A stretch of 64,000 nucleotides of DNA from assembly GCA_902524245.1 (NCBI GenBank), contig CABZCN010000001.1, forward strand, positions 1 to 64,000, written 5' to 3'. The translations under genes were made by a program, and so were the position numbers. The notes under the pieces are model-generated. The model saw only the letters and a list, made by a program, of their open reading frames with translations. It was not told where the DNA came from and made no database searches. The first letter of the stretch is position 1; every line of letters starts with the position of its first letter. Below are positions 1-64,000 of this stretch, piece after piece. This stretch comes from an uncultured Alphaproteobacteria bacterium. Lineage in GTDB: Bacteria; Pseudomonadota; Alphaproteobacteria; HIMB59.

Positions 1-81
1 TTTCTTGAAATATGATCTCTTCATTAACTTCATTTGCCTTTAGAGGAAGAGATATTATTAACAAAAAAAAAATGAGATATT

Positions 82-213
82 TCATGTGAACTGATCTATT
101 GGGATGTTATAAATCTTTTCTTTTGTTGGTGCTGGTATTTTTATAGAATTAATTAAAATAAAACCTAATAAAAAAAGTATAATAAACGTTGATAGTAATG
201 CTATTTTTCTCAT
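82..213 (-). CDS. Small single-pass membrane protein (hypothetical, 43 aa)
   Basis: A short open frame with an ATG at 213 reads leftward to a TGA at 82. The product has a short basic N-terminus (MRKIA), one hydrophobic segment at about residues 5-22, and a polar tail containing PAPTKEKIYNIP. That is the layout of a small inner-membrane or signal-anchored protein. It is divergent from aroK, and the 54 bases between the two starts would hold both promoters. I recognise no family. In DNA this AT-rich, a 43-codon frame can occur by chance, although the hydrophobic-then-polar pattern argues for a real gene. Confidence 0.4.
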   Translation of the reverse strand: MRKIALLSTFIILFLLGFILINSIKIPAPTKEKIYNIPIDQFT

Positions 214-267
214 TATTATTAATTTATTGGTTTTTCATATTATATATTTAAAACATATCAAATAACA

Positions 268-771
268 ATGGTGAAAAAAAATTTTGAAAAAATATGCATG
301 ATCGGTATGCCTGGATCGGGTAAATCTACTATTGGAAGGGCTTTATCTGATTTCTTAAAATTTGATTTTTATGATACTGATGATCAAATTGAGATAGAAA
401 GTCAATCTAAAATAAGGGACATATTTAGCAAAGAGGGTGAAGAGCGTTTCAGAAAGTTAGAAAGATCAATATTCAAAAAATTGATTTTGAAGAAAAAGAT
501 TGTAGTTTCTACTGGTGGAGGAATAATTTTAAAAAACAAAGATCTCTTAAAGCAAACATTTAATATATATTTAAAATGTGATTTAGAAACTTTAATTAAA
601 AGAACTTCACGAAATAAAAATAGGCCTCTATTAACAAATAATGTTGAGAAAAATATAAAAATACTTTTCAATGATAGAAAAGAAATTTACAATGCGACAT
701 CTGATTTTACTATAAATGCAACTGGCAATACTCAAAAAACTATAAAAACTATATTAGAACATTTAAACTAA
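268..771 (+). CDS. aroK: Shikimate kinase
   Basis: Phosphorylates shikimate to shikimate 3-phosphate with ATP, in the cytoplasmic chorismate pathway. At 167 aa it has the usual AroK length. A P-loop GMPGSGKS lies at residues 13-20, followed by DTDDQIE, which corresponds to the shikimate-binding DTD motif. The GGG substrate-binding turn is at 83-85, and the lid arginine region NRPLL lies near residue 118. The ATG at 268 is the first start ahead of the P-loop and leaves the normal short N-terminus. The stop overlaps the aroB start (TAATG), so the two are translationally coupled. The pairing aroK-aroB is standard in Proteobacteria. Confidence 0.95.
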   Translation: MVKKNFEKICMIGMPGSGKSTIGRALSDFLKFDFYDTDDQIEIESQSKIRDIFSKEGEERFRKLERSIFKKLILKKKIVVSTGGGIILKNKDLLKQTFNIYLKCDLETLIKRTSRNKNRPLLTNNVEKNIKILFNDRKEIYNATSDFTINATGNTQKTIKTILEHLN

Positions 772-1823
772 TGAAGATAAGAAAGATAATTGATAAACGA
801 GTACATGAAATTGAATTTTTAAAAATAGCTCATTTAGAAAAAAAATTAATTAATAATATTTCAAATCTAGATATTTTAATATTTGATAAGAATATTTTAA
901 AAAATATATTAATTAAAAAACTTTTAAAAAAATTTCCTAAAAGATGCTTTGTAATTAAGGGCCATGAGAAAATTAAAAATTTAAAAAACTATTCGATTTT
1001 AATTGAGAAAATAATTAAATTAGGAGTTCAACGTAAAACTATTATTTACTCGTTTGGTGGTGGAACACTAGGAGACCTCTCAGGTTTTTTAGCATCCACG
1101 ATACTAAGAGGAGTTGAACACGTCATGATACCCACCTCTCTTTTAGCAATGGTAGATAGCTCAATTGGTGGTAAGACAGGAATTAATAGTAAATTTGGTA
1201 AAAATTTAATTGGAACTTTTTATCTTCCAAAAAAAGTATTTATATGTTCAGATTTTTTGAAAAGTTTACCAAAAAGAGAAATTGCATGTGGATATGCAGA
1301 AATAATAAAATACAGCCTAATTAACTCGAAGCAGCTACATAGACTTCTTATTAAACAATCCAAGGGTGACATAAATGAAATTATTAAACTATCAATAAAC
1401 TCGAAATTAAAATATATCTCTGATTTTAGAGAGAAATTAAAAACTAAAAATTCTAGAGCAATTCTGAACTTTGGACACACAATTGGTCATGCTATTGAAA
1501 ATTCAAATTTTTATAAAGGAAATCTAAAACATGGAGAGGCAATATCTTTAGGAATGATTTTAGAATTAAAAATTTCTAGTTTATTAAATTACTATTCTAA
1601 AAGAGTTGATAGTTTAATTGAAGTTTTAAAAAAATATAATTTACCTATTAATCATACCAAATATGTAAATAATAGAACTATTCCAACATTAATAAATAAA
1701 ATTACATTTGATAAAAAAGTTATAAATGAAGATGTTAATATTGTCCTTATTGGAAAAAATGGAGGTTTTATTAAAAAGATTTCAATTAGAGATCTTAAAT
1801 CTATTCTATATCAAATAAAATAA
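771..1823 (+). CDS. aroB: 3-dehydroquinate synthase
   Basis: Converts DAHP to 3-dehydroquinate using NAD+ and a divalent metal, the second step of the shikimate pathway. The 350-aa product contains the NAD-binding GGG at residues 96-98 followed by GDLSGFLAS, and PTSLLAMVDSSIGGKTGIN at about 121-139, the signature of the family. The metal-ligand histidine region FGHTIGHAIE lies near 230. The start overlaps the aroK stop by one base, and the stop overlaps the start of the next gene in the same way, giving a tight three-gene operon. The N-terminal 90 residues are unusually lysine- and isoleucine-rich, as expected from the base composition. Confidence 0.95.
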   Translation: MKIRKIIDKRVHEIEFLKIAHLEKKLINNISNLDILIFDKNILKNILIKKLLKKFPKRCFVIKGHEKIKNLKNYSILIEKIIKLGVQRKTIIYSFGGGTLGDLSGFLASTILRGVEHVMIPTSLLAMVDSSIGGKTGINSKFGKNLIGTFYLPKKVFICSDFLKSLPKREIACGYAEIIKYSLINSKQLHRLLIKQSKGDINEIIKLSINSKLKYISDFREKLKTKNSRAILNFGHTIGHAIENSNFYKGNLKHGEAISLGMILELKISSLLNYYSKRVDSLIEVLKKYNLPINHTKYVNNRTIPTLINKITFDKKVINEDVNIVLIGKNGGFIKKISIRDLKSILYQIK

Positions 1824-3067
1824 TGACTTTAATTGTTATTATAAAAATTTTAGCGATAATTATCTTACTCTTATTATCAGCCCTTTCCTCTGGTTCGGAA
1901 ACTGCTTTGACTGCAGTATCAAAACAGCGAGCTCATAGACAAAAAGATAAAGGTGCTAAAAATGCAAATTTTATTTTAAAAATTAAAGAATTCAAAGATG
2001 AATTTATTACGGGTATTTTACTTGCTAATAACCTATTTAATATTTTAGCAACCGCCCTGATGACTGAATTACTTGTTTCAGAATTTGGTGGTTTAGGTGT
2101 TTCCGTAGCTACAATTTTTATGACATTAATGATTGTTATATTTTCTGAAGTAACTCCCAAAATTTTTGCAATTAACAAGCCAATGACTTTTGCACTGAAA
2201 GTTTCTAAGTTTTTTTACTTTTACACGAAATTAATTAAGCCAATTGTAAATCTTATAAATAAAGTTTCTAACAAAATTATTAATTTAATTGGATTAAATT
2301 TAAATGCAGACCAATCAAAAATAATAGAAGAGGAGTTTGAAGGTGCTGTTCAACTTCAAAAACAATACTCAAAAGATGGTGAATATGAGGCTGATTATAT
2401 GAGTAATATTCTTGAGTTAAAAAAATTAAAAGTTGACGAGCTTATGACACATAGAAATGAAATTTTATTCATTAACTTAGATGATACATATAAACAAAAT
2501 TTGAAAGTAATAAATTCTTCAACATTCACAAGAATACCTGTTATTAAAGGAAATTTTAATAATCTAATTGGTATTATTGATATCCGAGATTTGTTAAAAG
2601 ATTCCATTTTAGATGAGTCAAATGAAAGTATCGAAAAAAATACATTTCAACCTGTTTTTATTCCTCAAAACAAACTTGCGATGAAACAACTTATTGATTT
2701 CAAATCTTCAAGAGAACATATGGCTTTAATAGTAGACGAATATGGGGAAATACAAGGTTTAATTACATTAGAGGATATTATTGAAGAAATAATTGGAGAA
2801 ATTTTTGATGAAACTGACACTGATGAAACATACCTAGAGAAAATTGACTCTAATAATTATTTATTTAATGGAAATGCTAGTGTCAGGGAAATTAATAGAA
2901 GCCTTGATATAAACTTACCAGACCAATTCGTAACTTTATCAGGCTTAATTCATGATCTAGCAAAAGAAATTCCTAAAGTTGGAAAAGTTTTCTTTATTGA
3001 GGATGTGAAATTGCAAATTGTCTCGAGATCAATCAATAAAATTAATAAGGTTAAGTTATCTATTTGA
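1823..3067 (+). CDS. CNNM/CorC-family (HlyC/CorC) membrane protein with CBS pair
   Basis: A 414-aa protein of the CNNM-CBS-CorC architecture. The N-terminal DUF21/CNNM transmembrane domain (residues 1 to about 180) begins with a hydrophobic helix and the motif SALSSGSETALTAVS. A CBS-domain pair with VDELMTHRNEI and IDIRDLL follows at about 200-330, then REHMALIVDEYGEIQGLITLEDIIEEIIGEI, and a C-terminal CorC/HlyC domain. Members are linked to magnesium or sodium-coupled magnesium efflux; older annotations say hemolysin. Its start overlaps the aroB stop (TAATG), so it shares that operon, although no metabolic link is evident. Its 3' end overlaps the convergent bolA gene by 12 bases. Confidence 0.88.
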   Translation: MTLIVIIKILAIIILLLLSALSSGSETALTAVSKQRAHRQKDKGAKNANFILKIKEFKDEFITGILLANNLFNILATALMTELLVSEFGGLGVSVATIFMTLMIVIFSEVTPKIFAINKPMTFALKVSKFFYFYTKLIKPIVNLINKVSNKIINLIGLNLNADQSKIIEEEFEGAVQLQKQYSKDGEYEADYMSNILELKKLKVDELMTHRNEILFINLDDTYKQNLKVINSSTFTRIPVIKGNFNNLIGIIDIRDLLKDSILDESNESIEKNTFQPVFIPQNKLAMKQLIDFKSSREHMALIVDEYGEIQGLITLEDIIEEIIGEIFDETDTDETYLEKIDSNNYLFNGNASVREINRSLDINLPDQFVTLSGLIHDLAKEIPKVGKVFFIEDVKLQIVSRSINKINKVKLSI

Positions 3068-3313
3068 TATTTTTATTTCTAGAGAGTGTAGGCCAGATTT
3101 AAAAACCTGTTCTAATTTTTTATGAATTGTTCTATGAATATCTATTTTTTTCAGATTATTTTTATTCAATATTCTGAGCTCTACATGAGTTAACATGGTT
3201 GATGTATTTTCTACACCCGCATGTCCCATATGTTTGTCACTGTTGTCAATAATTTCTAAAATTTCAAATTCACTAATATCTTGTAAAAGGATTTTAATAT
3301 TATTTAAATTCAT
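3056..3313 (-). CDS. bolA: BolA-family protein
   Basis: An 85-aa protein of BolA size. It carries the family features: a central histidine in NSDKHMGH, a strand-loop region, and the conserved helix IHRTIHKKLEQVF followed by the SLEIKI strand. BolA proteins work with monothiol glutaredoxins in iron-sulfur handling and in stress or cell-shape responses. The gene is divergent from the J-domain gene at 3327 and convergent, by a 12-base overlap, with the CNNM gene. A bolA next to a J-domain gene and cobS-cobT is a conserved alphaproteobacterial neighbourhood. Confidence 0.85.
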   Translation of the reverse strand: MNLNNIKILLQDISEFEILEIIDNSDKHMGHAGVENTSTMLTHVELRILNKNNLKKIDIHRTIHKKLEQVFKSGLHSLEIKISNR

Positions 3314-3326
3314 AATTAAATCTTAA

Positions 3327-3836
3327 ATGAATAAAAAAAATAAAATAGAAAATTTATGCAATCATCCAAATTGTAAAGAGGAAGGTGTTTATAAAGCACC
3401 TTTAGACTATGCTAATTTAGGTAATTATCAGTGGTTTTGTATTGAACATATCAAAGAGTTTAATAAAAAGTGGAATTACCATAAGAAAATGGATGCAAAT
3501 GAAATTGAAAACGATATTCGTTTTGACACCATCTGGAGAAGACCTACAAGCTCTTTTGGATCGGGGAGAAAATTTTATAATTTTACAATCAATGGTGAGG
3601 ATATGGGCACATTTGACAACCATGCTGGATTTCAGCCCAAATCAAATAAATTGTTAAAATCTCTTAGTATTTTAAAATTAGATATAAATACAGACTTAAA
3701 ATTGATAAAGAAAAGGTACAAAGAACTAGTCAAAGAGCATCATCCAGATGTAAAGGGTGATAGTAAAAAAGTTATTGATAAATTTAGAGAAATAGTAGAA
3801 GCATATAACTACTTAATTGAAAGATACAAAAAATGA
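3327..3836 (+). CDS. J-domain protein upstream of cobST
   Basis: A 169-aa protein whose C-terminal 60 residues form a J domain. It shows a helix with KKRYKELVKEHHPDVKGD, including the HPD tripeptide that stimulates DnaK ATPase, and a following KFREIVEAYNYL helix. The N-terminal 100 residues hold an unusual region with CNHPNCKEEG and CIEHIKEF, which could be a small metal-binding knuckle (Cys/His). This family sits between bolA and cobS in many Alphaproteobacteria. Its stop overlaps the cobS start (ATGA), so it is translated with the chelatase-like pair and may serve its assembly; that role is inferred. Confidence 0.85.
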   Translation: MNKKNKIENLCNHPNCKEEGVYKAPLDYANLGNYQWFCIEHIKEFNKKWNYHKKMDANEIENDIRFDTIWRRPTSSFGSGRKFYNFTINGEDMGTFDNHAGFQPKSNKLLKSLSILKLDINTDLKLIKKRYKELVKEHHPDVKGDSKKVIDKFREIVEAYNYLIERYKK

Positions 3837-4789
3837 ATAAAATCGAGGCTCTTAAAAAAAAAGACAATTTACAAATTTCTGAAGTATCATCTAAGGAAGT
3901 CTTTGGTATTCAAACAGATATAAAAGTTCCAAAATTTAATGAAGTTAGTGAGTATTGCCCTAAATTAGATACAAACTACGTATTTGACGAGAGTACAACA
4001 ATTGCTATTTTACTTGGTCTAAAATTCAATAAACGAGTTTTCTTACAAGGTTTGCATGGAACTGGGAAGTCCTCTCATATTGAACAAGTTTGTGCGAGAT
4101 TAAACTGGCCTTGCATAAGAGTTAACTTAGATAGTCATGTATCAAGAATCGATCTTATTGGAAAAGATGCAATAGTTTTAAAAGATAACAAACAAGTAAC
4201 AGAATTTCAGGAAGGTATTCTTCCATGGGCATTTCAAAATAACGTTTCTCTAGTTTTTGACGAATACGATGCAGGTCGACCAGATGTAATGTTTGTTATT
4301 CAAAGAATACTTGAAGCTGAGGGAAAGTTAACTCTTCTTGACCAAAGTAAGGTGCTCTCACCTCATCCTTATTTTAGACTATTTGCCACTGCTAACACTG
4401 TAGGTCTTGGGGATACCTCTGGGATTTATCATGGAACAAATCAGATCAATCAAGGTCAAATGGACAGATGGAACATAGTTGCAAAATTAAACTACCTTGA
4501 TGAGGATAAAGAAATAGAAATTATTTCAAAAAAAGTTTCTGCAAATAATGAAGAGAAAAAAATAATAAGCTCTATGGTTCAAATGGCAAATTTAACAAGA
4601 AAAGGTTTTGAACAAAAAGATATATCTATTGTCATGAGTCCCAGAACGGTAATTATGTGGGCAGAAAATTATAAAATTATTAAAGATATTAAAAACTCTT
4701 TGAAGTTTACTTTTTTAAATAAATGTGACGAAAGTGAAATTGATATTTATAAAGAATATTTCCAAAGAACCTTTGCAATTGATATCTAA
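3833..4789 (+). CDS. cobS: CobS-type AAA+ ATPase (cobaltochelatase subunit)
   Basis: A 318-aa MoxR-like AAA+ ATPase matching CobS. It has Walker A GLHGTGKS at residues 73-80, Walker B LVFDEYDAG near 140, a sensor region FRLFATANTVGLGD, and a C-terminal lid with MSPRTVIMWAENY. In aerobic cobalamin synthesis CobS with CobT drives cobalt insertion by CobN into hydrogenobyrinic acid diamide. No cobN or other cob gene is visible here, so the substrate in this organism is uncertain. It overlaps the J-domain gene by 4 bases and abuts cobT with no gap. Confidence 0.9.
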   Translation: MNKIEALKKKDNLQISEVSSKEVFGIQTDIKVPKFNEVSEYCPKLDTNYVFDESTTIAILLGLKFNKRVFLQGLHGTGKSSHIEQVCARLNWPCIRVNLDSHVSRIDLIGKDAIVLKDNKQVTEFQEGILPWAFQNNVSLVFDEYDAGRPDVMFVIQRILEAEGKLTLLDQSKVLSPHPYFRLFATANTVGLGDTSGIYHGTNQINQGQMDRWNIVAKLNYLDEDKEIEIISKKVSANNEEKKIISSMVQMANLTRKGFEQKDISIVMSPRTVIMWAENYKIIKDIKNSLKFTFLNKCDESEIDIYKEYFQRTFAIDI

Positions 4790-6580
4790 TTGTCCGAGAA
4801 ACAACTAAATATTCCTAAGCAAATTTCAAATACACTCAATTCTGTTAATAAAACTCTCTCTGAAAACAAAGAATTAAAAATAAATGTAAATTCAAATATT
4901 GTTTTAGAGAAAGATGATACTTTAAACCTTCCTTCAATCTCAAATATTTTCAATTACGAGGACATGCGTGGTGCTGCAGACTCATTTGCTCTTAAAAAAA
5001 AATACCATGATGAAAAACTGTTAAACCAAATTACATCTAAAAATATAGATATTAGAGAAGAAATTATTTTCTTAGAGCGTTTACGATATGAGACACATGG
5101 CTCAAAACCCTTCAAAGGTATTATAAAAAATATTGAGAATAAATGGTTTAAAAGATTAGAGGCATTAAAATTAAAAAAACAAAAAGACTCAAAAGATCTA
5201 TTTTATTTTACCTTAACTCATTTTTTCATTGATTTAGTAAATAGTAAAATGTGGAAATCAAATAATAATCATTTAAAAAATATAACTTCTAAAGACAACA
5301 TATTAGAATTTTATAACTTACTTCAAAAATTATCTCAGAATATTCAAGACCAAAAAGTATATTTAAATTTATCGGTAGATTTACTTAGAATTATTTTTCC
5401 ATCGGTTGAGGATGAAAGCCAACCAGATGATAAAAATCTTGATGAGGGAAATGATGAAGAGGATTTCAATCAACAACAAGACCAAGAAGAAAATCAAGCC
5501 CAAAAACCTGAAGAAAGCCAATTAGAAGAAAATATGCATACTCCAGAAAATGACTCAGATAATAGTCAATCTAGTGTTCAAGGAGAAGAAATTGATATTG
5601 AAATTTCAGATCAACAAATTGAAGATATAATTAAGTCAATTGATAGTTATAGAAACCTTAACCAAAATTATAAAGCAGCTACAAATCAATATGACGAGAT
5701 TATAGAAGCAATTAAACTATGTGATCATGAAGAGTTAGTGGCCCTAAGGAGGCAGCTCGATGAAAAATGTGATTTATATCAAAAGCAAATATCAAGGTTA
5801 GCAAATAAATTATATCGAAAACTTCAATCAAAACAAAATAGGTCATGGAATTTTGATTTAGATGAAGGTGTTCTAGACACTTCTAAACTTACCAGGGTTA
5901 TAACTAATTCAAATAGTTCTCTCTCTTTTAAAAAAGAAAAAGAAATAAAATTTGAAGATACAACCGTAACTTTGTTAATTGATAATTCAGGATCAATGAG
6001 AGGTAAACCTATTATGATAGCTGCTTTAACGACTGATATGATAGCCGCTACTTTAGAAAAATGTAAAATCAAAGTTGAAATTCTTGGTTTTACAACAAAA
6101 GCATGGAAAGGTGGAAAAACTCGAGAGCATTGGCTCAAAAATGGAAAGCAGAAAAATCCTGGAAGACTTAATGACCTAAGACATATTATTTATAAATCTG
6201 CTGACCAAAACTCAAAAAAATCTAAAATAAATTTAGGCCTAATGTTAAAAGAGGGGCTATTAAAAGAAAATATTGATGGCGAAGCACTTCTTTGGGCTAG
6301 TTCTAGAATTTCGAAAAGGCCTGAAAGTAGGAAAATACTAATTGTTATATCTGATGGCGCCCCCGTAGATGACTCAACACTGTCTGTAAACAATAGTAAT
6401 TATTTAGAAAAACACTTAAAAAGTACTATTCTTGCGATTGAAGAGAAATCAAACATTGAACTATTAGCAATCGGCATAGGTCATAACGTAGGTCAGTATT
6501 ACAGTAAAGCAATTACCATTCATGATGTAGAGGAGTTAGGTGGAATTATGTTTGAAAAAATAGAGTCATTATTCGACTAA
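4790..6580 (+). CDS. cobT: CobT-type von Willebrand A protein (cobaltochelatase subunit)
   Basis: A 596-aa CobT homologue. The N-terminal region (1-200) is helical and is followed by a strongly acidic, Q/E/D-rich linker at about residues 205-275. The C-terminal half is a vWA domain starting near residue 390, with the MIDAS motif DNSGSMRG and a later [13 protein letters not shown]. CobT partners the CobS ATPase in the cobaltochelatase complex. The only in-frame start compatible with the CobS stop is a TTG at 4790, directly after the TAA, giving zero spacing. Its end overlaps the convergent tgt gene by 12 bases. Without CobN it may be a MoxR/vWA-type metal-insertion or assembly pair for another target. 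Confidence 0.88.
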
Positions 6581-7771
6581 ATTAGACAAAATTTTATTCT
6601 TATACTCTTCAAATCTATCCTCATTTATAGATGATCTTATTTCTTTAAAAAACTTATTCATAAACCATATATTATATATTGATAGAATGGTCATACCGAG
6701 CATCTCATTAGCTTTAAACAAATGATGTATATAAGATTTTGAAAATTTATTTATTTCCTGTAATTCACATCCTTCATCAATACTAGAATGATCATCTTTA
6801 AATTTTGAGTTGTTTAAATTAATTCCTTTACTACTTAGTTTTGACATCATAATACCATGTCTAGCAATCCTTGTAGGTGATACACAATCAAATGTGTCAT
6901 ATCCAGAACTTACACCATGCAAAATATCATTTAGTCCTCCAATTCCTAGAATATGAATAGGTTTTGATTTATCTATATAATTTTCACAGATAGAAAAGAT
7001 TTCGTACATCTGATTTTTTGTGCTCCCCAAAGAGCCACCTATTGCAAGTCCATCAAAATTTTTTGAGCATGTTACTTCACAAGCAATCTTTCTTAAATCC
7101 TCATAAACACCACCTTGTATTATACCATATAGTGACTGTTTTCCTGAGGAACCAAAGGTTGAGTTATACTTTTTAAATTTTGACTCGAAAGAATTTATAC
7201 ATCTTTCTGCCCAGCGATGACTCATGTACATAGACTTTTCTGTATATTTTTTTGAGACATTAAAGGGCGTACATTCATCTAAGACAAAAATCAGATCAGC
7301 ACCAAAGTCACGTTGTAATTCAATTGATCTCTCAGGTGATAAGAATACTTTATCTCCATTTATATAATTTCTAAATGATGCACCATCCTCAGTTATTTTT
7401 ATTAGAGATTTTCTCTTTGCATTATTATTTTTTCCTTTAATTTCCTCTGAAACTGACCCATATCCTAGTGAAAATATTTGATATCCCCCACTATCAGTCA
7501 TCATAGGTCCATTCCAATCAGTAAAACTCTGTAAACCCCCTTCTTTTGATATGATCTCTGGACCCGGTTGAAGCATTAAATGATATGTGTTTGAAAGAAT
7601 AATTTGTGTTCTTGCTAATTTTAATTGAGAGGGGAGTACAGATTTGACAGTGGCCTTGGTACCACAAAAAATAAATGAAGGTGTATTGATTTTACCATGT
7701 GATGTATTAATTAATCCAAGTCGAGCATTTGATAATTTTGACTTTTTTTTTACTTGAAAAAAATTAGTCAA
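6569..7771 (-). CDS. tgt: tRNA-guanine transglycosylase (zinc site degenerate)
   Basis: A 400-aa protein of the Tgt family, which swaps G34 for a queuosine precursor in GUN-anticodon tRNAs. The catalytic parts are intact: [12 protein letters not shown] near residue 95 carries the general acid/base Asp, and [13 protein letters not shown] near 280 carries the nucleophilic Asp. GGxxG binding loops such as [13 protein letters not shown] are also present. The usual C-terminal zinc motif CxCxxC is reduced to a single Cys (Cys335 in DEGCELQEI). The later His ligand is Tyr in SIYNIWF, although the flanking SYIHHL and NEMLG segments align. The start overlaps the transporter gene upstream by 8 bases, so the two share a transcript. 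Confidence 0.92.
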
Positions 7772-8531
7772 GTTTAGATGGCAAAAAGATCTTCGCTAAA
7801 TAAATAAATATTGTGTCAAATAGACTTAATAGAATTCTAAGTAAATAAATACCTATTCCATAGGAAATAATTAGGTCAAATAAAGGCACTGGGTTAGAAG
7901 ATAATATGTTAAATGCAAGAACACTAAATATAATATTATCAATAAATTGCGATACAATTGTTGATGCATTATTTCTAAACCAAAGGTTAGTATTTTTATT
8001 TTTTAAATAAGAAAATATAAAAATATCAATTTTTTGACTTATAAAAAAAGCACAAATACTTCCAACTATTATTGGGAACTGTGGAAGGAAGATAGTCATA
8101 ATTGACTCATGCATACCATAGCTCCAAGACCATGCAGGATGCTCATCAGGATTAATTGGAGCCATAGATATTGTTAAAAACATAAGTACAGTTGAAAATA
8201 AGTATGCTGCAATACCTAGGTATATACATTTAGTTGCAGATTTTTTATCAAAATACTCATTCAATATGTCAGTACAAAGAAATATAGAAATAAACAAAAC
8301 AGTTCCTAGGGCCATAGGTTCAGGAAAGAAAGGAAAGTCTACAACTTTAAGAACTTGAATATTAGCTAATATGATTGCAATCGCTACATAAACATAAATA
8401 CCTGTCTTTCCGAAGAACTTAAGTGAGAGTAAAATTGAAAGATAACAAAATATAATTTGAAATAACCAGATAATTACAACTGAAGAGTTATTTAAGTTAT
8501 TTGATAAATTTAAAAATAATTCTTGAAACAT
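7764..8531 (-). CDS. Queuosine precursor transporter (VUT/YhhQ family)
   Basis: A 255-aa integral membrane protein with about six hydrophobic segments and the family regions LCTDILNEYFDKKSA and ISQKIDIFIFSYLK. Interspersed are AFFISQK and a C-terminal VSQFIDNIIFSVLAFN block, typical of the YhhQ/QueT-like VUT transporters that import preQ0/preQ1 or queuine. It lies directly upstream of tgt with an 8-base overlap. That strongly suggests the pair salvages a queuosine base from outside, because none of the de novo genes (queC, queD, queE, queF) occurs in this window. It starts one base from the end of rpmB. Confidence 0.87.
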   Translation of the reverse strand: MFQELFLNLSNNLNNSSVVIIWLFQIIFCYLSILLSLKFFGKTGIYVYVAIAIILANIQVLKVVDFPFFPEPMALGTVLFISIFLCTDILNEYFDKKSATKCIYLGIAAYLFSTVLMFLTISMAPINPDEHPAWSWSYGMHESIMTIFLPQFPIIVGSICAFFISQKIDIFIFSYLKNKNTNLWFRNNASTIVSQFIDNIIFSVLAFNILSSNPVPLFDLIISYGIGIYLLRILLSLFDTIFIYLAKIFLPSKLD

Positions 8532-8825
8532 TTAGCTAGCTTTTTTGCTAATGTTTTTTTCGATTTGTTTTTTGATTTTTAAGGCTTTATCAGTTAAAGA
8601 TCGTGAGCTGGTTTTATTTAAATATTGATCTAAACCACCATGTTTATCTATGGTTCTAAGTGTAGATGAGGCTATTCTTAATCTAAATTTTCTTTGTAAA
8701 GACTCACTAAATAGAGTGACACTGTTTAAATTAACCATAAAACGCCTTTTAGACTTAATATTAGAATGGCTGACGTTATGACCAGTTTGGTGTTTTTTTC
8801 CAGTAATATCGCAAGATCTAGACAT
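8532..8825 (-). CDS. rpmB: 50S ribosomal protein L28
   Basis: A 97-aa basic protein with the L28 opening MSRSCDITGKK and the conserved HNVSHSNIKSKRRF block. The bL28 segment RKFRLRIASSTLRTIDKHGGLDQYL follows. The length matches alphaproteobacterial L28. It is the first gene of a short minus-strand unit leading into the VUT transporter and tgt, with no intergenic bases before the transporter. The 51 bases upstream, to the end of the HAD gene, can hold its promoter. The zinc-ribbon CxxC of some L28 proteins is absent, as is common. Confidence 0.95.
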   Translation of the reverse strand: MSRSCDITGKKHQTGHNVSHSNIKSKRRFMVNLNSVTLFSESLQRKFRLRIASSTLRTIDKHGGLDQYLNKTSSRSLTDKALKIKKQIEKNISKKAS

Positions 8826-8876
8826 GAGATGAGTTTATAATACAAAAGTCTCTTTTTTACAATAAGTAATAGTTTC

Positions 8877-9698
8877 TTAGAGTTTTAGATGACTTATTGC
8901 ATATTTTGGTCTGTACTTCTCTAAAAGTGGGTTGATCTCATCTTTTTTTTTCAATTTAGATTTATGAATTCCATTTTTAATCCAGAGCGAGTCTAATTTC
9001 ATTTTTTTACCTCCTGCAATGTCATGCCACAATGAGTCACCAATGACTAATACCTTACGAAGATTTTTAATCCTCATTTTTTTAAAAATATCCTGATATA
9101 TTGGTTCGTAAGGTTTTCCATATCTTAAGACAGTCCCTCCTAAATCAGAGTATAACTCTGCTACTGTACCACCACTCATAGAAAGAGTATTTTTATTATG
9201 GACTAAGTAATCTGGGTTTGCACATAGTAGTGGAAGTTTATACTTCATAATTTTATCTAGATGTTCAGCAAAATCTAAAATAGATAATCCATCTTTTAGA
9301 TCTGCAATCATAGCAAAATTTGCACTTTCAACTTTTTTAGTGCAATCCAGATTGAAATACTTAATTTTTTGCTTTGATAGCTCTAAAGGGTAACATTTTC
9401 TGCCAAACTTTTTATAAATATCTTTTTTGATGTTATTTAATGCTATTTGTCCACTAGTAATACAGTAATCAAATAGTTTTTCACTAAAACCCAATCTTTT
9501 TAAATTTGCCTCTGATTGAACAGTGGGGCTAGCTGAATTAGAAATAAGAATGATTTTTTTATTTTCTAATTTAAGATACTCTAAACATTTTTCTGCTTCT
9601 ATAAATTTTTTATGACCGTTATGAAGAACCCCCCACTGATCAAATAAAAAATAGTCATATTTACTAACTACATTTTTAAAAGATGAAATATTTTTCAA
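8877..9698 (-). CDS. HAD-superfamily class IIA hydrolase
   Basis: A 273-aa HAD hydrolase of the class IIA (NagD-like capped) type. Motif I is DQWGVLHNG at about residues 20-28, with Trp at the usual second-Asp position, a variant I associate with the TIGR01459-type alphaproteobacterial subfamily. Motif II is LISNSA. A Lys-containing segment GKPYEPIYQDIFKKM and motif IV VIGDSLWHDIAGGKKMK complete the core. The substrate is unknown; relatives hydrolyse small sugar phosphates or nucleotides. The start overlaps the pyrD stop by 4 bases, so it is translated after pyrD in a pyrimidine/translation operon. Confidence 0.85.
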   Translation of the reverse strand: MKNISSFKNVVSKYDYFLFDQWGVLHNGHKKFIEAEKCLEYLKLENKKIILISNSASPTVQSEANLKRLGFSEKLFDYCITSGQIALNNIKKDIYKKFGRKCYPLELSKQKIKYFNLDCTKKVESANFAMIADLKDGLSILDFAEHLDKIMKYKLPLLCANPDYLVHNKNTLSMSGGTVAELYSDLGGTVLRYGKPYEPIYQDIFKKMRIKNLRKVLVIGDSLWHDIAGGKKMKLDSLWIKNGIHKSKLKKKDEINPLLEKYRPKYAISHLKL

Positions 9699-10738
9699 GA
9701 GTACTGTCCAATTACCTCGGAGATGCTTCTGAATCCTTGTTGTTGAATTAAATTCATCAAATCATAAGTCATTTTTTTTACATGGTAAGGACCTTCATAT
9801 GTAAAGCTACTATAAATCTGAATTAATGAAGCACCTAATTTCATTTTAGTTAAGATATCATTAGCATCAAAAATACCCCCTACTCCTATAATTTTAATTT
9901 TTCCTGATGTCAGAGTATAAAAATCTCTTATTAATTCATTTGATTTAAGGAATAATGGTCTGCCACTTACCCCTCCCTCTAACTTTTCATTAACCATTGA
10001 TTTATTAATTGTTGTGTTAGTCAGTATTAGCCCATCCACATCATTTGCCAGTGAAATCAATGAAATATCCTTTTTATCCTGATCAGAAATATCTGGTGAT
10101 ATTTTGAATAAAATAGGGATTTTTGAGTTATTCTCATCTCTTAGCCTATGGATATTTGTAACGATCTTTTCAAAATTTTGAGATTTAAGATTATCTCTCA
10201 ATCCAGGTGTATTTGGTGAAGATAAATTGATCACAATGTAATCACCAAGTCTATACAGTCTATCGAAAAGCTTTTTGAGATCATCTAAAATTTCTACGGT
10301 ATCTTTATTGTTACCTATGTTTATACCAATGATTTTATCTTGGAAATTTTCTTTAAGGTTTGAGTTATTGATATTTCTTTCAAATACATCCATGCCTTTG
10401 TTATTAAATCCTAAAGAATTTATTAATGCTTTTTGAGCAGGAAACCTATGAATTCTGGGTTTTGAGTTGCCTTTTTGAGGCAAAGGAGTCACTGTTCCCA
10501 ACTCAGTAAAACTAAATCCTAAATTTAATATTGGATTTATCACCTCTGCATTTTTGTCAAAACCTGCCGATAACCCAATAGGAGTTTTGAAAGTTCTACC
10601 CCATATTGTTTGTTCAAGGATTTCTGTATTTTTACAAATAATTTTTGGATAAATGCCTAATTTGAGAGCTTTTATAGATATATTATGTGATAATTCTGGA
10701 TCTAGCTTTTTGAGAATACGATGAGCTAAATTATACAT
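9695..10738 (-). CDS. pyrD: Dihydroorotate dehydrogenase (quinone), class 2
   Basis: Oxidises dihydroorotate to orotate with FMN and passes electrons to membrane quinone. The 347-aa product has the N-terminal amphipathic helix extension of class 2 enzymes, then the conserved FKTPIGLSAGFDKNAE. GFSFTELGTVTPLPQKGN and RIHRFPAQKALINSLGFNNKGMD follow, then the catalytic region YIVINLSSPNTPGLR with the active-site Ser. The FMN-binding IIGVGGI is near the C-terminus. It overlaps lysS by 8 bases and the HAD gene by 4. Together with pyrC at 18.2 kb it covers part of de novo pyrimidine synthesis. Confidence 0.95.
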   Translation of the reverse strand: MYNLAHRILKKLDPELSHNISIKALKLGIYPKIICKNTEILEQTIWGRTFKTPIGLSAGFDKNAEVINPILNLGFSFTELGTVTPLPQKGNSKPRIHRFPAQKALINSLGFNNKGMDVFERNINNSNLKENFQDKIIGINIGNNKDTVEILDDLKKLFDRLYRLGDYIVINLSSPNTPGLRDNLKSQNFEKIVTNIHRLRDENNSKIPILFKISPDISDQDKKDISLISLANDVDGLILTNTTINKSMVNEKLEGGVSGRPLFLKSNELIRDFYTLTSGKIKIIGVGGIFDANDILTKMKLGASLIQIYSSFTYEGPYHVKKMTYDLMNLIQQQGFRSISEVIGQYS

Positions 10739-12278
10739 TTAGCTTCGAGTTGAACAACTCCAGAGTTTTATCTTTTGTATAAATTTTAGTAAATGAGCCC
10801 AATCTTGGTCCATTCTCTTGACCAAAAACAACTTGATAAATGAGTTTAAAAAATTCCTTAATATTCTCTTTATAGACAGAATTTTTTCCGACACTAAAAA
10901 TAGCAGTTTGAAATTCATCTGCATCAGCCGAAGACTCTACTTCTTTTAATTTAGACACAACTTCTTTAAGTATATTTAATTCTTCAGAATTTGGAATTTT
11001 AAAGTTTAAATTTGGTTGTATAAAATCCCTAAAATAATTAATACCACAATCAATCATTCTATTAATAAGATCAGTTTCCGCTTTGCTAAAATTAGATTGA
11101 TAATTTTTTATTAAACCAAAAATCACATTAGGGTCCTCAGACTTGCAAACTGATATAATATTTATGATTAAACTATAATTAATTTTTGATTTATATGATG
11201 GATTTTCAGCTTTATGAATATGCCAAGCAGGGTTATCTGGATTTAGATCATCGGACTCTAATTTATTAACGTGCGTTAAATATTCATCGGTGTTTTTAGG
11301 TATTACATCAAAATAGAGTTTCTTTGCAGTTGTTGGTCTCTGATACATAAACATGGCCAAACTCTCTTCAATAGAGTATTTAAGCCAATCATCGATGCTT
11401 ATACCATTGCCTTTTGACTTACTAATTTTTTCAGCATTTTCATCAAGAAATAGTTCATAAATTAAATTTTCAGGAGGCTTAGAACCGATTATCTTACATA
11501 TCTTTGATGATAGGGTATAACTCTCTGTTAAATCTTTACCACACATTTCATAATCTACACCAAAAGCAGCCCACCTCATTGCCCAATCAACTTTCCATTG
11601 AAGTTTGCAATTGCCATCTAAAACTGATTTAGATTTCAATACACCGTCCTCATAATATGAAACAGTAAATTCTTCATTATTAATTTCTTCAATTGGAACT
11701 TGCAATATTTTACCAGTTATTTCACTAATTGGAAAAAATGGACTATAAGATTTTCTTCTTTCTTCACCAAGTGTCGGAAGAACTACATTAATAATTTCAT
11801 CATAATTTTTTATAATTTTCTTTATTGTTTCATTGAACAATCCTGATTTATAAGCATCTGTTGAACTTTGAAAAGAAAAAGGCAAATTAAATCTATTTAA
11901 AAAATCTTTAAGTTTTGAATTATTATGTTCACCAAAACTCTTAAACAACTCAAAAGGATCTGGGACGGATGTCAAAGGGTAATCAAGGTAGTTAGATAAT
12001 TTTTCTTTGTTCGGGATGTTATCAGGGACTTTTCTAAAGCCATCCATATCATCAGAAAATGCTATGAGGTCAGTCTCTTTACCAGTCAATTTTTCATAAC
12101 AAAATCTTACCATATTTGTCCTTAGCACTTCCCCAAAAGTACCTATATGAGGTAAGCCGGATGGGCCGTACCCAGTTTCAAAGATTATTTTGTCTTTGGT
12201 ATTATTTTTTTCAAAGCGTTTTATAATTTTTTTTGCTTCATTAAATGGCCAGGATTTGTATGAGTTATAATCAGTCAA
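10731..12278 (-). CDS. lysS: Lysyl-tRNA synthetase, class I
   Basis: A 515-aa class I (LysK-type) lysyl-tRNA synthetase, unrelated to the common class II LysRS. The HIGH signature appears as GLPHIGTFGE at about residues 40-49, and the KMSKS equivalent as KISKSKGNG near 285. The conserved WKVDWAMRWAAFGVDYEMCGKDL block binds tRNA and lysyl-adenylate. The C-terminal helical anticodon-binding region shows local similarity to other class I enzymes. Class I LysRS is usual in Alphaproteobacteria and Archaea, which supports the lineage assignment. It overlaps the ferredoxin gene by 4 bases upstream and pyrD by 8 downstream. Confidence 0.95.
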   Translation of the reverse strand: MTDYNSYKSWPFNEAKKIIKRFEKNNTKDKIIFETGYGPSGLPHIGTFGEVLRTNMVRFCYEKLTGKETDLIAFSDDMDGFRKVPDNIPNKEKLSNYLDYPLTSVPDPFELFKSFGEHNNSKLKDFLNRFNLPFSFQSSTDAYKSGLFNETIKKIIKNYDEIINVVLPTLGEERRKSYSPFFPISEITGKILQVPIEEINNEEFTVSYYEDGVLKSKSVLDGNCKLQWKVDWAMRWAAFGVDYEMCGKDLTESYTLSSKICKIIGSKPPENLIYELFLDENAEKISKSKGNGISIDDWLKYSIEESLAMFMYQRPTTAKKLYFDVIPKNTDEYLTHVNKLESDDLNPDNPAWHIHKAENPSYKSKINYSLIINIISVCKSEDPNVIFGLIKNYQSNFSKAETDLINRMIDCGINYFRDFIQPNLNFKIPNSEELNILKEVVSKLKEVESSADADEFQTAIFSVGKNSVYKENIKEFFKLIYQVVFGQENGPRLGSFTKIYTKDKTLELFNSKLNV

Positions 12279-12592
12279 AATTTAGGTGCTAATGTTAGAG
12301 TAATACCATTGAGCTCTTCTGTAAATGGAATTTGACATGAGAGTCTTGAATTTTTTTTTATATCCATAGCTTGGTCAAGCATAGATTCCTCATCGTCATC
12401 TGCTTTTGATATTTTTTCTAACCAATTTTCATCGACATAACAATGGCAGGTAGCACAAGCGCAACAACCCCCACATATAGCTTCAATATCTAATCCAGCG
12501 TCTCTAATAATCTCCATTATTGAAAAACCAACTGTTGCTTCAATTTTATGAGGTGAACCCTCATGATCTATAACGTTAATATGATATGTCAT
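12275..12592 (-). CDS. [2Fe-2S] ferredoxin, adrenodoxin type
   Basis: A 105-aa vertebrate/adrenodoxin-type ferredoxin. The cluster ligands are Cys40, Cys46, Cys49 and Cys86, in the pattern C-x5-C-x2-C and then LSCQIPF. The segment 40-51 contains additional cysteines at 43, 44 and 51 (CGGCCACATCHC), more than the canonical set. In Alphaproteobacteria such ferredoxins serve iron-sulfur cluster assembly or monooxygenases. It is the promoter-proximal gene of the minus-strand unit running to the HAD gene, and it is divergent from heme A synthase, which needs a ferredoxin-type electron donor. That is a plausible but unproven functional link. Confidence 0.92.
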   Translation of the reverse strand: MTYHINVIDHEGSPHKIEATVGFSIMEIIRDAGLDIEAICGGCCACATCHCYVDENWLEKISKADDDEESMLDQAMDIKKNSRLSCQIPFTEELNGITLTLAPKF

Positions 12593-12699
12593 TTTGAAAT
12601 TCTAAATATTTAGACTATAAGATCTATCAGTTAGACAGGCTTAATGCGACTAAAATTAATATACTAAATATATTCTAAAAAATTATAAATTTAGATTAG
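12593..12699. promoter_or_regulatory. Divergent promoter region, ferredoxin / heme A synthase
   Basis: This is one of the few gaps over 100 bases. It separates the divergent ferredoxin operon and the heme A synthase gene, so it must carry both promoters. It is mostly A/T, with one GC-richer patch (cagttagacaggcttaatgcg, positions about 12630-12651) that could be an operator. I see no clear hairpin or known riboswitch. Confidence 0.45.
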
Positions 12700-13719
12700 A
12701 TGTATAAATCCGAGAATTTTCAGATAAGTCTTTGGCTTGTAAGTCTCATGTCAATAATATTGCTGATGATCATTGTTGGTGGTTTGACAAGATTAACTGA
12801 GTCTGGTTTGTCCATGGTTGATTGGAGATTATTTATGGGAACAATACCCCCTTTATCCCATGGAGATTGGTTAAAAGTTTTTGAAGACTATAAGCAATAT
12901 CCTGAATATCAAATAAAAAATATAAACATGACACTATCAGAGTTTAAATACATCTTTTGGTGGGAATATGGACATAGAGTATTGGGAAGGCTAATAGGAA
13001 TTATTTTTATCATCCCTTTTATTTACTTTGCTTTGAAAAAATACTTTTCTAATGAAGAGCTATACTCATATTCATTCCTTCTTTTTCTTGGAGGGGCACA
13101 AGGTATTATCGGATGGTGGATGGTAAAAAGTGGATTAGATGTTAATCCATACGTTAGCCATTTAAGACTTGCCGTTCACTTAATTATAGCTCAAATAATT
13201 CTCTCTTTAATTGCTTATCTTTTCTTGAAAAGGCTTGATATTGGAATTTATAAAAATAATTTTAGCTCACATAAAACTTTTTTTATTTTTTTTAATATAA
13301 TAATTTTTTTTACAGTAATTTACGGTGCCTTTATGGCTGGTTTAGATGCTGGAAAATCATTTAATACTTGGCCCAAAATGGGAGATAATTACATTCCTGA
13401 AAATTTAATTTTTATTGAGGATCGACTTTTTGGTTTTTTTGATAACAGTGTCTTCATACATTTTTTTCATAGAGCCTTAGCTTATTTATCATTTTTAACA
13501 ATTCTTTATATGTGCTTTAAACATTTTAAGGGAATTGAAAATAAATATCAAAAAGTCCATTTCCTGATTGTGCTATTTCTAGTTTTAATTCAGTTATTTA
13601 TTGGTGTTTTTGTTGTTTTGAGTAATGTTCAAGTCTCTTTGGGTTCTATCCATCAAATAATAGGCACTTTATTGTTTGTATCAGCTACTTGTTATAGCCT
13701 TCAAATACTTAAGAATTAA
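12700..13719 (+). CDS. ctaA: Heme A synthase (COX15/CtaA, proteobacterial type)
   Basis: Oxidises the heme O C8 methyl group to formyl to make heme A for cytochrome c oxidase. It is a 339-aa polytopic protein with eight predicted hydrophobic helices. The family signatures include VGGLTRLTESGLSM near residue 30, WWEYGHRVLGRLIG near 90, LGGAQGIIGWWMVKSGL near 130, and FFHRALAYLSFL with SIHQIIGTLLF in the second half. Histidines in the GHR, HLR, FHRA and HQ positions match the heme ligands and catalytic residues. The short cytosolic tail is normal. It is the first gene of a plus-strand run reaching purK. Confidence 0.95.
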   Translation: MYKSENFQISLWLVSLMSIILLMIIVGGLTRLTESGLSMVDWRLFMGTIPPLSHGDWLKVFEDYKQYPEYQIKNINMTLSEFKYIFWWEYGHRVLGRLIGIIFIIPFIYFALKKYFSNEELYSYSFLLFLGGAQGIIGWWMVKSGLDVNPYVSHLRLAVHLIIAQIILSLIAYLFLKRLDIGIYKNNFSSHKTFFIFFNIIIFFTVIYGAFMAGLDAGKSFNTWPKMGDNYIPENLIFIEDRLFGFFDNSVFIHFFHRALAYLSFLTILYMCFKHFKGIENKYQKVHFLIVLFLVLIQLFIGVFVVLSNVQVSLGSIHQIIGTLLFVSATCYSLQILKN

Positions 13720-13751
13720 ATCTAATTAGGGTTACATTTTGTATAAACTGC

Positions 13752-14453
13752 ATGGGTAAAATTCTAGTTATTGGTGCAAATGGTTCTGTTGGCAAATCAT
13801 GTGTTAACAACCTAAAAGATGATAATGATTTAGTTCTAATATCAAGAAGCGAATTTGATAGTGATGTTGAAGGTAATTTTGAAAAAAATGTTCTAGATAT
13901 TAATGATTACACGAATACAGAAAGTTTCATAAAATCAATTAACTACGAAATATCTGGCATAATCTTTGCCATTGGCTCGATAAACTTAAAACCTTTCTCA
14001 AGCACCTCTGTTGATGATTTTAAAAAAATAATGGATGATAATTTTTATAATATCGTTCATTTCCTCAATCATTGCATAACTAAGATGTCGGATTCATCTT
14101 CAGTAGTATTTTTTTCATCAATAGCTGCTGTTAGAGGTTTTAAAAATCATACAGCAATCTCCTCTGCAAAAAGTGCATTAATTGGTTTATCAAATTCTTT
14201 AGCCGCAGACTATGCTCCGAAGATAAGATTTAATACAATATCTCCTAGCCTATCTTTTTCCAAAATGTCAAATTTTATGGTTTCTAATGAAAAGGTTGCT
14301 GAAGGAATTGGAAAACTTCACCCTATGTCAAGACTTGGAACAGGTGATGACATAGGTAATTTGGCTTCTTTCTTGGTATCTAAAAAATCATCATGGATTA
14401 CAGGACAAAACTTCCAACTTGATGGTGGAAGATCAACTTTAATCACAAAATAA
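13752..14453 (+). CDS. Short-chain dehydrogenase/reductase lacking the catalytic Tyr
   Basis: A 233-aa protein with the SDR Rossmann fold. The nucleotide-binding loop is GANGSVGKSC at residues 8-17. The serine of the active site is present in VVFFSSIAAVRGF, and the cofactor-side PSLSFSKM and C-terminal GQNFQLDGG are typical. At the YxxxK position the protein reads HTAISSAKSAL, so the Lys is kept but the catalytic Tyr is Ile. Without Tyr it may not be a normal oxidoreductase. The next gene is a photolyase homologue and another SDR follows, so these three form a unit. Confidence 0.8.
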   Translation: MGKILVIGANGSVGKSCVNNLKDDNDLVLISRSEFDSDVEGNFEKNVLDINDYTNTESFIKSINYEISGIIFAIGSINLKPFSSTSVDDFKKIMDDNFYNIVHFLNHCITKMSDSSSVVFFSSIAAVRGFKNHTAISSAKSALIGLSNSLAADYAPKIRFNTISPSLSFSKMSNFMVSNEKVAEGIGKLHPMSRLGTGDDIGNLASFLVSKKSSWITGQNFQLDGGRSTLITK

Positions 14454-14463
14454 TAAAAACAAA

Positions 14464-15951
14464 ATGAAGGAATGCTTTGTAGTTCTTGGAAATCAACTAT
14501 TTGATAAGAAGTACTTAACAGAATTTAAAAACTCATGTGATTTTTTTATACAAGAGGATATGGGCCTTTGTAGTTATTTTAAACATCACAAACAAAAAAT
14601 TTATTATTTTTTGGCATCAATGAGGGAATACAGGGACTATCTAAAAAAAAATAATTTTAAAGTAAATTATATTTCTCTTGATAAAAATATTTCTAATTTC
14701 AAAGACTATTTTGCTGGTCTAAAAAGCTTCTTAAGTAAAAAAAATATTTCTAAAATTAATATCTTCGAAATAGAAGACTTAGAATTCAGAATTAAATTTG
14801 AGCAATTTTGTAAAAATAGCAAAATTGAACTAATTTTTCATAAATCTCCTATGTTCCTTGTTAGTAGAACCGATTATAAAGATATGGTTACTACAAATAA
14901 ACCTCAACTTGCTAATTTTTATAGCAATGTTCGGAAAAGTTTTCAAATATTTGTAAAAGACAATAAACCTATTGGAGATAAGTGGAGTTTCGATGAGGAT
15001 AATAGGAAAAGAGTTCCTAAAGGTTATCAAAGTCCTAAATCTTATACATTTGAGTCAAAATATTTTGAGGAAATAAAAAAATTAATTGATAAATTTTTTT
15101 CAAAACACTTTGGAAATTTGGAAAAGAAAATAATATTTCCAATGAATTTTAAAGACTCATCTAAAGTTCTTGATAATTTTATTAGCAGTAAACTTGAAAA
15201 CTTTGGACATTATGAAGATTTTGTGAGCACCAGTGATCCATACATTAATCATAGCATAATTAGTGCACCATTAAATATAGGTTTAATAACACCAGAACAA
15301 GTGCTCAATAAATTGAGCTCTTTTTCATATACTAAAGTTGGCATCAATAATTACGAAGGGTTTATTAGACAAGTCTTTGGTTGGAGAGAATTTATGAGAT
15401 ACTTAAATATTCACTATTATAAAGATTTTAATAAAGGTAACTTTTTTGGAAATGACAGAAAATTAACAAAACATTGGTATGAGGGTACAACAAACATTCC
15501 TATTTTAAATGACATGATATTAAATTTAAAAAAAAGTGGATATGTTCACCATATCCCAAGATTGATGATAATTAGTAATATAATGAACTTAGCTGGATTA
15601 AAGCCATCTGAAGTTTATAAATGGTTTATGGAGACATTCATTGACTCATCTGATTGGGTTATGACACCAAATGTCTATGGAATGGGGATGTTTAGCGATG
15701 GAGGTATTTTTGCAACAAAACCATATTTATGCGGTTCAAATTACTTACTAAAGATGAGTAATTATAGTCGGGGAGATTGGACACAAACATTAGATGGTTT
15801 ATATTGGAATTTTATAAATAAAAATAAAAATTATTTTAAAACTAATCAGAGACTCTCTATGATGTACTATACTGTAAATAAAATGGACAAGTCTAAAATT
15901 AGTACTCATATATCTAATGCAAAAAAATTCATCAAAGAATACACAAGATAG
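14464..15951 (+). CDS. Photolyase/cryptochrome-related protein, FeS-BCP (PhrB) type, cluster ligands lost
   Basis: A 495-aa flavoprotein of the bacterial (6-4) photolyase / FeS-BCP family (deoxyribodipyrimidine photolyase-related). The start MKECFVVLGNQLF and the middle block QVFGWREFMRYLN, with YVHHIPRLMIISNIMNL, match the FAD-binding and DNA-binding core. The C-terminal TPNVYGMGMFSDGGIFATKPYL is also family-typical. The four cysteines that bind the [4Fe-4S] cluster in PhrB-like members are absent: the TTNIPILND segment has no Cys, the MSNYSRGDW segment lacks CxxC, and the last Cys loop is shortened. It sits between two SDR genes. FAD use is expected; cluster loss is read directly from the sequence. 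Confidence 0.85.
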   Translation: MKECFVVLGNQLFDKKYLTEFKNSCDFFIQEDMGLCSYFKHHKQKIYYFLASMREYRDYLKKNNFKVNYISLDKNISNFKDYFAGLKSFLSKKNISKINIFEIEDLEFRIKFEQFCKNSKIELIFHKSPMFLVSRTDYKDMVTTNKPQLANFYSNVRKSFQIFVKDNKPIGDKWSFDEDNRKRVPKGYQSPKSYTFESKYFEEIKKLIDKFFSKHFGNLEKKIIFPMNFKDSSKVLDNFISSKLENFGHYEDFVSTSDPYINHSIISAPLNIGLITPEQVLNKLSSFSYTKVGINNYEGFIRQVFGWREFMRYLNIHYYKDFNKGNFFGNDRKLTKHWYEGTTNIPILNDMILNLKKSGYVHHIPRLMIISNIMNLAGLKPSEVYKWFMETFIDSSDWVMTPNVYGMGMFSDGGIFATKPYLCGSNYLLKMSNYSRGDWTQTLDGLYWNFINKNKNYFKTNQRLSMMYYTVNKMDKSKISTHISNAKKFIKEYTR

Positions 15952-16687
15952 AGTAGTTTTTATAACAGGTGCTAGTAGTGGGATTGGCTACGCACTATGT
16001 GAAGAGTATCTCAGACAAGGCTGGAATGTGATAGGCTTAGCAAGAGATGATACCAAAATACCAAATGAAACAATTGATAATCCAAAATTTGAGTTTGTAA
16101 AAACAGATTTATCAAATTTTGACTCAAGTAAGTTAATTATAGATGAGGTATTTAAAAAAAATGCAAATATTAGTACATTTATTTTAAATGCAGGTATTTA
16201 TATCCCCGATAGTCTAAATGATTTTAATTTTGAAAATGCAAAGAAAACTTTTGATATCAATGTTTTAAGTATTTATTTATCAATAGAGCTAATAAAAAAA
16301 AATTTCGAGCTAAATTCAAATTATACCTTGGCAATAATGTCCTCCACAGCTGGATATAAGGGTCTCCCAAAATCTATTTTATACGGACCCTCAAAAGCGG
16401 CTTTAATTAATCTAGCCGAGGCTATAAAATCTGAAATGCATGATAATCTCAATGTAAAACTTATCTGTCCAGGATTTGTAGAAACTCCTGCTACAAAAGT
16501 AAATTCATTTAAAATGCCATATTTAATGTCACCCAAAGATGCAGCTAGGATTATTTATAGTAAAATATATAAAAAAGGTTTTGAAATATCCTTCCCTTTT
16601 CCTTTTAATTCTATAATGAAATTTGGTAAAGTATTGCCTTATAAACTTTACTTCAAAATCACTGAAAAAAAGTTTTCAAAAAAATGA
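15917..16687 (+). CDS. Short-chain dehydrogenase/reductase
   Basis: A 256-aa classical SDR. It has the TGxxxGIG cofactor motif as FITGASSGIGYAL at about residues 15-27, ILNAGIY corresponding to NNAG, and an intact catalytic set with Ser in IMSSTAGYKG and YGPSK for YxxxK. The C-terminus FPFNSIMKFGKVLPYKLYFK is hydrophobic-basic, as in membrane-associated SDRs. The only available ATG start overlaps the end of the photolyase gene by 35 bases, and its stop overlaps purE by 4. The substrate is unknown. Its gene order suggests co-expression with the photolyase homologue. Confidence 0.85.
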   Translation: MQKNSSKNTQDRVVFITGASSGIGYALCEEYLRQGWNVIGLARDDTKIPNETIDNPKFEFVKTDLSNFDSSKLIIDEVFKKNANISTFILNAGIYIPDSLNDFNFENAKKTFDINVLSIYLSIELIKKNFELNSNYTLAIMSSTAGYKGLPKSILYGPSKAALINLAEAIKSEMHDNLNVKLICPGFVETPATKVNSFKMPYLMSPKDAARIIYSKIYKKGFEISFPFPFNSIMKFGKVLPYKLYFKITEKKFSKK

Positions 16688-17172
16688 AAATATCTATCCC
16701 TAAAATCTCAATAGTAATGGGAAGCCAAAGCGATTGGTCCACACTTAAGCATACGGGTAAAATTCTAAAAGAATTAAAGATTGTCCATGAAAAAAAAATA
16801 GTTTCAGCTCACAGAACTCCCAAAAGACTCTATGAGTATGCTGAACAAGCTTATGACAGAGGTATTAAGATTATTATTGCTGGAGCTGGTGGGTCTGCTC
16901 ATTTACCAGGCATGATAGCAGCTATAACTCATATTCCAGTAATCGGGGTACCAATTGAGTCAAAAACACTAAAAGGCTTAGATAGTTTACTTTCAATAGC
17001 TCAGATGCCTTTTGGCATTCCAGTTGGAACTGTGGCTATTGGTGAAAATGGAGCCAAAAATGCTGCATTATATGCAGCTTCAATTATTAGTAATTATGAC
17101 CCCAATATTGAAAGAAGTTTAGTAAAATGGAGACTGGCTCAAACAAAAAAAGTTAAAAAGACACCTAGATAA
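16684..17172 (+). CDS. purE: N5-carboxyaminoimidazole ribonucleotide mutase
   Basis: Converts N5-CAIR to CAIR in purine synthesis. The 162-aa class I PurE has the phosphate-binding MGSQSDWSTL at about residues 12-21, SAHRTPKRLYEYA with the catalytic His, and IIAGAGGSAHLPGMIAA. The C-terminal PFGIPVGTVAIG is also conserved. It starts inside the end of the SDR gene (ATGA) and its stop overlaps the purK start (TAATG), the standard purEK order. Coupling to the SDR and photolyase genes is unusual and probably reflects genome compaction. Confidence 0.95.
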   Translation: MKISIPKISIVMGSQSDWSTLKHTGKILKELKIVHEKKIVSAHRTPKRLYEYAEQAYDRGIKIIIAGAGGSAHLPGMIAAITHIPVIGVPIESKTLKGLDSLLSIAQMPFGIPVGTVAIGENGAKNAALYAASIISNYDPNIERSLVKWRLAQTKKVKKTPR

Positions 17173-18203
17173 TGATCATCGGTATCTTAGGTGGAGGTCA
17201 ATTAGGTATGATGTTATGCCAAGTGGCTAGTAAATTAAATATTCAAACTTTTATATACTCTGATACTGATGACTCCCCAGCAATTAAATATGCAAATCAC
17301 TTCTTAATAAAAAAGTATGATGATTTTCACGAGATAGATAATTTTATTAAAAAATGTGATTTTGTGACTTATGAGTTTGAAAATATCCCTTTTAAAACTT
17401 TATCATATATTGAACAAAAGATTAAAATTTCACCTAGTTCTGAAATTAATCAAATTATTCAAGATCGATTAACTGAAAAAAATTATGTAAATAAGATTAA
17501 TATCCCTACTGTTCCCTATATGGAAATTAACAATACATCTGATTTAAAATCAGTTGATCCTAAATTTTTTCCTGCAATATTGAAGACTCGCAAACTTGGA
17601 TATGATGGTAAAGGCCAAATAGTAATCAATAGTTATAAAGATATATCTGACATACCAAATAATGAGTATATTTTGGAAAAAAAAATTAATTTACAACAAG
17701 AAATCTCTATCATTGCTGTCAGGTATAAAGATGGTACTATTTTTACCTATCAACCAATTGAAAATATTCATAAAAATCAAATTCTTTTCAAATCATTTTC
17801 ACCAGCTAACTCAGAGAAATCGATCATTTTAGAAGCGACAAACCATGCTTATAATTTTGCAGAAAAAATAAGCTATGTTGGAACTTTTTGTTTAGAATTT
17901 TTTATAAATGAAGAAAAAAAATTATTATTAAATGAAATAGCTCCCAGAGTTCACAACTCAGGACATTTAACTATTGAGTCATACAATGTTAGTCAATTTG
18001 AGTCTCATATCAGATCTGTATGTGATCTTGAAAAGGTAGAGCCTTCATTAAAATCTAAATCTGAAATGATAAATATTCTAGGGGACGATATTTATAACTA
18101 TCGTGGGAAATCATTCAAAGAAAATGAATATTTTCATGATTATAACAAAAAAGAGTCAAAAACTGGCAGAAAAATGGGCCATTTTACAAAAGTTCTAATC
18201 TAG
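17172..18203 (+). CDS. purK: 5-(carboxyamino)imidazole ribonucleotide synthase
   Basis: ATP-grasp enzyme that carboxylates AIR with bicarbonate to N5-CAIR, the partner of purE immediately upstream. The 343-aa protein begins with the Rossmann-like GILGGGQLGMMLC. It carries the ATP-grasp segments ILKTRKLGYDGKGQ and YILEKKINLQQEISII, with the metal-binding FCLEFFINEEKKLLLNEIAPRVHNSGH. The start codon overlaps the purE stop by one base and the stop overlaps convergent pyrC by 4. All catalytic regions look intact. Confidence 0.95.
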   Translation: MIIGILGGGQLGMMLCQVASKLNIQTFIYSDTDDSPAIKYANHFLIKKYDDFHEIDNFIKKCDFVTYEFENIPFKTLSYIEQKIKISPSSEINQIIQDRLTEKNYVNKINIPTVPYMEINNTSDLKSVDPKFFPAILKTRKLGYDGKGQIVINSYKDISDIPNNEYILEKKINLQQEISIIAVRYKDGTIFTYQPIENIHKNQILFKSFSPANSEKSIILEATNHAYNFAEKISYVGTFCLEFFINEEKKLLLNEIAPRVHNSGHLTIESYNVSQFESHIRSVCDLEKVEPSLKSKSEMINILGDDIYNYRGKSFKENEYFHDYNKKESKTGRKMGHFTKVLI

Positions 18204-19213
18204 TTTTTAGACCAGTAATTTTTAAAGTGATTATAGTTAATTAAACTATCGTTTTTGAATTTAGAGTATTTTTTAAATGTGAAATCTTTTTTTCTAGAAT
18301 ATGAAATTAGAGTGTTATCAAACTTAAGGTTATAATGTTTACATCCATTAATAGTTAAAAATTTATTTAAATTATTTGACTTTTTTGAGCTGTAAAAGAG
18401 CTCCAATATATTTGAGACAGAATATTTTGTGGAATATACACCAGCACAACAAAACTCATTAAATTTGCGATTTTTAAGATGTGGAGCTGAGTCAGAACCA
18501 AAGAAAAATTTTGAATTGCCAGAAAGAGCGGCATTTAATAATGATTTTTGGTGATTTACACTTTTAATTACAGGTTTACAAAATATTTCTGGTCTTAAAA
18601 AATTTCCAAGAAAAGTGTTTGTATTTTCAAGTAAATGATGTGTTGTTATAGTAGCTGCAATGTTTTTGTGCGATTTTACAAAATCTACAGAATCTTTAGT
18701 TGTTATATGTTCTAAAGTTATCTTTAAACCTTTAAAATTTTTTACTAACCAAGATAACTCAAAATCAAGAAATCTTTTTTCACGCTCATAAGGATCATCA
18801 TTTTCATGAATGTGTTCACCATGCAAGCATAATGGTATTTTATTATTTTCTAAAAATTCGAAATATTTAGACATTTTTTTGATGTCTTTTACTCCTGATG
18901 AAGAATTAGTAGTGGCATGAAGAGGATATAATTTAGCTGCAAAAAATAATTTTTCATTAACCATATTTTTTAAATCAATAATAGAGCAGTCTTGGTTTAA
19001 ATAGATTGTAAAAAGAATTTCAGTATTGTTATTATTATTTAAAACGAAGGATCTATACTTTGATAAAATATTTTTATTAGTAATTGGCTTTATTAAATTA
19101 GGCATAACTAAAATTTTTTGAAAATTTTTATTATTTTCTTTTAATACGTATTTTAAAAGTTGGCCCTCTCTTAGATGTACATGAAAATCGCAAGGCTTAA
19201 AAATTTTGAGCAT
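18200..19213 (-). CDS. pyrC: Dihydroorotase, class II
   Basis: Cyclises carbamoyl aspartate to dihydroorotate. The 337-aa product has the class II pattern: the zinc-binding HxH in CDFHVHLREG near residue 10, the bridging-Lys region FFAAKLYPLHATTNSSSG near 95, LCLHGE and LEHITT for the metal His residues, and FFGSDSAPH for the catalytic Asp. The ATG at 19213 lies 17 bases inside the end of the glycosyltransferase gene and gives the canonical short N-terminus. The C-terminal 40 residues are Lys/Asn-rich, as is usual in this genome. Confidence 0.93.
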   Translation of the reverse strand: MLKIFKPCDFHVHLREGQLLKYVLKENNKNFQKILVMPNLIKPITNKNILSKYRSFVLNNNNNTEILFTIYLNQDCSIIDLKNMVNEKLFFAAKLYPLHATTNSSSGVKDIKKMSKYFEFLENNKIPLCLHGEHIHENDDPYEREKRFLDFELSWLVKNFKGLKITLEHITTKDSVDFVKSHKNIAATITTHHLLENTNTFLGNFLRPEIFCKPVIKSVNHQKSLLNAALSGNSKFFFGSDSAPHLKNRKFNEFCCAGVYSTKYSVSNILELFYSSKKSNNLNKFLTINGCKHYNLKFDNTLISYSRKKDFTFKKYSKFKNDSLINYNHFKNYWSKN

Positions 19214-20117
19214 TTAAAATATTATCTATTTTATCAATTACTTGATTATAAGACACATCATTCATTAAACAATTATTTAAAGTATATTTTTGAGTTTTAC
19301 TAACAAGGCTTTCATATGACTCTGATGACCTAACAAGATGACAATGATCAAAAATTTTAGGAAAATAAATATTATCATTTGTGGGACCAAAAAGACCAAT
19401 TGTTGGAATTTTACTCAATGAAGCCATATGCATCATGGATGAATCATTTCCAATAAATAACCTTGATTTTTGAAGTAAACCATAATCGTTGAGAATATGT
19501 TGCTTACCACATCTATTAATTACTTTATCGCCTAGTTCTGACTCAAAGTGATGAAATTTTGAACTTTCATTTTCTGATCCTAAAATAAATATTTTATCAA
19601 TGCCTTTTTCAATTAGATATTTTGCTATTTTAACAAATTGTTCTGAAGGCCATTCTTTTGGTGGCCAATTTGTAAATGGTGCTAAACATGCATAATTTGA
19701 ATTTGGAAAAATATTACGAACTCTATCGATTAATATTTTAAAATCTTTTTTTAGATCAGTATCAAATCTGTGATGGATTTGTTCATAAATATTTTTACCC
19801 TTTTTCATTTTGAATATATTTCTTTTTTTTACTCTCAAAAAATAACCAATGATCGAGGATCTAAAATCTACTATTTCATCGAATTTAAGTGGTGAAAGTT
19901 CTTTATAGAGTTTTAACCAATGTAGATTATATTTTTGTTTAGTAAGATTAATCCTTCTAGAAATCATAGAATAATCATCATAAATAGGCATTGGTAAAGG
20001 ACCAGAAACTAATGTTACCTCAATATTTTTCTTATATTTTCTGATGTATTTATTTAAAACTTGAAGGTTAATTAAGGAGTCACCTATTCTATTTGAAGAA
20101 ATAAATAGTAAATGCAT
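19197..20117 (-). CDS. Glycosyltransferase family 9 (heptosyltransferase-like)
   Basis: A 306-aa protein opening with MHLLFISSNRIGDSLIN, the GDxxx nucleotide-sugar loop of ADP-heptose:LPS heptosyltransferase-like proteins. Mid-protein KNIFPNSNYACLAPFTNWPPKEWP and IFILGSENES correspond to the GT9 donor-binding region. SRLFIGNDSSMMHMASLSKIPTIGLFGPTND is the classic GT9 C-terminal signature. A longer frame from 20159 would overlap the divergent ygfZ start and adds no conserved sequence, so the ATG at 20117 is preferred. It probably adds a sugar to the outer-membrane oligosaccharide; the sugar is not predictable. Confidence 0.88.
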   Translation of the reverse strand: MHLLFISSNRIGDSLINLQVLNKYIRKYKKNIEVTLVSGPLPMPIYDDYSMISRRINLTKQKYNLHWLKLYKELSPLKFDEIVDFRSSIIGYFLRVKKRNIFKMKKGKNIYEQIHHRFDTDLKKDFKILIDRVRNIFPNSNYACLAPFTNWPPKEWPSEQFVKIAKYLIEKGIDKIFILGSENESSKFHHFESELGDKVINRCGKQHILNDYGLLQKSRLFIGNDSSMMHMASLSKIPTIGLFGPTNDNIYFPKIFDHCHLVRSSESYESLVSKTQKYTLNNCLMNDVSYNQVIDKIDNILNAQNF

Positions 20118-20143
20118 ATATATACATATAGATAATATATTAC

Positions 20144-20722
20144 ATGCAAATTGAAACACTTAATCCAATAAAAATTAGAGTATTTGGGGAAGAAAGATTT
20201 GATTTCCTTCAAAATATAATTACCAATGACTTAACTAAATTAAAGGAAGAGTTAAAGAGCTATATACTATCTCCACAAGGAAAGATTCTATATGAAGTTA
20301 TAATTACTAAATCAGACGAGTCATATGAATTAGTTTGCTCGAATGATCAAAATGATTTGCCTACATTCTTAAATAAATATGCATTGTTATCTGACGTAAA
20401 ACTCAGTATTGAAAAAGTTGATAAAAGAGAATTTGATAAAAATTATATTTTAGATCAACTTTCAACTGGAATAATTGACTCAAACCTGCTTAAACAATCC
20501 TCTTTACTTCCATCTGAAGTCAATGATGAATTAGTAGACTATTCGAAAGGATGCTTTGTAGGTCAAGAGGTAGTTTCGAGGATTAAACATCGACAACTAA
20601 ATAAAAAAAAACTTTCAATTAAAGTTTTTGAGAAAAAACCTCAAAAACTTCCAACTAATTCAGAAATATTATTACAAATAAATAATTATTACATACTTAG
20701 GGAGCCTAGAGTTAATAAATAA
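20144..20722 (+). CDS. ygfZ: Folate-binding YgfZ/GcvT-like protein (short)
   Basis: A 192-aa member of the YgfZ family, which uses tetrahydrofolate in iron-sulfur cluster maturation and repair. The defining motif is KGCFVGQEVVSR near residue 145, with the conserved cysteine in GCFVGQE. The N-terminal RVFGEERFDFLQNIITNDL block is also typical. It is shorter than usual (often 250-330 aa) because the C-terminal beta-barrel part is nearly absent. The gene is divergent from the GT9 gene across 26 bases and converges on glyS one base away. Confidence 0.88.
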   Translation: MQIETLNPIKIRVFGEERFDFLQNIITNDLTKLKEELKSYILSPQGKILYEVIITKSDESYELVCSNDQNDLPTFLNKYALLSDVKLSIEKVDKREFDKNYILDQLSTGIIDSNLLKQSSLLPSEVNDELVDYSKGCFVGQEVVSRIKHRQLNKKKLSIKVFEKKPQKLPTNSEILLQINNYYILREPRVNK

Positions 20723-20723
20723 A

Positions 20724-22073
20724 TTACTTAAAATATTGAGAGTAATAATTTGCTATTTCAGAGAGTGATACTTTTTCTTGCTTCATGGTATCTCTATCTC
20801 GCACCGTAACTGTTTGATTTTCTAAAGTTTCAAAATCAATAGTAACACACAAAGGTGTCCCAATCTCATCATGTCTACGATAATTTTTTCCAATATTTCC
20901 TGTATTTTCAACCATAACTCTTCCTAAACCAAGTGATTGTAACTCTGATTTGACATTATTTGCTGTATTGACCAAGTCAGAATTATTTCTCTTAAGAGGA
21001 ATGACTGCAGCTTTAATTGGCGATAAATGAGGTTTGAGTTTTAACAATGTTCTCTTATTTTCTTCCTCTGAAGTATAAGCTTCGTTTAAAATTGCCAAAA
21101 CACCCCTTTCAACACCTGCTGAGGGCTCAATAACGTATGGTATAAACCATTCATTATTTTCTAAATCTTGAATAGCTAATTTTGTTGTAGAATTTTTATT
21201 TTCTTGAACTTTAGCTTTAATATTAAAATCTTTTTGATTTTTAGAATGTGATCCTAAATCAAAATCAGTTCTATTTGCAATACCCTCAAGTTCTTCAAGG
21301 CCATGTGGAAAGTCATACATAATATCAAAAGTTGCTTTGGAGTAATGTGATAGATCTTTTTTTTCTACCTCGAGTAATTTTAATTTCTCTGATTTGACAC
21401 CTTGATCAGCCCACCAATTTAAACGTTTATCTACCCAATATTTATGCCAACTCTCATCAGAGCCAGGTTTAACAAAATACTCAAGTTCCATCTGTTCAAA
21501 TTCTCTAACTCTGAAAATAAAGTTTCTTGGAGTGATTTCATTTCTAAATGCTTTTCCAATTTGAGCTATACCAAAAGGAGGAACCCTACTGGTTGAGTCG
21601 ACAACATTTTTGAAATTTACAAATATTTGCTGAGCAGTTTCTGGTCTCAAATATGCAAATGAACTCCCGTCATCCACAGGACCAATAGCTGTTTTAAACA
21701 TTAAATTAAATGGTCTAGGATCAGTTAAATCAGTTGATTTGCAATTTGGACATTTTCCATCTTCAAGTTGATCTGCTCTCCATCTTGATTTACATTTCTT
21801 GCAATCAACTAAAGGATCAGAAAATGTATCTTCGTGGCCTGAATATTTTAAAACAGTAGGTGAGGTTAAAATAGTTGAGTCCAATCCCTCAACATCATCT
21901 CTTTCATAGACTATTGATTTCCACCAGGCTGATTTTAAATTTAATTTTAGCTCTACACCCATAGGTCCAAAATCATAGAGACCTTTCATGCCACCGTAGA
22001 TGTCATTTGATTGAAAAATAAACCCTCTTCTCTTACACAGAGATACTAAGTCTTCCATATTTTCTGCTGTCAT
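20724..22073 (-). CDS. glyS: Glycyl-tRNA synthetase, single-chain class II type
   Basis: A 449-aa dimeric (alpha2, archaeal/eukaryal/Firmicutes-like) GlyRS rather than the alpha2beta2 form. Motif 1 surrounds [22 protein letters not shown] near the N-terminus, motif 2 is [25 protein letters not shown], and motif 3 includes [16 protein letters not shown] zinc-binding set [21 protein letters not shown] lies at about 85-105 (two CxxC pairs). The C-terminal anticodon-binding domain is complete (VIPLKRNN and [16 protein letters not shown]). It starts 3 bases from the sppA stop, so they are probably one transcript. Confidence 0.95.
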
Positions 22074-22076
22074 TTA

Positions 22077-22871
22077 TCAGATACCAAATTTGTTAAAAAG
22101 AAACTCTTCTTTTAATTTAGTAATTAAATCCTCACTATTTAAAGAATTAATACCAAGACCAAGTTTTTGTTTGAGAGACTTTGGTTGTTTTATTTTTTTA
22201 ATTTTAGTCTTTTCTCCAAATTTACTTTTAAAGAAAGACGACTCAGATGCAATGCCATCAATTAAACCTAAGTCTTTTGCCTCATTAGCTAACCAAAAGG
22301 AACCAGAGAATATAACTTTTTTATTTTTTTCGCTAAGTTTCTTTTTTCTTCTCGAGGACACCCAATCAATAAAATTTTTGTGTATTAACTTTTGAAGTTT
22401 TTTTAATTTTTCCTCATCTTTTTTATTTACTTTTAAAAATGGATCTAAGAAGCTTTTGTTCTCTCCAGCTGTAAATATCCTTCTTTCTACTCCAATTTTT
22501 TTAATAAGATCAGTAAATCCAAAACCACCTGATATCACACCTATTGAACCAACAATAGAATTTACATCTGCGTATAACTCATCTGCTGCACATGCAAGCC
22601 AATACCCTCCAGATGCAGCTACATCCTCAACAAAACAATAACATTTCACTTTTTTCTTATCTGAAATTTCTCTTATTTTTTGTGCAATTAAAGATGATTG
22701 CACCGGAGAACCGCCAGGAGAGTTAATGACAATTGATAGTGCATCAAATTTTATTTTCATTACCTTTGAGAAAAGTCCATTCAAATTATCCATATTCAAT
22801 GGTGCTCTACTTCCAGATGCAATCATTCCTTTGAGATCAATTGAGATTACTGTTTTGTTTGGACTGAACAT
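22077..22871 (-). CDS. Peptidase S49 (SppA/SohB-like signal peptide peptidase)
   Basis: A 264-aa S49 serine protease domain. The nucleophile region is VEDVAASGGYWLACAADELYAD near residue 85, after the family INSPGGSPVQSS. The general-base Lys is expected in the later KKDEEKLKKLQKLIHKNFIDWVSSRRKKKL helix region. GLIDGI closes the fold. No N-terminal transmembrane segment is evident, so it is a short cytosolic or peripherally bound form; SppA proteins normally degrade leftover signal peptides. It abuts the methyltransferase gene, sharing one base. Confidence 0.87.
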   Translation of the reverse strand: MFSPNKTVISIDLKGMIASGSRAPLNMDNLNGLFSKVMKIKFDALSIVINSPGGSPVQSSLIAQKIREISDKKKVKCYCFVEDVAASGGYWLACAADELYADVNSIVGSIGVISGGFGFTDLIKKIGVERRIFTAGENKSFLDPFLKVNKKDEEKLKKLQKLIHKNFIDWVSSRRKKKLSEKNKKVIFSGSFWLANEAKDLGLIDGIASESSFFKSKFGEKTKIKKIKQPKSLKQKLGLGINSLNSEDLITKLKEEFLFNKFGI

Positions 22872-23578
22872 TATTTAAACCAATTTTCTATATCTTTAGA
22901 ATACTTTGATAAATTATCGTGGATTATAATTGCATTTGATGTTTTCTCTATAAAATAATTACTTTTAGTGATTTTTAGAAGGGCATTTTTAGGTTTTCTA
23001 CCTTCAAAGGGTAATAAAGGTGTCGTTGTCACTTCTAGATTAAAATTTCTCAATATATCTAACATAAAATCCATGTTTTCAAATCTATTTATGATAAAAG
23101 CTGTTCCTTTTATTTTTAAATAAAGAATTATGTTGATAATCCATTTTTTCAAATTTGACTCAGTTATATATTTTGAGGCCATTATGGAAGGATTTTTGGA
23201 CTTTAGTACTTTATTTGCAAAATAAAAAGGAGGGTTTGATAAAATTAAATCAAAGTAATTCTCATATTTTTTATCAAAAATGCAATTGTCTTGAACTTTA
23301 AATTTTAAATTTTTTAAGTTATTTTCTTTGTGATTTAAAATTGAAATTTTATGATGAGTTTCATTTTTTTCAAAACCAATGACTTCAGATTCTGGATTTC
23401 TATAAGCAACAATTAGGGAAATAGAACCACAACCAGAACCCATATCTAAAATTTTATTGTGCTTTTTTTTTGCATTAGAAGCCAGAATAATAGGCTCTAT
23501 ACCGCTCCTATAGCCTTTCTTTAATTGATAATATACAATTTTACCATCTAGTAGAAAATCTTTGGAGTATAAATTCAT
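22871..23578 (-). CDS. tRNA1(Val) A37 N6-methyltransferase-like (TrmN6)
   Basis: A 235-aa Rossmann methyltransferase. SAM-binding motif I is ILDMGSGCGSISLIVAYRN near residue 45, and the catalytic motif is LILSNPPFYF near 115, the NPPF of adenine-N6 methyltransferases. The N-terminal YQLKKGYRSGIEPIILAS is the TrmN6/YfiC family block. It would methylate A37 of tRNA-Val, though other small N6-adenine substrates cannot be excluded. It starts 5 bases from the divergent polyprenyl synthase gene, so the two share a tiny promoter region. Confidence 0.85.
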   Translation of the reverse strand: MNLYSKDFLLDGKIVYYQLKKGYRSGIEPIILASNAKKKHNKILDMGSGCGSISLIVAYRNPESEVIGFEKNETHHKISILNHKENNLKNLKFKVQDNCIFDKKYENYFDLILSNPPFYFANKVLKSKNPSIMASKYITESNLKKWIINIILYLKIKGTAFIINRFENMDFMLDILRNFNLEVTTTPLLPFEGRKPKNALLKITKSNYFIEKTSNAIIIHDNLSKYSKDIENWFK

Positions 23579-23583
23579 AGTTT

Positions 23584-24582
23584 ATGCAAAAAATTAATTT
23601 TGAACAAACCATAAAGTTAATTCATAAAGAAATTAATGTAAAGTTAGTTAAAGCTAATAAAGAGCTTGATAGATTTCTAGTAAGTGCCGTCCCCATTATT
23701 CCAAAATTAGGTAATTATTTTTTCAAAAAAAGGGGAAAGCAATTACGACCAGTTATATGTTTGCTATCAAGTAAAATGATAAATAAAAATTATTCACAAA
23801 TATCAAGCGATATTGATATGTCTGCTGCAATTGAATTCATTCATGGAGCTACCCTACTACATGATGATGTGATTGATGAGGGTAAATTACGAAGAGGTCA
23901 AAAAAGTATTAACACAATATGGAATAATAAGTTTAGTGTTTTGTTTGGCGATTTTTTATTTTCAAAGTCGTTTCAATTAATGACAAAAGCTAATTCTTTA
24001 AAAGCAATGGCTTCACTGTCTCAAGTAAGTAGTAAAATTTCTGAAGGAGAATTTTTGCAACTTACTCATGAAAATAATATTCATATTACTGAGAGGAAAT
24101 ATATAGAGATCATATCCTTAAAAACTGCAGAATTATTTGCAGCATCAATGAAAATTCCTGCAATTTTAACTGGTAAAAATTTAACAATTATTTCAAGTTT
24201 GAACAAATTAGGATTGTATTTTGGAATTATATTTCAAATCATGGACGATTATCTTGATTATTTTGGAGATAGAGTTACTGGAAAAAAGAATGGTAAAGAT
24301 TTTTATGAAGGGAAAATTACTCTACCAATAATATTGTTATTAAAAAAATCAAATAAAACTGAAGTTAATTTTATTAAAAAAGTATTCAAAAAAAGTAAAA
24401 GATTAAAAAATGATTACATTAAAATAATGAATTTAATGAAAAAATATAAAATTAACGATGATGTAAGAATTTTTTGCAATAAATATAATAAAAAATCTTT
24501 AAAAATATTAAAACTATTTGAGGGTTATCAAAAAGATCTTTTTATAAATCTTCTAATAAGTTCGATCAATAGAACTTATTAG
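23584..24582 (+). CDS. Polyprenyl diphosphate synthase (IspB/octaprenyl type)
   Basis: A 332-aa trans-prenyltransferase that extends farnesyl diphosphate with isopentenyl units, usually to make the quinone side chain. Both aspartate-rich motifs are present: the first as HDDVIDEGKLRRG (DDVID) near residue 95, and the second as QIMDDYLDYFGD near 220. KRGKQLRPVICLLSS is the conserved start. Length and motifs fit the octaprenyl/solanesyl class. The gene is divergent from the methyltransferase and converges with panB by a 4-base overlap. Confidence 0.9.
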   Translation: MQKINFEQTIKLIHKEINVKLVKANKELDRFLVSAVPIIPKLGNYFFKKRGKQLRPVICLLSSKMINKNYSQISSDIDMSAAIEFIHGATLLHDDVIDEGKLRRGQKSINTIWNNKFSVLFGDFLFSKSFQLMTKANSLKAMASLSQVSSKISEGEFLQLTHENNIHITERKYIEIISLKTAELFAASMKIPAILTGKNLTIISSLNKLGLYFGIIFQIMDDYLDYFGDRVTGKKNGKDFYEGKITLPIILLLKKSNKTEVNFIKKVFKKSKRLKNDYIKIMNLMKKYKINDDVRIFCNKYNKKSLKILKLFEGYQKDLFINLLISSINRTY

Positions 24583-25367
24583 TCATATCTAAATTTTTTA
24601 TTTGGAAATTTGCTGTTATTTACCTCTTTAGAGTATTTTTTTACAGCAATTTTGATATTTTTTGATAAATCATCATATCTTTTTACAAATTTTGGATGAT
24701 TATTTCCATACATTCCAAGCATATCCTCAGATACTAGTATTTGACCGTCACAAAATTCGGATGCACCAATTCCTATAGTGGGTATTGCTAATACTGTGGT
24801 AACTTGCTTTGCTATTTTTGTTAACATTCCCTCCAATAAGATGGATACAGCACCAGCCTTTTCTAAACACAAGGAGTCCGAAATAATTTTATTTAAATCC
24901 TCCTTCTTTTTTCCGTATATCTTAAATTTTTTTGTAGAACTAAATTTCTGTGGTTGTAAACCTAAATGTGCCATGACGGGAACTTTTTTTTTCTTCAAAT
25001 ACTTTATTACATCCTCCAATTCAGTATTACCTTCGATTTTGACACCATCGCAAGAAGTTTTTTTCATTATAGATAAGACACGTTTTACAGTATTAGCCTC
25101 ACTGAAATCTCTATTGTAAGGCAAATCAAAAAAAACTAGAGATTTCTCTGCAGCTTTTTTTACTGCAGTAGCATGATTAATCATTATTTGATCATCAATA
25201 GTTCTTGTTGAGTTCATTCCATAAAGCACATTACTCATTGAATCACCAACTAGAACTACATCAACTAGATCATCAATTATTTTTGTATAGTTATAACTAT
25301 AAGAAGTTAGACAAATAATTTTTTTTTTGTTTTTTTTATTAAATACTGATTTAATTGATCTTTTCAT
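24579..25367 (-). CDS. panB: 3-methyl-2-oxobutanoate hydroxymethyltransferase
   Basis: Makes ketopantoate from ketoisovalerate and 5,10-methylene-THF, the first step of pantothenate synthesis. The 262-aa product carries VVLVGDSMSNVLYGMNSTRTI near 40 with the Mg-binding Asp, then a GVKIEG strand, VPVMAHLGLQPQ, and ILLEGML. The C-terminal FCDGQILVSEDMLGMY is also conserved. Its ATG (antisense of 25365-25367) overlaps the ATG of the divergent apt gene within one CATG. Its substrate comes from the valine pathway encoded by ilvB, ilvH and ilvC at about 33-36 kb. Confidence 0.94.
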   Translation of the reverse strand: MKRSIKSVFNKKNKKKIICLTSYSYNYTKIIDDLVDVVLVGDSMSNVLYGMNSTRTIDDQIMINHATAVKKAAEKSLVFFDLPYNRDFSEANTVKRVLSIMKKTSCDGVKIEGNTELEDVIKYLKKKKVPVMAHLGLQPQKFSSTKKFKIYGKKKEDLNKIISDSLCLEKAGAVSILLEGMLTKIAKQVTTVLAIPTIGIGASEFCDGQILVSEDMLGMYGNNHPKFVKRYDDLSKNIKIAVKKYSKEVNNSKFPNKKFRYD

Positions 25368-25884
25368 GAATAATGATTTAAAAAGTATTCGAATTATAAA
25401 AGACTTTCCAAAAAAAGGTATCGCTTTTTACGATATATCTACGATTTTATCAAATCCTAAAGTTTTTAACAGAGTTGTAAACTCAATGTCAAAGGAGGTA
25501 AATAAATTAAAAGCTAATACTATAGTTGGGATAGACTCAAGAGGATTTATCTTTGCCTCAGCTATTGCCTTCAAATTAAAAAAAAAGTTAGTTATGATTA
25601 GAAAAAAAGGGAAATTACCAGGCAATACCTTTAATACAAGTTACAAACTTGAGTACGGCTCTAATGAATTAGAAATTCAAAGTGATATGATAAGAAATAC
25701 AGACAAAGTTGTTATAATTGACGACATTTTTGCAACAAGTGGAACAATACGTGCATCAATGAAATTAATTAAAAAAACTAAAGCTAAAATTAAAGGTATT
25801 GTAGTACTCTTAGAATTGAGTTTTCTCGGTGGAAGATCAAAAATTAAAAATAAACTTATAAGTTTAAATAAGGTTAATACTTAG
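25366..25884 (+). CDS. apt: Adenine phosphoribosyltransferase
   Basis: Salvages adenine to AMP with PRPP. The start at 25366 gives a 172-aa protein beginning MNNDLKSIRIIKDFPKKGI, which aligns with the canonical Apt N-terminus. The frame can be extended 13 codons upstream, but that adds a non-conserved hydrophobic piece lying inside panB. GIDSRGFIFASAIAFKL and VIIDDIFATSGTIRA (PRPP loop) are intact. The start codon shares the palindrome CATG with panB, so the mRNA leader of each gene lies within the other coding sequence. The stop overlaps the next minus-strand gene by 11 bases. Confidence 0.93.
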   Translation: MNNDLKSIRIIKDFPKKGIAFYDISTILSNPKVFNRVVNSMSKEVNKLKANTIVGIDSRGFIFASAIAFKLKKKLVMIRKKGKLPGNTFNTSYKLEYGSNELEIQSDMIRNTDKVVIIDDIFATSGTIRASMKLIKKTKAKIKGIVVLLELSFLGGRSKIKNKLISLNKVNT

Positions 25885-26263
25885 AGTATTCTTTTTCTTC
25901 TGTTATCTTTGAGTTAGATAAAAGATTAATTTCTTTTTTTATTGACGCCCTAATATCATTTTTGAAATGTACATCTCTTGATATTTTAATAAAAATCTCT
26001 CCAAATTCTTTATTAGCCTCACATTCTCTTTTAGCATTTTCTATATCCCAAAGCTCTTCATTTATATCTTGGAGTTTTTGAATGTTTTTTCTTAATGTTT
26101 CATCATCTTTCAAAATTAATTTATTACTTTGCTCTACTAGAGCATCCAGCTCAATTTTTATATTCTTTAATTTGTTAGGGTCATTAATTTTTTTTAATTT
26201 GATATTCAATATAGTAATTTTATCATAAAGCTCTCCAACAGATATTTCAGCTAATATTTTCAA
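25874..26263 (-). CDS. DUF6165-like helical protein
   Basis: A 129-aa protein, mainly helical with long Lys/Glu-rich stretches. It opens with ILAEISVGELYDKITILNIKL and contains NEELWDIENAKRECEANKEFGEIFIKISRDVHFKNDIRA. I associate this pattern with the DUF6165 family of uncharacterised proteins near polysaccharide genes, but this is from memory. Its start overlaps the cupin gene by 4 bases, so the two are translated together at the end of the long cell-envelope operon. Function unknown. Confidence 0.75.
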   Translation of the reverse strand: MKILAEISVGELYDKITILNIKLKKINDPNKLKNIKIELDALVEQSNKLILKDDETLRKNIQKLQDINEELWDIENAKRECEANKEFGEIFIKISRDVHFKNDIRASIKKEINLLSNSKITEEKEYSKY

Positions 26264-26610
26264 TTTTTTCTTCCATAAATATCTGAATATCTTTTTATAT
26301 CTGACTCTAAAAATTTATTTCCTGTTTGAACTTCAATAAAAACTAATTTCTTTTTCGAACTCTCATTTAAAACTCTATGTTTTGCTTTTTTAGGTATGAA
26401 TATATTTTCATTTTCTGATCTATAAAATGTACGATTATTAATAATTACAGTTGCTTTACCCTCAATAATTATCCAGTGTTCTGATCTAAAATTATGAGAT
26501 TGATAAGATAAAACACCTTCTGGCTTTACAACAATTTTTTTTAATAAAAAATCGTTTGATTTATTTAATACAGTATATGATCCCCATGGCTTTTTGATAG
26601 ATTTTATCAT
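26260..26610 (-). CDS. Cupin, mannose-6-phosphate isomerase C-terminal type
   Basis: A 116-aa single cupin domain. It has KPWGSYTVLNKSNDFLLKKI, a cupin motif 1 in LSYQSHNFRSEHWIIIEGKATVII, and motif 2 around IFIPKKAKHRVLN. This matches the type II PMI domain found at the end of ManC GDP-mannose pyrophosphorylases, here as a stand-alone protein. An upstream extension to 26664 exists, but the ATG at 26610 overlaps the rodA stop (ATGA) and begins at the conserved start, so it is preferred. Possible sugar-phosphate isomerase or ligand-binding protein for surface glycan precursors. Confidence 0.8.
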   Translation of the reverse strand: MIKSIKKPWGSYTVLNKSNDFLLKKIVVKPEGVLSYQSHNFRSEHWIIIEGKATVIINNRTFYRSENENIFIPKKAKHRVLNESSKKKLVFIEVQTGNKFLESDIKRYSDIYGRKN

Positions 26611-27725
26611 GAAAACATTCTCTTTTTTTCGTTGATAGACATAAAATTTAGTAATAGTGCACAAATAATTAAATTACTCAACAAAGAACTTCCCCCATAA
26701 GACATAAATGGTAATGCAACTCCAACCACTGGTAAAATACCAATAGTCATGGATATATTTATAAGAAATTCAAAAAAAATTTTAAAAGATAATACAAATA
26801 AGATTATTTTATTGAAAACTTGTGTAAGTTTATATGTTTTTAATACAGGAATTAAAAACATGATAAAAAAAAGTGAAATTAATAATATTGATCCTGTAAA
26901 ACCAAACTGCTCAGAAAAAATTGCAAAAACAAAATCTGTCTCTTTTTCTGGAAGAAAATCTAGGCTACTTTGGGAGCCCTCGAGAAAACCATTGCCTTTA
27001 AGCCCGCCAGAACCTATTGCAATCTTCGATTGAATAATATGATATCCTTTTCCAAGTGGGTCTAGGTCAGGGTTTAGAAAAATTTGAATTCTATTTTGTT
27101 GATAGGGTTTTAAAAATGTCCATAAAATTGGACTTATAGACAATATAGCGCCTAATGATAATAAGGGATATATTAATTTAATACCTGCATAAAAAATAAC
27201 AACTAGACCTAAAGCAAGAATAATTACAGCAGTTCCCAAATCTGGTTGTATAGCAACTAGTATGAAAAATATTATTGATACAATGAGAGGTAGAATTGAT
27301 TTAAATAAGCCTATAGTTTTTTCTGCATTGAGTTTGTGAAAGTATTTTGCCATAAATATGACTAAAGCTATTTTAGTAAATTCTGATACTTGTAAATTAA
27401 ATCCAGCAATTCTGATCCATCTTGTAGCGCCCATACCTGTATAACCAAAGATTAATGTTGTTATCAGCCCAAGCAATACTAAAATTAAAAAAATCTCTGC
27501 AGAATTAAAAATAAACTTTGGCTCCAACATGATTACTAAAAAAAACAAAGGTAGAAAAAATAAAAATCTTATTAGTTGATTTGATGCCCACGGATCAAGA
27601 GAACCACCTGCAGCTGAGTAAAGATTGATCTCTCCAATCCAAAAAATTATCAAAAGGATAAACAAATATACCCAATTTAAATTAAATATACTTTTAAAGT
27701 CTCTAAACATTATTTTTGAAAGCAA
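26607..27725 (-). CDS. rodA: RodA, SEDS peptidoglycan polymerase
   Basis: A 372-aa SEDS glycosyltransferase that polymerises lipid II during lateral wall growth. It has about ten hydrophobic segments and the SEDS signatures GYTGMGATRWIRI near residue 95, the central PDLGTAVIILALG near 165, and FLPEKETDFVFAIFSEQFGF near 270. The C-terminal GVALPFMSYGGSSLL is also conserved. It overlaps the end of the PBP2 coding region by 23 bases and the cupin gene by 4. It would need an intact PBP2 (mrdA), and the copy next to it is interrupted. Confidence 0.95.
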   Translation of the reverse strand: MLSKIMFRDFKSIFNLNWVYLFILLIIFWIGEINLYSAAGGSLDPWASNQLIRFLFFLPLFFLVIMLEPKFIFNSAEIFLILVLLGLITTLIFGYTGMGATRWIRIAGFNLQVSEFTKIALVIFMAKYFHKLNAEKTIGLFKSILPLIVSIIFFILVAIQPDLGTAVIILALGLVVIFYAGIKLIYPLLSLGAILSISPILWTFLKPYQQNRIQIFLNPDLDPLGKGYHIIQSKIAIGSGGLKGNGFLEGSQSSLDFLPEKETDFVFAIFSEQFGFTGSILLISLFFIMFLIPVLKTYKLTQVFNKIILFVLSFKIFFEFLINISMTIGILPVVGVALPFMSYGGSSLLSNLIICALLLNFMSINEKKRMFS

Positions 27726-29426
27726 AATCTAAGACATTATGGGCAATTGGTGCAGCTACCGCTGACCCAGATCCACCATTTTCTATAATCACTGATGCTA
27801 TATATTTAGGTTTATCATAGGGGGCATAACCAACAAATACTGAGTGGTCTTTAAATTTTTCTTCTATCTCTTTTGATTTATACTTATCGTCTTCTCTTTC
27901 ACTTTCTTTAATTCTTATTACTTGAGAAGTTCCTGTTTTACCTCCTATTTTTACAAAATCTGGATTAGAAATACTCAATTTATATGCTGTTCCTCTTGGC
28001 TCTTGAACAACAGCATTTAAGGAATTAATTATAATTTTATTGTGTTCAACGTTAAGTAATTTGCCTGTAAATCTTGTAGGGGTGTTTTTATTCAATTTAG
28101 GTATTGGATACTTTCCTCCATTTAATAGAGCAGAATAGAGCGTAGCAAGCTGTAATGGAGATGTTTGATTGTATCCCTGTCCAATACATGTAATTAGAGT
28201 CTCACCTTGATACCAATTTTCCTCTAAAAAAGCTTTTTTCCATTTTTTACTAGGAACAAGTCCTTTTCCTATGTTAGATAAACCAATGTCGTACTCTTTA
28301 TTTAAACCTAAATTACTAGATAAGCTGGCAATATCATCGATATTTGTTTTTTTAGCTAACTCGTAGAAGTATACATCACAAGACTCTTTAATAGCTTTTT
28401 TAAGATTAACTTTTCCATGTCCCTCTTTTTTCCAACAATAATAATTCCTATCACCAAGTGAGGAGTGCCCTTTGCAAAAAACTTCTTTTTGAGGATTAAT
28501 TAAATTACGTTGAAGCCCAACTAAAGCAGAGATAGGTTTAAATACAGAACCTGGAGGATAAAAACCAGAGAAAGCCCTATTAAAAAGTGGTTTCTGATCA
28601 TTGTTAAGTAATTCTTTAATTTTATTATTTTCCCTATCCTCAAAGATTTGTGCATCAAAAGTAGGATTTGAGTTCATGGACAAGATAGATCCATCTGAAA
28701 CACTGATAACAACAATGGATCCTTTTTTATCTGACGGAAGCTGAGATTGTGCATAATTTTGAAGAGTTAAATCTAATGTTAAGTCTAAATCATTACCTTT
28801 AATGGATTTTTCAATAGAAATTTCTCTAATAGTTTTACCTTTAGCGTTTACTTCACTAAATGAAATACACCTTTAGAGTAAAGTTCAGAAGATTGAGTTG
28901 GTTGCCCCATATAGCCAATTATTTGTGAAAAATTTTGAAATGGGTAATATCTTTTTTTAGACTCAATAATTTTTATTGAACTAAATAAAAATTTGTTTTT
29001 TTCAAATTCTACGATCTGTTCCCATGAAGCTCTACTTAGACTAAATCCGGTATATTCATTATATTTTTTTAAATGTTTTGATATTTCGTCAAAATTCAAG
29101 TTAAGTTTAATAAGACTATCAAGTTTTTTAATCTCATGAAGATGGTCTTTGCTTAAGTTTTTAAATACTACAAATTCGTATAGTGAGGAGCTTCCAGCTA
29201 GTAAATTTTTTTTAGAGTCATAAATATTACCCCTTAAAGGAGGTGTTAGTTTTATAGAAAGTTTATTTTCAACAGATTTTTTTTTATAGAAATTAAAATT
29301 AATAACCTGTAATGAGAATAATCTTAAAGAAACAATTAACGATAATATTGCCCCAAATACAATTATGATGAATGATCTTCTATTTAATATTTTTATACTA
29401 TCTTCACTTGTCTTATTCTTTTCCAT
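27703..29426 (-). pseudogene. mrdA: Penicillin-binding protein 2 (mrdA), interrupted by frameshift/deletion
   Basis: Two reading frames together spell PBP2, the transpeptidase of lateral wall growth. The first (29426-28848, 192 aa) has the N-terminal anchor and dimerisation region and ends out of frame after SELYSKGVFH. The second resumes at FSEVNAKGKTIRE near 28859 and covers the transpeptidase domain to 27703. It includes FYPPGSVFKP (SxxK), SCDVYFYE and GKTGTSQV (KTG). The piece expected between them, the GKxGIE..E..L.G block of about 20-25 residues, is missing. The missing length is not a multiple of three, so no full-length protein can be made unless this is an assembly or sequencing error. 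Neighbours mreB, mreC, mreD and rodA are intact. Confidence 0.8.
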
Positions 29427-29833
29427 ATTTTGAGAGTCCTAAAAATATTAAAATTAAAATCAATATACTTATTAAATATTGCAAATTTAACAATCTGAAT
29501 ACTAATGTTTGATCTAATATACAGAAAGTAACAAAACTCATTAAAAAAATAATTGATGATTTTATAAATAATGCAAAATTATAATTATTTATAAAATAAT
29601 TTAATAAAAGAAGAGGTATAAATAAAACCACAATGCTAATTAGTATTGGCAATCCTACAAAAACCTCTACAACAAAAGTTGATAAGAGAAATATAAGAAC
29701 ATCAATAATTTTAATATTTTTTTCCTTAAGAACTGTGTAAAAAGCTATATTTATCAATGATAAAATAACAATATCATTTATAACAAAACTAAAATTTCCG
29801 TAAATTAAAAATAATATTGTTACAAAAATTAGT

Positions 29834-29841
<8 letters not shown>
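29413..29841 (-). CDS. mreD: Rod shape-determining protein MreD
   Basis: A 142-aa very hydrophobic protein with five or so transmembrane segments, sitting in the standard mreB-mreC-mreD-mrdA-rodA order. The sequence is poorly conserved, as is usual for MreD, so the assignment rests on size, hydropathy and position. The ATG at 29841 overlaps the mreC stop (ATGATTAG). A TTG three codons upstream is possible but less likely. It overlaps the mrdA start by 14 bases. Confidence 0.8.
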
Positions 29842-31628
<1,787 letters not shown>

Positions 31629-33197
31629 TTATATTCCCTTAATACTTGAGATACTAATCTCAGAAACTCCCTCTTGCATATTAGAGTTTTTTTCAAAGTT
31701 TAATATTTTATTGCATGCATTGATATAAGATTTTGCAGAGGCTACTATAATATCTATATCAGATGCCTTACCAATGAATTCTTTATTTAAATATCCAAGT
31801 TTAACAGTCACTTCTCCTTGTGCATCAGAGTCAGGGGTAATTGCGTTTATGTGATACAAAACTAATTTTGGAGAAAAACCAACTACTTTTGAAATACAGT
31901 TAAATACAGCATCAATGGGTCCATTTCCAGATCCACTCACCTCTTTCAGTTCCTCTTTGAAATTTAACTCGAGAGAAGCGACATGCTTAGAGTTAGTGCC
32001 TGACATTATGCTTAAATTTTTAAGTTTTAAAGTATTTGATTTATTAAAATGAGTATCATCTACCAGAGCTATTATATCCTCATCATAAACATCTTTCTTC
32101 TTATCAGCTAAAAGCTTGAATTTTTCGAAAATCTCATTGATATAATTATCACCTACTTCATATCCTAAAATTTTTAATTTTTCTTTGAATGCATGCTTTC
32201 CGGAATGTTTACCAAGCACCAAACTTGATTTCTTTAAACCAATCGTTTCCGGTGACATAATTTCATAAGTTTGAACATTTTTTAAGACTCCATCTTGATG
32301 AATTCCTGACTCATGAGCAAAAGCATTAGCACCAACAATTGCTTTATTAGGCTGAACAGGAAAACCTGTAATTGATGAAACAAGTTTTGATGTTTTTGAA
32401 ATGGCACTAGTATTGACATTAGATTGAACATTTAAAAGATCCGATCTAACTTTCATGGCCATTACTACTTCTTCTAGTGCAGCATTACCCGCTCTTTCTC
32501 CTAATCCATTTATAGTACATTCAATTTGTCTCGCACCATTTTCAACTGCATTGAGAGAATTTGCAACCGCTAACCCCAAATCATTATGACAATGAACAGA
32601 AATTATTGCTTTATCAATATTAGGAACATTATTTTTAACTTTTTTTATAATCTCTCCGAATTCAAATGGTAAGGTATAACCAACTGTGTCAGGGATATTT
32701 ATTGTAGATGCACCGCTTTCAATAGCTAACTCTATACATTTATATAGAAAATCAATTGAGGATCTCCCACCATCCTCACAGCTCCACTCAATATTAGGAC
32801 ATAAGTTTCTCGCGAATGAGACACTATCTTTAATTTTTTCTAAGACCTCCTCTTCGGTTAACTTAAGTTTAAACTTCATATGAATTGGACTTGTGGCAAT
32901 AAAAGTGTGAATTCTTGGATTTTTGGCTTTTTTTACAGCATTCCATGCTGTTTCAATATCCTCATGTTTTGCCCTAGCTAATCCAGCTATCTGGCAGTCC
33001 TTAATTTCACTTGCAATTGCTTGAACTGAATTAAAATCGCCTTTAGAAGCTATTGGGAAACCAGCCTCAATTATATCAACCTTTAACTCTTCTAATAGTT
33101 TAGCAATAGAGAGTTTTTCTTCTTGATTCATCGAAGCCCCAGGTGACTGCTCCCCGTCTCTAAGAGTAGTATCAAATATTAATACTTTATCAGGCAA
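31629..33197 (-). CDS. leuA: 2-isopropylmalate synthase
   Basis: Condenses acetyl-CoA with ketoisovalerate in the first step of leucine synthesis. The 522-aa protein begins with the catalytic DTTLRDGEQSPGASM near residue 10. It has the metal-binding HCHNDLGLAVAN near 205 and GANAFAHESGIHQDGVLKN near 295. The C-terminal regulatory LeuA dimer domain (from about 400) contains VSGSGNGPIDAVFNCISKV, which normally carries leucine feedback inhibition. It is 2 bases from ilvC and directly abuts mreB downstream. Confidence 0.96.
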   Translation of the reverse strand: MPDKVLIFDTTLRDGEQSPGASMNQEEKLSIAKLLEELKVDIIEAGFPIASKGDFNSVQAIASEIKDCQIAGLARAKHEDIETAWNAVKKAKNPRIHTFIATSPIHMKFKLKLTEEEVLEKIKDSVSFARNLCPNIEWSCEDGGRSSIDFLYKCIELAIESGASTINIPDTVGYTLPFEFGEIIKKVKNNVPNIDKAIISVHCHNDLGLAVANSLNAVENGARQIECTINGLGERAGNAALEEVVMAMKVRSDLLNVQSNVNTSAISKTSKLVSSITGFPVQPNKAIVGANAFAHESGIHQDGVLKNVQTYEIMSPETIGLKKSSLVLGKHSGKHAFKEKLKILGYEVGDNYINEIFEKFKLLADKKKDVYDEDIIALVDDTHFNKSNTLKLKNLSIMSGTNSKHVASLELNFKEELKEVSGSGNGPIDAVFNCISKVVGFSPKLVLYHINAITPDSDAQGEVTVKLGYLNKEFIGKASDIDIIVASAKSYINACNKILNFEKNSNMQEGVSEISISSIKGI

Positions 33198-33199
33198 TA

Positions 33200-34216
33200 T
33201 TAGATATCCTTTACAAGTTTATTCGATGCTATCCATGGCATCATAGACCTTAATTTTGCCCCTACCTCTTCAATTTGGTGCTTTGCACCTTGGTCTCTCA
33301 TTTGTTTAAACTTAATTTGACCTGACTTATGTTCGGCCATCCATTCTTTTGTGAAAGTACCATCCTGTATTTCACTTAGAACTTTTTTCATTTCAGCTTT
33401 AGTAGCTTCGTTAGGAACTACTCTTGGGCCTCTGGTATAATCACCATATTCAGCTGTATTAGATATAGAATATCTCATATTAGCCATGCCACCTTCATAC
33501 ATTAGATCAACAATTAATTTTACTTCATGTAAACATTCGAAATAGGCCATTTCTGGTGCATAACCAGCCTCAACAAGAGTTTCAAAACCGTTTCTTACAA
33601 GAGACATTAACCCTCCACAAAGAACTGTTTGTTCACCAAATAAATCTGTCTCGCATTCCTCTTTAAATGTAGTTTCAATAATACCAGATTTACCTCCACC
33701 CAAAGCAGAAGCATACGCAAGACCAATTTCTTTTGCGTTACCACTTACATTTTTGTCTACTGCAAGTAAACATGGTACTCCACCACCTTTAAGATACTCA
33801 CCTCTTACAGTATGACCTGGGCCTTTTGGAGCGACCATAAAAACGTCTAAATCTTCTCTTGCTGTAATGAGTTGAAAATGAATATTTAAACCATGAGCAA
33901 ATGCTAAAGCAGCACCATTTTTTATATTGTCGTGAATTTGAGTTTGATAAATTTCTTGCTGATTTTCATCTGGGGCTAAGAACATTACAATATCTGCATC
34001 CTTTACTGCATCTGCAGGTGTTTGGGTTTTTAAGCCCACATTTTTTGCTTTTTCAATTGATGAAGAACCTTCTCTCAATCCCACAACTACATTAGAGGCC
34101 CCAGAGTCTTTTAGATTTAACGCATGAGCATGACCTTGCGATCCAAAACCTATTATTACAATTTTTTTGTCTTTTATTATGTTAAAATCAGCATCTTGTT
34201 CGTAATAAACCTTCAT
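33200..34216 (-). CDS. ilvC: Ketol-acid reductoisomerase
   Basis: Isomerises and reduces acetolactate (or acetohydroxybutyrate) with NADPH and Mg. The 338-aa class I enzyme has the Rossmann loop [18 protein letters not shown] at about residues 22-39. It also has [23 protein letters not shown] near 130 and the metal-binding [11 protein letters not shown] with Asp/Glu near 190. [24 protein letters not shown] completes the active site. It is 17 bases from ilvH and precedes leuA in one operon. Confidence 0.97.
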
Positions 34217-34233
34217 ATTACCCCCTAAAAACG

Positions 34234-34770
34234 TTATATTCCGAGCCCTATAGGCCCACTTCGAACTAATTCGACTTTTATACCACCGATTGTGTCTAAG
34301 TCATCTAAAAACTTATTTATTCGCTCACTTGTGCCTGATATTTCATAAACGACAATATTTTGTCTTTTTTGAACAGTTCTTGAACGATAAATGTCTGCAA
34401 AATTGAGTATTTTTTGATCTTGTTCCTCATTTTCAAATTCGATTTTAACTAGGCAAATCTCTGCCTCATAAGACTCACTTAAGTTTGCTAAATTAGTTGC
34501 ACTATGAACGGGAACAAGTTTTTCTAGTTGCGCTATAATTTGACTAATTACTTTTTCTTCACCTAAAGTCTCTATAGTAATTCGAGAGAGATTTTTCTTA
34601 ACGTCTACAACTGTTACATTTAATGCTTCAATATTATATCCTCTACCTGAAAATAAACCCACTATACGTGCAAGAATACCAGGTTCGTTATCAACAATAA
34701 CAGAAAGAACGCTTCTCTTAGACTGTTTAAAGGCGTTTATAGGTGTAGGATAAACTGAAGTAGAGGACAT
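34234..34770 (-). CDS. ilvH: Acetolactate synthase small subunit
   Basis: A 178-aa regulatory subunit of acetohydroxyacid synthase. Its N-terminal ACT domain, residues about 19-95, begins [31 protein letters not shown] and mediates valine feedback inhibition. The C-terminal ALS_ss_C domain includes [14 protein letters not shown] and a [17 protein letters not shown] tail. The length is usual. It lies 13 bases downstream of ilvB. Confidence 0.95.
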
Positions 34771-34783
34771 TATAAAAAATTAA

Positions 34784-36556
34784 TTAAACTAGTACTTTTC
34801 CTTTTTCCTGATTTTCAGGATTTTCTTTATCGTATTTAGATAGTAACATTTCATGGTGGGCAGCTCCACTTGGTATCATAGGAAAACAATTTTCTTTTTT
34901 ATCTACCCAAATATCGGCTATAACTGGCCTGTCAATTGAAATCATTTCATTAATTGTATCGTCTAATTCAGAAATATTTTTTGCCCTAACTCCAACAGCA
35001 TTGAAACTCTCTGCTAATTTTTTAAAATCAGGTAGGGCATCCACATAACTCTCTGAGTATCTACTACCATGTAATAGTTCCTGCCACTGTCTAACCATTC
35101 CCATATATTCATTATTTAAAATAAAAATTTTGATTGGTAACTTATATTGAACAGCTGTAGCTATTTCTTGGATATTCATGAGAAAAGACGCTTCACCAGC
35201 TATATCAACAACTAGTGAGTCTGGATTTGCCATTTGAGCGCCAACTGCGGCAGGCATACCGAAACCCATTGTGCCTAAACCACCTGATGTAATCCATCTG
35301 TTTGGTTTTGAAAACTTATAATATTGAGCTGCCCACATTTGATGCTGACCAACTTCTGTAGTAACAAAAGTGTCTTTTTGTTTTGTTAATTCGTAAAGTC
35401 TGGAAATAGCATGTTGTGGTTTGATCACTTCATCGCCTTGTTCATAGTGGAGGCATTCTTTCTTTCTCCATTCATTAATTTGACCCCACCAATTACTGTA
35501 ATCTTTATCGCCGAAATCAATGTTATTGGAGTCTATAAATGAGTTAATTTCTTTCAGTGTTAGAGTAATGTCAGTATTAGTATGAAAATTGACTTTTACG
35601 TTTTTATTGATTGAACTTTGATCAATATCTATATGAAATTTTATAGAGTCTGGAGAAAAAGCATCTAATCTGCCTGTAACACGGTCATCAAATCTTGCTC
35701 CAACATTAATCATCAAATCACATTTGTTCATGGCCAAGTTAGCTTCGTAATTTCCATGCATGCCCAACATCCCAAGTGAACTTTTATCCTCTCCTGGAAA
35801 GCATCCCAATCCATGAAGAGTTGTTGTAATTGGAATATTGGTTTTGTTTACAAGTTTAATAAGTTCTCGGCTAGCTTGATGGCCTGAATTTAAACAACCA
35901 CCTCCAACATAAAATATAGGTCTCTCGGATTTTTTAATATGATTTACTAATTCTTCGACAAAATTTTTATCAACATTTTTGGAGCCAGCTTTAATTCTGT
36001 GCTCTCTAAAATTAATATCTTTCTTTGATACATATTTTGACTTTGCAAACTGAACATCTTTAGGAATATCTATTAATACAGGACCAGGTCTACCAGAGCT
36101 AGCAATTTTAAATGCCTCATGGATAGTCTCAGAGAGTTTACTTACGTCCTTCACTAAATAATTGTGTTTGGTGCAAGGTCTTGTAATTCCAGTTGTATCA
36201 CATTCTTGAAATGCATCTGTTCCAATTAAATGTGATGGGACTTGTCCACTAATACAGACAATTGGAATACTATCCATCAATGCATCAGTTAATCCAGTTA
36301 CGACATTGGTCACACCAGGACCAGATGTTACTAACAACACACCTACTTTCCCACTTGATCTAGCGTAGCCCTCTGCTGCATGAACTGCACCAGCCTCTTG
36401 CCTTACTAATACATGTTTTAAAAAGTTTTGGCCAAATATTGCATCATAAATGGGAAGAACAGCTCCACCTGGGTAGCCGAAGATTGTATCGACCTCTTGG
36501 TCTTTAAGGGCTTTGAGTAAAATATCTGCTCCCGTGAATTCGTTTTCATTGTTCAT
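34784..36556 (-). CDS. ilvB: Acetolactate synthase large subunit
   Basis: A 590-aa thiamine-diphosphate enzyme that makes acetolactate or acetohydroxybutyrate. The N-terminal domain includes GYPGGAVLPIYDAI, AAEGYARSSGKVGVLLVTSGPGVTN with the catalytic Glu, and QVPSHLIGTDAFQE. The FAD-like middle domain has HGLGCFPGEDKSSLGMLGMHG. The C-terminal ThDP site is VVDIAGEASFLMNIQEIATAV, a GDG-like metal motif where Glu-Ala replaces the usual Gly-Asp. It starts inside the miaA end with an 11-base overlap. Confidence 0.96.
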   Translation of the reverse strand: MNNENEFTGADILLKALKDQEVDTIFGYPGGAVLPIYDAIFGQNFLKHVLVRQEAGAVHAAEGYARSSGKVGVLLVTSGPGVTNVVTGLTDALMDSIPIVCISGQVPSHLIGTDAFQECDTTGITRPCTKHNYLVKDVSKLSETIHEAFKIASSGRPGPVLIDIPKDVQFAKSKYVSKKDINFREHRIKAGSKNVDKNFVEELVNHIKKSERPIFYVGGGCLNSGHQASRELIKLVNKTNIPITTTLHGLGCFPGEDKSSLGMLGMHGNYEANLAMNKCDLMINVGARFDDRVTGRLDAFSPDSIKFHIDIDQSSINKNVKVNFHTNTDITLTLKEINSFIDSNNIDFGDKDYSNWWGQINEWRKKECLHYEQGDEVIKPQHAISRLYELTKQKDTFVTTEVGQHQMWAAQYYKFSKPNRWITSGGLGTMGFGMPAAVGAQMANPDSLVVDIAGEASFLMNIQEIATAVQYKLPIKIFILNNEYMGMVRQWQELLHGSRYSESYVDALPDFKKLAESFNAVGVRAKNISELDDTINEMISIDRPVIADIWVDKKENCFPMIPSGAAHHEMLLSKYDKENPENQEKGKVLV

Positions 36557-37457
36557 TTAGGTATATACTTATATTTTCAATTGAATCTTTAGGGAAGCTT
36601 TTTTTATAGTTTATTCTCAAATTAAGTTGGCTAAATTTTTGGTTATTCCACCATGTAAACTGTCTTTTAATATACCTCTTTGTATTTTTAATTCCTAAAT
36701 AAATAGCCTCATCTAAACTTAATTTATTTCTAACACACGATAACAATTCTGGAAGACCATGTGCTTTGAAGAGAGTTTTTGATATTTTTTTATTTTCATA
36801 AAGTGATTTTACCTCTTCTAAAGCACCCTTGTTTATCATTTGATGAAATCTTAATTCTGCTTTTTCATAAAGATCTTTCTTGGGTTTTGTTACCTGGATA
36901 ACAAGCGAATTAGGAGTGACTGGTACTTTATTACCATAATTATTTTCCATTGTGTCATTATACTCCAAGCAAAAAGCTAAACGGCTTAATAATCTTTGTT
37001 TATCTTTTGGGAAAATTTTTTCTTTATAATATTTTTCTAAAATATTCAGACAATGATCTGGGCCTTTGTCTAGAAATAAGTCTTCAGCTTGTTTTTTATA
37101 TTTGTGACTAATTGAAGGCATCACCGATAATCCATCTATTAGTGATTGAATATAAAATCCAGTACCACCAACAAACACAGGTATTTTATTTCTACTGTGA
37201 ATATTTTTGATTACTGTTTTAACTTCATCAACCCATTGATTGACTGAATATTCTTTATTATTGACATGTCCATAGAGATGATGTGGGACTATTTTTAGTT
37301 CTTGCTCTGTGGGTCTATTTGATAAAATCTTAAGTTGTTTATAAACTTGTATACTGTCAGCATTAATAACTTCTATGTCTATAAATTTTGATAGTTCATA
37401 TGTGTAATCATTTTTACCTGAACAAGTGGGACCTACAACAAAAAGAAATTTATTCAA
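36546..37457 (-). CDS. miaA: tRNA dimethylallyltransferase
   Basis: Adds a dimethylallyl group to A37 of tRNAs reading UNN codons. The 303-aa product has the P-loop VGPTCSGKND at about residues 8-17 and INADSIQVYKQLKILSNRPT with the catalytic Asp. IPVFVGGTGFYIQSLIDGLS and KRYIKRQFTWWNNQ near the C-terminus are also typical. Its start overlaps the degP stop by 8 bases. MiaA beside degP and hflK/hflC is a familiar arrangement; in other Proteobacteria miaA lies with hfq and hflX, which are not visible here. Confidence 0.93.
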   Translation of the reverse strand: MNKFLFVVGPTCSGKNDYTYELSKFIDIEVINADSIQVYKQLKILSNRPTEQELKIVPHHLYGHVNNKEYSVNQWVDEVKTVIKNIHSRNKIPVFVGGTGFYIQSLIDGLSVMPSISHKYKKQAEDLFLDKGPDHCLNILEKYYKEKIFPKDKQRLLSRLAFCLEYNDTMENNYGNKVPVTPNSLVIQVTKPKKDLYEKAELRFHQMINKGALEEVKSLYENKKISKTLFKAHGLPELLSCVRNKLSLDEAIYLGIKNTKRYIKRQFTWWNNQKFSQLNLRINYKKSFPKDSIENISIYLNEQ

Positions 37458-38838
37458 TAACGAATGGGTTAATTAACCAAAATTCATTACCGTCTCTAAT
37501 AACTCTTAATAACAATTTATCTCGTTTCAATTTAATACTATTTGATATAATCGTTTCAAAAGAATTAATATCTGAAATTTTTTCACTAGATACTTGGATG
37601 ATAACATCATTCTTTAGAAGGTTTTCGTTTTTATCTCCTACTTCAGTGACCAAAATACCTTTAGTTTTTGAGTCTAATCCTAAAGAACTTATAGTGTCAA
37701 TTGTCAGTTCAAGAACAGTAATATCTAACTCTTCTAAATAAACTCCATCATTTTTAGCAAGTTTGCGGCCTTCTTCTAATTCACCAACCTTTACCTGTAT
37801 ATCTATAATTTCTCCGTTTCTCCAGACTTTAACAATTACTTCACTGTCTATTGGAGTTTCCGCAACCACTTTAGGCAAATCTTTAAATGATGTAATTTTT
37901 TGATTATTAAACTCAATTATTATATCTCCAGCTTGAATGTTTGATAACGCAGCAGGGCTATTTGGTTCAACAGAGGCAACAAATGCTCCCTCAGTTGAGT
38001 CATAGCCTAGACTCTCGGAAAACTCTTCAGTTAAATCTTGAATTTGAACACCAAGTCTTCCTCTTTTTGCCTGACCAAATGAGATTATTTGTTCAACAAT
38101 TAATTTTGCTGTTTGAGAGGGAATAGAAAAACCCAAGCCAACACTTCCACCTGTTTGGGAGATGATCATTGAATTAATTCCAATTACCTCTCCATCTAAA
38201 TTAAATAAAGGTCCACCGGAGTTGCCTCTATTAATAGGTGCATCAGTTTGTATAAAGTCAACGTAAGGTCCTCCGCCTATATCTCTGTTTATAGATGATA
38301 TTATTCCTGAAGTTACAGTTCCACCTAAACCCAGAGGGTTACCAATAGCTAATACAATATCTCCAACTCTTGATAAATCTGAGTCACCCCAATTAACACT
38401 TTGTATATCAACAGATGAGGGGTCAATTTTTAAAACAGCTATGTCAGTCTTAGGGTCAGTTCCAACAAGTTCTGCAGGAACTTCATCGATGCCATTATTG
38501 AAAATTACAGTAATCTGATCTGCTCCGCTTATTACGTGATTATTTGTTACTACATAACCTTCATCGCTAATAATGAAGCCTGAACCAAGACCAGTTAGAT
38601 TTTCACGTTTTGGCATTTGATTACCAAAAAAATCATCAAACATATCATTGAAAGGATGGCCTTCTGGCAACTCAGGTAATTGCCTCGTTTGTCTTTCTAC
38701 AGTTTGACTAGTAGCTATACTTACAACTGAAGGTAGAAGTTCATCAACTAAATCTGCATAACCTCTCTCAAATTGAGCAGATACACTCTGGATTGTAAAA
38801 AAAATACTGAAAAGAGATAAAACAAAAAATCTTTTCAT
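37450..38838 (-). CDS. degP: Periplasmic serine protease Do (DegP/HtrA)
   Basis: A 462-aa periplasmic protease-chaperone. A signal peptide is visible at residues 1 to about 21 (KRFFVLSLFSIFFTIQSVSA). The trypsin-like domain has the triad His in VVTNNHVIS, Asp in TDIAVLKI and Ser in NRGNSGGPLF. Two PDZ domains follow, the first from RLGVQIQDLTEEF with the LSNIQAGDIIIEFN ligand-binding groove and a second from about residue 365. It degrades or refolds damaged envelope proteins. It is 14 bases downstream of hflC in the same operon. Confidence 0.95.
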   Translation of the reverse strand: MKRFFVLSLFSIFFTIQSVSAQFERGYADLVDELLPSVVSIATSQTVERQTRQLPELPEGHPFNDMFDDFFGNQMPKRENLTGLGSGFIISDEGYVVTNNHVISGADQITVIFNNGIDEVPAELVGTDPKTDIAVLKIDPSSVDIQSVNWGDSDLSRVGDIVLAIGNPLGLGGTVTSGIISSINRDIGGGPYVDFIQTDAPINRGNSGGPLFNLDGEVIGINSMIISQTGGSVGLGFSIPSQTAKLIVEQIISFGQAKRGRLGVQIQDLTEEFSESLGYDSTEGAFVASVEPNSPAALSNIQAGDIIIEFNNQKITSFKDLPKVVAETPIDSEVIVKVWRNGEIIDIQVKVGELEEGRKLAKNDGVYLEELDITVLELTIDTISSLGLDSKTKGILVTEVGDKNENLLKNDVIIQVSSEKISDINSFETIISNSIKLKRDKLLLRVIRDGNEFWLINPFVIE

Positions 38839-38852
38839 TATAAAAGTTATAT

Positions 38853-39722
38853 TTAGTTTGCGCCCTCAGAGTTTTCAAAGTACTCGAAGAAATCACTATC
38901 AGGAGATATAACCATGGTAGTTGTTCCGTCTTTAAAAGTGTCTGCGTAAGCTTCCATTGATCTAATAAATTCAAAAAACTCAGGGTCTTTTGCAAAGGCC
39001 TGATTTAAAATTTGGTTTCTTGCTGCTTCACCTTCACCTTTTAAAATATTAGATTGTTTTTCTGCTTCAGCTATAATTTCAATTTTCTCTCTATCTGCAG
39101 TGGCCTTAATTTTTTGTGAGATCTCTTGACCTTCCGCTCTTAATAAATTTGCTTCTCTTTCTCTCTCAGTTCTCATCCTATCAAACACATTAGATTGAAC
39201 TTCTGGTGTAAGTTCTGTTCTTTTTAACCTCAGGTCAACAATTTCAATACCAAAGGTATCTTGATCTTCACGAACATTTTCAAAAATTTCAGCCATAATT
39301 TTATCACGATCATCAGACAGCAAATCATTTAATTGATACTGAGCTATTACGCCTCTTACAGATGAGTTTACTATTCTACCCAAACGATCATTAAGGGCTA
39401 ACTCTGTTCTAGTTGTTTGAAAAAACTTTAGAGGATCTTTAATCATATATCTAACTATTGAGTCGACCACAATACGCTTTTGGTCTCTAAGTATTACCTC
39501 TTCTTGAGCAGGATCTAAGTTTAAAACCCTACTGTCGTAGTAAACGACGTTTTGGATGAATGGTAGTTTAAATTTCAAACCAGGAGATTGATGGACAGCA
39601 CGCGGTTCACCGAATTGCAAAACAATAACTTGTTTTGTTTGATCAACAACAAAGAAAAAGCCTGATGCAAACAAGATAAAGAAGAAAGATAATCCAACGA
39701 TAATATAGTTTCTCATTTTCAT
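38853..39722 (-). CDS. hflC: HflC, SPFH membrane regulator of FtsH
   Basis: A 289-aa SPFH/band-7 protein with one N-terminal membrane helix (residues about 5-25). A cytoplasm-external SPFH domain starts at VDQTKQVIVLQFGEPRAVHQSPGL. It has the DLRLKRTELTPEVQSNVFDRMRTEREREA helix and a coiled coil containing KATADREKIEIIAEAEKQSNILKGEGEAARN. It pairs with HflK to restrain the FtsH protease. It starts one base from the end of hflK. Confidence 0.94.
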   Translation of the reverse strand: MKMRNYIIVGLSFFFILFASGFFFVVDQTKQVIVLQFGEPRAVHQSPGLKFKLPFIQNVVYYDSRVLNLDPAQEEVILRDQKRIVVDSIVRYMIKDPLKFFQTTRTELALNDRLGRIVNSSVRGVIAQYQLNDLLSDDRDKIMAEIFENVREDQDTFGIEIVDLRLKRTELTPEVQSNVFDRMRTEREREANLLRAEGQEISQKIKATADREKIEIIAEAEKQSNILKGEGEAARNQILNQAFAKDPEFFEFIRSMEAYADTFKDGTTTMVISPDSDFFEYFENSEGAN

Positions 39723-40819
39723 TAGTTGTTACCTGTCTGCTTGCTCTTGTTTAACTCGTTTAAAGGCAAATAAGGAACAACTCCGTTGCCAGAATTCTGA
39801 TCAATCATTATCTTACTAGATCCTGATAAGACATCTCTTAATGTTTCTAAATAAATTCTTTTTTTAGTTGTCTCTTTAGATTGCTCATATGTGTCTAAAA
39901 CTTGGAGAAATCTACTTGCTTCACCTTCAGCTTGTTTAATTAGTTTATTTTTATAACCCTCTGCCTCTTGAAGTATTTTTTCAGCCTCACCTCTTGCCTC
40001 AGGCACAATTCTGTTACTGTAAGCCTCTGCTTGGTTGACTGTTCTCTCCTTATCCTGTCTTGCTTTTTGAACGTCATCAAATGCATCAATAACCTCTCTA
40101 GGAGGGTTAACGTCTTGTAACTGTATAGATTGAATTAGTATTCCAACTTCATATTCATCCAAGAGTTCTTGTAGTAAAGATCTTGAGTCTCTCTCAACGG
40201 ATTGTCTAGAAACGGTTAGTAGTCCCTCTAGATTAGTTTGACCAACAACCTCTCTTAGCACACTTTCAGATATAACTTTTACAGTTTCTTCTGGATCCCT
40301 TAGATTAAATAAAAATTGCCCTGCATCTTTAATTCTATAAAGAACTGTATAATCTAAATCAGATATATTTTGGTCAGATGTTAACATCATACTTTCTTCT
40401 AGTACATCTCTAGTAGAATTACCATTAGATCTAAAACCAACATTAATTTTCCTGATTGCCTCAACTTTTGGAGTTAAGACTTTTCCTATAGGTGTTGGGA
40501 AAAAATAATGGAGTCCTGGATCTGTTGTACTTTCATTCCATTTACCAAAAAGTAGTTCAACCCCTTGTTCATCAGGCTCAACTCTATAAAAACCTGTCGC
40601 AAGCCAAATTACAAAAGCTATTAATATTAAAAATGAAACACCCTTAAAACCACCTTTAAAAGGCATTTTAATTTTGTATTTATTCTTTAAATCTTTGAGA
40701 AGGTCATCAATTGAATCGTTGTTACCACCTGAGAAACCGCCGGAACCTCGATTATTGTTCCCTGATGAAGGCCCCCATGGGCCGTCAAGTGCAAAAATTT
40801 TAAATTTGTTTTTGTTCAC
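39722..40819 (-). CDS. hflK: HflK, SPFH membrane regulator of FtsH
   Basis: A 365-aa partner of HflC. The N-terminal 50 residues are Gly/Asn-rich and disordered (GPWGPSSGNNNRGSGGFSGG), followed by a transmembrane segment near 58-72 and the SPFH domain beginning RVEPDEQGVELLFGKWNE. The coiled-coil region contains QAEAYSNRIVPEARGEAEKILQEAEGYKNKLIKQAEGEASRFL. It is the first gene of the long minus-strand unit; the divergent mrp gene starts only 26 bases away, so both promoters sit within or just outside that spacer. Confidence 0.93.
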   Translation of the reverse strand: MNKNKFKIFALDGPWGPSSGNNNRGSGGFSGGNNDSIDDLLKDLKNKYKIKMPFKGGFKGVSFLILIAFVIWLATGFYRVEPDEQGVELLFGKWNESTTDPGLHYFFPTPIGKVLTPKVEAIRKINVGFRSNGNSTRDVLEESMMLTSDQNISDLDYTVLYRIKDAGQFLFNLRDPEETVKVISESVLREVVGQTNLEGLLTVSRQSVERDSRSLLQELLDEYEVGILIQSIQLQDVNPPREVIDAFDDVQKARQDKERTVNQAEAYSNRIVPEARGEAEKILQEAEGYKNKLIKQAEGEASRFLQVLDTYEQSKETTKKRIYLETLRDVLSGSSKIMIDQNSGNGVVPYLPLNELNKSKQTGNN

Positions 40820-40845
40820 GATACATTATATGTAGTGTTTAATAT

Positions 40846-41592
40846 ATGAATATCAAGACTTGTTTTGGAATATCAAGCTGTAAAGGTGGTGTTGGTAAAT
40901 CAACTGTAGCTTGCAATATAGCTATAACTTTAGCAAACCAAGGATACAAAGTTGGCCTTTTAGACGCAGACATTTATGGACCAAGTGTGCCAACATTACT
41001 CGGCATCGGAGATAAGGAACCTAAAGTTGAAGATGGGAAGTTTTTACCCTTTGAAGTATTTGGGATAAAGGCAATGTCGATAGGCTTTCTTGTCAATGAA
41101 GAACAAGCAATTGTTTGGCGAGGACCAATGTTAGCGAAAGGGCTTGATGGGCTTATTAACAAGACAATATGGGGTGATATAGACTATCTAATTGTTGATT
41201 TCCCCCCTGGTACTGGAGACGTACAAATATCAATGTCCCAAAAACTCACACTTGATGGAACTCTTATTATTACTACTCCACAGCTTCTATCTTTAAAAGA
41301 TGTCATCAGAGGTATTAATATGTTTATAAAGGTGAATGTGCCAATACTAGGTGTAGTGGAAAATATGTCTTATCTAGAAGAACAAAATGAAAAAAAATAT
41401 ATTTTTGGCGAGTCTAAGACTAAATCTTTATTGCTCAAAGAAAATATAAATTTAATTGAAGAACTTCCTTTTAATATAAATATTCCTAAAAGTTGTGATG
41501 ACGGTAAACCCTATTGTTTTGACTATAAAGATGATTATTCTCTAAAATTTGAAAATATAACAAACTTCATTACAAAGAAATTTAAATGTTAA
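40846..41592 (+). CDS. mrp: Mrp/NBP35-type P-loop ATPase (short form)
   Basis: A 248-aa MinD-superfamily ATPase for iron-sulfur cluster trafficking. The deviant Walker A motif is ISSCKGGVGKSTVACNIA near residue 12, and the switch region is LLDADIYGPSVPTLLG. The WRGPMLAKGLDGLINKTIWGDIDYLIVDFPPGTGDVQIS block is the Mrp signature. It lacks the N-terminal MIP18/DUF59 domain common in longer Mrp proteins, and I see no CPxC pair at the C-terminus. The gene is divergent from hflK and converges on thyX with a 4-base overlap. Confidence 0.9.
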   Translation: MNIKTCFGISSCKGGVGKSTVACNIAITLANQGYKVGLLDADIYGPSVPTLLGIGDKEPKVEDGKFLPFEVFGIKAMSIGFLVNEEQAIVWRGPMLAKGLDGLINKTIWGDIDYLIVDFPPGTGDVQISMSQKLTLDGTLIITTPQLLSLKDVIRGINMFIKVNVPILGVVENMSYLEEQNEKKYIFGESKTKSLLLKENINLIEELPFNINIPKSCDDGKPYCFDYKDDYSLKFENITNFITKKFKC

Positions 41593-42515
41593 GATAATTT
41601 AATATTAAACTTTACTTCTAACTCTCTAAGCTCTCTTGGTGATAGTTTATAATTAGACCTTTTAATTTTTTTATTTGCTAGTTTATCTTTAACAATTTTC
41701 AAAGCCTCTTTAGAAAGTTGGAATGAGTTCGAACGGTAATCTTCAAAAGCTTCGTATGTTAAAGGAACCCACTTTTTTAAAATTTCAACCATTTTTTCTG
41801 CATAAATCTGTATTTCATATTGAGCATGACTATCTGCTCGTAACCTTAAAAAGTGCATAAGATTATGAAGGTCTACTTTCCAATACCATTGTGTGTAATA
41901 ATTTAATGGAAGAGTTGTTCGAGCTAGTTCTCTAGCTAGCCCCTCACCTTGAACGTATTCATCGTTATTTAAAAGCTTGCCATTCAATAAATTTTGGTAG
42001 TCATCATAGAGTCGTTCAGAATTTTTTTGAATTAAATCTTGGGCTTGTTTCGCAAACTTTTTATCTAAAGTATTTGACCTTCCTTGCTTGTTTGTAGTGG
42101 ATTGAGATCCTAGTTGATCCATTTCTGGGACATAAAATTCTTTATCTAATACTGAATATCTCGCAGAGTACTCATTTACATTTGCAGTTCTGTGTCTAAT
42201 CCATTGTCTAGCAACAAAAATAGGAAGTTTGATATGAAACTTAATTTCACACATCTCAAACGGAGTTGTATGCCAATGACTTAATAGATATCTAATAAGA
42301 CCACGGTCCTCACGTAATTTTTTGGTTCCCTCACCATAAGAGACTCTTGCTGCTTGGACAATAGACTGATCTGTTCCCATATAATCAATAACCCTTATAA
42401 AACCATGGTCTAAAATTGGAATTTCTTTATAGAGTATTTTTTCTAAAGCAGATGATGTGGCTCTAGTAGTTTTAAAATCTTTAAATTTTGGCACTTTAGT
42501 GATTTTTTTCTTCAT
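41589..42515 (-). CDS. thyX: Flavin-dependent thymidylate synthase
   Basis: A 308-aa ThyX, which methylates dUMP with FAD, NADPH and methylene-THF without ThyA. The ThyX motif RHRTANVNEYSARYSV lies near residue 110. Further core segments are LSHWHTTPFEMCEIKFHIKLPIFVARQWI and the C-terminal NLMHFLRLRADSHAQYEIQIYAE. It is longer than the usual 220-250 aa because of an N-terminal extension and a basic C-terminal tail, as in many Alphaproteobacteria. It converges with mrp and is divergent from the ssrA region. Confidence 0.95.
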   Translation of the reverse strand: MKKKITKVPKFKDFKTTRATSSALEKILYKEIPILDHGFIRVIDYMGTDQSIVQAARVSYGEGTKKLREDRGLIRYLLSHWHTTPFEMCEIKFHIKLPIFVARQWIRHRTANVNEYSARYSVLDKEFYVPEMDQLGSQSTTNKQGRSNTLDKKFAKQAQDLIQKNSERLYDDYQNLLNGKLLNNDEYVQGEGLARELARTTLPLNYYTQWYWKVDLHNLMHFLRLRADSHAQYEIQIYAEKMVEILKKWVPLTYEAFEDYRSNSFQLSKEALKIVKDKLANKKIKRSNYKLSPRELRELEVKFNIKLS

Positions 42516-42574
42516 AGGTGTTTAAAGGATTCACTAATTAGACTATATTATCTTCGTTGTTTATCAACTATAGC

Positions 42575-42815
42575 AATAAACGCTATATGTAATAGGTGTA
42601 TCGGACTCGGGGGCGGTACCCGACACCTCCACCATAAAATATTTTATGGGGGTGATATAGGTTTGACGTGCTCTGAAGGATATAGTTTTTGCTCGTTGTA
42701 AGCGTTTCTTCGACATAGAAACTTAAAATAATTGCTAACGATAATGAATTAGCACTCGCTGCTTAATCTGATTAGGTAAGCGCGGCAATGGGGCAGCCGG
42801 GCAACAGAATGCCCC
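42575..42815 (+). ncRNA. ssrA: Two-piece (circularly permuted) tmRNA
   Basis: The alphaproteobacterial permuted form is read directly. The acceptor piece comes first: a T-arm-like CGGGGGCGGTACCCG at about 42607-42621, then CACCTCC-A-CCA ending at 42634. A 13-base spacer follows (42635-42647). Then the coding piece begins GGGGGTG at 42648, which pairs with CACCTCC, followed by ATATAGGTTTGACGTG. CTATAT at 42583-42588 can pair with ATATAG at 42680-42685 to join the two pieces. The tag frame starts at GCT 42734 and encodes ANDNELALAA, ending with TAA at 42764-42766. It rescues stalled ribosomes and tags proteins for ClpXP-type proteases. The outer ends are approximate. Confidence 0.95.
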
Positions 42816-42819
42816 TTTT
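42790..42819 (+). terminator. Hairpin plus T-run at the 3' end of ssrA
   Basis: GGGGCA at 42790-42795 pairs perfectly with TGCCCC at 42810-42815 around a 14-base loop, and TTTT follows. It could be the last helix of the coding piece and also the intrinsic terminator. The next gene starts at 42829, only 9 bases after the T-run, so this stem may also limit read-through into it. Confidence 0.6.
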
Positions 42820-42828
42820 AAATAAAAT

Positions 42829-43650
42829 ATGAAGAATACAATCAGCGATATTTCATTAATTTTTTCAGAGAACCCTGTTGCTAGAGCTTATCTAAATTTA
42901 TTCATAAGAGAGAATTTAATTTCAAACAAAATTATATATCTAAATAATAAATTAATTTTTAATAATTTTTTTTTAAAATCTATATTTAAAACAACTTTTT
43001 TTAATACAAAAAAGTATCTTAAATCAAAAAATGTTATCCATTTAGTAAAAAATATTGAAACATATTTTAATTTGGAGGAAAACTTCCTTATAGATATGTA
43101 TAATTTTGAAAATATTTTAAAATTTAAAAATATTTATTTCGCTAAGTCAAATAACATCAATAGTGAAGAAAATATAGAGTTTTTTAAAAAAATTAATGAG
43201 CAAAATTTTCTTAATTCTGGGAGTGAAATTTTAAAAAACGTTTTTTTTTCGAATAAAAATTTTTTTCATATACACCCTGGTTACCTATACAAAGTTAGAG
43301 GAGCAGATGGAACATTAAATAGTATAAAACATTTTAATGAAATTGGTGCTTCATGTTTTTTAATGGACCAAAAAATTGATAATGGAAAAATACTTAAAAG
43401 ATTCAGAATGAAATTTGGAAAAATACACTTTCCAAATAATGATGAATTTAGTGCTTATGACCTTTATCAAATTTGGTTTTCTTTTTTTGATCCTGCCTTG
43501 AGAGTATTCTTGTTAAAAAAAATGCTGGATGAAAATACAAATCTATATGATTTTGAAAAAATAAATTTAAAAACTGAAGAAGATAAATATTTTTCTTATA
43601 TAGATAAAGATGAAATAAAAGATTTATTTTGTAAAAAGATATTTTTTTAA
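42829..43650 (+). CDS. Formyltransferase-like protein
   Basis: A 273-aa protein whose second half resembles the catalytic core of methionyl-tRNA or sugar formyltransferases. HIHPGYLYKVRGADGTL corresponds to the HPSLLPxYRG motif. GASCFLMDQKIDNGKIL matches the G.T.H..D...D.G.I segment. The N-terminal 140 residues are divergent, asparagine-, lysine- and phenylalanine-rich, and show no clear cofactor motif. The base composition is even more A+T-rich than its neighbours, which hints at transfer or relaxed selection. It starts just downstream of ssrA. A possible substrate is an amino-sugar of the envelope, but this is a guess. Confidence 0.65.
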   Translation: MKNTISDISLIFSENPVARAYLNLFIRENLISNKIIYLNNKLIFNNFFLKSIFKTTFFNTKKYLKSKNVIHLVKNIETYFNLEENFLIDMYNFENILKFKNIYFAKSNNINSEENIEFFKKINEQNFLNSGSEILKNVFFSNKNFFHIHPGYLYKVRGADGTLNSIKHFNEIGASCFLMDQKIDNGKILKRFRMKFGKIHFPNNDEFSAYDLYQIWFSFFDPALRVFLLKKMLDENTNLYDFEKINLKTEEDKYFSYIDKDEIKDLFCKKIFF

Positions 43651-43769
43651 TAATTCAAATAATATTTCTAATTACTATAACAATTTAATTACTTTAAATC
43701 TAAACTTGTTTATTTTAGGAATAGATAGCTTTAAAAAAAATATACCACTACTAATTCGAGATAAAAAAA

Positions 43770-43961
43770 CTAAAGTACTATTTTATAAATTTTTTGGTCT
43801 TTTAAGTCTTGGATATCAATAATTTTAAACTTACTACTCTTTTGTAATTTTTCACCTTTAGCGGTAACGAAAGACTTCATTTTTTTTACTTCTCCCTCTG
43901 ACATTTTTCTTTGATATTTCAAAGTGTGGTTTTTGGAGCCAATTTTAAATATTGTTTTCAT
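43770..43961 (-). CDS. Small basic hypothetical protein (63 aa)
   Basis: A 63-aa Lys-rich frame with an ATG at 43961 and a plain hydrophilic sequence (MKTIFKIGSKNHTLKYQRKMSEGEVKKMKSF in its first half, given here in two parts of known order). No family is recognised. It is the only frame of note in the 442-base stretch between the formyltransferase-like gene and the gene at 44093, a stretch that is otherwise A/T-rich and without clear hairpins. It overlaps the end of an opposite frame that continues from the formyltransferase-like gene by frameshift, so one of the two may be spurious. Confidence 0.4.
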   Translation of the reverse strand: MKTIFKIGSKNHTLKYQRKMSEGEVKKMKSFVTAKGEKLQKSSKFKIIDIQDLKDQKIYKIVL

Positions 43962-44092
43962 GATAAATATTACGACTTTAAATTATGCTGGATGAAACTA
44001 AATTATGATTTATTTGCATAATGTTTTAATAAAAAATTAATATTTTTTTTAAATAATAAGATAAATTAAATCTAAAAAAGGAGAGTGTAATC

Positions 44093-44392
44093 ATGGAAAA
44101 AATGATGTTGGCGATTGGTAGATTAAAAGAAGGTGAGGGTAAATTTGAAAAATTTATGGCTTTTTTTCAATCTGAAGAAGGAATGGCAATGAGGAAAGCT
44201 GCAGCACACGTAGAAAAAACAGTTCCTGGAATTTTACCTGATAAAAGCGGTATCATGTTTAAAGTACATGTTCATAATGAAGAGGAAATGATGGGTATCG
44301 TTAAAGGAACTAACCCTGTTATGAAGCCAATTTATGATGAATGTATACACAGTATTGAATTGTTCGAATTAACGCCAGTCTCATTAGACTAA
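44093..44392 (+). CDS. Small conserved-looking hypothetical protein (99 aa)
   Basis: A 99-aa acidic, Met-rich protein without signal or membrane segment, probably an alpha/beta barrel-like fold (AIGRLKEGEGKFEKFMAFFQSEEGMAM, VHVHNEEEMMGIVKGT). It has a strong ribosome-binding site, AAAAGGAGAG, about 7 bases before the ATG, stronger than its neighbours, suggesting high expression. It lies 16 bases from the next gene, which is an NTF2-like protein, so the two form a small operon. I do not recognise the family with certainty. Confidence 0.7.
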   Translation: MEKMMLAIGRLKEGEGKFEKFMAFFQSEEGMAMRKAAAHVEKTVPGILPDKSGIMFKVHVHNEEEMMGIVKGTNPVMKPIYDECIHSIELFELTPVSLD

Positions 44393-44408
44393 TAAAAAAG
44401 GATAAAAA

Positions 44409-44729
44409 ATGTCAATATTAAAAAAATATGATGAGGTCTTTATGAATAAAGATGAAGCTGGAATGAATGATGTGCTTCATGATGATTATAAATTCACAAT
44501 GCATGCTTCTGGAAAAGTTTTAACTAAACAAGATGTTATACAGTGGGCAATGAGTGATGATATTAATAGAGACAAGGTTCGAATTATTTATGAAAATGAT
44601 GAAATTGGGATTGAGCATTCATTTGTAACATTTTCAGATGGTAACACACAGGCAGTTATGGCGGTATTCACTTTCAAAGATGGTAAAATCTTTTCTTTAG
44701 AAACTGGTGCCACAAATATGCCAAAGTAA
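44409..44729 (+). CDS. SnoaL/NTF2-like small protein
   Basis: A 106-aa protein with the pattern of an NTF2-like fold. An N-terminal helix (ILKKYDEVFMNKDEAGMNDVLHDDYKF) is followed by alternating strands (HASGKVL, HSFVTFSDGNTQAVMAVFTFKDGKIFSLET). Such small domains bind or isomerise hydrophobic ligands. Its active residues cannot be assigned. It follows the 99-aa gene by 16 bases and converges directly on the MazG-like gene, with no bases between the two stops. Confidence 0.75.
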   Translation: MSILKKYDEVFMNKDEAGMNDVLHDDYKFTMHASGKVLTKQDVIQWAMSDDINRDKVRIIYENDEIGIEHSFVTFSDGNTQAVMAVFTFKDGKIFSLETGATNMPK

Positions 44730-45101
44730 TTAATTTAAATATTTTGAAAGGTCTGGTTTAAAATAATTTGGGCCTTTCATTACTTTTCCAACCTCATTAT
44801 ATATGGGTTTTCCATCCTCACCTAATTTGCTCATATTAGAGTTTTGAACTTCATCAAAGCATTTATCTAAATCAATTCCAAAAGCATGGCCAGCTCCATA
44901 AGTGACATAAAGTATGTCTGTTAATGCATCAGCTACCTCAAGTAGGTTTTTATCATTCATTGCTTGAGTTAATTCCTCTAATTCTTCTTTTATAAGGTCA
45001 ATTCTTAATTTGTTTGTCTTTGCATCACTAAATTCAGCTTTATCTTTTACTTCTTGACCATATGTTTTCATAAATAACCTTACTTTTTCAAAATTTGTCA
45101 T
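44730..45101 (-). CDS. MazG-like NTP pyrophosphohydrolase
   Basis: A 123-aa all-alpha NTP pyrophosphatase of the MazG/PRA-PH superfamily. The metal-binding pair is visible: IKEELEELTQAM (ExxE) near residue 33 and EVADALTDILYVTYGAG (ExxD) near 54. The C-terminal SNMSKLGEDGKPIYNEVGKVMKGPNYFKPDL is the tail typical of the short phage-like/housekeeping members. It probably removes non-canonical or excess nucleoside triphosphates. It is convergent with the NTF2-like gene and divergent from the zinc-ribbon gene. Confidence 0.88.
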   Translation of the reverse strand: MTNFEKVRLFMKTYGQEVKDKAEFSDAKTNKLRIDLIKEELEELTQAMNDKNLLEVADALTDILYVTYGAGHAFGIDLDKCFDEVQNSNMSKLGEDGKPIYNEVGKVMKGPNYFKPDLSKYLN

Positions 45102-45186
45102 TAATTACCTCTAATCTTTTTATTATTGAAAATAATTTTATTTCATTTTCATTTTAAATTTATAGGATCTTATTATAGGAGAAAAT

Positions 45187-45384
45187 ATGGCAACTTACGA
45201 ATGTTCAAATTGTGGAATGACAGTAAATGCAACATGTGGAAAATGTGATGCGCCTTTGGTTGATGATGTGCTAAAGCTAGATAATGGATCAGAAGTGCAG
45301 ATATCCAAGTGCCCAAATGATCACGGTAAAATTAAATCTCCAACCTGTTGTGGAAGTGATATGTCCTGTACAGCAGATAATTAA
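45187..45384 (+). CDS. Small cysteine-rich zinc-ribbon protein
   Basis: A 65-aa protein with seven or more cysteines in pairs: CSNCG near residue 6, CGKCDAP near 17, KCPNDHGKIK near 40 and CCGSDMSC near 54. The spacing suggests one or two zinc or iron knuckles, rubredoxin-like. An ATG preceded by TAGGAGAA gives a good ribosome-binding site. It is followed after 47 bases by tRNA-Phe. Function unknown; small zinc ribbons of this kind are often in stress or electron-transfer roles. Confidence 0.75.
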   Translation: MATYECSNCGMTVNATCGKCDAPLVDDVLKLDNGSEVQISKCPNDHGKIKSPTCCGSDMSCTADN

Positions 45385-45431
45385 TTTTTACTAGTAAAAA
45401 GAAACTATTTGTAATAAGAATTATGCGCTAT

Positions 45432-45507
<76 letters not shown>

Positions 45508-45517
45508 TTAAGAAAGA

Positions 45518-46645
45518 CTATTGAAGATTTAACTCATCAATAGATCGATCGTTTCTTGATCTACTGAGTTCTAAAAGCCCGCCCCTTGTGTAGCCATAAA
45601 CATTAGTAATGCTCAAATCGTCTCTAAATTCATTCTTTAACATACCTACAAGTTTTCTGAGTGTATTTTGATCACTTGCTACAGGGTCAATAACTACTTT
45701 CCCAGATATATTTTTTAATTTTATGAGTTTAGAAATTAATTGAATGGCTTCTCTATTTGTATCAAATCTTTTTGCTGAGCCAGTGTTAACATCAATAGCT
45801 GTAAGTGCATCTGTTTTACCAATCATGATATTACCTCCACTAGGTAAATCGTAATTATGACCGATTAGATAATCTATCTTTTCACCTAAATTAAATACCT
45901 CTTCAATTTGTTCATTAGACATCTCTTCACAGAGATTTGCAAAAGTAGAGTCTAGTTTTTCATCCCAGTTTTTTACTCTTTCGAATCGATCGTTGTCACT
46001 AAAGATGATTTGATCAGTATTTTTGTCAGAGTAATCACAAACAAAATTTTGATCAAAATATGTATTTTGAAAAACAAGACCCTCATCACTTAATTCTTTT
46101 GCATTTAATTCTATTTCTTTCCATTGATTATTTAAATCATTCAACTCAGATTGAGCTATTTCTATGTTTTCAGGAATAAGATTATGCCTAGCTATCAATC
46201 CTACTTCAGACTCACTCAGAGCATCCATAATTTTATCTTGTTGATTTGTGTCTAAGTTTTTTCTTGTTCTTCTGCTTAAAATTATTTCGTCACCATATGG
46301 TAATAAATTTATAAATTTACCAGTTAAAATGATATTATTTGTAAAGAGATGAACTTTATCTTTGGAGCCTATACTTCTTACTTGAAGTAACAAAGATTGT
46401 CCTTCATGCGCTTTATCACCATTAGGAAAGTTTATTCTTTTGAAAAAACCCCTTTGGTCTCCGTTACCGTAAGAGACAAATGCTCCACTATCATTAGGTA
46501 AAATTTCTGTAATTTTTACCTTGTAGATATCTCCAATTTGAACATCTTCGTTGGGTTGAAAGCGAATATTAACCAATTCCCCTTCATTTAGTTTAACTCC
46601 GCACTTAAAATTTTTATAGTTTGTAACAATAAGTTTTGTAGACAT
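45518..46645 (-). CDS. Ribonuclease E/G-family protein, minimal form
   Basis: A 375-aa protein with the RNase E/G catalytic order. An S1-like domain appears in IGDIYKVKITEILPNDSGAFVSYGNGDQRGFF. The DNase-I-like catalytic domain has both Mg-binding aspartates, in ALTAIDVNTGSAKRFDTN and GKVVIDPVASDQ. A TRGGLLELSRSR block matches the end of the catalytic domain. It is much shorter than RNase G (about 490 aa) and lacks the CPxC zinc link and the small dimerisation domain, so it may be monomeric. It is 10 bases from tRNA-Phe and 28 bases from infA. Confidence 0.8.
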   Translation of the reverse strand: MSTKLIVTNYKNFKCGVKLNEGELVNIRFQPNEDVQIGDIYKVKITEILPNDSGAFVSYGNGDQRGFFKRINFPNGDKAHEGQSLLLQVRSIGSKDKVHLFTNNIILTGKFINLLPYGDEIILSRRTRKNLDTNQQDKIMDALSESEVGLIARHNLIPENIEIAQSELNDLNNQWKEIELNAKELSDEGLVFQNTYFDQNFVCDYSDKNTDQIIFSDNDRFERVKNWDEKLDSTFANLCEEMSNEQIEEVFNLGEKIDYLIGHNYDLPSGGNIMIGKTDALTAIDVNTGSAKRFDTNREAIQLISKLIKLKNISGKVVIDPVASDQNTLRKLVGMLKNEFRDDLSITNVYGYTRGGLLELSRSRNDRSIDELNLQ

Positions 46646-46673
46646 GGCATTGCTCCTTTTAAAAAATTATTCA

Positions 46674-46895
46674 TTAGTTCTTCGACCTAAATGTTATTCT
46701 GCCCTTAGTTAAATCATATGGCGTCATTTCAACTGTTACTCGGTCTCCTGCGAGTACTCTTATTCTATTTTTCCTCATTTTCCCAGATGTATGGGCTATA
46801 ACTTCGTGGTCATTATCTAGCTTAACTTTAAACATAGCATTTGGAAGTAACTCTGAAACTACACCTTGAAATTCTATTGCATCTTCCTTGGACAT
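46674..46895 (-). CDS. infA: Translation initiation factor IF-1
   Basis: A 73-aa OB-fold protein with [67 protein letters not shown], given here in order as the classic IF-1 sequence. It binds the A-site region of the 30S subunit during initiation. It is co-directional with the RNase E/G-like gene downstream, a common alphaproteobacterial neighbourhood. Confidence 0.97.
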
Positions 46896-46906
46896 GTTAC
46901 TGTATC

Positions 46907-48178
46907 TTATGGTTTGATCTTTCTAATTTCAACTGATAAAGCGTGTGCCTCCAGACCCTCTTGTCTTGCAAGATTAATTGTGTGATTTGCGATTTTCTTA
47001 AGAGTTTTTTTTCTAGGGTCAATGAAAACTGTTTTTTTAGTGTAATCTTCAACACCCAAACCAGATGAAAATTTCGCAGTTTGATCTGTTGGTAATACGT
47101 GATTAGTTCCAATTGTATAATCTCCCAAAGCAACTGGGGATTTTTCACCTAAAAATACAGATCCAGCGTTTTTAATATTTTTTAATATATTTTTATTAAA
47201 TTTTTCATGAATATGAAGATGTTCTGGAGCAATGAAATTTGAAATTTCATATATCTCTTTTTGACTCTTAGCTAAAATTAAATTGCAATTATTTTTTATA
47301 GATTGATCAACATTTTTAAATTTTGTCTCTTCCATAATTCTTTTAAGTTCATTTTTAACTTTAATTAAAATATTTTTGGATTTAGATAAAACATACGTTT
47401 TTGCATTAGGGTCATGTTCACCTTGGGCGAGAACGTCGTAGGCTATCCAAGTAGGATTAGAATTATTATTTGCTATTACTAAGACCTCAGATGGACCAGC
47501 TGGTAAATCTATTCCTATAACTCCAAATAATTGTTTTTTTGCTTCAGCTACGTATTGGTTTCCTGGGCCAAATACTTTATCCGCCTTTTTTATAATTTTT
47601 GTGCCAAAAGCGAGAGCTGCGATTGCTTGAGCACCACCAACGTTGTAAACAACATTTACACCACATAAATATGCAGCTGCAAGAGTTAGTTTTGATGTTT
47701 GACCATTTTGAGAAGGAACACAAATCATAATATTTGGGACCTCAGCTATTTTTGCAGGTATAGCTGTCATTAAAACAGTTGATGGATAAGAAGCTAACCC
47801 ACCAGGGATGTATAAACCAACATTTTCTATTGGTTTCCATTCAATATAAAACTTTGAGTCGAGTTGATCTTTGAAAGAATATGATGTTTTTTTTTGTTTT
47901 GAGTGATAATAAAAAATTCTTTTGTAAGCTAATTTAAGAGACTTTTTACTTTCATTTGATAGAGAGTTATAAGCATCCTTTAAGGTTTTTTTTGGAATTA
48001 TTATGCTTTTTAAATTTGCTTTTTTGTTCTCAAACTTTTTTACATACTTTAATAAAGCTACATCCTTATTTTTTTTTATGTCCTGTATAATTTTTTTTAC
48101 AATCGAACTTACAGTGGAATTTATATTTTCAGATGAGTTGAAATTATCAAAAATCCATTTTTTATTTACAACTTTCAC
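46907..48178 (-). CDS. hisD: Histidinol dehydrogenase
   Basis: Catalyses the last two oxidations to histidine with NAD and zinc. The 423-aa product has [32 protein letters not shown] with the conserved Gly-rich segment. It also has the NAD/Zn region [58 protein letters not shown] and [13 protein letters not shown]. All key Glu/His positions (EHLH, H in TNHVLPT) are kept. It starts one base from the hisG stop and converges to infA across 11 bases. Confidence 0.96.
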
Positions 48179-48813
48179 TATAAACCTTGCATTAAAAGTT
48201 TTTTAATAAATTTTTTTTTTAAATCGTATGCAAAATAACTACTAATTATTACAGTTGAAATGTTATTGTTTATTACTACATTTTCATAAAGCTGATTGTC
48301 TTTTAATGTCTTGCCTGATTGAACTAAATCTAAGATAAAATCAGCTATTCCATATTTTACTGCAAGCTCGATAGAACCATTTAATTTTATTGTTTCAGTC
48401 TGTATATTTAAATCTTTAAAATAATTCTCAGAGATATTTTTAAATTTTGTTGCAACTTTAAAAATTTTCTTTTCCGAAAAATTAATTTTTTTTTTATTTG
48501 AAGCTATAGATATTCTACACTTTCCCATTTTAGTCTTTTTTAAAAGTACAATATTTTCTGAGCTATTTTCAAGAATCTCGTCATATCCAACAAATCCAAT
48601 ATCAGCTGCTCCTAGCATAATATATGATCGAATATCAGATGGTTTTAACTTAATTACTTTTATCTCGTTAAGATTTGTATCAAAAGTTAATTTTCTAACA
48701 CTATCATTAAAGAAAGCATCTTCAATTCTTAAGCCCCTTTCGGATAAAAATTTTACAACTTTTTTTTCTAGCCTACCTTTTGGGCAGGCAATTATTAAAT
48801 TTTGATTTTTCAT
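48178..48813 (-). CDS. hisG: ATP phosphoribosyltransferase, short form
   Basis: First enzyme of histidine synthesis. At 211 aa it is the short, catalytic-only form (lacking the C-terminal regulatory domain), which normally requires the HisZ regulatory subunit. Conserved parts are LIIACPKGRLEKKVVKFL near residue 6, LKPSDIRSYIMLGAADIGFVGYD near 80, and IADFILDLVQSGKTLKDN near 155. No hisZ is visible in this window. It overlaps murA by 4 bases upstream and hisD by one base downstream. Confidence 0.93.
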   Translation of the reverse strand: MKNQNLIIACPKGRLEKKVVKFLSERGLRIEDAFFNDSVRKLTFDTNLNEIKVIKLKPSDIRSYIMLGAADIGFVGYDEILENSSENIVLLKKTKMGKCRISIASNKKKINFSEKKIFKVATKFKNISENYFKDLNIQTETIKLNGSIELAVKYGIADFILDLVQSGKTLKDNQLYENVVINNNISTVIISSYFAYDLKKKFIKKLLMQGL

Positions 48814-50066
48814 TTTTTTCTACTAATGTTTACGCCACATTTTTTTAATTTTAAATCAAAATCTTCATATCCTCTATCAAGATGATAAATTCTATTTATT
48901 ACAGTTTTTCCCTTGGACATCATTGCTGCGATTATAAGGGAAAAACTAGCCCTTATATCTGTAGCCATGACCTCTGCGCCCAGTAAATTAGATGTTTTAT
49001 CTATTGTTACTGTTTTTCCTTTAATTGATAAATTGGCACCAAATCTTCTCAGCTCAGGAATATGGATAAATCTATTTTCAAATATATTTTCGACCACTTT
49101 CGACTTTAAACCAGACTTAAGTTGTGTTGCTATTAGCTGAGCCTGCAAATCTGTAGGGTATCCTGGAAATTCTTTAGTAGAAATTTTTTTTATTGGTTTA
49201 AGTGTTTTGCAATAAATTTCGTAAGAGGAATTAGATAGCTTTTTTATTTTTAGACCCATTCCTTTGTAAAGTTTCAATGGAAGAGCTAGGTCTTTTGGAT
49301 TGAAGTTATTCAATTTGAGTCTCCCTTTTGTTGCCATAGTTGCTAAAATATATGAACCAGCTTCTATCCTGTCAGGTATTACTTTGTAATCCTGAAGTCT
49401 TAGTTCTTCTACTCCTCTAACTGTAATTGTCCTGTTTTTCACTTTTATAAGTGCACCACATTTACTTAAAAAATTAATTAAATCCATGACTTCGGGCTCG
49501 ATGGCACAATTTTTTAATGTACTTTTTCCACTTGCAAGACTAGCTGCCATTAAAATATTTTGTGTTGCACCTACACTAATTTTTGGAAATTTATGGTCAA
49601 TTGAGTTTAAATTATTTTTTTTTCTCTCAGCTATTACATAACCATTTTTTATTGAGATTTTTACACCCATTAACTTTAGAGCATTTAAGTGCAAATCAAT
49701 TCCTCTAGTGCCAATTGAGCAACCACCAGGAAGAGCTATTTTAAATTTTTTATATCTTGAAATCGCAGGTCCTAAAATAACAATAGATGCTCTCATTTGA
49801 CGAACATATTCGTAATCAGCTGATTTTTTTGTGATAGCAGAACTTCTAACAAATAGAGTATTTTTTTGAAAATCAACATCACAACCTAAATCTTTTAAAA
49901 TTGAGATTAAAAATCTTGTATCTCTAAGGTTAGGTACATTATGAATAAGACACTCACCTTTTGCCAACAGAGTCGAAATGATAATAGGCAAAGAAGCATT
50001 TTTTGAACCAGAGATTTTTATTTGCCCTTTCAAGGTTGAAGGACCTTTTATAACTAAAGTTTGCAT
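48810..50066 (-). CDS. murA: UDP-N-acetylglucosamine 1-carboxyvinyltransferase
   Basis: First committed step of peptidoglycan synthesis, transferring enolpyruvate from PEP. The 418-aa product begins with KGPSTLKGQIKISGSKNASLPIIIS. The active-site Cys is in LPGGCSIGTRGIDLHL near residue 115, and the C-terminal FPGYPTDLQAQLIATQLKSG, NRFIHIPELRRFGAN and RASFSLIIAAMMSKGKT are all MurA signatures. Because Cys is kept, normal fosfomycin sensitivity would be expected. It is preceded by a 35-residue microprotein 3 bases away and overlaps hisG by 4. Confidence 0.96.
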   Translation of the reverse strand: MQTLVIKGPSTLKGQIKISGSKNASLPIIISTLLAKGECLIHNVPNLRDTRFLISILKDLGCDVDFQKNTLFVRSSAITKKSADYEYVRQMRASIVILGPAISRYKKFKIALPGGCSIGTRGIDLHLNALKLMGVKISIKNGYVIAERKKNNLNSIDHKFPKISVGATQNILMAASLASGKSTLKNCAIEPEVMDLINFLSKCGALIKVKNRTITVRGVEELRLQDYKVIPDRIEAGSYILATMATKGRLKLNNFNPKDLALPLKLYKGMGLKIKKLSNSSYEIYCKTLKPIKKISTKEFPGYPTDLQAQLIATQLKSGLKSKVVENIFENRFIHIPELRRFGANLSIKGKTVTIDKTSNLLGAEVMATDIRASFSLIIAAMMSKGKTVINRIYHLDRGYEDFDLKLKKCGVNISRKK

Positions 50067-50069
50067 TAT

Positions 50070-50177
50070 TTATTTCTTAATGTTTTTTCTTTTTTTTAGA
50101 TTTTCTCTTAATTTTTGGGCTAATTTATCTTTTTTTTGTTGTTCAAAAATTTTTTTTTTTAGGTCTTGTTTCTTCAT
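50070..50177 (-). CDS. Basic helical microprotein in the murA operon (35 aa)
   Basis: A 35-residue frame with ATG at 50177 and TAA at 50070-50072, three bases before the murA start. It is almost entirely charged and helical (MKKQDLKKKIFEQQKKDK, then LRENLKKRKNIKK). Similar LRxNLxRRK-ending small proteins sit next to murA in other Alphaproteobacteria, from my memory of that neighbourhood, so I think it is real. Its N-terminal part overlaps a longer frame on the other strand that extends the clpB gene upstream; that extension is not credible. Confidence 0.6.
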   Translation of the reverse strand: MKKQDLKKKIFEQQKKDKLAQKLRENLKKRKNIKK

Positions 50178-50199
50178 AAATTATTACCAAATAAATTAT

Positions 50200-52779
50200 A
50201 TGATGAATTTTGAAAAATATACTAATAGTTCAAAAAAAATTATTAATTCTGCACAAAATTTAGCATTAAGTAAAAAACATCAAAAAATTGCCCCTATTCA
50301 TATATTTAATGAATTATTAAATTCCAATCATGAATTAATTAATAAAATTTTTGAGAAATTTAATACTGGTATAATTAAAACAACTATTTCTGAAATATTA
50401 TCAAAAGAACAAGTAAATAACTCAAACAATAGTCAAATTTATGCTGATCCTAAATTATTGAGTCTTTTTGAAGATGCAGAAAAAATTGCAAAGTCTAATC
50501 AAGATAGTTTTGTATCGATCGACTCTTTATTTTTAAGTTGCATAAAATCAGATGAACAAATTGAAAAAATATTAAAAAAAAATGGGCTAAGTCTTGGATT
50601 AGTTAAAACAAAAATTCAAGAATTTAGAAAAGACGGAAAATCTGAAAGCGAAAATTCTGATGATAATTTTAATGCATTAGAAAAGTATACAATCAATGTT
50701 ACTCAAAAAGCACAAAAAAGAGAGTTAGATCCGGTTATTGGAAGAGATGAGGAAATTAGAAGAACTATTCAAGTTTTATCAAGGAGAACAAAAAATAATC
50801 CAATATTAATTGGAGACCCTGGTGTGGGTAAAACTGCATTGATAGAGGGTTTAGCACAAAGAATAGCAAATAAAGATGTTCCACGCTCACTAGAAAATAA
50901 AGTTATTCGTATGCTTGATCTAGGATTATTGCTTGCTGGTGCAAAGTATCGTGGAGAATTTGAAGAAAGACTTCAAAATGTCTTAAAAGAAATTCATAAA
51001 CAAAATGGTTCAATTATTTTATTTATTGATGAAATTCATACGCTTGTTGGTGCTGGAAAGACAGATGGAGCGATGGATGCATCCAATATGCTAAAGCCAG
51101 CATTAGCTAGAGGTGAATTACATTGCGTTGGTGCAACCACTTTAGATGAATATAAAAAATATTTTGAGAAAGATGCAGCTTTAACTAGACGTTTTCAACC
51201 AGTTTTTGTTAATGAGCCCTCTTCAACTGATGCTGTTGCTATTTTAAGAGGTCTAAAAGAAAAATATGAAATCCATCATGGAATAAGAATAAGTGACGAG
51301 GCTATTTTATCTTCAGTTCAATTATCTGATCGATATATAACTGATCGTTTTTTGCCTGATAAAGCGATTGATTTAATGGATGAGGCTGCGAGTAAAGTTA
51401 AAATGGAAATTGACAGTAAACCTGAGGAAATAGACCAGCTTGACAGAGATCTTATTAAACTGCAGATGGAAAGAAACGTTCTTTCAAAAGATAATGAAAA
51501 AGATGAGAAAAAAAATGAAAAAATTGAAAGTCAAATTTCAGATATTCAAGAAAAACTGAATATGCTCAATAGCACTTGGGAGTCAGAAAAAAAGATACTA
51601 GATACAAAAAGAAATTTAAATGAAAGAATTGATCAAGCAAAAGAAGATCTTGAAAGTGCTCAAAGAAGTGGTGATTTAACAAAAGCAAGTGAAATCATGT
51701 ATGGCTTACTCCCAAGTCTTCAAAAAGAGTATGAAGAATTGAATAAAAAAGAGCAGGCAACAATTATAAATGAAGTTATTAATGCTGAAGATATCGCAAG
51801 TGTAGTATCAAAGTGGACGGGTATCCCTTTAGAAAAACTTATCGGAGGTGAAAAAGATAAGTTAATAAACATAGAAAAACTCCTAGAAAAAAGAGTTATT
51901 GGCCAACAAGATGCTATTGAGAAAGTATCTAAGGCAATTAAGATTTCAAAAGCAGGTCTTCAAGATCCTGATAAACCTTTGGGTTCGTTCCTTTTTTTAG
52001 GTCCAACAGGTGTAGGTAAAACTGAATTATCAAAAGCTCTAGCAGAGTATGTTTTTGATAACGAAAAGCAAATGCTAAGACTAGATATGTCTGAGTACAT
52101 GGAAAAACACTCAGTAAGTAAGCTTATTGGATCTCCACCTGGTTATATCGGTTACGATGATGGTGGGAAATTAACTGACTCTGTGCGTAGACGCCCGTAT
52201 CAGGTTATTTTGTTTGATGAAATTGAAAAAGCTCATCCCGATGTATTTAATATTCTCCTACAAATTTTAGATGATGGTAGGTTAACAGATTCTAAAGGAA
52301 AAATAGTGAATTTTAAAAATACTCTTATTATCATGACCTCTAACATTGGCTCGCAAATCCCTGTTGATGATAATTTTGACTATACGACAAAAAAGAACCT
52401 TGCTCTTGAAGAGCTAAAAAATCATTTTCGATTAGAGTTTTTGAATAGAATTGATGACATAATTTTGTTTAACAAATTATCAAAAGAAAATATTAGTGCG
52501 ATTTTAAATAATCAAATTCAACTTATCGAAAAAAGAGTCTCTTCAAAAGGTATTTCAATTGGTTTTACTGATGAAGCCTTTAACTATTTAAAAGAAAAAG
52601 GGTTTGATCCATTATTTGGAGCCAGACCTTTGAAAAGATTACTGCAAGATGAAGTTTTAAACCCCTTATCAGAGGTAATTCTAGATATTGGTGAAAATAT
52701 TGAAGATAAATTAATTTTTTCCAAAGATAAATATGGATTAGTAATTGCCAATAAAAATCTTAAAGTTTTGAGATCATAA
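50200..52779 (+). CDS. clpB: ClpB disaggregase
   Basis: A 859-aa Hsp100 disaggregase that works with DnaK. It has an N-domain (about 1-145), NBD1 with [16 protein letters not shown] (Walker A) and [13 protein letters not shown] (Walker B), the coiled-coil M-domain at about 405-520 ([20 protein letters not shown] onward), and NBD2 with [18 protein letters not shown] and [14 protein letters not shown]. The frame continues 74 codons upstream of the true start, but the conserved ClpB N-terminus begins at the ATG at 50200 (or 50203). It is divergent from murA and its microprotein. No heat-shock promoter is obvious. Confidence 0.96.
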
Positions 52780-52814
52780 CTTCCAACTTAAAGCAAAATT
52801 TGTATAATTAACCT

Positions 52815-52907
52815 ATGAAATGGATATTTTTAATTGGAGCATTTGCTTTAATATTTTTTGTTTTGTTCCTTTCAGTGATGACTATCAGAAAAATTAGAAA
52901 AAAATAA
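52815..52907 (+). CDS. Tiny single-helix membrane protein (30 aa)
   Basis: An ATG at 52815 opens a 30-codon frame: MKWIFLIGAFALIFFVLFLS, then VMTIRKIRKK, ending at TAA 52905-52907. It has one hydrophobic helix and a strongly basic C-terminal tail, the layout of a regulatory membrane microprotein. It is 35 bases downstream of clpB and 3 bases from the next gene, so it starts a tight run of envelope genes. Family unknown. Confidence 0.55.
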   Translation: MKWIFLIGAFALIFFVLFLSVMTIRKIRKK

Positions 52908-52910
52908 TTT

Positions 52911-53324
52911 TTGGACATTTTTTTTTCAGACTCTCTTTATAACACTAAGGTTTTTTTAGTATCATCCATATTAACAATAATTTTTTTTTTACTACTCTTG
53001 ACAAGAAAAATTTATAAACAAAAATTAACAATTTCAAATTTGTCAATATATTCCTCTCTTTTTTTATTATTAATTACTTTTGCTAGCTTATTAATCGTAA
53101 ATTTTTTTGGAAAATTTACTTATGTTCTTTTTATTGCTGCTACAATAACAGTAATATATTCGGAAATAAGTTTTCTTCTTGGAAAGTATTTTTTTCCTAA
53201 TTTTGTAAGTGAAAACGTCTCTAAGGAAATTATTTATATGTTTAGTTTTATTGTATTTATAAATGCAGGTTATTTTACGTTTATGTTAATATTAGATATT
53301 TTAAAGGCTGAAACCTACATTTAA
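52911..53324 (+). CDS. Four-helix membrane protein, hypothetical
   Basis: A 137-aa hydrophobic protein with about four transmembrane segments (near residues 12-30, 42-66, 72-95 and 105-132). The second and third helices are linked by NFFGKFTYVLF. The only in-frame start compatible with the preceding stop is a TTG at 52911, giving MDIFFSDSLYN. I recognise no family, and no catalytic motif stands out. It lies between the 30-aa protein and the YqaA-like gene. Confidence 0.65.
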   Translation: MDIFFSDSLYNTKVFLVSSILTIIFFLLLLTRKIYKQKLTISNLSIYSSLFLLLITFASLLIVNFFGKFTYVLFIAATITVIYSEISFLLGKYFFPNFVSENVSKEIIYMFSFIVFINAGYFTFMLILDILKAETYI

Positions 53325-53335
53325 GTAATATTGAT

Positions 53336-53764
53336 TTGATAATTTTCATCTCATACTTCCAACTTGTCCTTATTAGTTTTCTCGCGGCTACTATACTTCC
53401 CTTATCTTCCGAGTTAGTTTTATCAACAATGCTATTAACAGGTTCATTTGATAAATATTTACTTTTGGTAGTTGCAAGTTTTGGAAATGTTCTTGGTTCA
53501 TCAGTTAATTGGTATTTAGGAAAAAAAATATTAATTTTTAAAGATAAAAAGTGGTTTCCCGCAAGTGAGACGCAAATAGAAAGAAGTGAAATTTATTTCA
53601 AAAAATACGGTATTTGGTCTTTACTACTAGCCTGGGTACCAATTATTGGTGATCCCCTGACAATTATAGCTGGGGTTTTGAGAGTAAGGTTTTTAACTTT
53701 TTTGACATTAGTTAGTATTTCAAAGATATCTAGATATGTTTTTTTAATATTTATTGTTTTTTAA
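53336..53764 (+). CDS. YqaA/DedA-like membrane protein
   Basis: A 142-aa integral membrane protein matching the YqaA type of the SNARE-associated/DedA group, identical in length to the E. coli homologue. Characteristic parts are FLAATILPLSSELVLSTMLL near the start, VVASFGNVLGSSVNWYLGKK, and a central SEIYFKKYGIWSLLLAWVPIIGDPLTIIAGVLR. DedA relatives are implicated in undecaprenyl phosphate or lipid flipping. The start is a TTG at 53336. The stop overlaps the next ATG (TTAATGAAG). Confidence 0.85.
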   Translation: MIIFISYFQLVLISFLAATILPLSSELVLSTMLLTGSFDKYLLLVVASFGNVLGSSVNWYLGKKILIFKDKKWFPASETQIERSEIYFKKYGIWSLLLAWVPIIGDPLTIIAGVLRVRFLTFLTLVSISKISRYVFLIFIVF

Positions 53765-53949
53765 TGAAGAAAATAATTACTTTAGAAATCGGTAATTCAT
53801 CATGGTGGAAAAACAAAAAATATAGAAAAGAGGCCTCCTTAGAATTAAAAAAATTACGTAAAAAATATAAATCTGTAAAATTAATCAAAAAGCATAGATT
53901 AGAGGGAAGTAATACTATACTCTATGGAGACTATATTATTATTGATTAA
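53764..53949 (+). CDS. Small basic protein, hypothetical (61 aa)
   Basis: A 61-aa hydrophilic protein beginning MKKIITLEIGNSSWWKNKKYR and ending in a beta-like segment GSNTILYGDYIIID. Its start shares one base with the YqaA stop, indicating translational coupling. The middle has a Lys-rich helix (EASLELKKLRKKYKSVKL). It may be a regulator or a nucleic-acid binder, but this is a guess. No family recognised. Confidence 0.55.
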   Translation: MKKIITLEIGNSSWWKNKKYRKEASLELKKLRKKYKSVKLIKKHRLEGSNTILYGDYIIID

Positions 53950-53951
53950 AT

Positions 53952-54437
53952 ATGATGTTTAAAAAAATATTTGTTTTTTTTGCTTTTTTGTTTTTTAGTT
54001 TTAGCTCTGCTTTCTCTAGAGTAAACGAGGATGTAGTTCATGATGCCCTTGGTTTTATGCTTGGCGGTGACAGCGGATGGGGACTTGTAACAAATGAATA
54101 TGAAATTGATGGTTGTGTCACTACTTATGTCCAGCCTTTAGGGGATATGAACCTTATTGCAATATATGATTTTAATAAAGCATTATGGAATTCAGCAGCA
54201 AGTCAAGTAGGAGATGACGGAGTAGAATATTTTATTTTAAATGGTGAAGTTGGTGTCCAGGAGGTATATGCATATGACGCTGATGGTGTGGATGTTTCTG
54301 ATGGTCTTTGGGTTTTCGGTTTAGAAGCTGGGCCAAGCACAACATTATTTTTTCCAATATTAGTTGACATCTCTAGATTTGAAAATGCAATGTATGACCT
54401 AATGGACGAGTGTCCAGGTATTAAGTCCAAGTACTAA
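53952..54437 (+). CDS. Exported protein, hypothetical (161 aa)
   Basis: A 161-aa protein with a clear signal peptide (FKKIFVFFAFLFFSFSSAFS, residues 3-22, then the mature sequence). The mature part is acidic, with Gly/Asp-rich turns such as FMLGGDSGWGLVTNEYEIDGC and YAYDADGVDVSDGLW. Two cysteines (in DGC and ECPG) could form a disulfide. It lies 3 bases after the 61-aa gene, so four or five envelope genes are co-transcribed. It is convergent with the exported Cys-rich protein at 54453. Confidence 0.75.
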   Translation: MMFKKIFVFFAFLFFSFSSAFSRVNEDVVHDALGFMLGGDSGWGLVTNEYEIDGCVTTYVQPLGDMNLIAIYDFNKALWNSAASQVGDDGVEYFILNGEVGVQEVYAYDADGVDVSDGLWVFGLEAGPSTTLFFPILVDISRFENAMYDLMDECPGIKSKY

Positions 54438-54452
54438 ATTAAATACGTAAGT

Positions 54453-55187
54453 TTATTTTGAAAGTTTAATAAAAATATCACCCATTCCAGATATTAGTTG
54501 ATCTTCATTAGTAGAATTTCTTATTTTGCATTGTTCACCAACGACAGGATGATTATTTATAGCTAAAAGATCACTACTATTACAGCTTGTTGGGTTGTGT
54601 AAGTAACCAATGACCATTTTTTGATCTAAAATAAAAACTTGGTTTTCATTCATTTGATCACCATTACAAAAATAATCCCTGTTTACCTCTAGTGGAAAAT
54701 CTTTTTTATTGCATGGGTTTTCAATAGTCATAACAGTAAATCTTTCTTCAATACCCTGAAATTTATGTGATATCTCCATAGCTTTTGCATATTTCATTGA
54801 ATCACAAACGCACGGCCAACAACAACGATACATATCTCCACATACTTTATTATCTGAGTCGACCTCATTCATACTTATAAATGCTGGCTCAGATCCAGGC
54901 GCTATCAATGATCCGGACACTGGGCAATATCTTTTATTGAATTCAACAAAATCCACAAAACTGAGGTCTTGATCTATAAGATATTTAAAAAACTTCGGTC
55001 CTGCAGCATTTCTATTTCCATCTGGAAATATGTAAATCCAATTTTCGGCAAGTGTATCATAGTAGTAAGCTTCATCTTTTGTATTTTCACTTGAGTAAGA
55101 ATTTTTATTCACAATCAATACAAGTAAGATAGTGATAACAGCTAAAATGATATTATTTTTAATTAAAATTAGAAATTTTGTATACAC
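54453..55187 (-). CDS. Signal-anchored cysteine-rich, possible thioredoxin-like protein
   Basis: A 244-aa protein with an N-terminal signal or anchor helix (about residues 10-28). Twelve or so cysteines are clustered as VCGDMYRCCWPCVCDSM near residue 118, with others in YCPVSG, NPCNKK, YFCNGD, SCNSSD and EQCK. The CWPC segment followed by a Lys-rich helix, and the strands VMTIEN and VFILDQKMVIGYL, are compatible with a thioredoxin fold, but I cannot verify this. It could be a periplasmic redox or metal-handling protein. Divergent from the CRTAC1-like gene across 58 bases. Confidence 0.65.
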   Translation of the reverse strand: MYTKFLILIKNNIILAVITILLVLIVNKNSYSSENTKDEAYYYDTLAENWIYIFPDGNRNAAGPKFFKYLIDQDLSFVDFVEFNKRYCPVSGSLIAPGSEPAFISMNEVDSDNKVCGDMYRCCWPCVCDSMKYAKAMEISHKFQGIEERFTVMTIENPCNKKDFPLEVNRDYFCNGDQMNENQVFILDQKMVIGYLHNPTSCNSSDLLAINNHPVVGEQCKIRNSTNEDQLISGMGDIFIKLSK

Positions 55188-55245
55188 TAAATAATGGTAC
55201 CAATCATATCTAAATCTAGATCATCAAAAAAATAGTATCAGTTAT
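55188..55245. promoter_or_regulatory. Divergent spacer between two exported-protein genes
   Basis: A 58-base spacer with the starts of two divergent genes at its edges. It contains an A/T-rich core (ATCATATCTAAATCTAGATC, about 55203-55222) that includes an imperfect palindrome around TCTAGA, a possible operator. No other structure is visible. Confidence 0.35.
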
Positions 55246-56682
55246 ATGAAATTTTATAAATTTCCGTTTTTACTTTTATTTATTTTTTATTCTATGAGCG
55301 TATTTGCAGAAAAAAGCTATTTCAAAAATATCAGTCATTTATTGCCTGATCAAAGTCCCAGACTAAGTTACGGGGTGGCTGTAACTGATTTTGATAATGA
55401 TGATAATGATGAATTTATAGTAACCGGATTTAGATTTAGTAATTTAGCTTTAGGCTTTAATGGAGAAAGATTTGAAAATAAAATTACTGATAATATTTTT
55501 TCTGACCCAGAGAGATCTACAATTGGAGTTGCTGCATGCGATATTGATAAAGATGGTCTTGAGGAGATTTATTTTCTTAACACCGATACCTACAGTGGGA
55601 TGAAAAGGTACTCGGACAGGCTTTTAATAAATTCGCAGAATGCAATAGAGGACTTATTTGAAAAGAAAATTAATCAAAGTGAATTAAATTTAACAGCAGG
55701 AAGATCAGTAGTTTGTGTCGACAGAGAGGGTAATGGAAATTACGGTATTTATGTTGCTAATTATGGTGGTCCAACAAGATTTTATGAGTTTATTGATAAT
55801 AGAATTGTAGATCTAGCTGCAAGTCTGGGGCTTGATAAAGTTACAGGAGGCAGAGCTGTAGTTGCTGGTCATATCTTATCTGATCAAATAGATGTATTTG
55901 CAGCTAATGAAAGAGGACCTAATTTTCTTTATTTAAATCAAAATGGAAAGTATTCAGACGTCGCCAGTCAAATGAATGTTAAAGATATTTATCAAAATGG
56001 AAGAGGGACAGCATTATCTGATATTCTTTATCGAGGAAGACTTGATATATTAAACGGTAACTGGGAAGGTTTTAATAGAGCCTACGTTTTAGATAACGAC
56101 AAATTTAAAAACATTGCTAATTCTACTTTTGATGAGCCATCAAAAATTAGAACAGTAATCTCTGCGGATTTTGATAATGATGGTTATGATGAGGTGTTTC
56201 TTAATAACATAGGTGAGCCAAATAGACTTTATAAAATAATTGAAAATGGTGTTTTTGAAGAAATTAAACTAGAACAAGCTCTAGAGCCAAATGGTCTTGG
56301 AACGGGAGCTGCAGTTGCAGATATTGATAATGATGGAGTCCTAGAGCTTCTTTTATCTCATGGTGAGTCCGGTGCGCAACCTTTGACTCTATTTAAATAT
56401 CATAATGATGAGCAAAGATCTTTTTTAAGGGTTAGACCTTTAAATATCCATGGGGCACCAGCAAGAGGTACAACTGTAACTTTATACACAAATGAAAGAA
56501 CACATTCGAAAACAATCGATGCCGGATCAGGTTATCTATGTCAAATGGAGCCTGTTGCTCACTATGGAATTAGAGATAACGAAAATGAGTTTAAGATTAA
56601 AATTAAATGGACTAATGGGGATGAGGAACTATTAGAGGTTGAAAATTTAAATCAGACTATAATAGTGAAGCAGAAGATATAA
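55246..56682 (+). CDS. CRTAC1-like FG-GAP/VCBS and ASPIC/UnbV exported protein
   Basis: A 478-aa secreted protein. A signal peptide (residues about 1-21) precedes a seven-bladed propeller of FG-GAP/VCBS-type repeats with calcium-like loops. Those visible are DFDNDDNDEF near 47, DIDKDGLEE near 98, DFDNDGYDE near 300 and DIDNDGVLE near 347. The C-terminal ASPIC/UnbV-like domain includes HGAPARGTTVTLYTNERTHSKTI and a GSGYLCQMEPVAHYGI turn. Such proteins bind surfaces or glycans, but none has a firm activity. It overlaps no other gene and converges on the ATP-grasp gene within 3 bases. Confidence 0.9.
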   Translation: MKFYKFPFLLLFIFYSMSVFAEKSYFKNISHLLPDQSPRLSYGVAVTDFDNDDNDEFIVTGFRFSNLALGFNGERFENKITDNIFSDPERSTIGVAACDIDKDGLEEIYFLNTDTYSGMKRYSDRLLINSQNAIEDLFEKKINQSELNLTAGRSVVCVDREGNGNYGIYVANYGGPTRFYEFIDNRIVDLAASLGLDKVTGGRAVVAGHILSDQIDVFAANERGPNFLYLNQNGKYSDVASQMNVKDIYQNGRGTALSDILYRGRLDILNGNWEGFNRAYVLDNDKFKNIANSTFDEPSKIRTVISADFDNDGYDEVFLNNIGEPNRLYKIIENGVFEEIKLEQALEPNGLGTGAAVADIDNDGVLELLLSHGESGAQPLTLFKYHNDEQRSFLRVRPLNIHGAPARGTTVTLYTNERTHSKTIDAGSGYLCQMEPVAHYGIRDNENEFKIKIKWTNGDEELLEVENLNQTIIVKQKI

Positions 56683-56684
56683 AT

Positions 56685-58130
56685 TTAATCTTCTACGATC
56701 ATAGTATCTTTTGAGCCTCCACCCTGTGAACTATTTACTATCGTGCTTCCCTTTTTTAGAGCAACTCTAGTCAAACCACCCATAGTTACATACGTCTCCC
56801 TTCCTGAGAGAATAAATGGTCGTAAATCTTGATGTCGAGGCTCAATCAAATTCCCCTGCAAAGTTGGGGTAGTTGATAATATTTCTAAAGGTTGAGCTAT
56901 AAAGTTTCTTGGGTTATGTAAAATTTTTCTAATGTATGCCTCTCTCTCGGATTTAGAGGATTTAGGTCCTACTATAATTCCATAACCACCAGATCCATCA
57001 GCTGGTTTTACTATCATTTTTGAAATATTTGATATTACGTGATCTCTCTCGGATTTATTGTGACATAAATATGTTTCTACTTGATCCAATTTAGGTTCTT
57101 CATCTAAATAATATTTAATAATTTTGGGAACGTATGAGTATATAACCTTATCATCTGCTACCCCACTTCCAGGTGCATTTAGAAGTCCAACATTACCTTT
57201 TCTGTAAGATTTGTATAAACCTGCCACACCTAACAAAGATCCTTTAAAAAAAGTCTTGGGATCTAAAAAAGTATCATCAATCCTTCTGTATATACAATCA
57301 ACTCTTAACCCCCCTTTAACTGTCTTTACGTAAACTTTGTCATTTTCGACATAAAGATCTTTTCCCTCAACAAGAGCAATTCCCATTTGCTGTGCTAAAA
57401 ATGAATGTTCAAAGTAGGCAGAGTTATAAACTCCTGGCGTCAACACAACCATTGTTGGGTTATTTTTTTTATAAGGTATTGCATCTAACATACAATGATA
57501 GAGTCTATTACAATAGTGATTGATCGGCGAAACTCTATAGCGCGTAAATAATTCAGGAAACACCTCCCCCATTACCATTCTATTTTCAAGCATATATGAA
57601 ACACCTGAAGGGACACGAAGGTTATCCTCTAATACTAAAAATTTTCCATCAATATTTCTAATTAAATCTATTCCTGAAATATGAGACCAAATTTTTTTTT
57701 TTGGATGAAAACCCTCACATTGTTTTAAATAATTTTGAGATTTAAATACTAATTCTTTTGGAACAATGTTGTCTTTAAATATTTTTTTTTGGTTATAGAC
57801 ATCATTTATAAAAAGATTTAATGCTTTACACCTTTGTATTAATCCTTTTCTCACCTTAAGCCATTGGGATTTAAGAATAATCCTTGGAATGATATCTAAT
57901 GGCCATTTTTTTTCTTCTGCAGCTTTTTTATCTGCTGAGTAAACTTTAAAATTAATACCACGAGAACTTATTGTGCTTTGACAATTTTGTTCAATTCTCT
58001 CTAAATCTTTGATTGAGTAACTATTTAATATTTTTGAAATTACTTTAGCTTCTTTTCTAAGACTTTTTTCAGGGGTTAAATACTCATCATAGCTATTTTT
58101 TGAATTGTAATTTTTCCAATTTATGCTCAC
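56685..58130 (-). CDS. Circularly permuted ATP-grasp type II protein (Anbu-cluster type)
   Basis: A 481-aa protein with the family pattern of circularly permuted ATP-grasp ligases. LVLEDNLRVPSGVSYMLENRMVMGEVFPELF is the hallmark, followed by CIYRRIDDTFLDPKTF, VGLLNAPGSGVADDKVIYSYVPKII, and IVKPADGSGGYGIIVGPKSS. LSTTPTLQGNLIEPRHQDLRPFIL completes it. The expected chemistry is amide-bond formation on an unknown peptide-like substrate. It is divergent from the Anbu protease at 58236, its usual cluster partner. The Arg-rich and Glu residues of the ATP site appear intact. Confidence 0.9.
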   Translation of the reverse strand: MSINWKNYNSKNSYDEYLTPEKSLRKEAKVISKILNSYSIKDLERIEQNCQSTISSRGINFKVYSADKKAAEEKKWPLDIIPRIILKSQWLKVRKGLIQRCKALNLFINDVYNQKKIFKDNIVPKELVFKSQNYLKQCEGFHPKKKIWSHISGIDLIRNIDGKFLVLEDNLRVPSGVSYMLENRMVMGEVFPELFTRYRVSPINHYCNRLYHCMLDAIPYKKNNPTMVVLTPGVYNSAYFEHSFLAQQMGIALVEGKDLYVENDKVYVKTVKGGLRVDCIYRRIDDTFLDPKTFFKGSLLGVAGLYKSYRKGNVGLLNAPGSGVADDKVIYSYVPKIIKYYLDEEPKLDQVETYLCHNKSERDHVISNISKMIVKPADGSGGYGIIVGPKSSKSEREAYIRKILHNPRNFIAQPLEILSTTPTLQGNLIEPRHQDLRPFILSGRETYVTMGGLTRVALKKGSTIVNSSQGGGSKDTMIVED

Positions 58131-58235
58131 TGTTTAAAAATACTATAAATGAGTATTAGTAGTTATGCATAGTTTAGATTGAAGGTATGTAAATAATCGT
58201 TTGTATTTTTAAAAAATTAGCTATTTAATTAAAAT
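58131..58235. promoter_or_regulatory. Divergent promoter region, ATP-grasp / Anbu
   Basis: A 105-base A/T-rich spacer that must carry both promoters. It has a short inverted element (ATACTATAAATGAGTATTAGTAG, first half near 58140-58162) and no GC-rich hairpin. Co-regulation of the ATP-grasp and protease genes from one spacer is plausible. Confidence 0.4.
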
Positions 58236-58961
58236 GTGACTTATTGTGTAGGAATAAAAGTAAATGAGGGGATGGTATTTGCATCTGACAGAAGGACAAA
58301 TGCAGGTCTAGATAACTTTAACTCTTATTCTAAAATGTATGTCCACAAGGGCATTGATAGAAATATAATAATTTTAACTTCTGGAAATTTGGCTACTTCT
58401 CAAGCAGTCTTCAACTCGATTACTAAAGATTTAGAAGACCATAAAAATGGGAATAACTTAAATAATTTATTTAATTTAAATGAAATCGCAAAATACATTG
58501 GGAGATTAAATGTTAAACACTCCTCACCAGATGGTATTAATCAAGAAACTATTGAATTAGGTTCAACTTTTATAGTTGGTGGACATATAAAAGATCAAGA
58601 GTCAGAATTGTATTTGGTTTACCCACAGGGTAACTTTATTAAATCAAGTGAATTCAAACCTTACCTTGTCATTGGAGAAATAAAGTATGGTAAGCCAATA
58701 TTAGACAGAGTTGTCAAGTCAGACACTTATCTTGGAGATGCAGCAAGATGTGCGTTAATAAGTATGGACAGTACAATGAAAGCAGATTTATCTGTTGGTC
58801 CTCCAATCGACTTAGTTGTATATAAAAATAATTTATCAGAAATAGTTTACCAACAATCTCTTGAAATTAATGATGACGATTATCAATACATATCTAAACA
58901 ATGGGAAAAAGGAATATTTGAAATTTTTAAATCTTTTGATCGTTTTAAATGGGAAGAATAA
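58236..58961 (+). CDS. anbu: Anbu, proteasome-like Ntn hydrolase
   Basis: A 241-aa Ntn-type protease of the ancestral beta-subunit (Anbu) family. It starts with a GTG at 58236, followed by ACT so that Thr2 becomes the N-terminal nucleophile after Met removal. The sequence TYCVGIKVNEGMVFASDRRTNAG matches beta subunits, including the Asp-Arg of the catalytic region. Further family signatures are LGSTFIVGGHIKDQESELYLVYPQGN and YGKPILDR. It forms helical or open-ring assemblies in known members. It is adjacent, on the divergent side, to the CP ATP-grasp gene, and followed after 3 bases by a small membrane protein. Confidence 0.92.
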   Translation: MTYCVGIKVNEGMVFASDRRTNAGLDNFNSYSKMYVHKGIDRNIIILTSGNLATSQAVFNSITKDLEDHKNGNNLNNLFNLNEIAKYIGRLNVKHSSPDGINQETIELGSTFIVGGHIKDQESELYLVYPQGNFIKSSEFKPYLVIGEIKYGKPILDRVVKSDTYLGDAARCALISMDSTMKADLSVGPPIDLVVYKNNLSEIVYQQSLEINDDDYQYISKQWEKGIFEIFKSFDRFKWEE

Positions 58962-58964
58962 TAA

Positions 58965-59123
58965 ATGGAGCCCTCTTCTTTTGTAACAAACTTATCGAGT
59001 GTTGTAGTAATTACTCTAGCTTTAATTTCTTTTTATCTAATGGCCAGAAAAAAAGGAAAATACGTAGACATAATATTCGGTTTTATTTTAGGAATAATTG
59101 TTCTTGTTAAAATTATTTATTGA
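58965..59123 (+). CDS. Small two-helix membrane protein downstream of Anbu (52 aa)
   Basis: An ATG at 58965, three bases after the Anbu stop, opens a 52-codon frame ending TGA at 59121-59123. The product has two hydrophobic helices (about residues 11-25 and 37-51) separated by ARKKGKYVD, a hairpin topology with both ends on one side. The positive loop suggests that it faces the cytoplasm. Close spacing implies co-translation with the protease. No family is recognised; it could be a membrane partner or an unrelated microprotein. Confidence 0.55.
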   Translation: MEPSSFVTNLSSVVVITLALISFYLMARKKGKYVDIIFGFILGIIVLVKIIY

Positions 59124-59197
59124 CAACAGCCGTCGCCACATGTGCAACAGCATGAGCAAGAACAACCACAATCAGGTTTTGGTTTATTATTATCCAT
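59117..59197 (-). CDS. Cysteine-rich microprotein, metallothionein-like (26 aa)
   Basis: An ATG at 59197 opens a 26-residue frame ending TAA at 59117-59119. Nine of 26 residues are cysteine, at positions 10, 12, 14, 16, 17, 18, 20, 24 and 25, separated only by Gly, Ser, Thr and Asp. The N-terminus is MDNNKPKPD. Such density of CxC and CC motifs is that of metal-binding metallothionein-like peptides or of modified peptide precursors. It is in a locally GC-rich patch of a very AT-rich genome. Its 3' end overlaps the small membrane gene by 7 bases. Confidence 0.6.
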   Translation of the reverse strand: MDNNKPKPDCGCSCSCCCTCGDGCCQ

Positions 59198-59286
59198 AAA
59201 ATTTAAATATCATCATTTTACAAAAATTACAATATGATGAAGATTAATTGGTAAATGATAATAAATTAGCTAGCTTTTAAATTTAA

Positions 59287-59898
59287 ATGAAATCTCTTCG
59301 TAAAGGCATTGGTAATAAAAAAGATGTTGAAGCCTATTATGACAACTGGTCTAGTTCATATGATAAGACATTGTATCTATGGAAATACAAAGCGCCATTA
59401 CAATCGGTTAATATCTTAAAGAAGTATATTAAAATAAAACCAAAATTTATTTTAGATTTAGCTTGTGGCACAGGACTTTTTGTTGATAAATTTTTAAAAG
59501 CTTATCCTGATTGTATTTGTGATGGCTCAGATATTTCAAAAAAAATATTAGATATATCCAAAAGAAATGGAAAATATAGATATCTTTATAAAAAGAGTTT
59601 TGAGAATAAAATCAAAATAAAAAATAAGTACAACGTAGTAAGTCTTATTGGTGCAATGACATATTGTGATAATCATCAATTACTTTTTAAACTGGTCTCT
59701 TATTATCTTTCAAAAAATGGTTATTTTATATTTACACATAGAGTAGATTTATGGAAAGAATTAAAATTTGATAGTGTCTTGGAAAAATTAACTGATTTTA
59801 ACTCAATCTATATATCAAGACCTTTAAATTATCTTCCAAAAAATAAAGATTTTGGTTCAGATATTAAAATTAGGATAGTCTTATTAAAAAAGAAATGA
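59287..59898 (+). CDS. Class I SAM-dependent methyltransferase
   Basis: A 203-aa Rossmann methyltransferase. Motif I is ILDLACGTGLFVDKFLKAYPDC near residue 57, followed by CDGSDISKKILDISKR (acidic loop) and VSLIGAMTYCDNHQLLFKLV as motif IV-like. An N-terminal helix VEAYYDNWSSSYDKTL is typical of UbiE-like or SmtA-like small-molecule methyltransferases. The substrate is unknown. It is followed after 13 bases by two small membrane proteins, so they form a small operon. Confidence 0.85.
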   Translation: MKSLRKGIGNKKDVEAYYDNWSSSYDKTLYLWKYKAPLQSVNILKKYIKIKPKFILDLACGTGLFVDKFLKAYPDCICDGSDISKKILDISKRNGKYRYLYKKSFENKIKIKNKYNVVSLIGAMTYCDNHQLLFKLVSYYLSKNGYFIFTHRVDLWKELKFDSVLEKLTDFNSIYISRPLNYLPKNKDFGSDIKIRIVLLKKK

Positions 59899-59911
59899 TT
59901 AAAGTTAGAAA

Positions 59912-60103
59912 ATGATTTGGGAAATTATTTTTTGGTTGTTTTTAATCCCCTTAATTGTGTGGGGACTTCATAAATTATTTAGATACAGTGCAATTGGGAT
60001 ACCCTTTATTAGAAACAACAAAAAACTTTATTGGGTATTTATGATTGGATTAGTCTTGTTAATAAACTATCTGGTAGATAAGTTTTACCTTGTGAATTAT
60101 TAA
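59912..60103 (+). CDS. Small membrane protein (63 aa)
   Basis: A 63-aa protein with two hydrophobic stretches (about residues 1-17 and 39-53) and a basic middle (HKLFRYSAIGIPFIRNNKK). No family recognised. Its stop overlaps the next start (TTAATG), so it is coupled with the following 61-aa membrane protein. It lies 13 bases after the methyltransferase gene. Confidence 0.55.
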   Translation: MIWEIIFWLFLIPLIVWGLHKLFRYSAIGIPFIRNNKKLYWVFMIGLVLLINYLVDKFYLVNY

Positions 60104-60288
60104 TGTCATTTATCATTGAGTTAATAAAAAATCCTAATTTAATGTGGTTTGTATCATTTGTTTTTTTGGCAATTACTTTTGCTACATGGCGTGTTAGTCA
60201 AAATAATAGTAAATTGAAAATTATTTATGAAATCTCTAAATACCTGACGGCTGGATGTCTTTTGATAATGTTTTTTAATATGTATTAA
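60103..60288 (+). CDS. Small two-helix membrane protein (61 aa)
   Basis: A 61-aa protein with hydrophobic helices near residues 11-30 and 45-60 (MWFVSFVFLAITFATWRVSQ and KYLTAGCLLIMFFNMY). It shares one base with the preceding gene and ends 20 bases before tRNA-Thr. No family recognised. Together the two make a pair of co-translated membrane microproteins. Confidence 0.55.
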   Translation: MSFIIELIKNPNLMWFVSFVFLAITFATWRVSQNNSKLKIIYEISKYLTAGCLLIMFFNMY

Positions 60289-60308
60289 TAGTCTATAATT
60301 CTAAAAAT

Positions 60309-60383
60309 GCCGCCGTAGCTCAGTGGTAGAGCACACCCTTGGTAAGGGTGGGGTCGGAAGTTCAATTCTTCTCGGCGGCACCA
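60309..60383 (+). tRNA. tRNA-Thr (GGT)
   Basis: A complete cloverleaf. Acceptor GCCGCCG pairs with CGGCGGC, with discriminator A and encoded CCA. The D-arm is GCTCAGTGGTAGAGC, and the anticodon stem CACCC / GGGTG carries GGT. The T-arm region is GGAAGTTCAATTCTTC. Confidence 0.96.
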
Positions 60384-60417
60384 CATAAATTAAACTTCTT
60401 TAAAATGGTTTTATTAG

Positions 60418-60861
60418 TTAGTAATTTAGTATTTGTTCGAAAATTGACACATCTATATAATCAATAAATAGCTCACTTGCAGCGCTAACACCTTGATCTT
60501 CCATTAACTCTGTCATTGCTATTTCACCCAAGAGTTCAAATGCATAATAAACACTTTCTTCACCCTCGTAATCTATGGCCATATTTAACTCTTCATTGCA
60601 CCTATAAGCAAAAACATTGGTCATGTAGTCAGCTACTCTTATATTCACCATTTCAACATCATCAGCTGTTAGATTAGACAAATCCATCAGTTGAGGGTGA
60701 AATGACATTGTCACATATATCCATCTTACTAAATCAGTTTTTTCTTGAGTTGTTGTTTTCATTACAATGCACTTAGCAAACTCATCTGTAAACGGTCCAG
60801 AAAATAGGTTTAAATTCAAACCAAAAATAAAAATAAAAGTGTATTTGAAAATTTTTTTCAC
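60418..60861 (-). CDS. Exported protein, hypothetical (about 147 aa)
   Basis: A frame on the minus strand whose reading begins either at ATG 60900 (160 aa) or, preferred for its fit with secretion, at GTG 60861 (147 aa). The latter gives a basic start and a hydrophobic signal KKIFKYTFIFIFGLNLNLFSG. The mature part has two cysteines (AKCIV and YRCNEEL) and an acidic, helical middle (YEGEESVYYAFELLGEIAMTELMEDQG). No family is recognised. A structured segment lies in its leader. Confidence 0.6.
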   Translation of the reverse strand: MKKIFKYTFIFIFGLNLNLFSGPFTDEFAKCIVMKTTTQEKTDLVRWIYVTMSFHPQLMDLSNLTADDVEMVNIRVADYMTNVFAYRCNEELNMAIDYEGEESVYYAFELLGEIAMTELMEDQGVSAASELFIDYIDVSIFEQILNY

Positions 60862-60914
60862 GTGTAAAGATAAACTATTTAATGTGAGAAATTCAATCAT
60901 TAAATCTGGGGCTA

Positions 60915-61025
60915 AAAGCAGAAAAGAGCCTCAGTTGTCTCGACTTAGTTCTGGTTTCCCATCTCTAGGCCTCTACTACTTTGGCTCTTTTCTTTGTTTT
61001 GGGAAGTTTCCTACCCTCTACATTA
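60915..61025 (-). ncRNA. Putative structured leader RNA or small RNA
   Basis: On the minus strand three helices can be drawn. First, GGGUAG-GAAA-CUUCCC at about 61017-61002 with a GNRA tetraloop and one mismatch. Second, a 10-bp stem GAAAAGAGCC (60992-60983) with GGCUCUUUUC (60930-60921). Third, inside it, CCUAG..UGG-GAAA-CCA..CUAAG, again capped by GAAA. The closing stem is followed by a U-rich run, terminator-like. It could be the 5' leader of the exported-protein gene or an independent RNA. I match it to no known riboswitch or to SRP, 6S or RNase P RNA. Boundaries are approximate. Confidence 0.35.
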
Positions 61026-61119
61026 ACTACTCTAAAATAAATTATTTTTTTTGACAATAACAAAAGATAAAAAAATAAATTTTTCTGTTTATAATTTGTG
61101 AATAAGTATTTTGGATTAA

Positions 61120-61563
61120 TTAAATATTAGATAGTTCGTTAATTACATTTTTTACATGATCTTTTACTCTGACATTACTCCAAGTTTTTACAATTTTGCC
61201 TTTTTCATTAATTAATACTGTAGTTCTAATTATACCATAATATTCTTTTCCTAAAAATTTCTTAAGTCCCCAAGCTTTGTATTTTTTTAAGACCTTTATT
61301 TTTTCATCAAATAACAAATCAAATTTTAATTTATTTTTTTTTTTAAATTTTTGATGACTTTCAATTGAGTCTTTTGAAACACCTACTACAATGCAATTAT
61401 ATTTATTTATAGCTTTGAGAGAATTATTGAAATCAATTGCCTCTAAAGAACATCCTTTTGTATTGTCTCTTGGGTAAAAATACAAAATTATGTTTTTCCC
61501 TAAATAATCACTTAGTTGAAATATTCCAGATGTGCTTGGCAACTTAAAATTAGGCGCTTTCAT
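61120..61563 (-). CDS. bcp: Peroxiredoxin, Bcp/PrxQ type
   Basis: A 147-aa thiol peroxidase that reduces hydroperoxides with thioredoxin. The peroxidatic Cys lies in LYFYPRDNTKGCSLEAIDF near residue 36-37, the TxxC context of PrxQ/Bcp. The second PrxQ cysteine (five residues later in many members) is absent here, so it is probably a one-Cys form; the nearest other Cys is NKYNCIVVGV. A DxxYVPLF-like active-site Arg region is replaced by YYGIIRTTVLINEKGKIVK. It lies 12 bases downstream of the LhgO-like gene. Confidence 0.88.
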   Translation of the reverse strand: MKAPNFKLPSTSGIFQLSDYLGKNIILYFYPRDNTKGCSLEAIDFNNSLKAINKYNCIVVGVSKDSIESHQKFKKKNKLKFDLLFDEKIKVLKKYKAWGLKKFLGKEYYGIIRTTVLINEKGKIVKTWSNVRVKDHVKNVINELSNI

Positions 61564-61574
61564 TATTATTTCTA

Positions 61575-62768
61575 TTATTTTATAGTATATTTTTCACATA
61601 TAAATTCGGCCATAGCAAAAGAAGATGTCCATGCTGGAGATATAGCATTAAGAATATGTATAGTATTATTTTGCTTAATAACTACAAAATCATTAAATAG
61701 TTTTTTACTATTTTTATCAAACATTTGAGATCTAATCCCCACTTTACTACTTAATTCAATTTTTACTGGTTTATGCTTAAAGTAAACATTAGAAGATTTC
61801 ATGACACTAGATAAAAATAGATTTTTAAACTCACTAATAGCTAAATTTCTAAGGTTATTCTCATTAAAAATTATTTTCAAAATGAATTTATAACTTAAGG
61901 CACAAAACTCTAAAAAATTAAATTTTTTAAAAGGCCTATAGGCTTCTCTTCCAAATACAGGGGTGCTACTAGGTCCTAAATAAAAGTTTCCATCTTTATC
62001 GTATACAGTGTGGACTCCTAAAAAAGGTTGGTCTAAATTTGGCACTGGATAAATTAATCTATTTGGAATTTCATTTTTATCTCCAAAACTAATTTTCCAA
62101 TATTTACCTTTAAAAGGTAAAGATGTGTATCTAGTTTTTAAATTTGATTTATTTGCCAAATAGTCTGCATGTAAACCTGCAGAGTTTATAATAAGATCAA
62201 AATTATGAATTTTATTATTTGATATAATAGTTGTATTATCAGATGAAATTGAGTCCACTTTTGTATCGTATTTAATTATCACGCCTTTTTTTTTTAAAAT
62301 TTCAATCAATTTGTTTGATACCTCTTTTGGATCAGCTATGGCTGTTTCTTTAATAAAAAGAGCATCATTAAATAAGGGATTGCAGTTTGGCTCTATTTTT
62401 AAAATCTCATCGAAACTATTTAACTTGATTGTTTCGACTCCTACCTCCTTCGATCTCTCATACAATAAGTTAAGTGTTTCGATATCTTTTTTTGTTTTTG
62501 GAAGTAATAACTTTCCACAATTATTGATATAAAGATTGTTCTCACTAATAAATTTTTTCATTAACTTTGAACCTCTGATGCAGAGAGTTGACCTTAAAGT
62601 TTTAGGTTGATAGTAGATTCCAGAGTGAATAACACCGCTATTTCTTCCAGTTCCATGTGATAGTGAGTCTCTCTCTTTCTCAAAAATAGTAATGTCGATA
62701 TTTTCTTTACTTAAGGTATATGCGATTGTGAGACCCACAATGCCCGACCCAATGATAGCAACTTTCAT
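61575..62768 (-). CDS. lhgO: L-2-hydroxyglutarate oxidase (LhgO) family FAD enzyme
   Basis: A 397-aa FAD-dependent oxidoreductase of the DAO family. The dinucleotide-binding motif VAIIGSGIVGLTIAYTLSKENIDITIFEK is at the N-terminus. GTGRNSGVIHSGIYYQPKTLRSTLC is the LhgO/L2HGDH hallmark, and LPFKGKYWKISFG and LIYPVPNLDQPFLGVHTVYDKDGNFYLGPSS match the substrate side. The product oxidises L-2-hydroxyglutarate to 2-oxoglutarate. It is next to the thioesterase gene by one base and precedes bcp. Confidence 0.93.
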   Translation of the reverse strand: MKVAIIGSGIVGLTIAYTLSKENIDITIFEKERDSLSHGTGRNSGVIHSGIYYQPKTLRSTLCIRGSKLMKKFISENNLYINNCGKLLLPKTKKDIETLNLLYERSKEVGVETIKLNSFDEILKIEPNCNPLFNDALFIKETAIADPKEVSNKLIEILKKKGVIIKYDTKVDSISSDNTTIISNNKIHNFDLIINSAGLHADYLANKSNLKTRYTSLPFKGKYWKISFGDKNEIPNRLIYPVPNLDQPFLGVHTVYDKDGNFYLGPSSTPVFGREAYRPFKKFNFLEFCALSYKFILKIIFNENNLRNLAISEFKNLFLSSVMKSSNVYFKHKPVKIELSSKVGIRSQMFDKNSKKLFNDFVVIKQNNTIHILNAISPAWTSSFAMAEFICEKYTIK

Positions 62769-63236
62769 TTACTTTTTTAATTTATCTAAAAGGTAAAATT
62801 CTATTGGTGAAAATTGATTTTTATTTTCAGCGATGAAATCATCTACTAACTTTAATTTATGGTCTTCCATTTCAATAACTTTGCGGATACTTAAGTCAAC
62901 ATAAAGAGAGCAAACTTCAGATGTAGCTGCTCTAAAATTCCCACTTTTACTCACAATTTCCAATTGATATACAAATCTTTTTTTATCACGGTCTAAGAAT
63001 AGTAAGTTTATATCAACTTCATCTCCCTCTTTAACCTCTTGAATATATTTAGTGTGAGATTCCACAGCAAATGTTGATCTTTTCTCATTTTTGGCTGACT
63101 CCCCTCCCATTTGAAATCTATCAAGCAGCACATCCCATCCTTGATCGAATAAGTGGATATAAAAGGCTAAATTCATATGACCATTATAGTCTGTCCAATC
63201 TGAAATAATTTTTTCTGTTCTAAGGTAAATTGACAT
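62769..63236 (-). CDS. 4HBT-fold thioesterase
   Basis: A 155-aa hot-dog thioesterase. The active-site segment is SDWTDYNGHMNLAFYIHLFDQGWD near residue 12-35, with the Asp and GH pattern of the 4-hydroxybenzoyl-CoA thioesterase group. This is the form found with carnitine and betainyl-CoA degradation genes. FAVESHTKYIQEVKEGDEVDINLLFLDRDKKRFVYQLEIVSKSG continues the fold. The substrate is unknown. It starts 79 bases from the divergent dehydrogenase gene, so a shared regulatory region is likely. Confidence 0.87.
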   Translation of the reverse strand: MSIYLRTEKIISDWTDYNGHMNLAFYIHLFDQGWDVLLDRFQMGGESAKNEKRSTFAVESHTKYIQEVKEGDEVDINLLFLDRDKKRFVYQLEIVSKSGNFRAATSEVCSLYVDLSIRKVIEMEDHKLKLVDDFIAENKNQFSPIEFYLLDKLKK

Positions 63237-63315
63237 TATCTAATTTTATAAGAATTATTTAATATTAACATTGAAAAATAAAGTAATAGTATTTTATTAA
63301 ATAAAGGGGGTAGTG

Positions 63316-64000
63316 ATGAAAATAGGTTTTGTTGGACTTGGTAATGTGGGAGGAAAACTAGCAAATAATCTTCTTGAAAATAATTTTCAAATATCAGTTT
63401 TAGATAAAAATCACATATTAATGGAGGAGTTTAATTTAAAGGGTGCTAAGACAGCTAAATCAATAAAAGATCTTGTGATGAATTCTGATATTTTAATAAC
63501 TTGTCTTCCCTCTCCCAAGATATGTGCAGAAGTTTTAGAGTCCAAAGATGGTATTATTGATACTATACAAAAAGGTCAAATTTGGATTGAGATGAGCACA
63601 ACTGAAGATGAACAACTAAAAAAACATGCTTCATTAATTCAGCAAAAAAATGCAATAGCTTTAGAAGCTCCTGTAAGTGGGGGTTGTCATAGGGCAGCAA
63701 CTGGTAACATTTCTATTTTTGTTGGAGGAAGTAGAGAGGGATTTGATAAAGCAATGCCAGTATTAAAATGTCTTGGTAGAAAAATTTTGTATACTGGAGA
63801 CTTTGGAAGTGCATCTATTCTTAAAGTTATTACAAATTATTTAGCTACTGTTCACTTAGTTGCATTGGGAGAAGCTTGGACTATTGCTAGTAAATCAAAT
63901 ATTGATTTGAACAAAACATATAAGGGAATTGCAGCTTCTTCAGGTAACTCATTTGTCCATGAAACTGAGAGTCAGGTTATATTAAACGGGTCGTACAATA
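63316..64000 (+). CDS. 3-hydroxyisobutyrate dehydrogenase-type NAD(P) oxidoreductase (partial)
   Basis: The frame begins at ATG 63316 behind a strong GGGGG ribosome-binding site (63305-63309) and runs off the window end, at 228 residues so far. The Rossmann motif is IGFVGLGNVGGKLANNL at residues 3-19. The HIBADH signatures continue with EAPVSGGCHRAATGNISIFVGG near 116 and the catalytic Lys region FGSASILKVITNYLATVHLVALGEA near 170. Family members reduce or oxidise beta-hydroxyacids such as 3-hydroxyisobutyrate or tartronate semialdehyde. The C-terminal helical dimerisation part lies outside the window. Confidence 0.9.
   Translation, partial: MKIGFVGLGNVGGKLANNLLENNFQISVLDKNHILMEEFNLKGAKTAKSIKDLVMNSDILITCLPSPKICAEVLESKDGIIDTIQKGQIWIEMSTTEDEQLKKHASLIQQKNAIALEAPVSGGCHRAATGNISIFVGGSREGFDKAMPVLKCLGRKILYTGDFGSASILKVITNYLATVHLVALGEAWTIASKSNIDLNKTYKGIAASSGNSFVHETESQVILNGSYN

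Follow-up and report, generated by a model that had tools for sequence, protein, structure and literature searches.

A reduced Anbu system built on a divergent ATP-grasp/Anbu gene pair in HIMB59-type and SAR11 bacteria

INTRODUCTION

Can the proteasome-like protein Anbu function with the ATP-grasp protein as its only operon partner? What Anbu does has long been asked in work on the evolution of proteasomes. In Proteobacteria, as far as the accessible text of PMC6376114 and PMC5666114 goes, Anbu is encoded in a four-gene operon together with one ATP-grasp protein, one alpha-E protein and one transglutaminase-like protein. The window, which is the whole 64,000-nucleotide stretch of DNA analyzed here (contig CABZCN010000001.1 of an uncultured alphaproteobacterium of the HIMB59 lineage), carries the ATP-grasp and Anbu genes of this set. 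Based on the window, a preliminary description had proposed a reduced system, in which the ATP-grasp ligase makes a peptide-like tag or modification and Anbu removes or degrades it, possibly at the membrane via one small protein encoded next to Anbu.

Several properties of the operon proteins have been described. In the available part of PMC6376114, no peptidase activity was seen for Anbu from Y. bercovieri, nor did it interact specifically with the other proteins of its operon, and no substrate was found; the ATP-grasp enzyme of the Yersinia operon freed phosphate from ATP; a tag that is made and then removed by Anbu is already among the published hypotheses given there. The accessible portion of PMC5666114 reports that expression of the operon was unchanged under the various conditions tested. 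Among the matches listed in our literature searches, none linked Anbu or COG3484 with SAR11 or Pelagibacter, subscription papers being mostly outside the scope, and only PMC12316311 dealt with COG3484; a search that combined the alpha-E domain, ATP-grasp and transglutaminase gave no paper in the literature covered. A natural two-gene version drops two of the four candidate components and leaves a small set that can be tested.

RESULTS

Organization of the ATP-grasp/Anbu locus

The ATP-grasp gene occupies positions 56685–58130 on the minus strand; it starts with GTG and encodes one 481-residue protein of the circularly permuted type 2, a predicted amide/peptide ligase. Anbu, a proteasome-like Ntn-hydrolase of 241 residues, is encoded on the plus strand (58236–58961); its gene also starts with GTG, and the N-terminus of the protein is Met-Thr. 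The two genes diverge from one 105-bp intergenic region (58131–58235), which contains a promoter-like element (58162–58199) that is conserved in both lineages described below and has the consensus CAAATGCAT-N7-ATANCWGNTATG. On the plus strand, the ORF of one 52-residue, two-helix membrane protein (58965–59123) begins 3 bp past the Anbu stop codon. The divergent arrangement, the 105-bp gap and the position of the small ORF are all as the preliminary description had reported them.

In Pfam searches, the window ATP-grasp protein matched PF14403 (CP_ATPgrasp_2) with 515.2 bits, compared to a cut-off of 32, which places it in type 2; it also matched PF04174 (CP_ATPgrasp_1) with 438 bits. Its solved relative, PDB 3n6x (E 9e-141, residues 34–481), belongs to the same ATP-grasp family; it is known as a structure only, and its name, putative glutathionylspermidine synthase, is the depositors' own. 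The window Anbu matched PF00227 (Proteasome) with 49 bits. Its five best solved relatives are 5loy, 5nyj and 5nyf, named Anbu, and 5nyw and 5lox, named 'Peptidase'; 5loy carries the label of a designed Anbu protein, and 5LOX was identified as Anbu in PMC8665760. The alignments to these five chains are nearly full-length, with E values from 5e-59 (5loy) to 7e-47, and the similarity of the solved particles to the window Anbu is only moderate. The next PDB match, 3a3j, is far weaker (E 2e-4).

The candidate catalytic residues of Anbu are Thr1, Asp17 and Lys32/33 in the numbering of the accessible part of PMC6376114. With the first Met counted as 1, all 91 SAR11 rows and all 26 class rows of our alignment have Thr2, Asp18 and Lys33. 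Among the HIMB59-type rows, Asp and Lys are present in 35/35 and Thr in 33/35, the other two rows having a gap; the three candidates are therefore kept in every row that has the position.

Compared to the four-gene operon, the window ATP-grasp protein is about 44–51% identical (near full-length best matches, class relatives) and Anbu about 34–40% identical (L083–L108), with the candidate catalytic residues shared. The linkage between Anbu and ATP-grasp is kept, but their orientation is divergent here and in SAR11, not co-directional; different from the operon, the window pair has neither alpha-E nor the module transglutaminase, and it recurs as a unit of two genes in many places. In the ATP-grasp alignment, 131 columns share one residue, at 90% conservation or more, between the full-operon and two-gene groups, whereas 10 columns switched residue between the groups. 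Among further columns, one Trp at position 477 is kept by 90% or more of the full group and by genome G393 (see below), and is lost from the two-gene group. We do not call this Trp an alpha-E contact, owing to the large number of changes on the long branch.

Alpha-E and a module transglutaminase were not found in the genus

The preliminary description had noted that the usual partners are not in the window and had suggested a genome-wide search. The absence extends to the whole window genome (G000; 1.37 Mb, 94.6% complete), in which homology searches gave no match to PF04168 (alpha-E) or PF01841 (transglutaminase core). None of the 52 genus genomes examined, the window's included, contains alpha-E, and just one of them (G031) has a transglutaminase core, which lies in a 639-aa frame on a contig other than that of its Anbu.

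Anbu itself was found in 37/52 genus genomes and ATP-grasp in 36/52; 35 genomes have both genes, 14 have neither and three have only one. Two of the three discordant genomes, G041 and G049, have the gene at contig ends; in the third, G007 (locus L051), the truncated Anbu begins at residue 13, and ATP-grasp gave no match. Chance or contamination as the source of the window Anbu was rejected, because 36 of the 51 other genus genomes, as well as genomes of a second order, also carry Anbu. NCBI files some records of the window's genus (L038, L045) under Candidatus Pelagibacterales.

In f2, a sister family of the same order, the distribution is reciprocal. Anbu is present in 0 of 48 f2 genomes; ATP-grasp is present in 29, and those same 29 genomes carry alpha-E and an adjacent transglutaminase core. 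No ATP-grasp, alpha-E or Anbu was found in the other 19, one of which (G086) has a 488-aa transglutaminase-core frame. The f2 cluster thus shares its ATP-grasp family with the window pair and represents the other half of the operon. This reciprocal split within one order suggests that ATP-grasp is the common core, with two separable partners.

The reduced form recurs in SAR11

The class sample comprised 385 genomes. Anbu was present in 111 of them, three of which belong to the window's genus; 80 of the 108 non-genus carriers were taken as contrast set. Alpha-E was found in 78/80 and ATP-grasp in 78/80 of these carriers; some transglutaminase core was found in 80/80, which means little since the domain is common. 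In 56/80, no more than 6 kb separate alpha-E from Anbu, and both are on the same strand in 54 of these 56; in 22/80 alpha-E lies elsewhere or on another contig. The two carriers without an alpha-E match are G352, with a completeness of 63%, and G245, in which the ATP-grasp match extends to a contig end; ATP-grasp gave no match in G471 and G352. An Anbu genome without alpha-E is therefore exceptional in the class sample. An alpha-E match was also found in Caulobacter vibrioides.

One class genome, G393, contains a much closer Anbu and was the entry point to a second lineage, an order that we infer to be SAR11/Pelagibacterales; loci L066 and L067, which have the same type of pair, are filed by NCBI as Candidatus Pelagibacterales. 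In this order, Anbu was found in 125/297 sampled genomes. Among the 80 SAR11 Anbu carriers examined, only G393 has alpha-E. Its alpha-E gene is located beside ATP-grasp, Anbu is kept, and its sole transglutaminase core (647-aa frame) is some 430 kb away. As 71 of these 80 carriers are listed with a completeness of 90% or more and a contamination of 5% or less, and alpha-E was found in 0/52 genus and 1/80 SAR11 genomes, incomplete assembly was rejected as the cause of the missing alpha-E.

ATP-grasp is divergent to Anbu in 90 of 91 SAR11 loci; the exception, L271, is near a contig end. This linkage was counted from the Anbu side, the loci having been chosen among Anbu carriers. The intergenic gap of the 90 loci is 75–118 bp, with a median of 109 bp.

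The 52-residue protein was found only in the genus

The 52-residue protein has two hydrophobic stretches, at about residues 7–27 and 34–51. Its gene is present in 36 of 37 sequences (the window and 36 loci), the sole miss being L052, which stops within Anbu. The frame has no internal stops, and its pooled pN/pS is 0.23, compared to 0.81 and 6.2 in the other two frames. The gene follows Anbu directly except in L056, L058 and L059; in these three loci one gene of the TenA family is inserted between the two, as assigned by a family search on L058 and by the likeness of the three inserts. No match to the 52-aa gene was found in three genus loci that lack the module (L181, L182, L187). The protein was also not found in SAR11 cassettes, neither in 30 loci at E up to 10 nor in 91 loci at E 1e-5.

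The ORF is thus a real gene under purifying selection, and it was found only in the window's genus. The membrane part of the preliminary description is supported only to the extent that the gene is real and follows Anbu in the genus; the SAR11 cassettes examined gave no match. Since the protein was found only in the genus, a general membrane role is not supported. As an obligatory partner it was rejected, because of its absence from the SAR11 cassettes and the TenA-family gene that intervenes in three genus loci. The 52-residue protein is a genus-level add-on, a local accessory to the pair; across both lineages only ATP-grasp and Anbu are kept.

The pair occupies many sites and carries a promoter-like element

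With mechanical ORF calling, 28 different neighbor pairs flank the unit among 89 SAR11 loci; 24 distinct neighbor pairs remain among the 84 loci in which both flanking genes encode at least 70 residues, and the five commonest account for 56/84. The flanks abut the pair closely: in 80 of 89 loci, no more than 60 bp separate the pair from the gene on the left and no more than 70 bp from the gene on the right. At the cassette sites examined, no third gene was constant. The HIMB59-type pair is located in a region of variable content bounded by clpB and a thioesterase gene. Seven flanking stretches were taken from genus genomes without the pair. Three of them (L181, L182 and L187) span clpB to the thioesterase gene and hold other genes, with no ATP-grasp or Anbu; L183–L186 reach the contig end before the thioesterase gene.

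The promoter-like element scored 27.6 bits in 28 de-duplicated intergenic regions (25 SAR11, three HIMB59-type), compared to at most 10.5 bits in 100 control sets whose letters were shuffled and which were fitted in the same way. The HIMB59-type copies fit the consensus only partly, and by eye the element was not seen in G393. We take this conserved element to resemble an extended -10 promoter.

Owing to the near-absence of alpha-E, the conservation of the divergent pair across 24 neighbor pairs and the conserved promoter-like element, the two genes seem to form a self-sufficient unit that moves from place to place; alternatively, in SAR11 the flanking genes may have been rearranged while the pair itself did not move. 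None of the three proteins matched the defence families of PADLOC or the phage families of PHROGs. Searches of viral contigs gave 34 pattern hits, none of which was confirmed as a relative, and no transposase or integrase was recognized by eye among the neighbors examined. Two records named 'Acinetobacter phage MD-2021a' (232 and 306 kb) carry Anbu at 38% identity; they are possibly phage-labelled bacterial DNA.

Selection and history of the two genes

In four comparisons of HIMB59-type genomes, dN/dS was 0.02–0.05 for Anbu and 0.01–0.03 for ATP-grasp; dS was often near or above 2, where it is imprecise. Judged from these values and from the pN/pS of the small gene, all three genes behave as functional.

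In the ATP-grasp tree, the rows of SAR11, HIMB59 and G393 cluster together (support 100); G393 branches outside the rest (99), and HIMB59 is nested in SAR11. The f2 rows group with ordinary class genomes. This tree was built by a quick method, which flagged long branches as well as the residue composition of G393 and of some SAR11 rows. In the Anbu tree, SAR11, HIMB59 and G393 are also grouped (100/100); the place of G393 inside the group is weak (84/36), and HIMB59 lies outside SAR11. G393, which keeps alpha-E and stands outside the two-gene rows, fits a stepwise loss from four genes to three (as in G393) and then two.

The ATP-grasp of HIMB59 is 77–78% identical to that of three SAR11 loci, compared to 68–73% for the others, and Anbu rejects HIMB59 and two of those SAR11 rows as a clade (p-AU 0.017; the group was chosen post hoc). 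The identities and the quick tree hint at an exchange of ATP-grasp between the two groups, which is not claimed here, as the ATP-grasp data also allow all SAR11 rows to form one clade (p-AU 0.42). HIMB59 may have received the pair from SAR11 or may share it by descent; if HIMB59 is not a SAR11 member, as argued in the accessible part of PMC3815206, transfer of the pair would be favored.

DISCUSSION

The proposal of a reduced system is well supported by the absence of alpha-E from all 52 genus genomes, the presence of a transglutaminase core in only one of them, the strong purifying selection and the conserved catalytic residues. Taken together, these observations indicated that the reduced Anbu system is real, and that it is wider and better defined than had been proposed.

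We favor, as slightly more likely than not, the view that ATP-grasp and Anbu form a self-sufficient ligase/hydrolase pair, the whole of which would be explained by the following steps. ATP-grasp, assigned to its family by homology, would use ATP to activate a carboxylate and join it to an amine, as its superfamily suggests. Anbu, likewise placed by homology, may shed its first Met, expose Thr1 and cleave the resulting amide or peptide bond. For this core step alpha-E and transglutaminase would be dispensable, and SAR11 and HIMB59-type bacteria may have lost them or never carried them; the pair would stay together, with its own divergent promoter region, in many places. The likely setting would be nitrogen economy, because relatives of the operon are controlled by nitrogen, NtrC or sigma54 in other bacteria, according to the accessible parts of PMC5666114, PMC6376114, PMC5491218 and PMC12316311. 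In the available text of PMC5666114, Anbu is cited as upregulated in nitrogen-limited Pseudomonas putida. The accessible part of PMC12316311 lists COG3484 among predicted sigma54 targets, and that of PMC5491218 places a DUF404/407-DUF403-transglutaminase cluster among the NtrC/sigma54 targets of Burkholderia, with Anbu not named there. In one of the two marine metagenome analyses in the available portion of PMC3597751, alpha-E, ATP-grasp and transglutaminase domains associate with urea-metabolism domains. In the Burkholderia and metagenome examples, the forms described include alpha-E.

Against this view stand the lack of peptidase activity and of specific partner interaction in Y. bercovieri Anbu (PMC6376114), the unchanged operon expression in PMC5666114 and the differing places of HIMB59 in the ATP-grasp and Anbu trees. 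Other explanations also have to be weighed. The alpha-E and transglutaminase activities may still be needed and be supplied by unrelated proteins encoded elsewhere. The absence of both partners comes from homology searches only, and G031 and G393 do encode long transglutaminase-core proteins (639- and 647-aa frames) away from the pair; however, such a core is present in just one genus genome of 52 and no third gene is constant at the cassette sites, so we regard replacement of this kind as unlikely. A general peptidase is the other role that Anbu could have, serving nitrogen or protein turnover, while ATP-grasp would use the freed peptides or work independently, and shared regulation alone would account for the linkage. 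The expression of Anbu in nitrogen-limited P. putida, the predicted sigma54 control of COG3484 and the shared divergent promoter-like element would all agree with this. Yet the Anbu proteins tested in the accessible part of PMC6376114 showed no detected peptidase activity, and co-regulation alone poorly explains why the pair is one unit at many loci, which makes this role improbable.

The patchy, nearly all-or-none presence in the genus, the many places in SAR11 and the variable clpB–thioesterase region are features that a mobile or competitive, defence- or addiction-like element would also have, instead of a housekeeping one. We hold this to be quite improbable, since the cassette is frequent (Anbu in 125/297 SAR11 genomes) and strongly conserved, and neither defence or phage families, confirmed viral relatives nor recognizable transposases or integrases were found with it. 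Decay of the four-gene operon would account for the loss of two partners and for G007/L051, where Anbu is truncated and ATP-grasp is not beside it; but dN/dS of 0.01–0.05 in both genes, catalytic residues kept in 91/91 SAR11 loci and the presence of the pair at many sites largely refute a decaying remnant, which is very improbable.

Returning to the self-sufficient pair, we tentatively extend it, at slightly less than an even chance, to a more specific picture. The minimal Anbu system would be a compact, moving two-gene amide cycle with its own shared promoter region, which would have spread through two abundant streamlined ocean groups without alpha-E, transglutaminase or a constant third gene; Anbu would act on or transfer the product of ATP-grasp instead of being a general protease. 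The accessible text of PMC10308909 describes SAR11 as the most abundant of the marine microbial groups; given this abundance, the pair may have a bearing on how cells use nitrogen in the ocean.

Neighbours of the ATP-grasp–Anbu pair

On the ATP-grasp side of the pair, the window contains one gene for an FG-GAP/ASPIC-UnbV repeat protein (55246–56682, plus strand; 79 and 41 bits), the end of which is located 2 bp away from the ATP-grasp gene. At L064, the locus of one relative, a relative of the repeat protein is found on the opposite side of the pair. In a sub-group of the genus, the ATP-grasp gene is adjoined by a fasciclin-domain gene, as seen in locus L058 (3970–4437; 97 bits); no fasciclin-domain gene is present at the corresponding place in the window.

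On the Anbu side, a TenA/THI-4 family gene separates Anbu from the 52-aa membrane protein gene in loci L056, L058 and L059; the L058 copy (6730–7392) scores 128 bits. Among the 89 SAR11 loci with a flank pair, 15 encode a member of a family of 73-aa hydrophobic proteins just 3′ of Anbu (for example, L196), and the left neighbours of these loci are of several kinds. The 73-aa proteins did not cluster with the 52-aa protein by BLAST. Farther downstream, the variable stretch between clpB and the thioesterase gene harbours a tRNA-Thr (ggt) gene (60309–60383, plus strand), which may contribute to the variability of this spot.

Atypical Anbu loci

In genome G007 (loci L051 and L200), Anbu begins only at residue 13, and unrelated genes take the place of the left flank, including the ATP-grasp gene; either the module is disrupted here or two sequences were joined during assembly. 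The class genome G471 gave one weak Anbu match and one partial alpha-E match, with 420 kb between them, and no ATP-grasp match; it is the sole nearly complete genome without one among the 80 class-wide Anbu carriers. Two records labelled Acinetobacter phage MD-2021a, CAKLQH020000004.1 and CAKLQF020000002.1 (232 and 306 kb), encode an Anbu-like 'Proteasome subunit' with 38% identity.

Cys-rich ORF antisense to the 52-aa gene

One 26-residue ORF with nine cysteines (59117–59197, minus strand) overlaps the 3′ end of the 52-aa gene in antisense. Searching by residue pattern, we found it in 34 of 36 genus loci, and found it neither in three genus loci devoid of the module nor in the SAR11 loci. Across the genus loci, its codon differences comprise 130 synonymous versus 21 others, the latter class being restricted by the pattern itself. 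Its product is a candidate metal-binding peptide or a candidate peptide substrate, both of which are possible.
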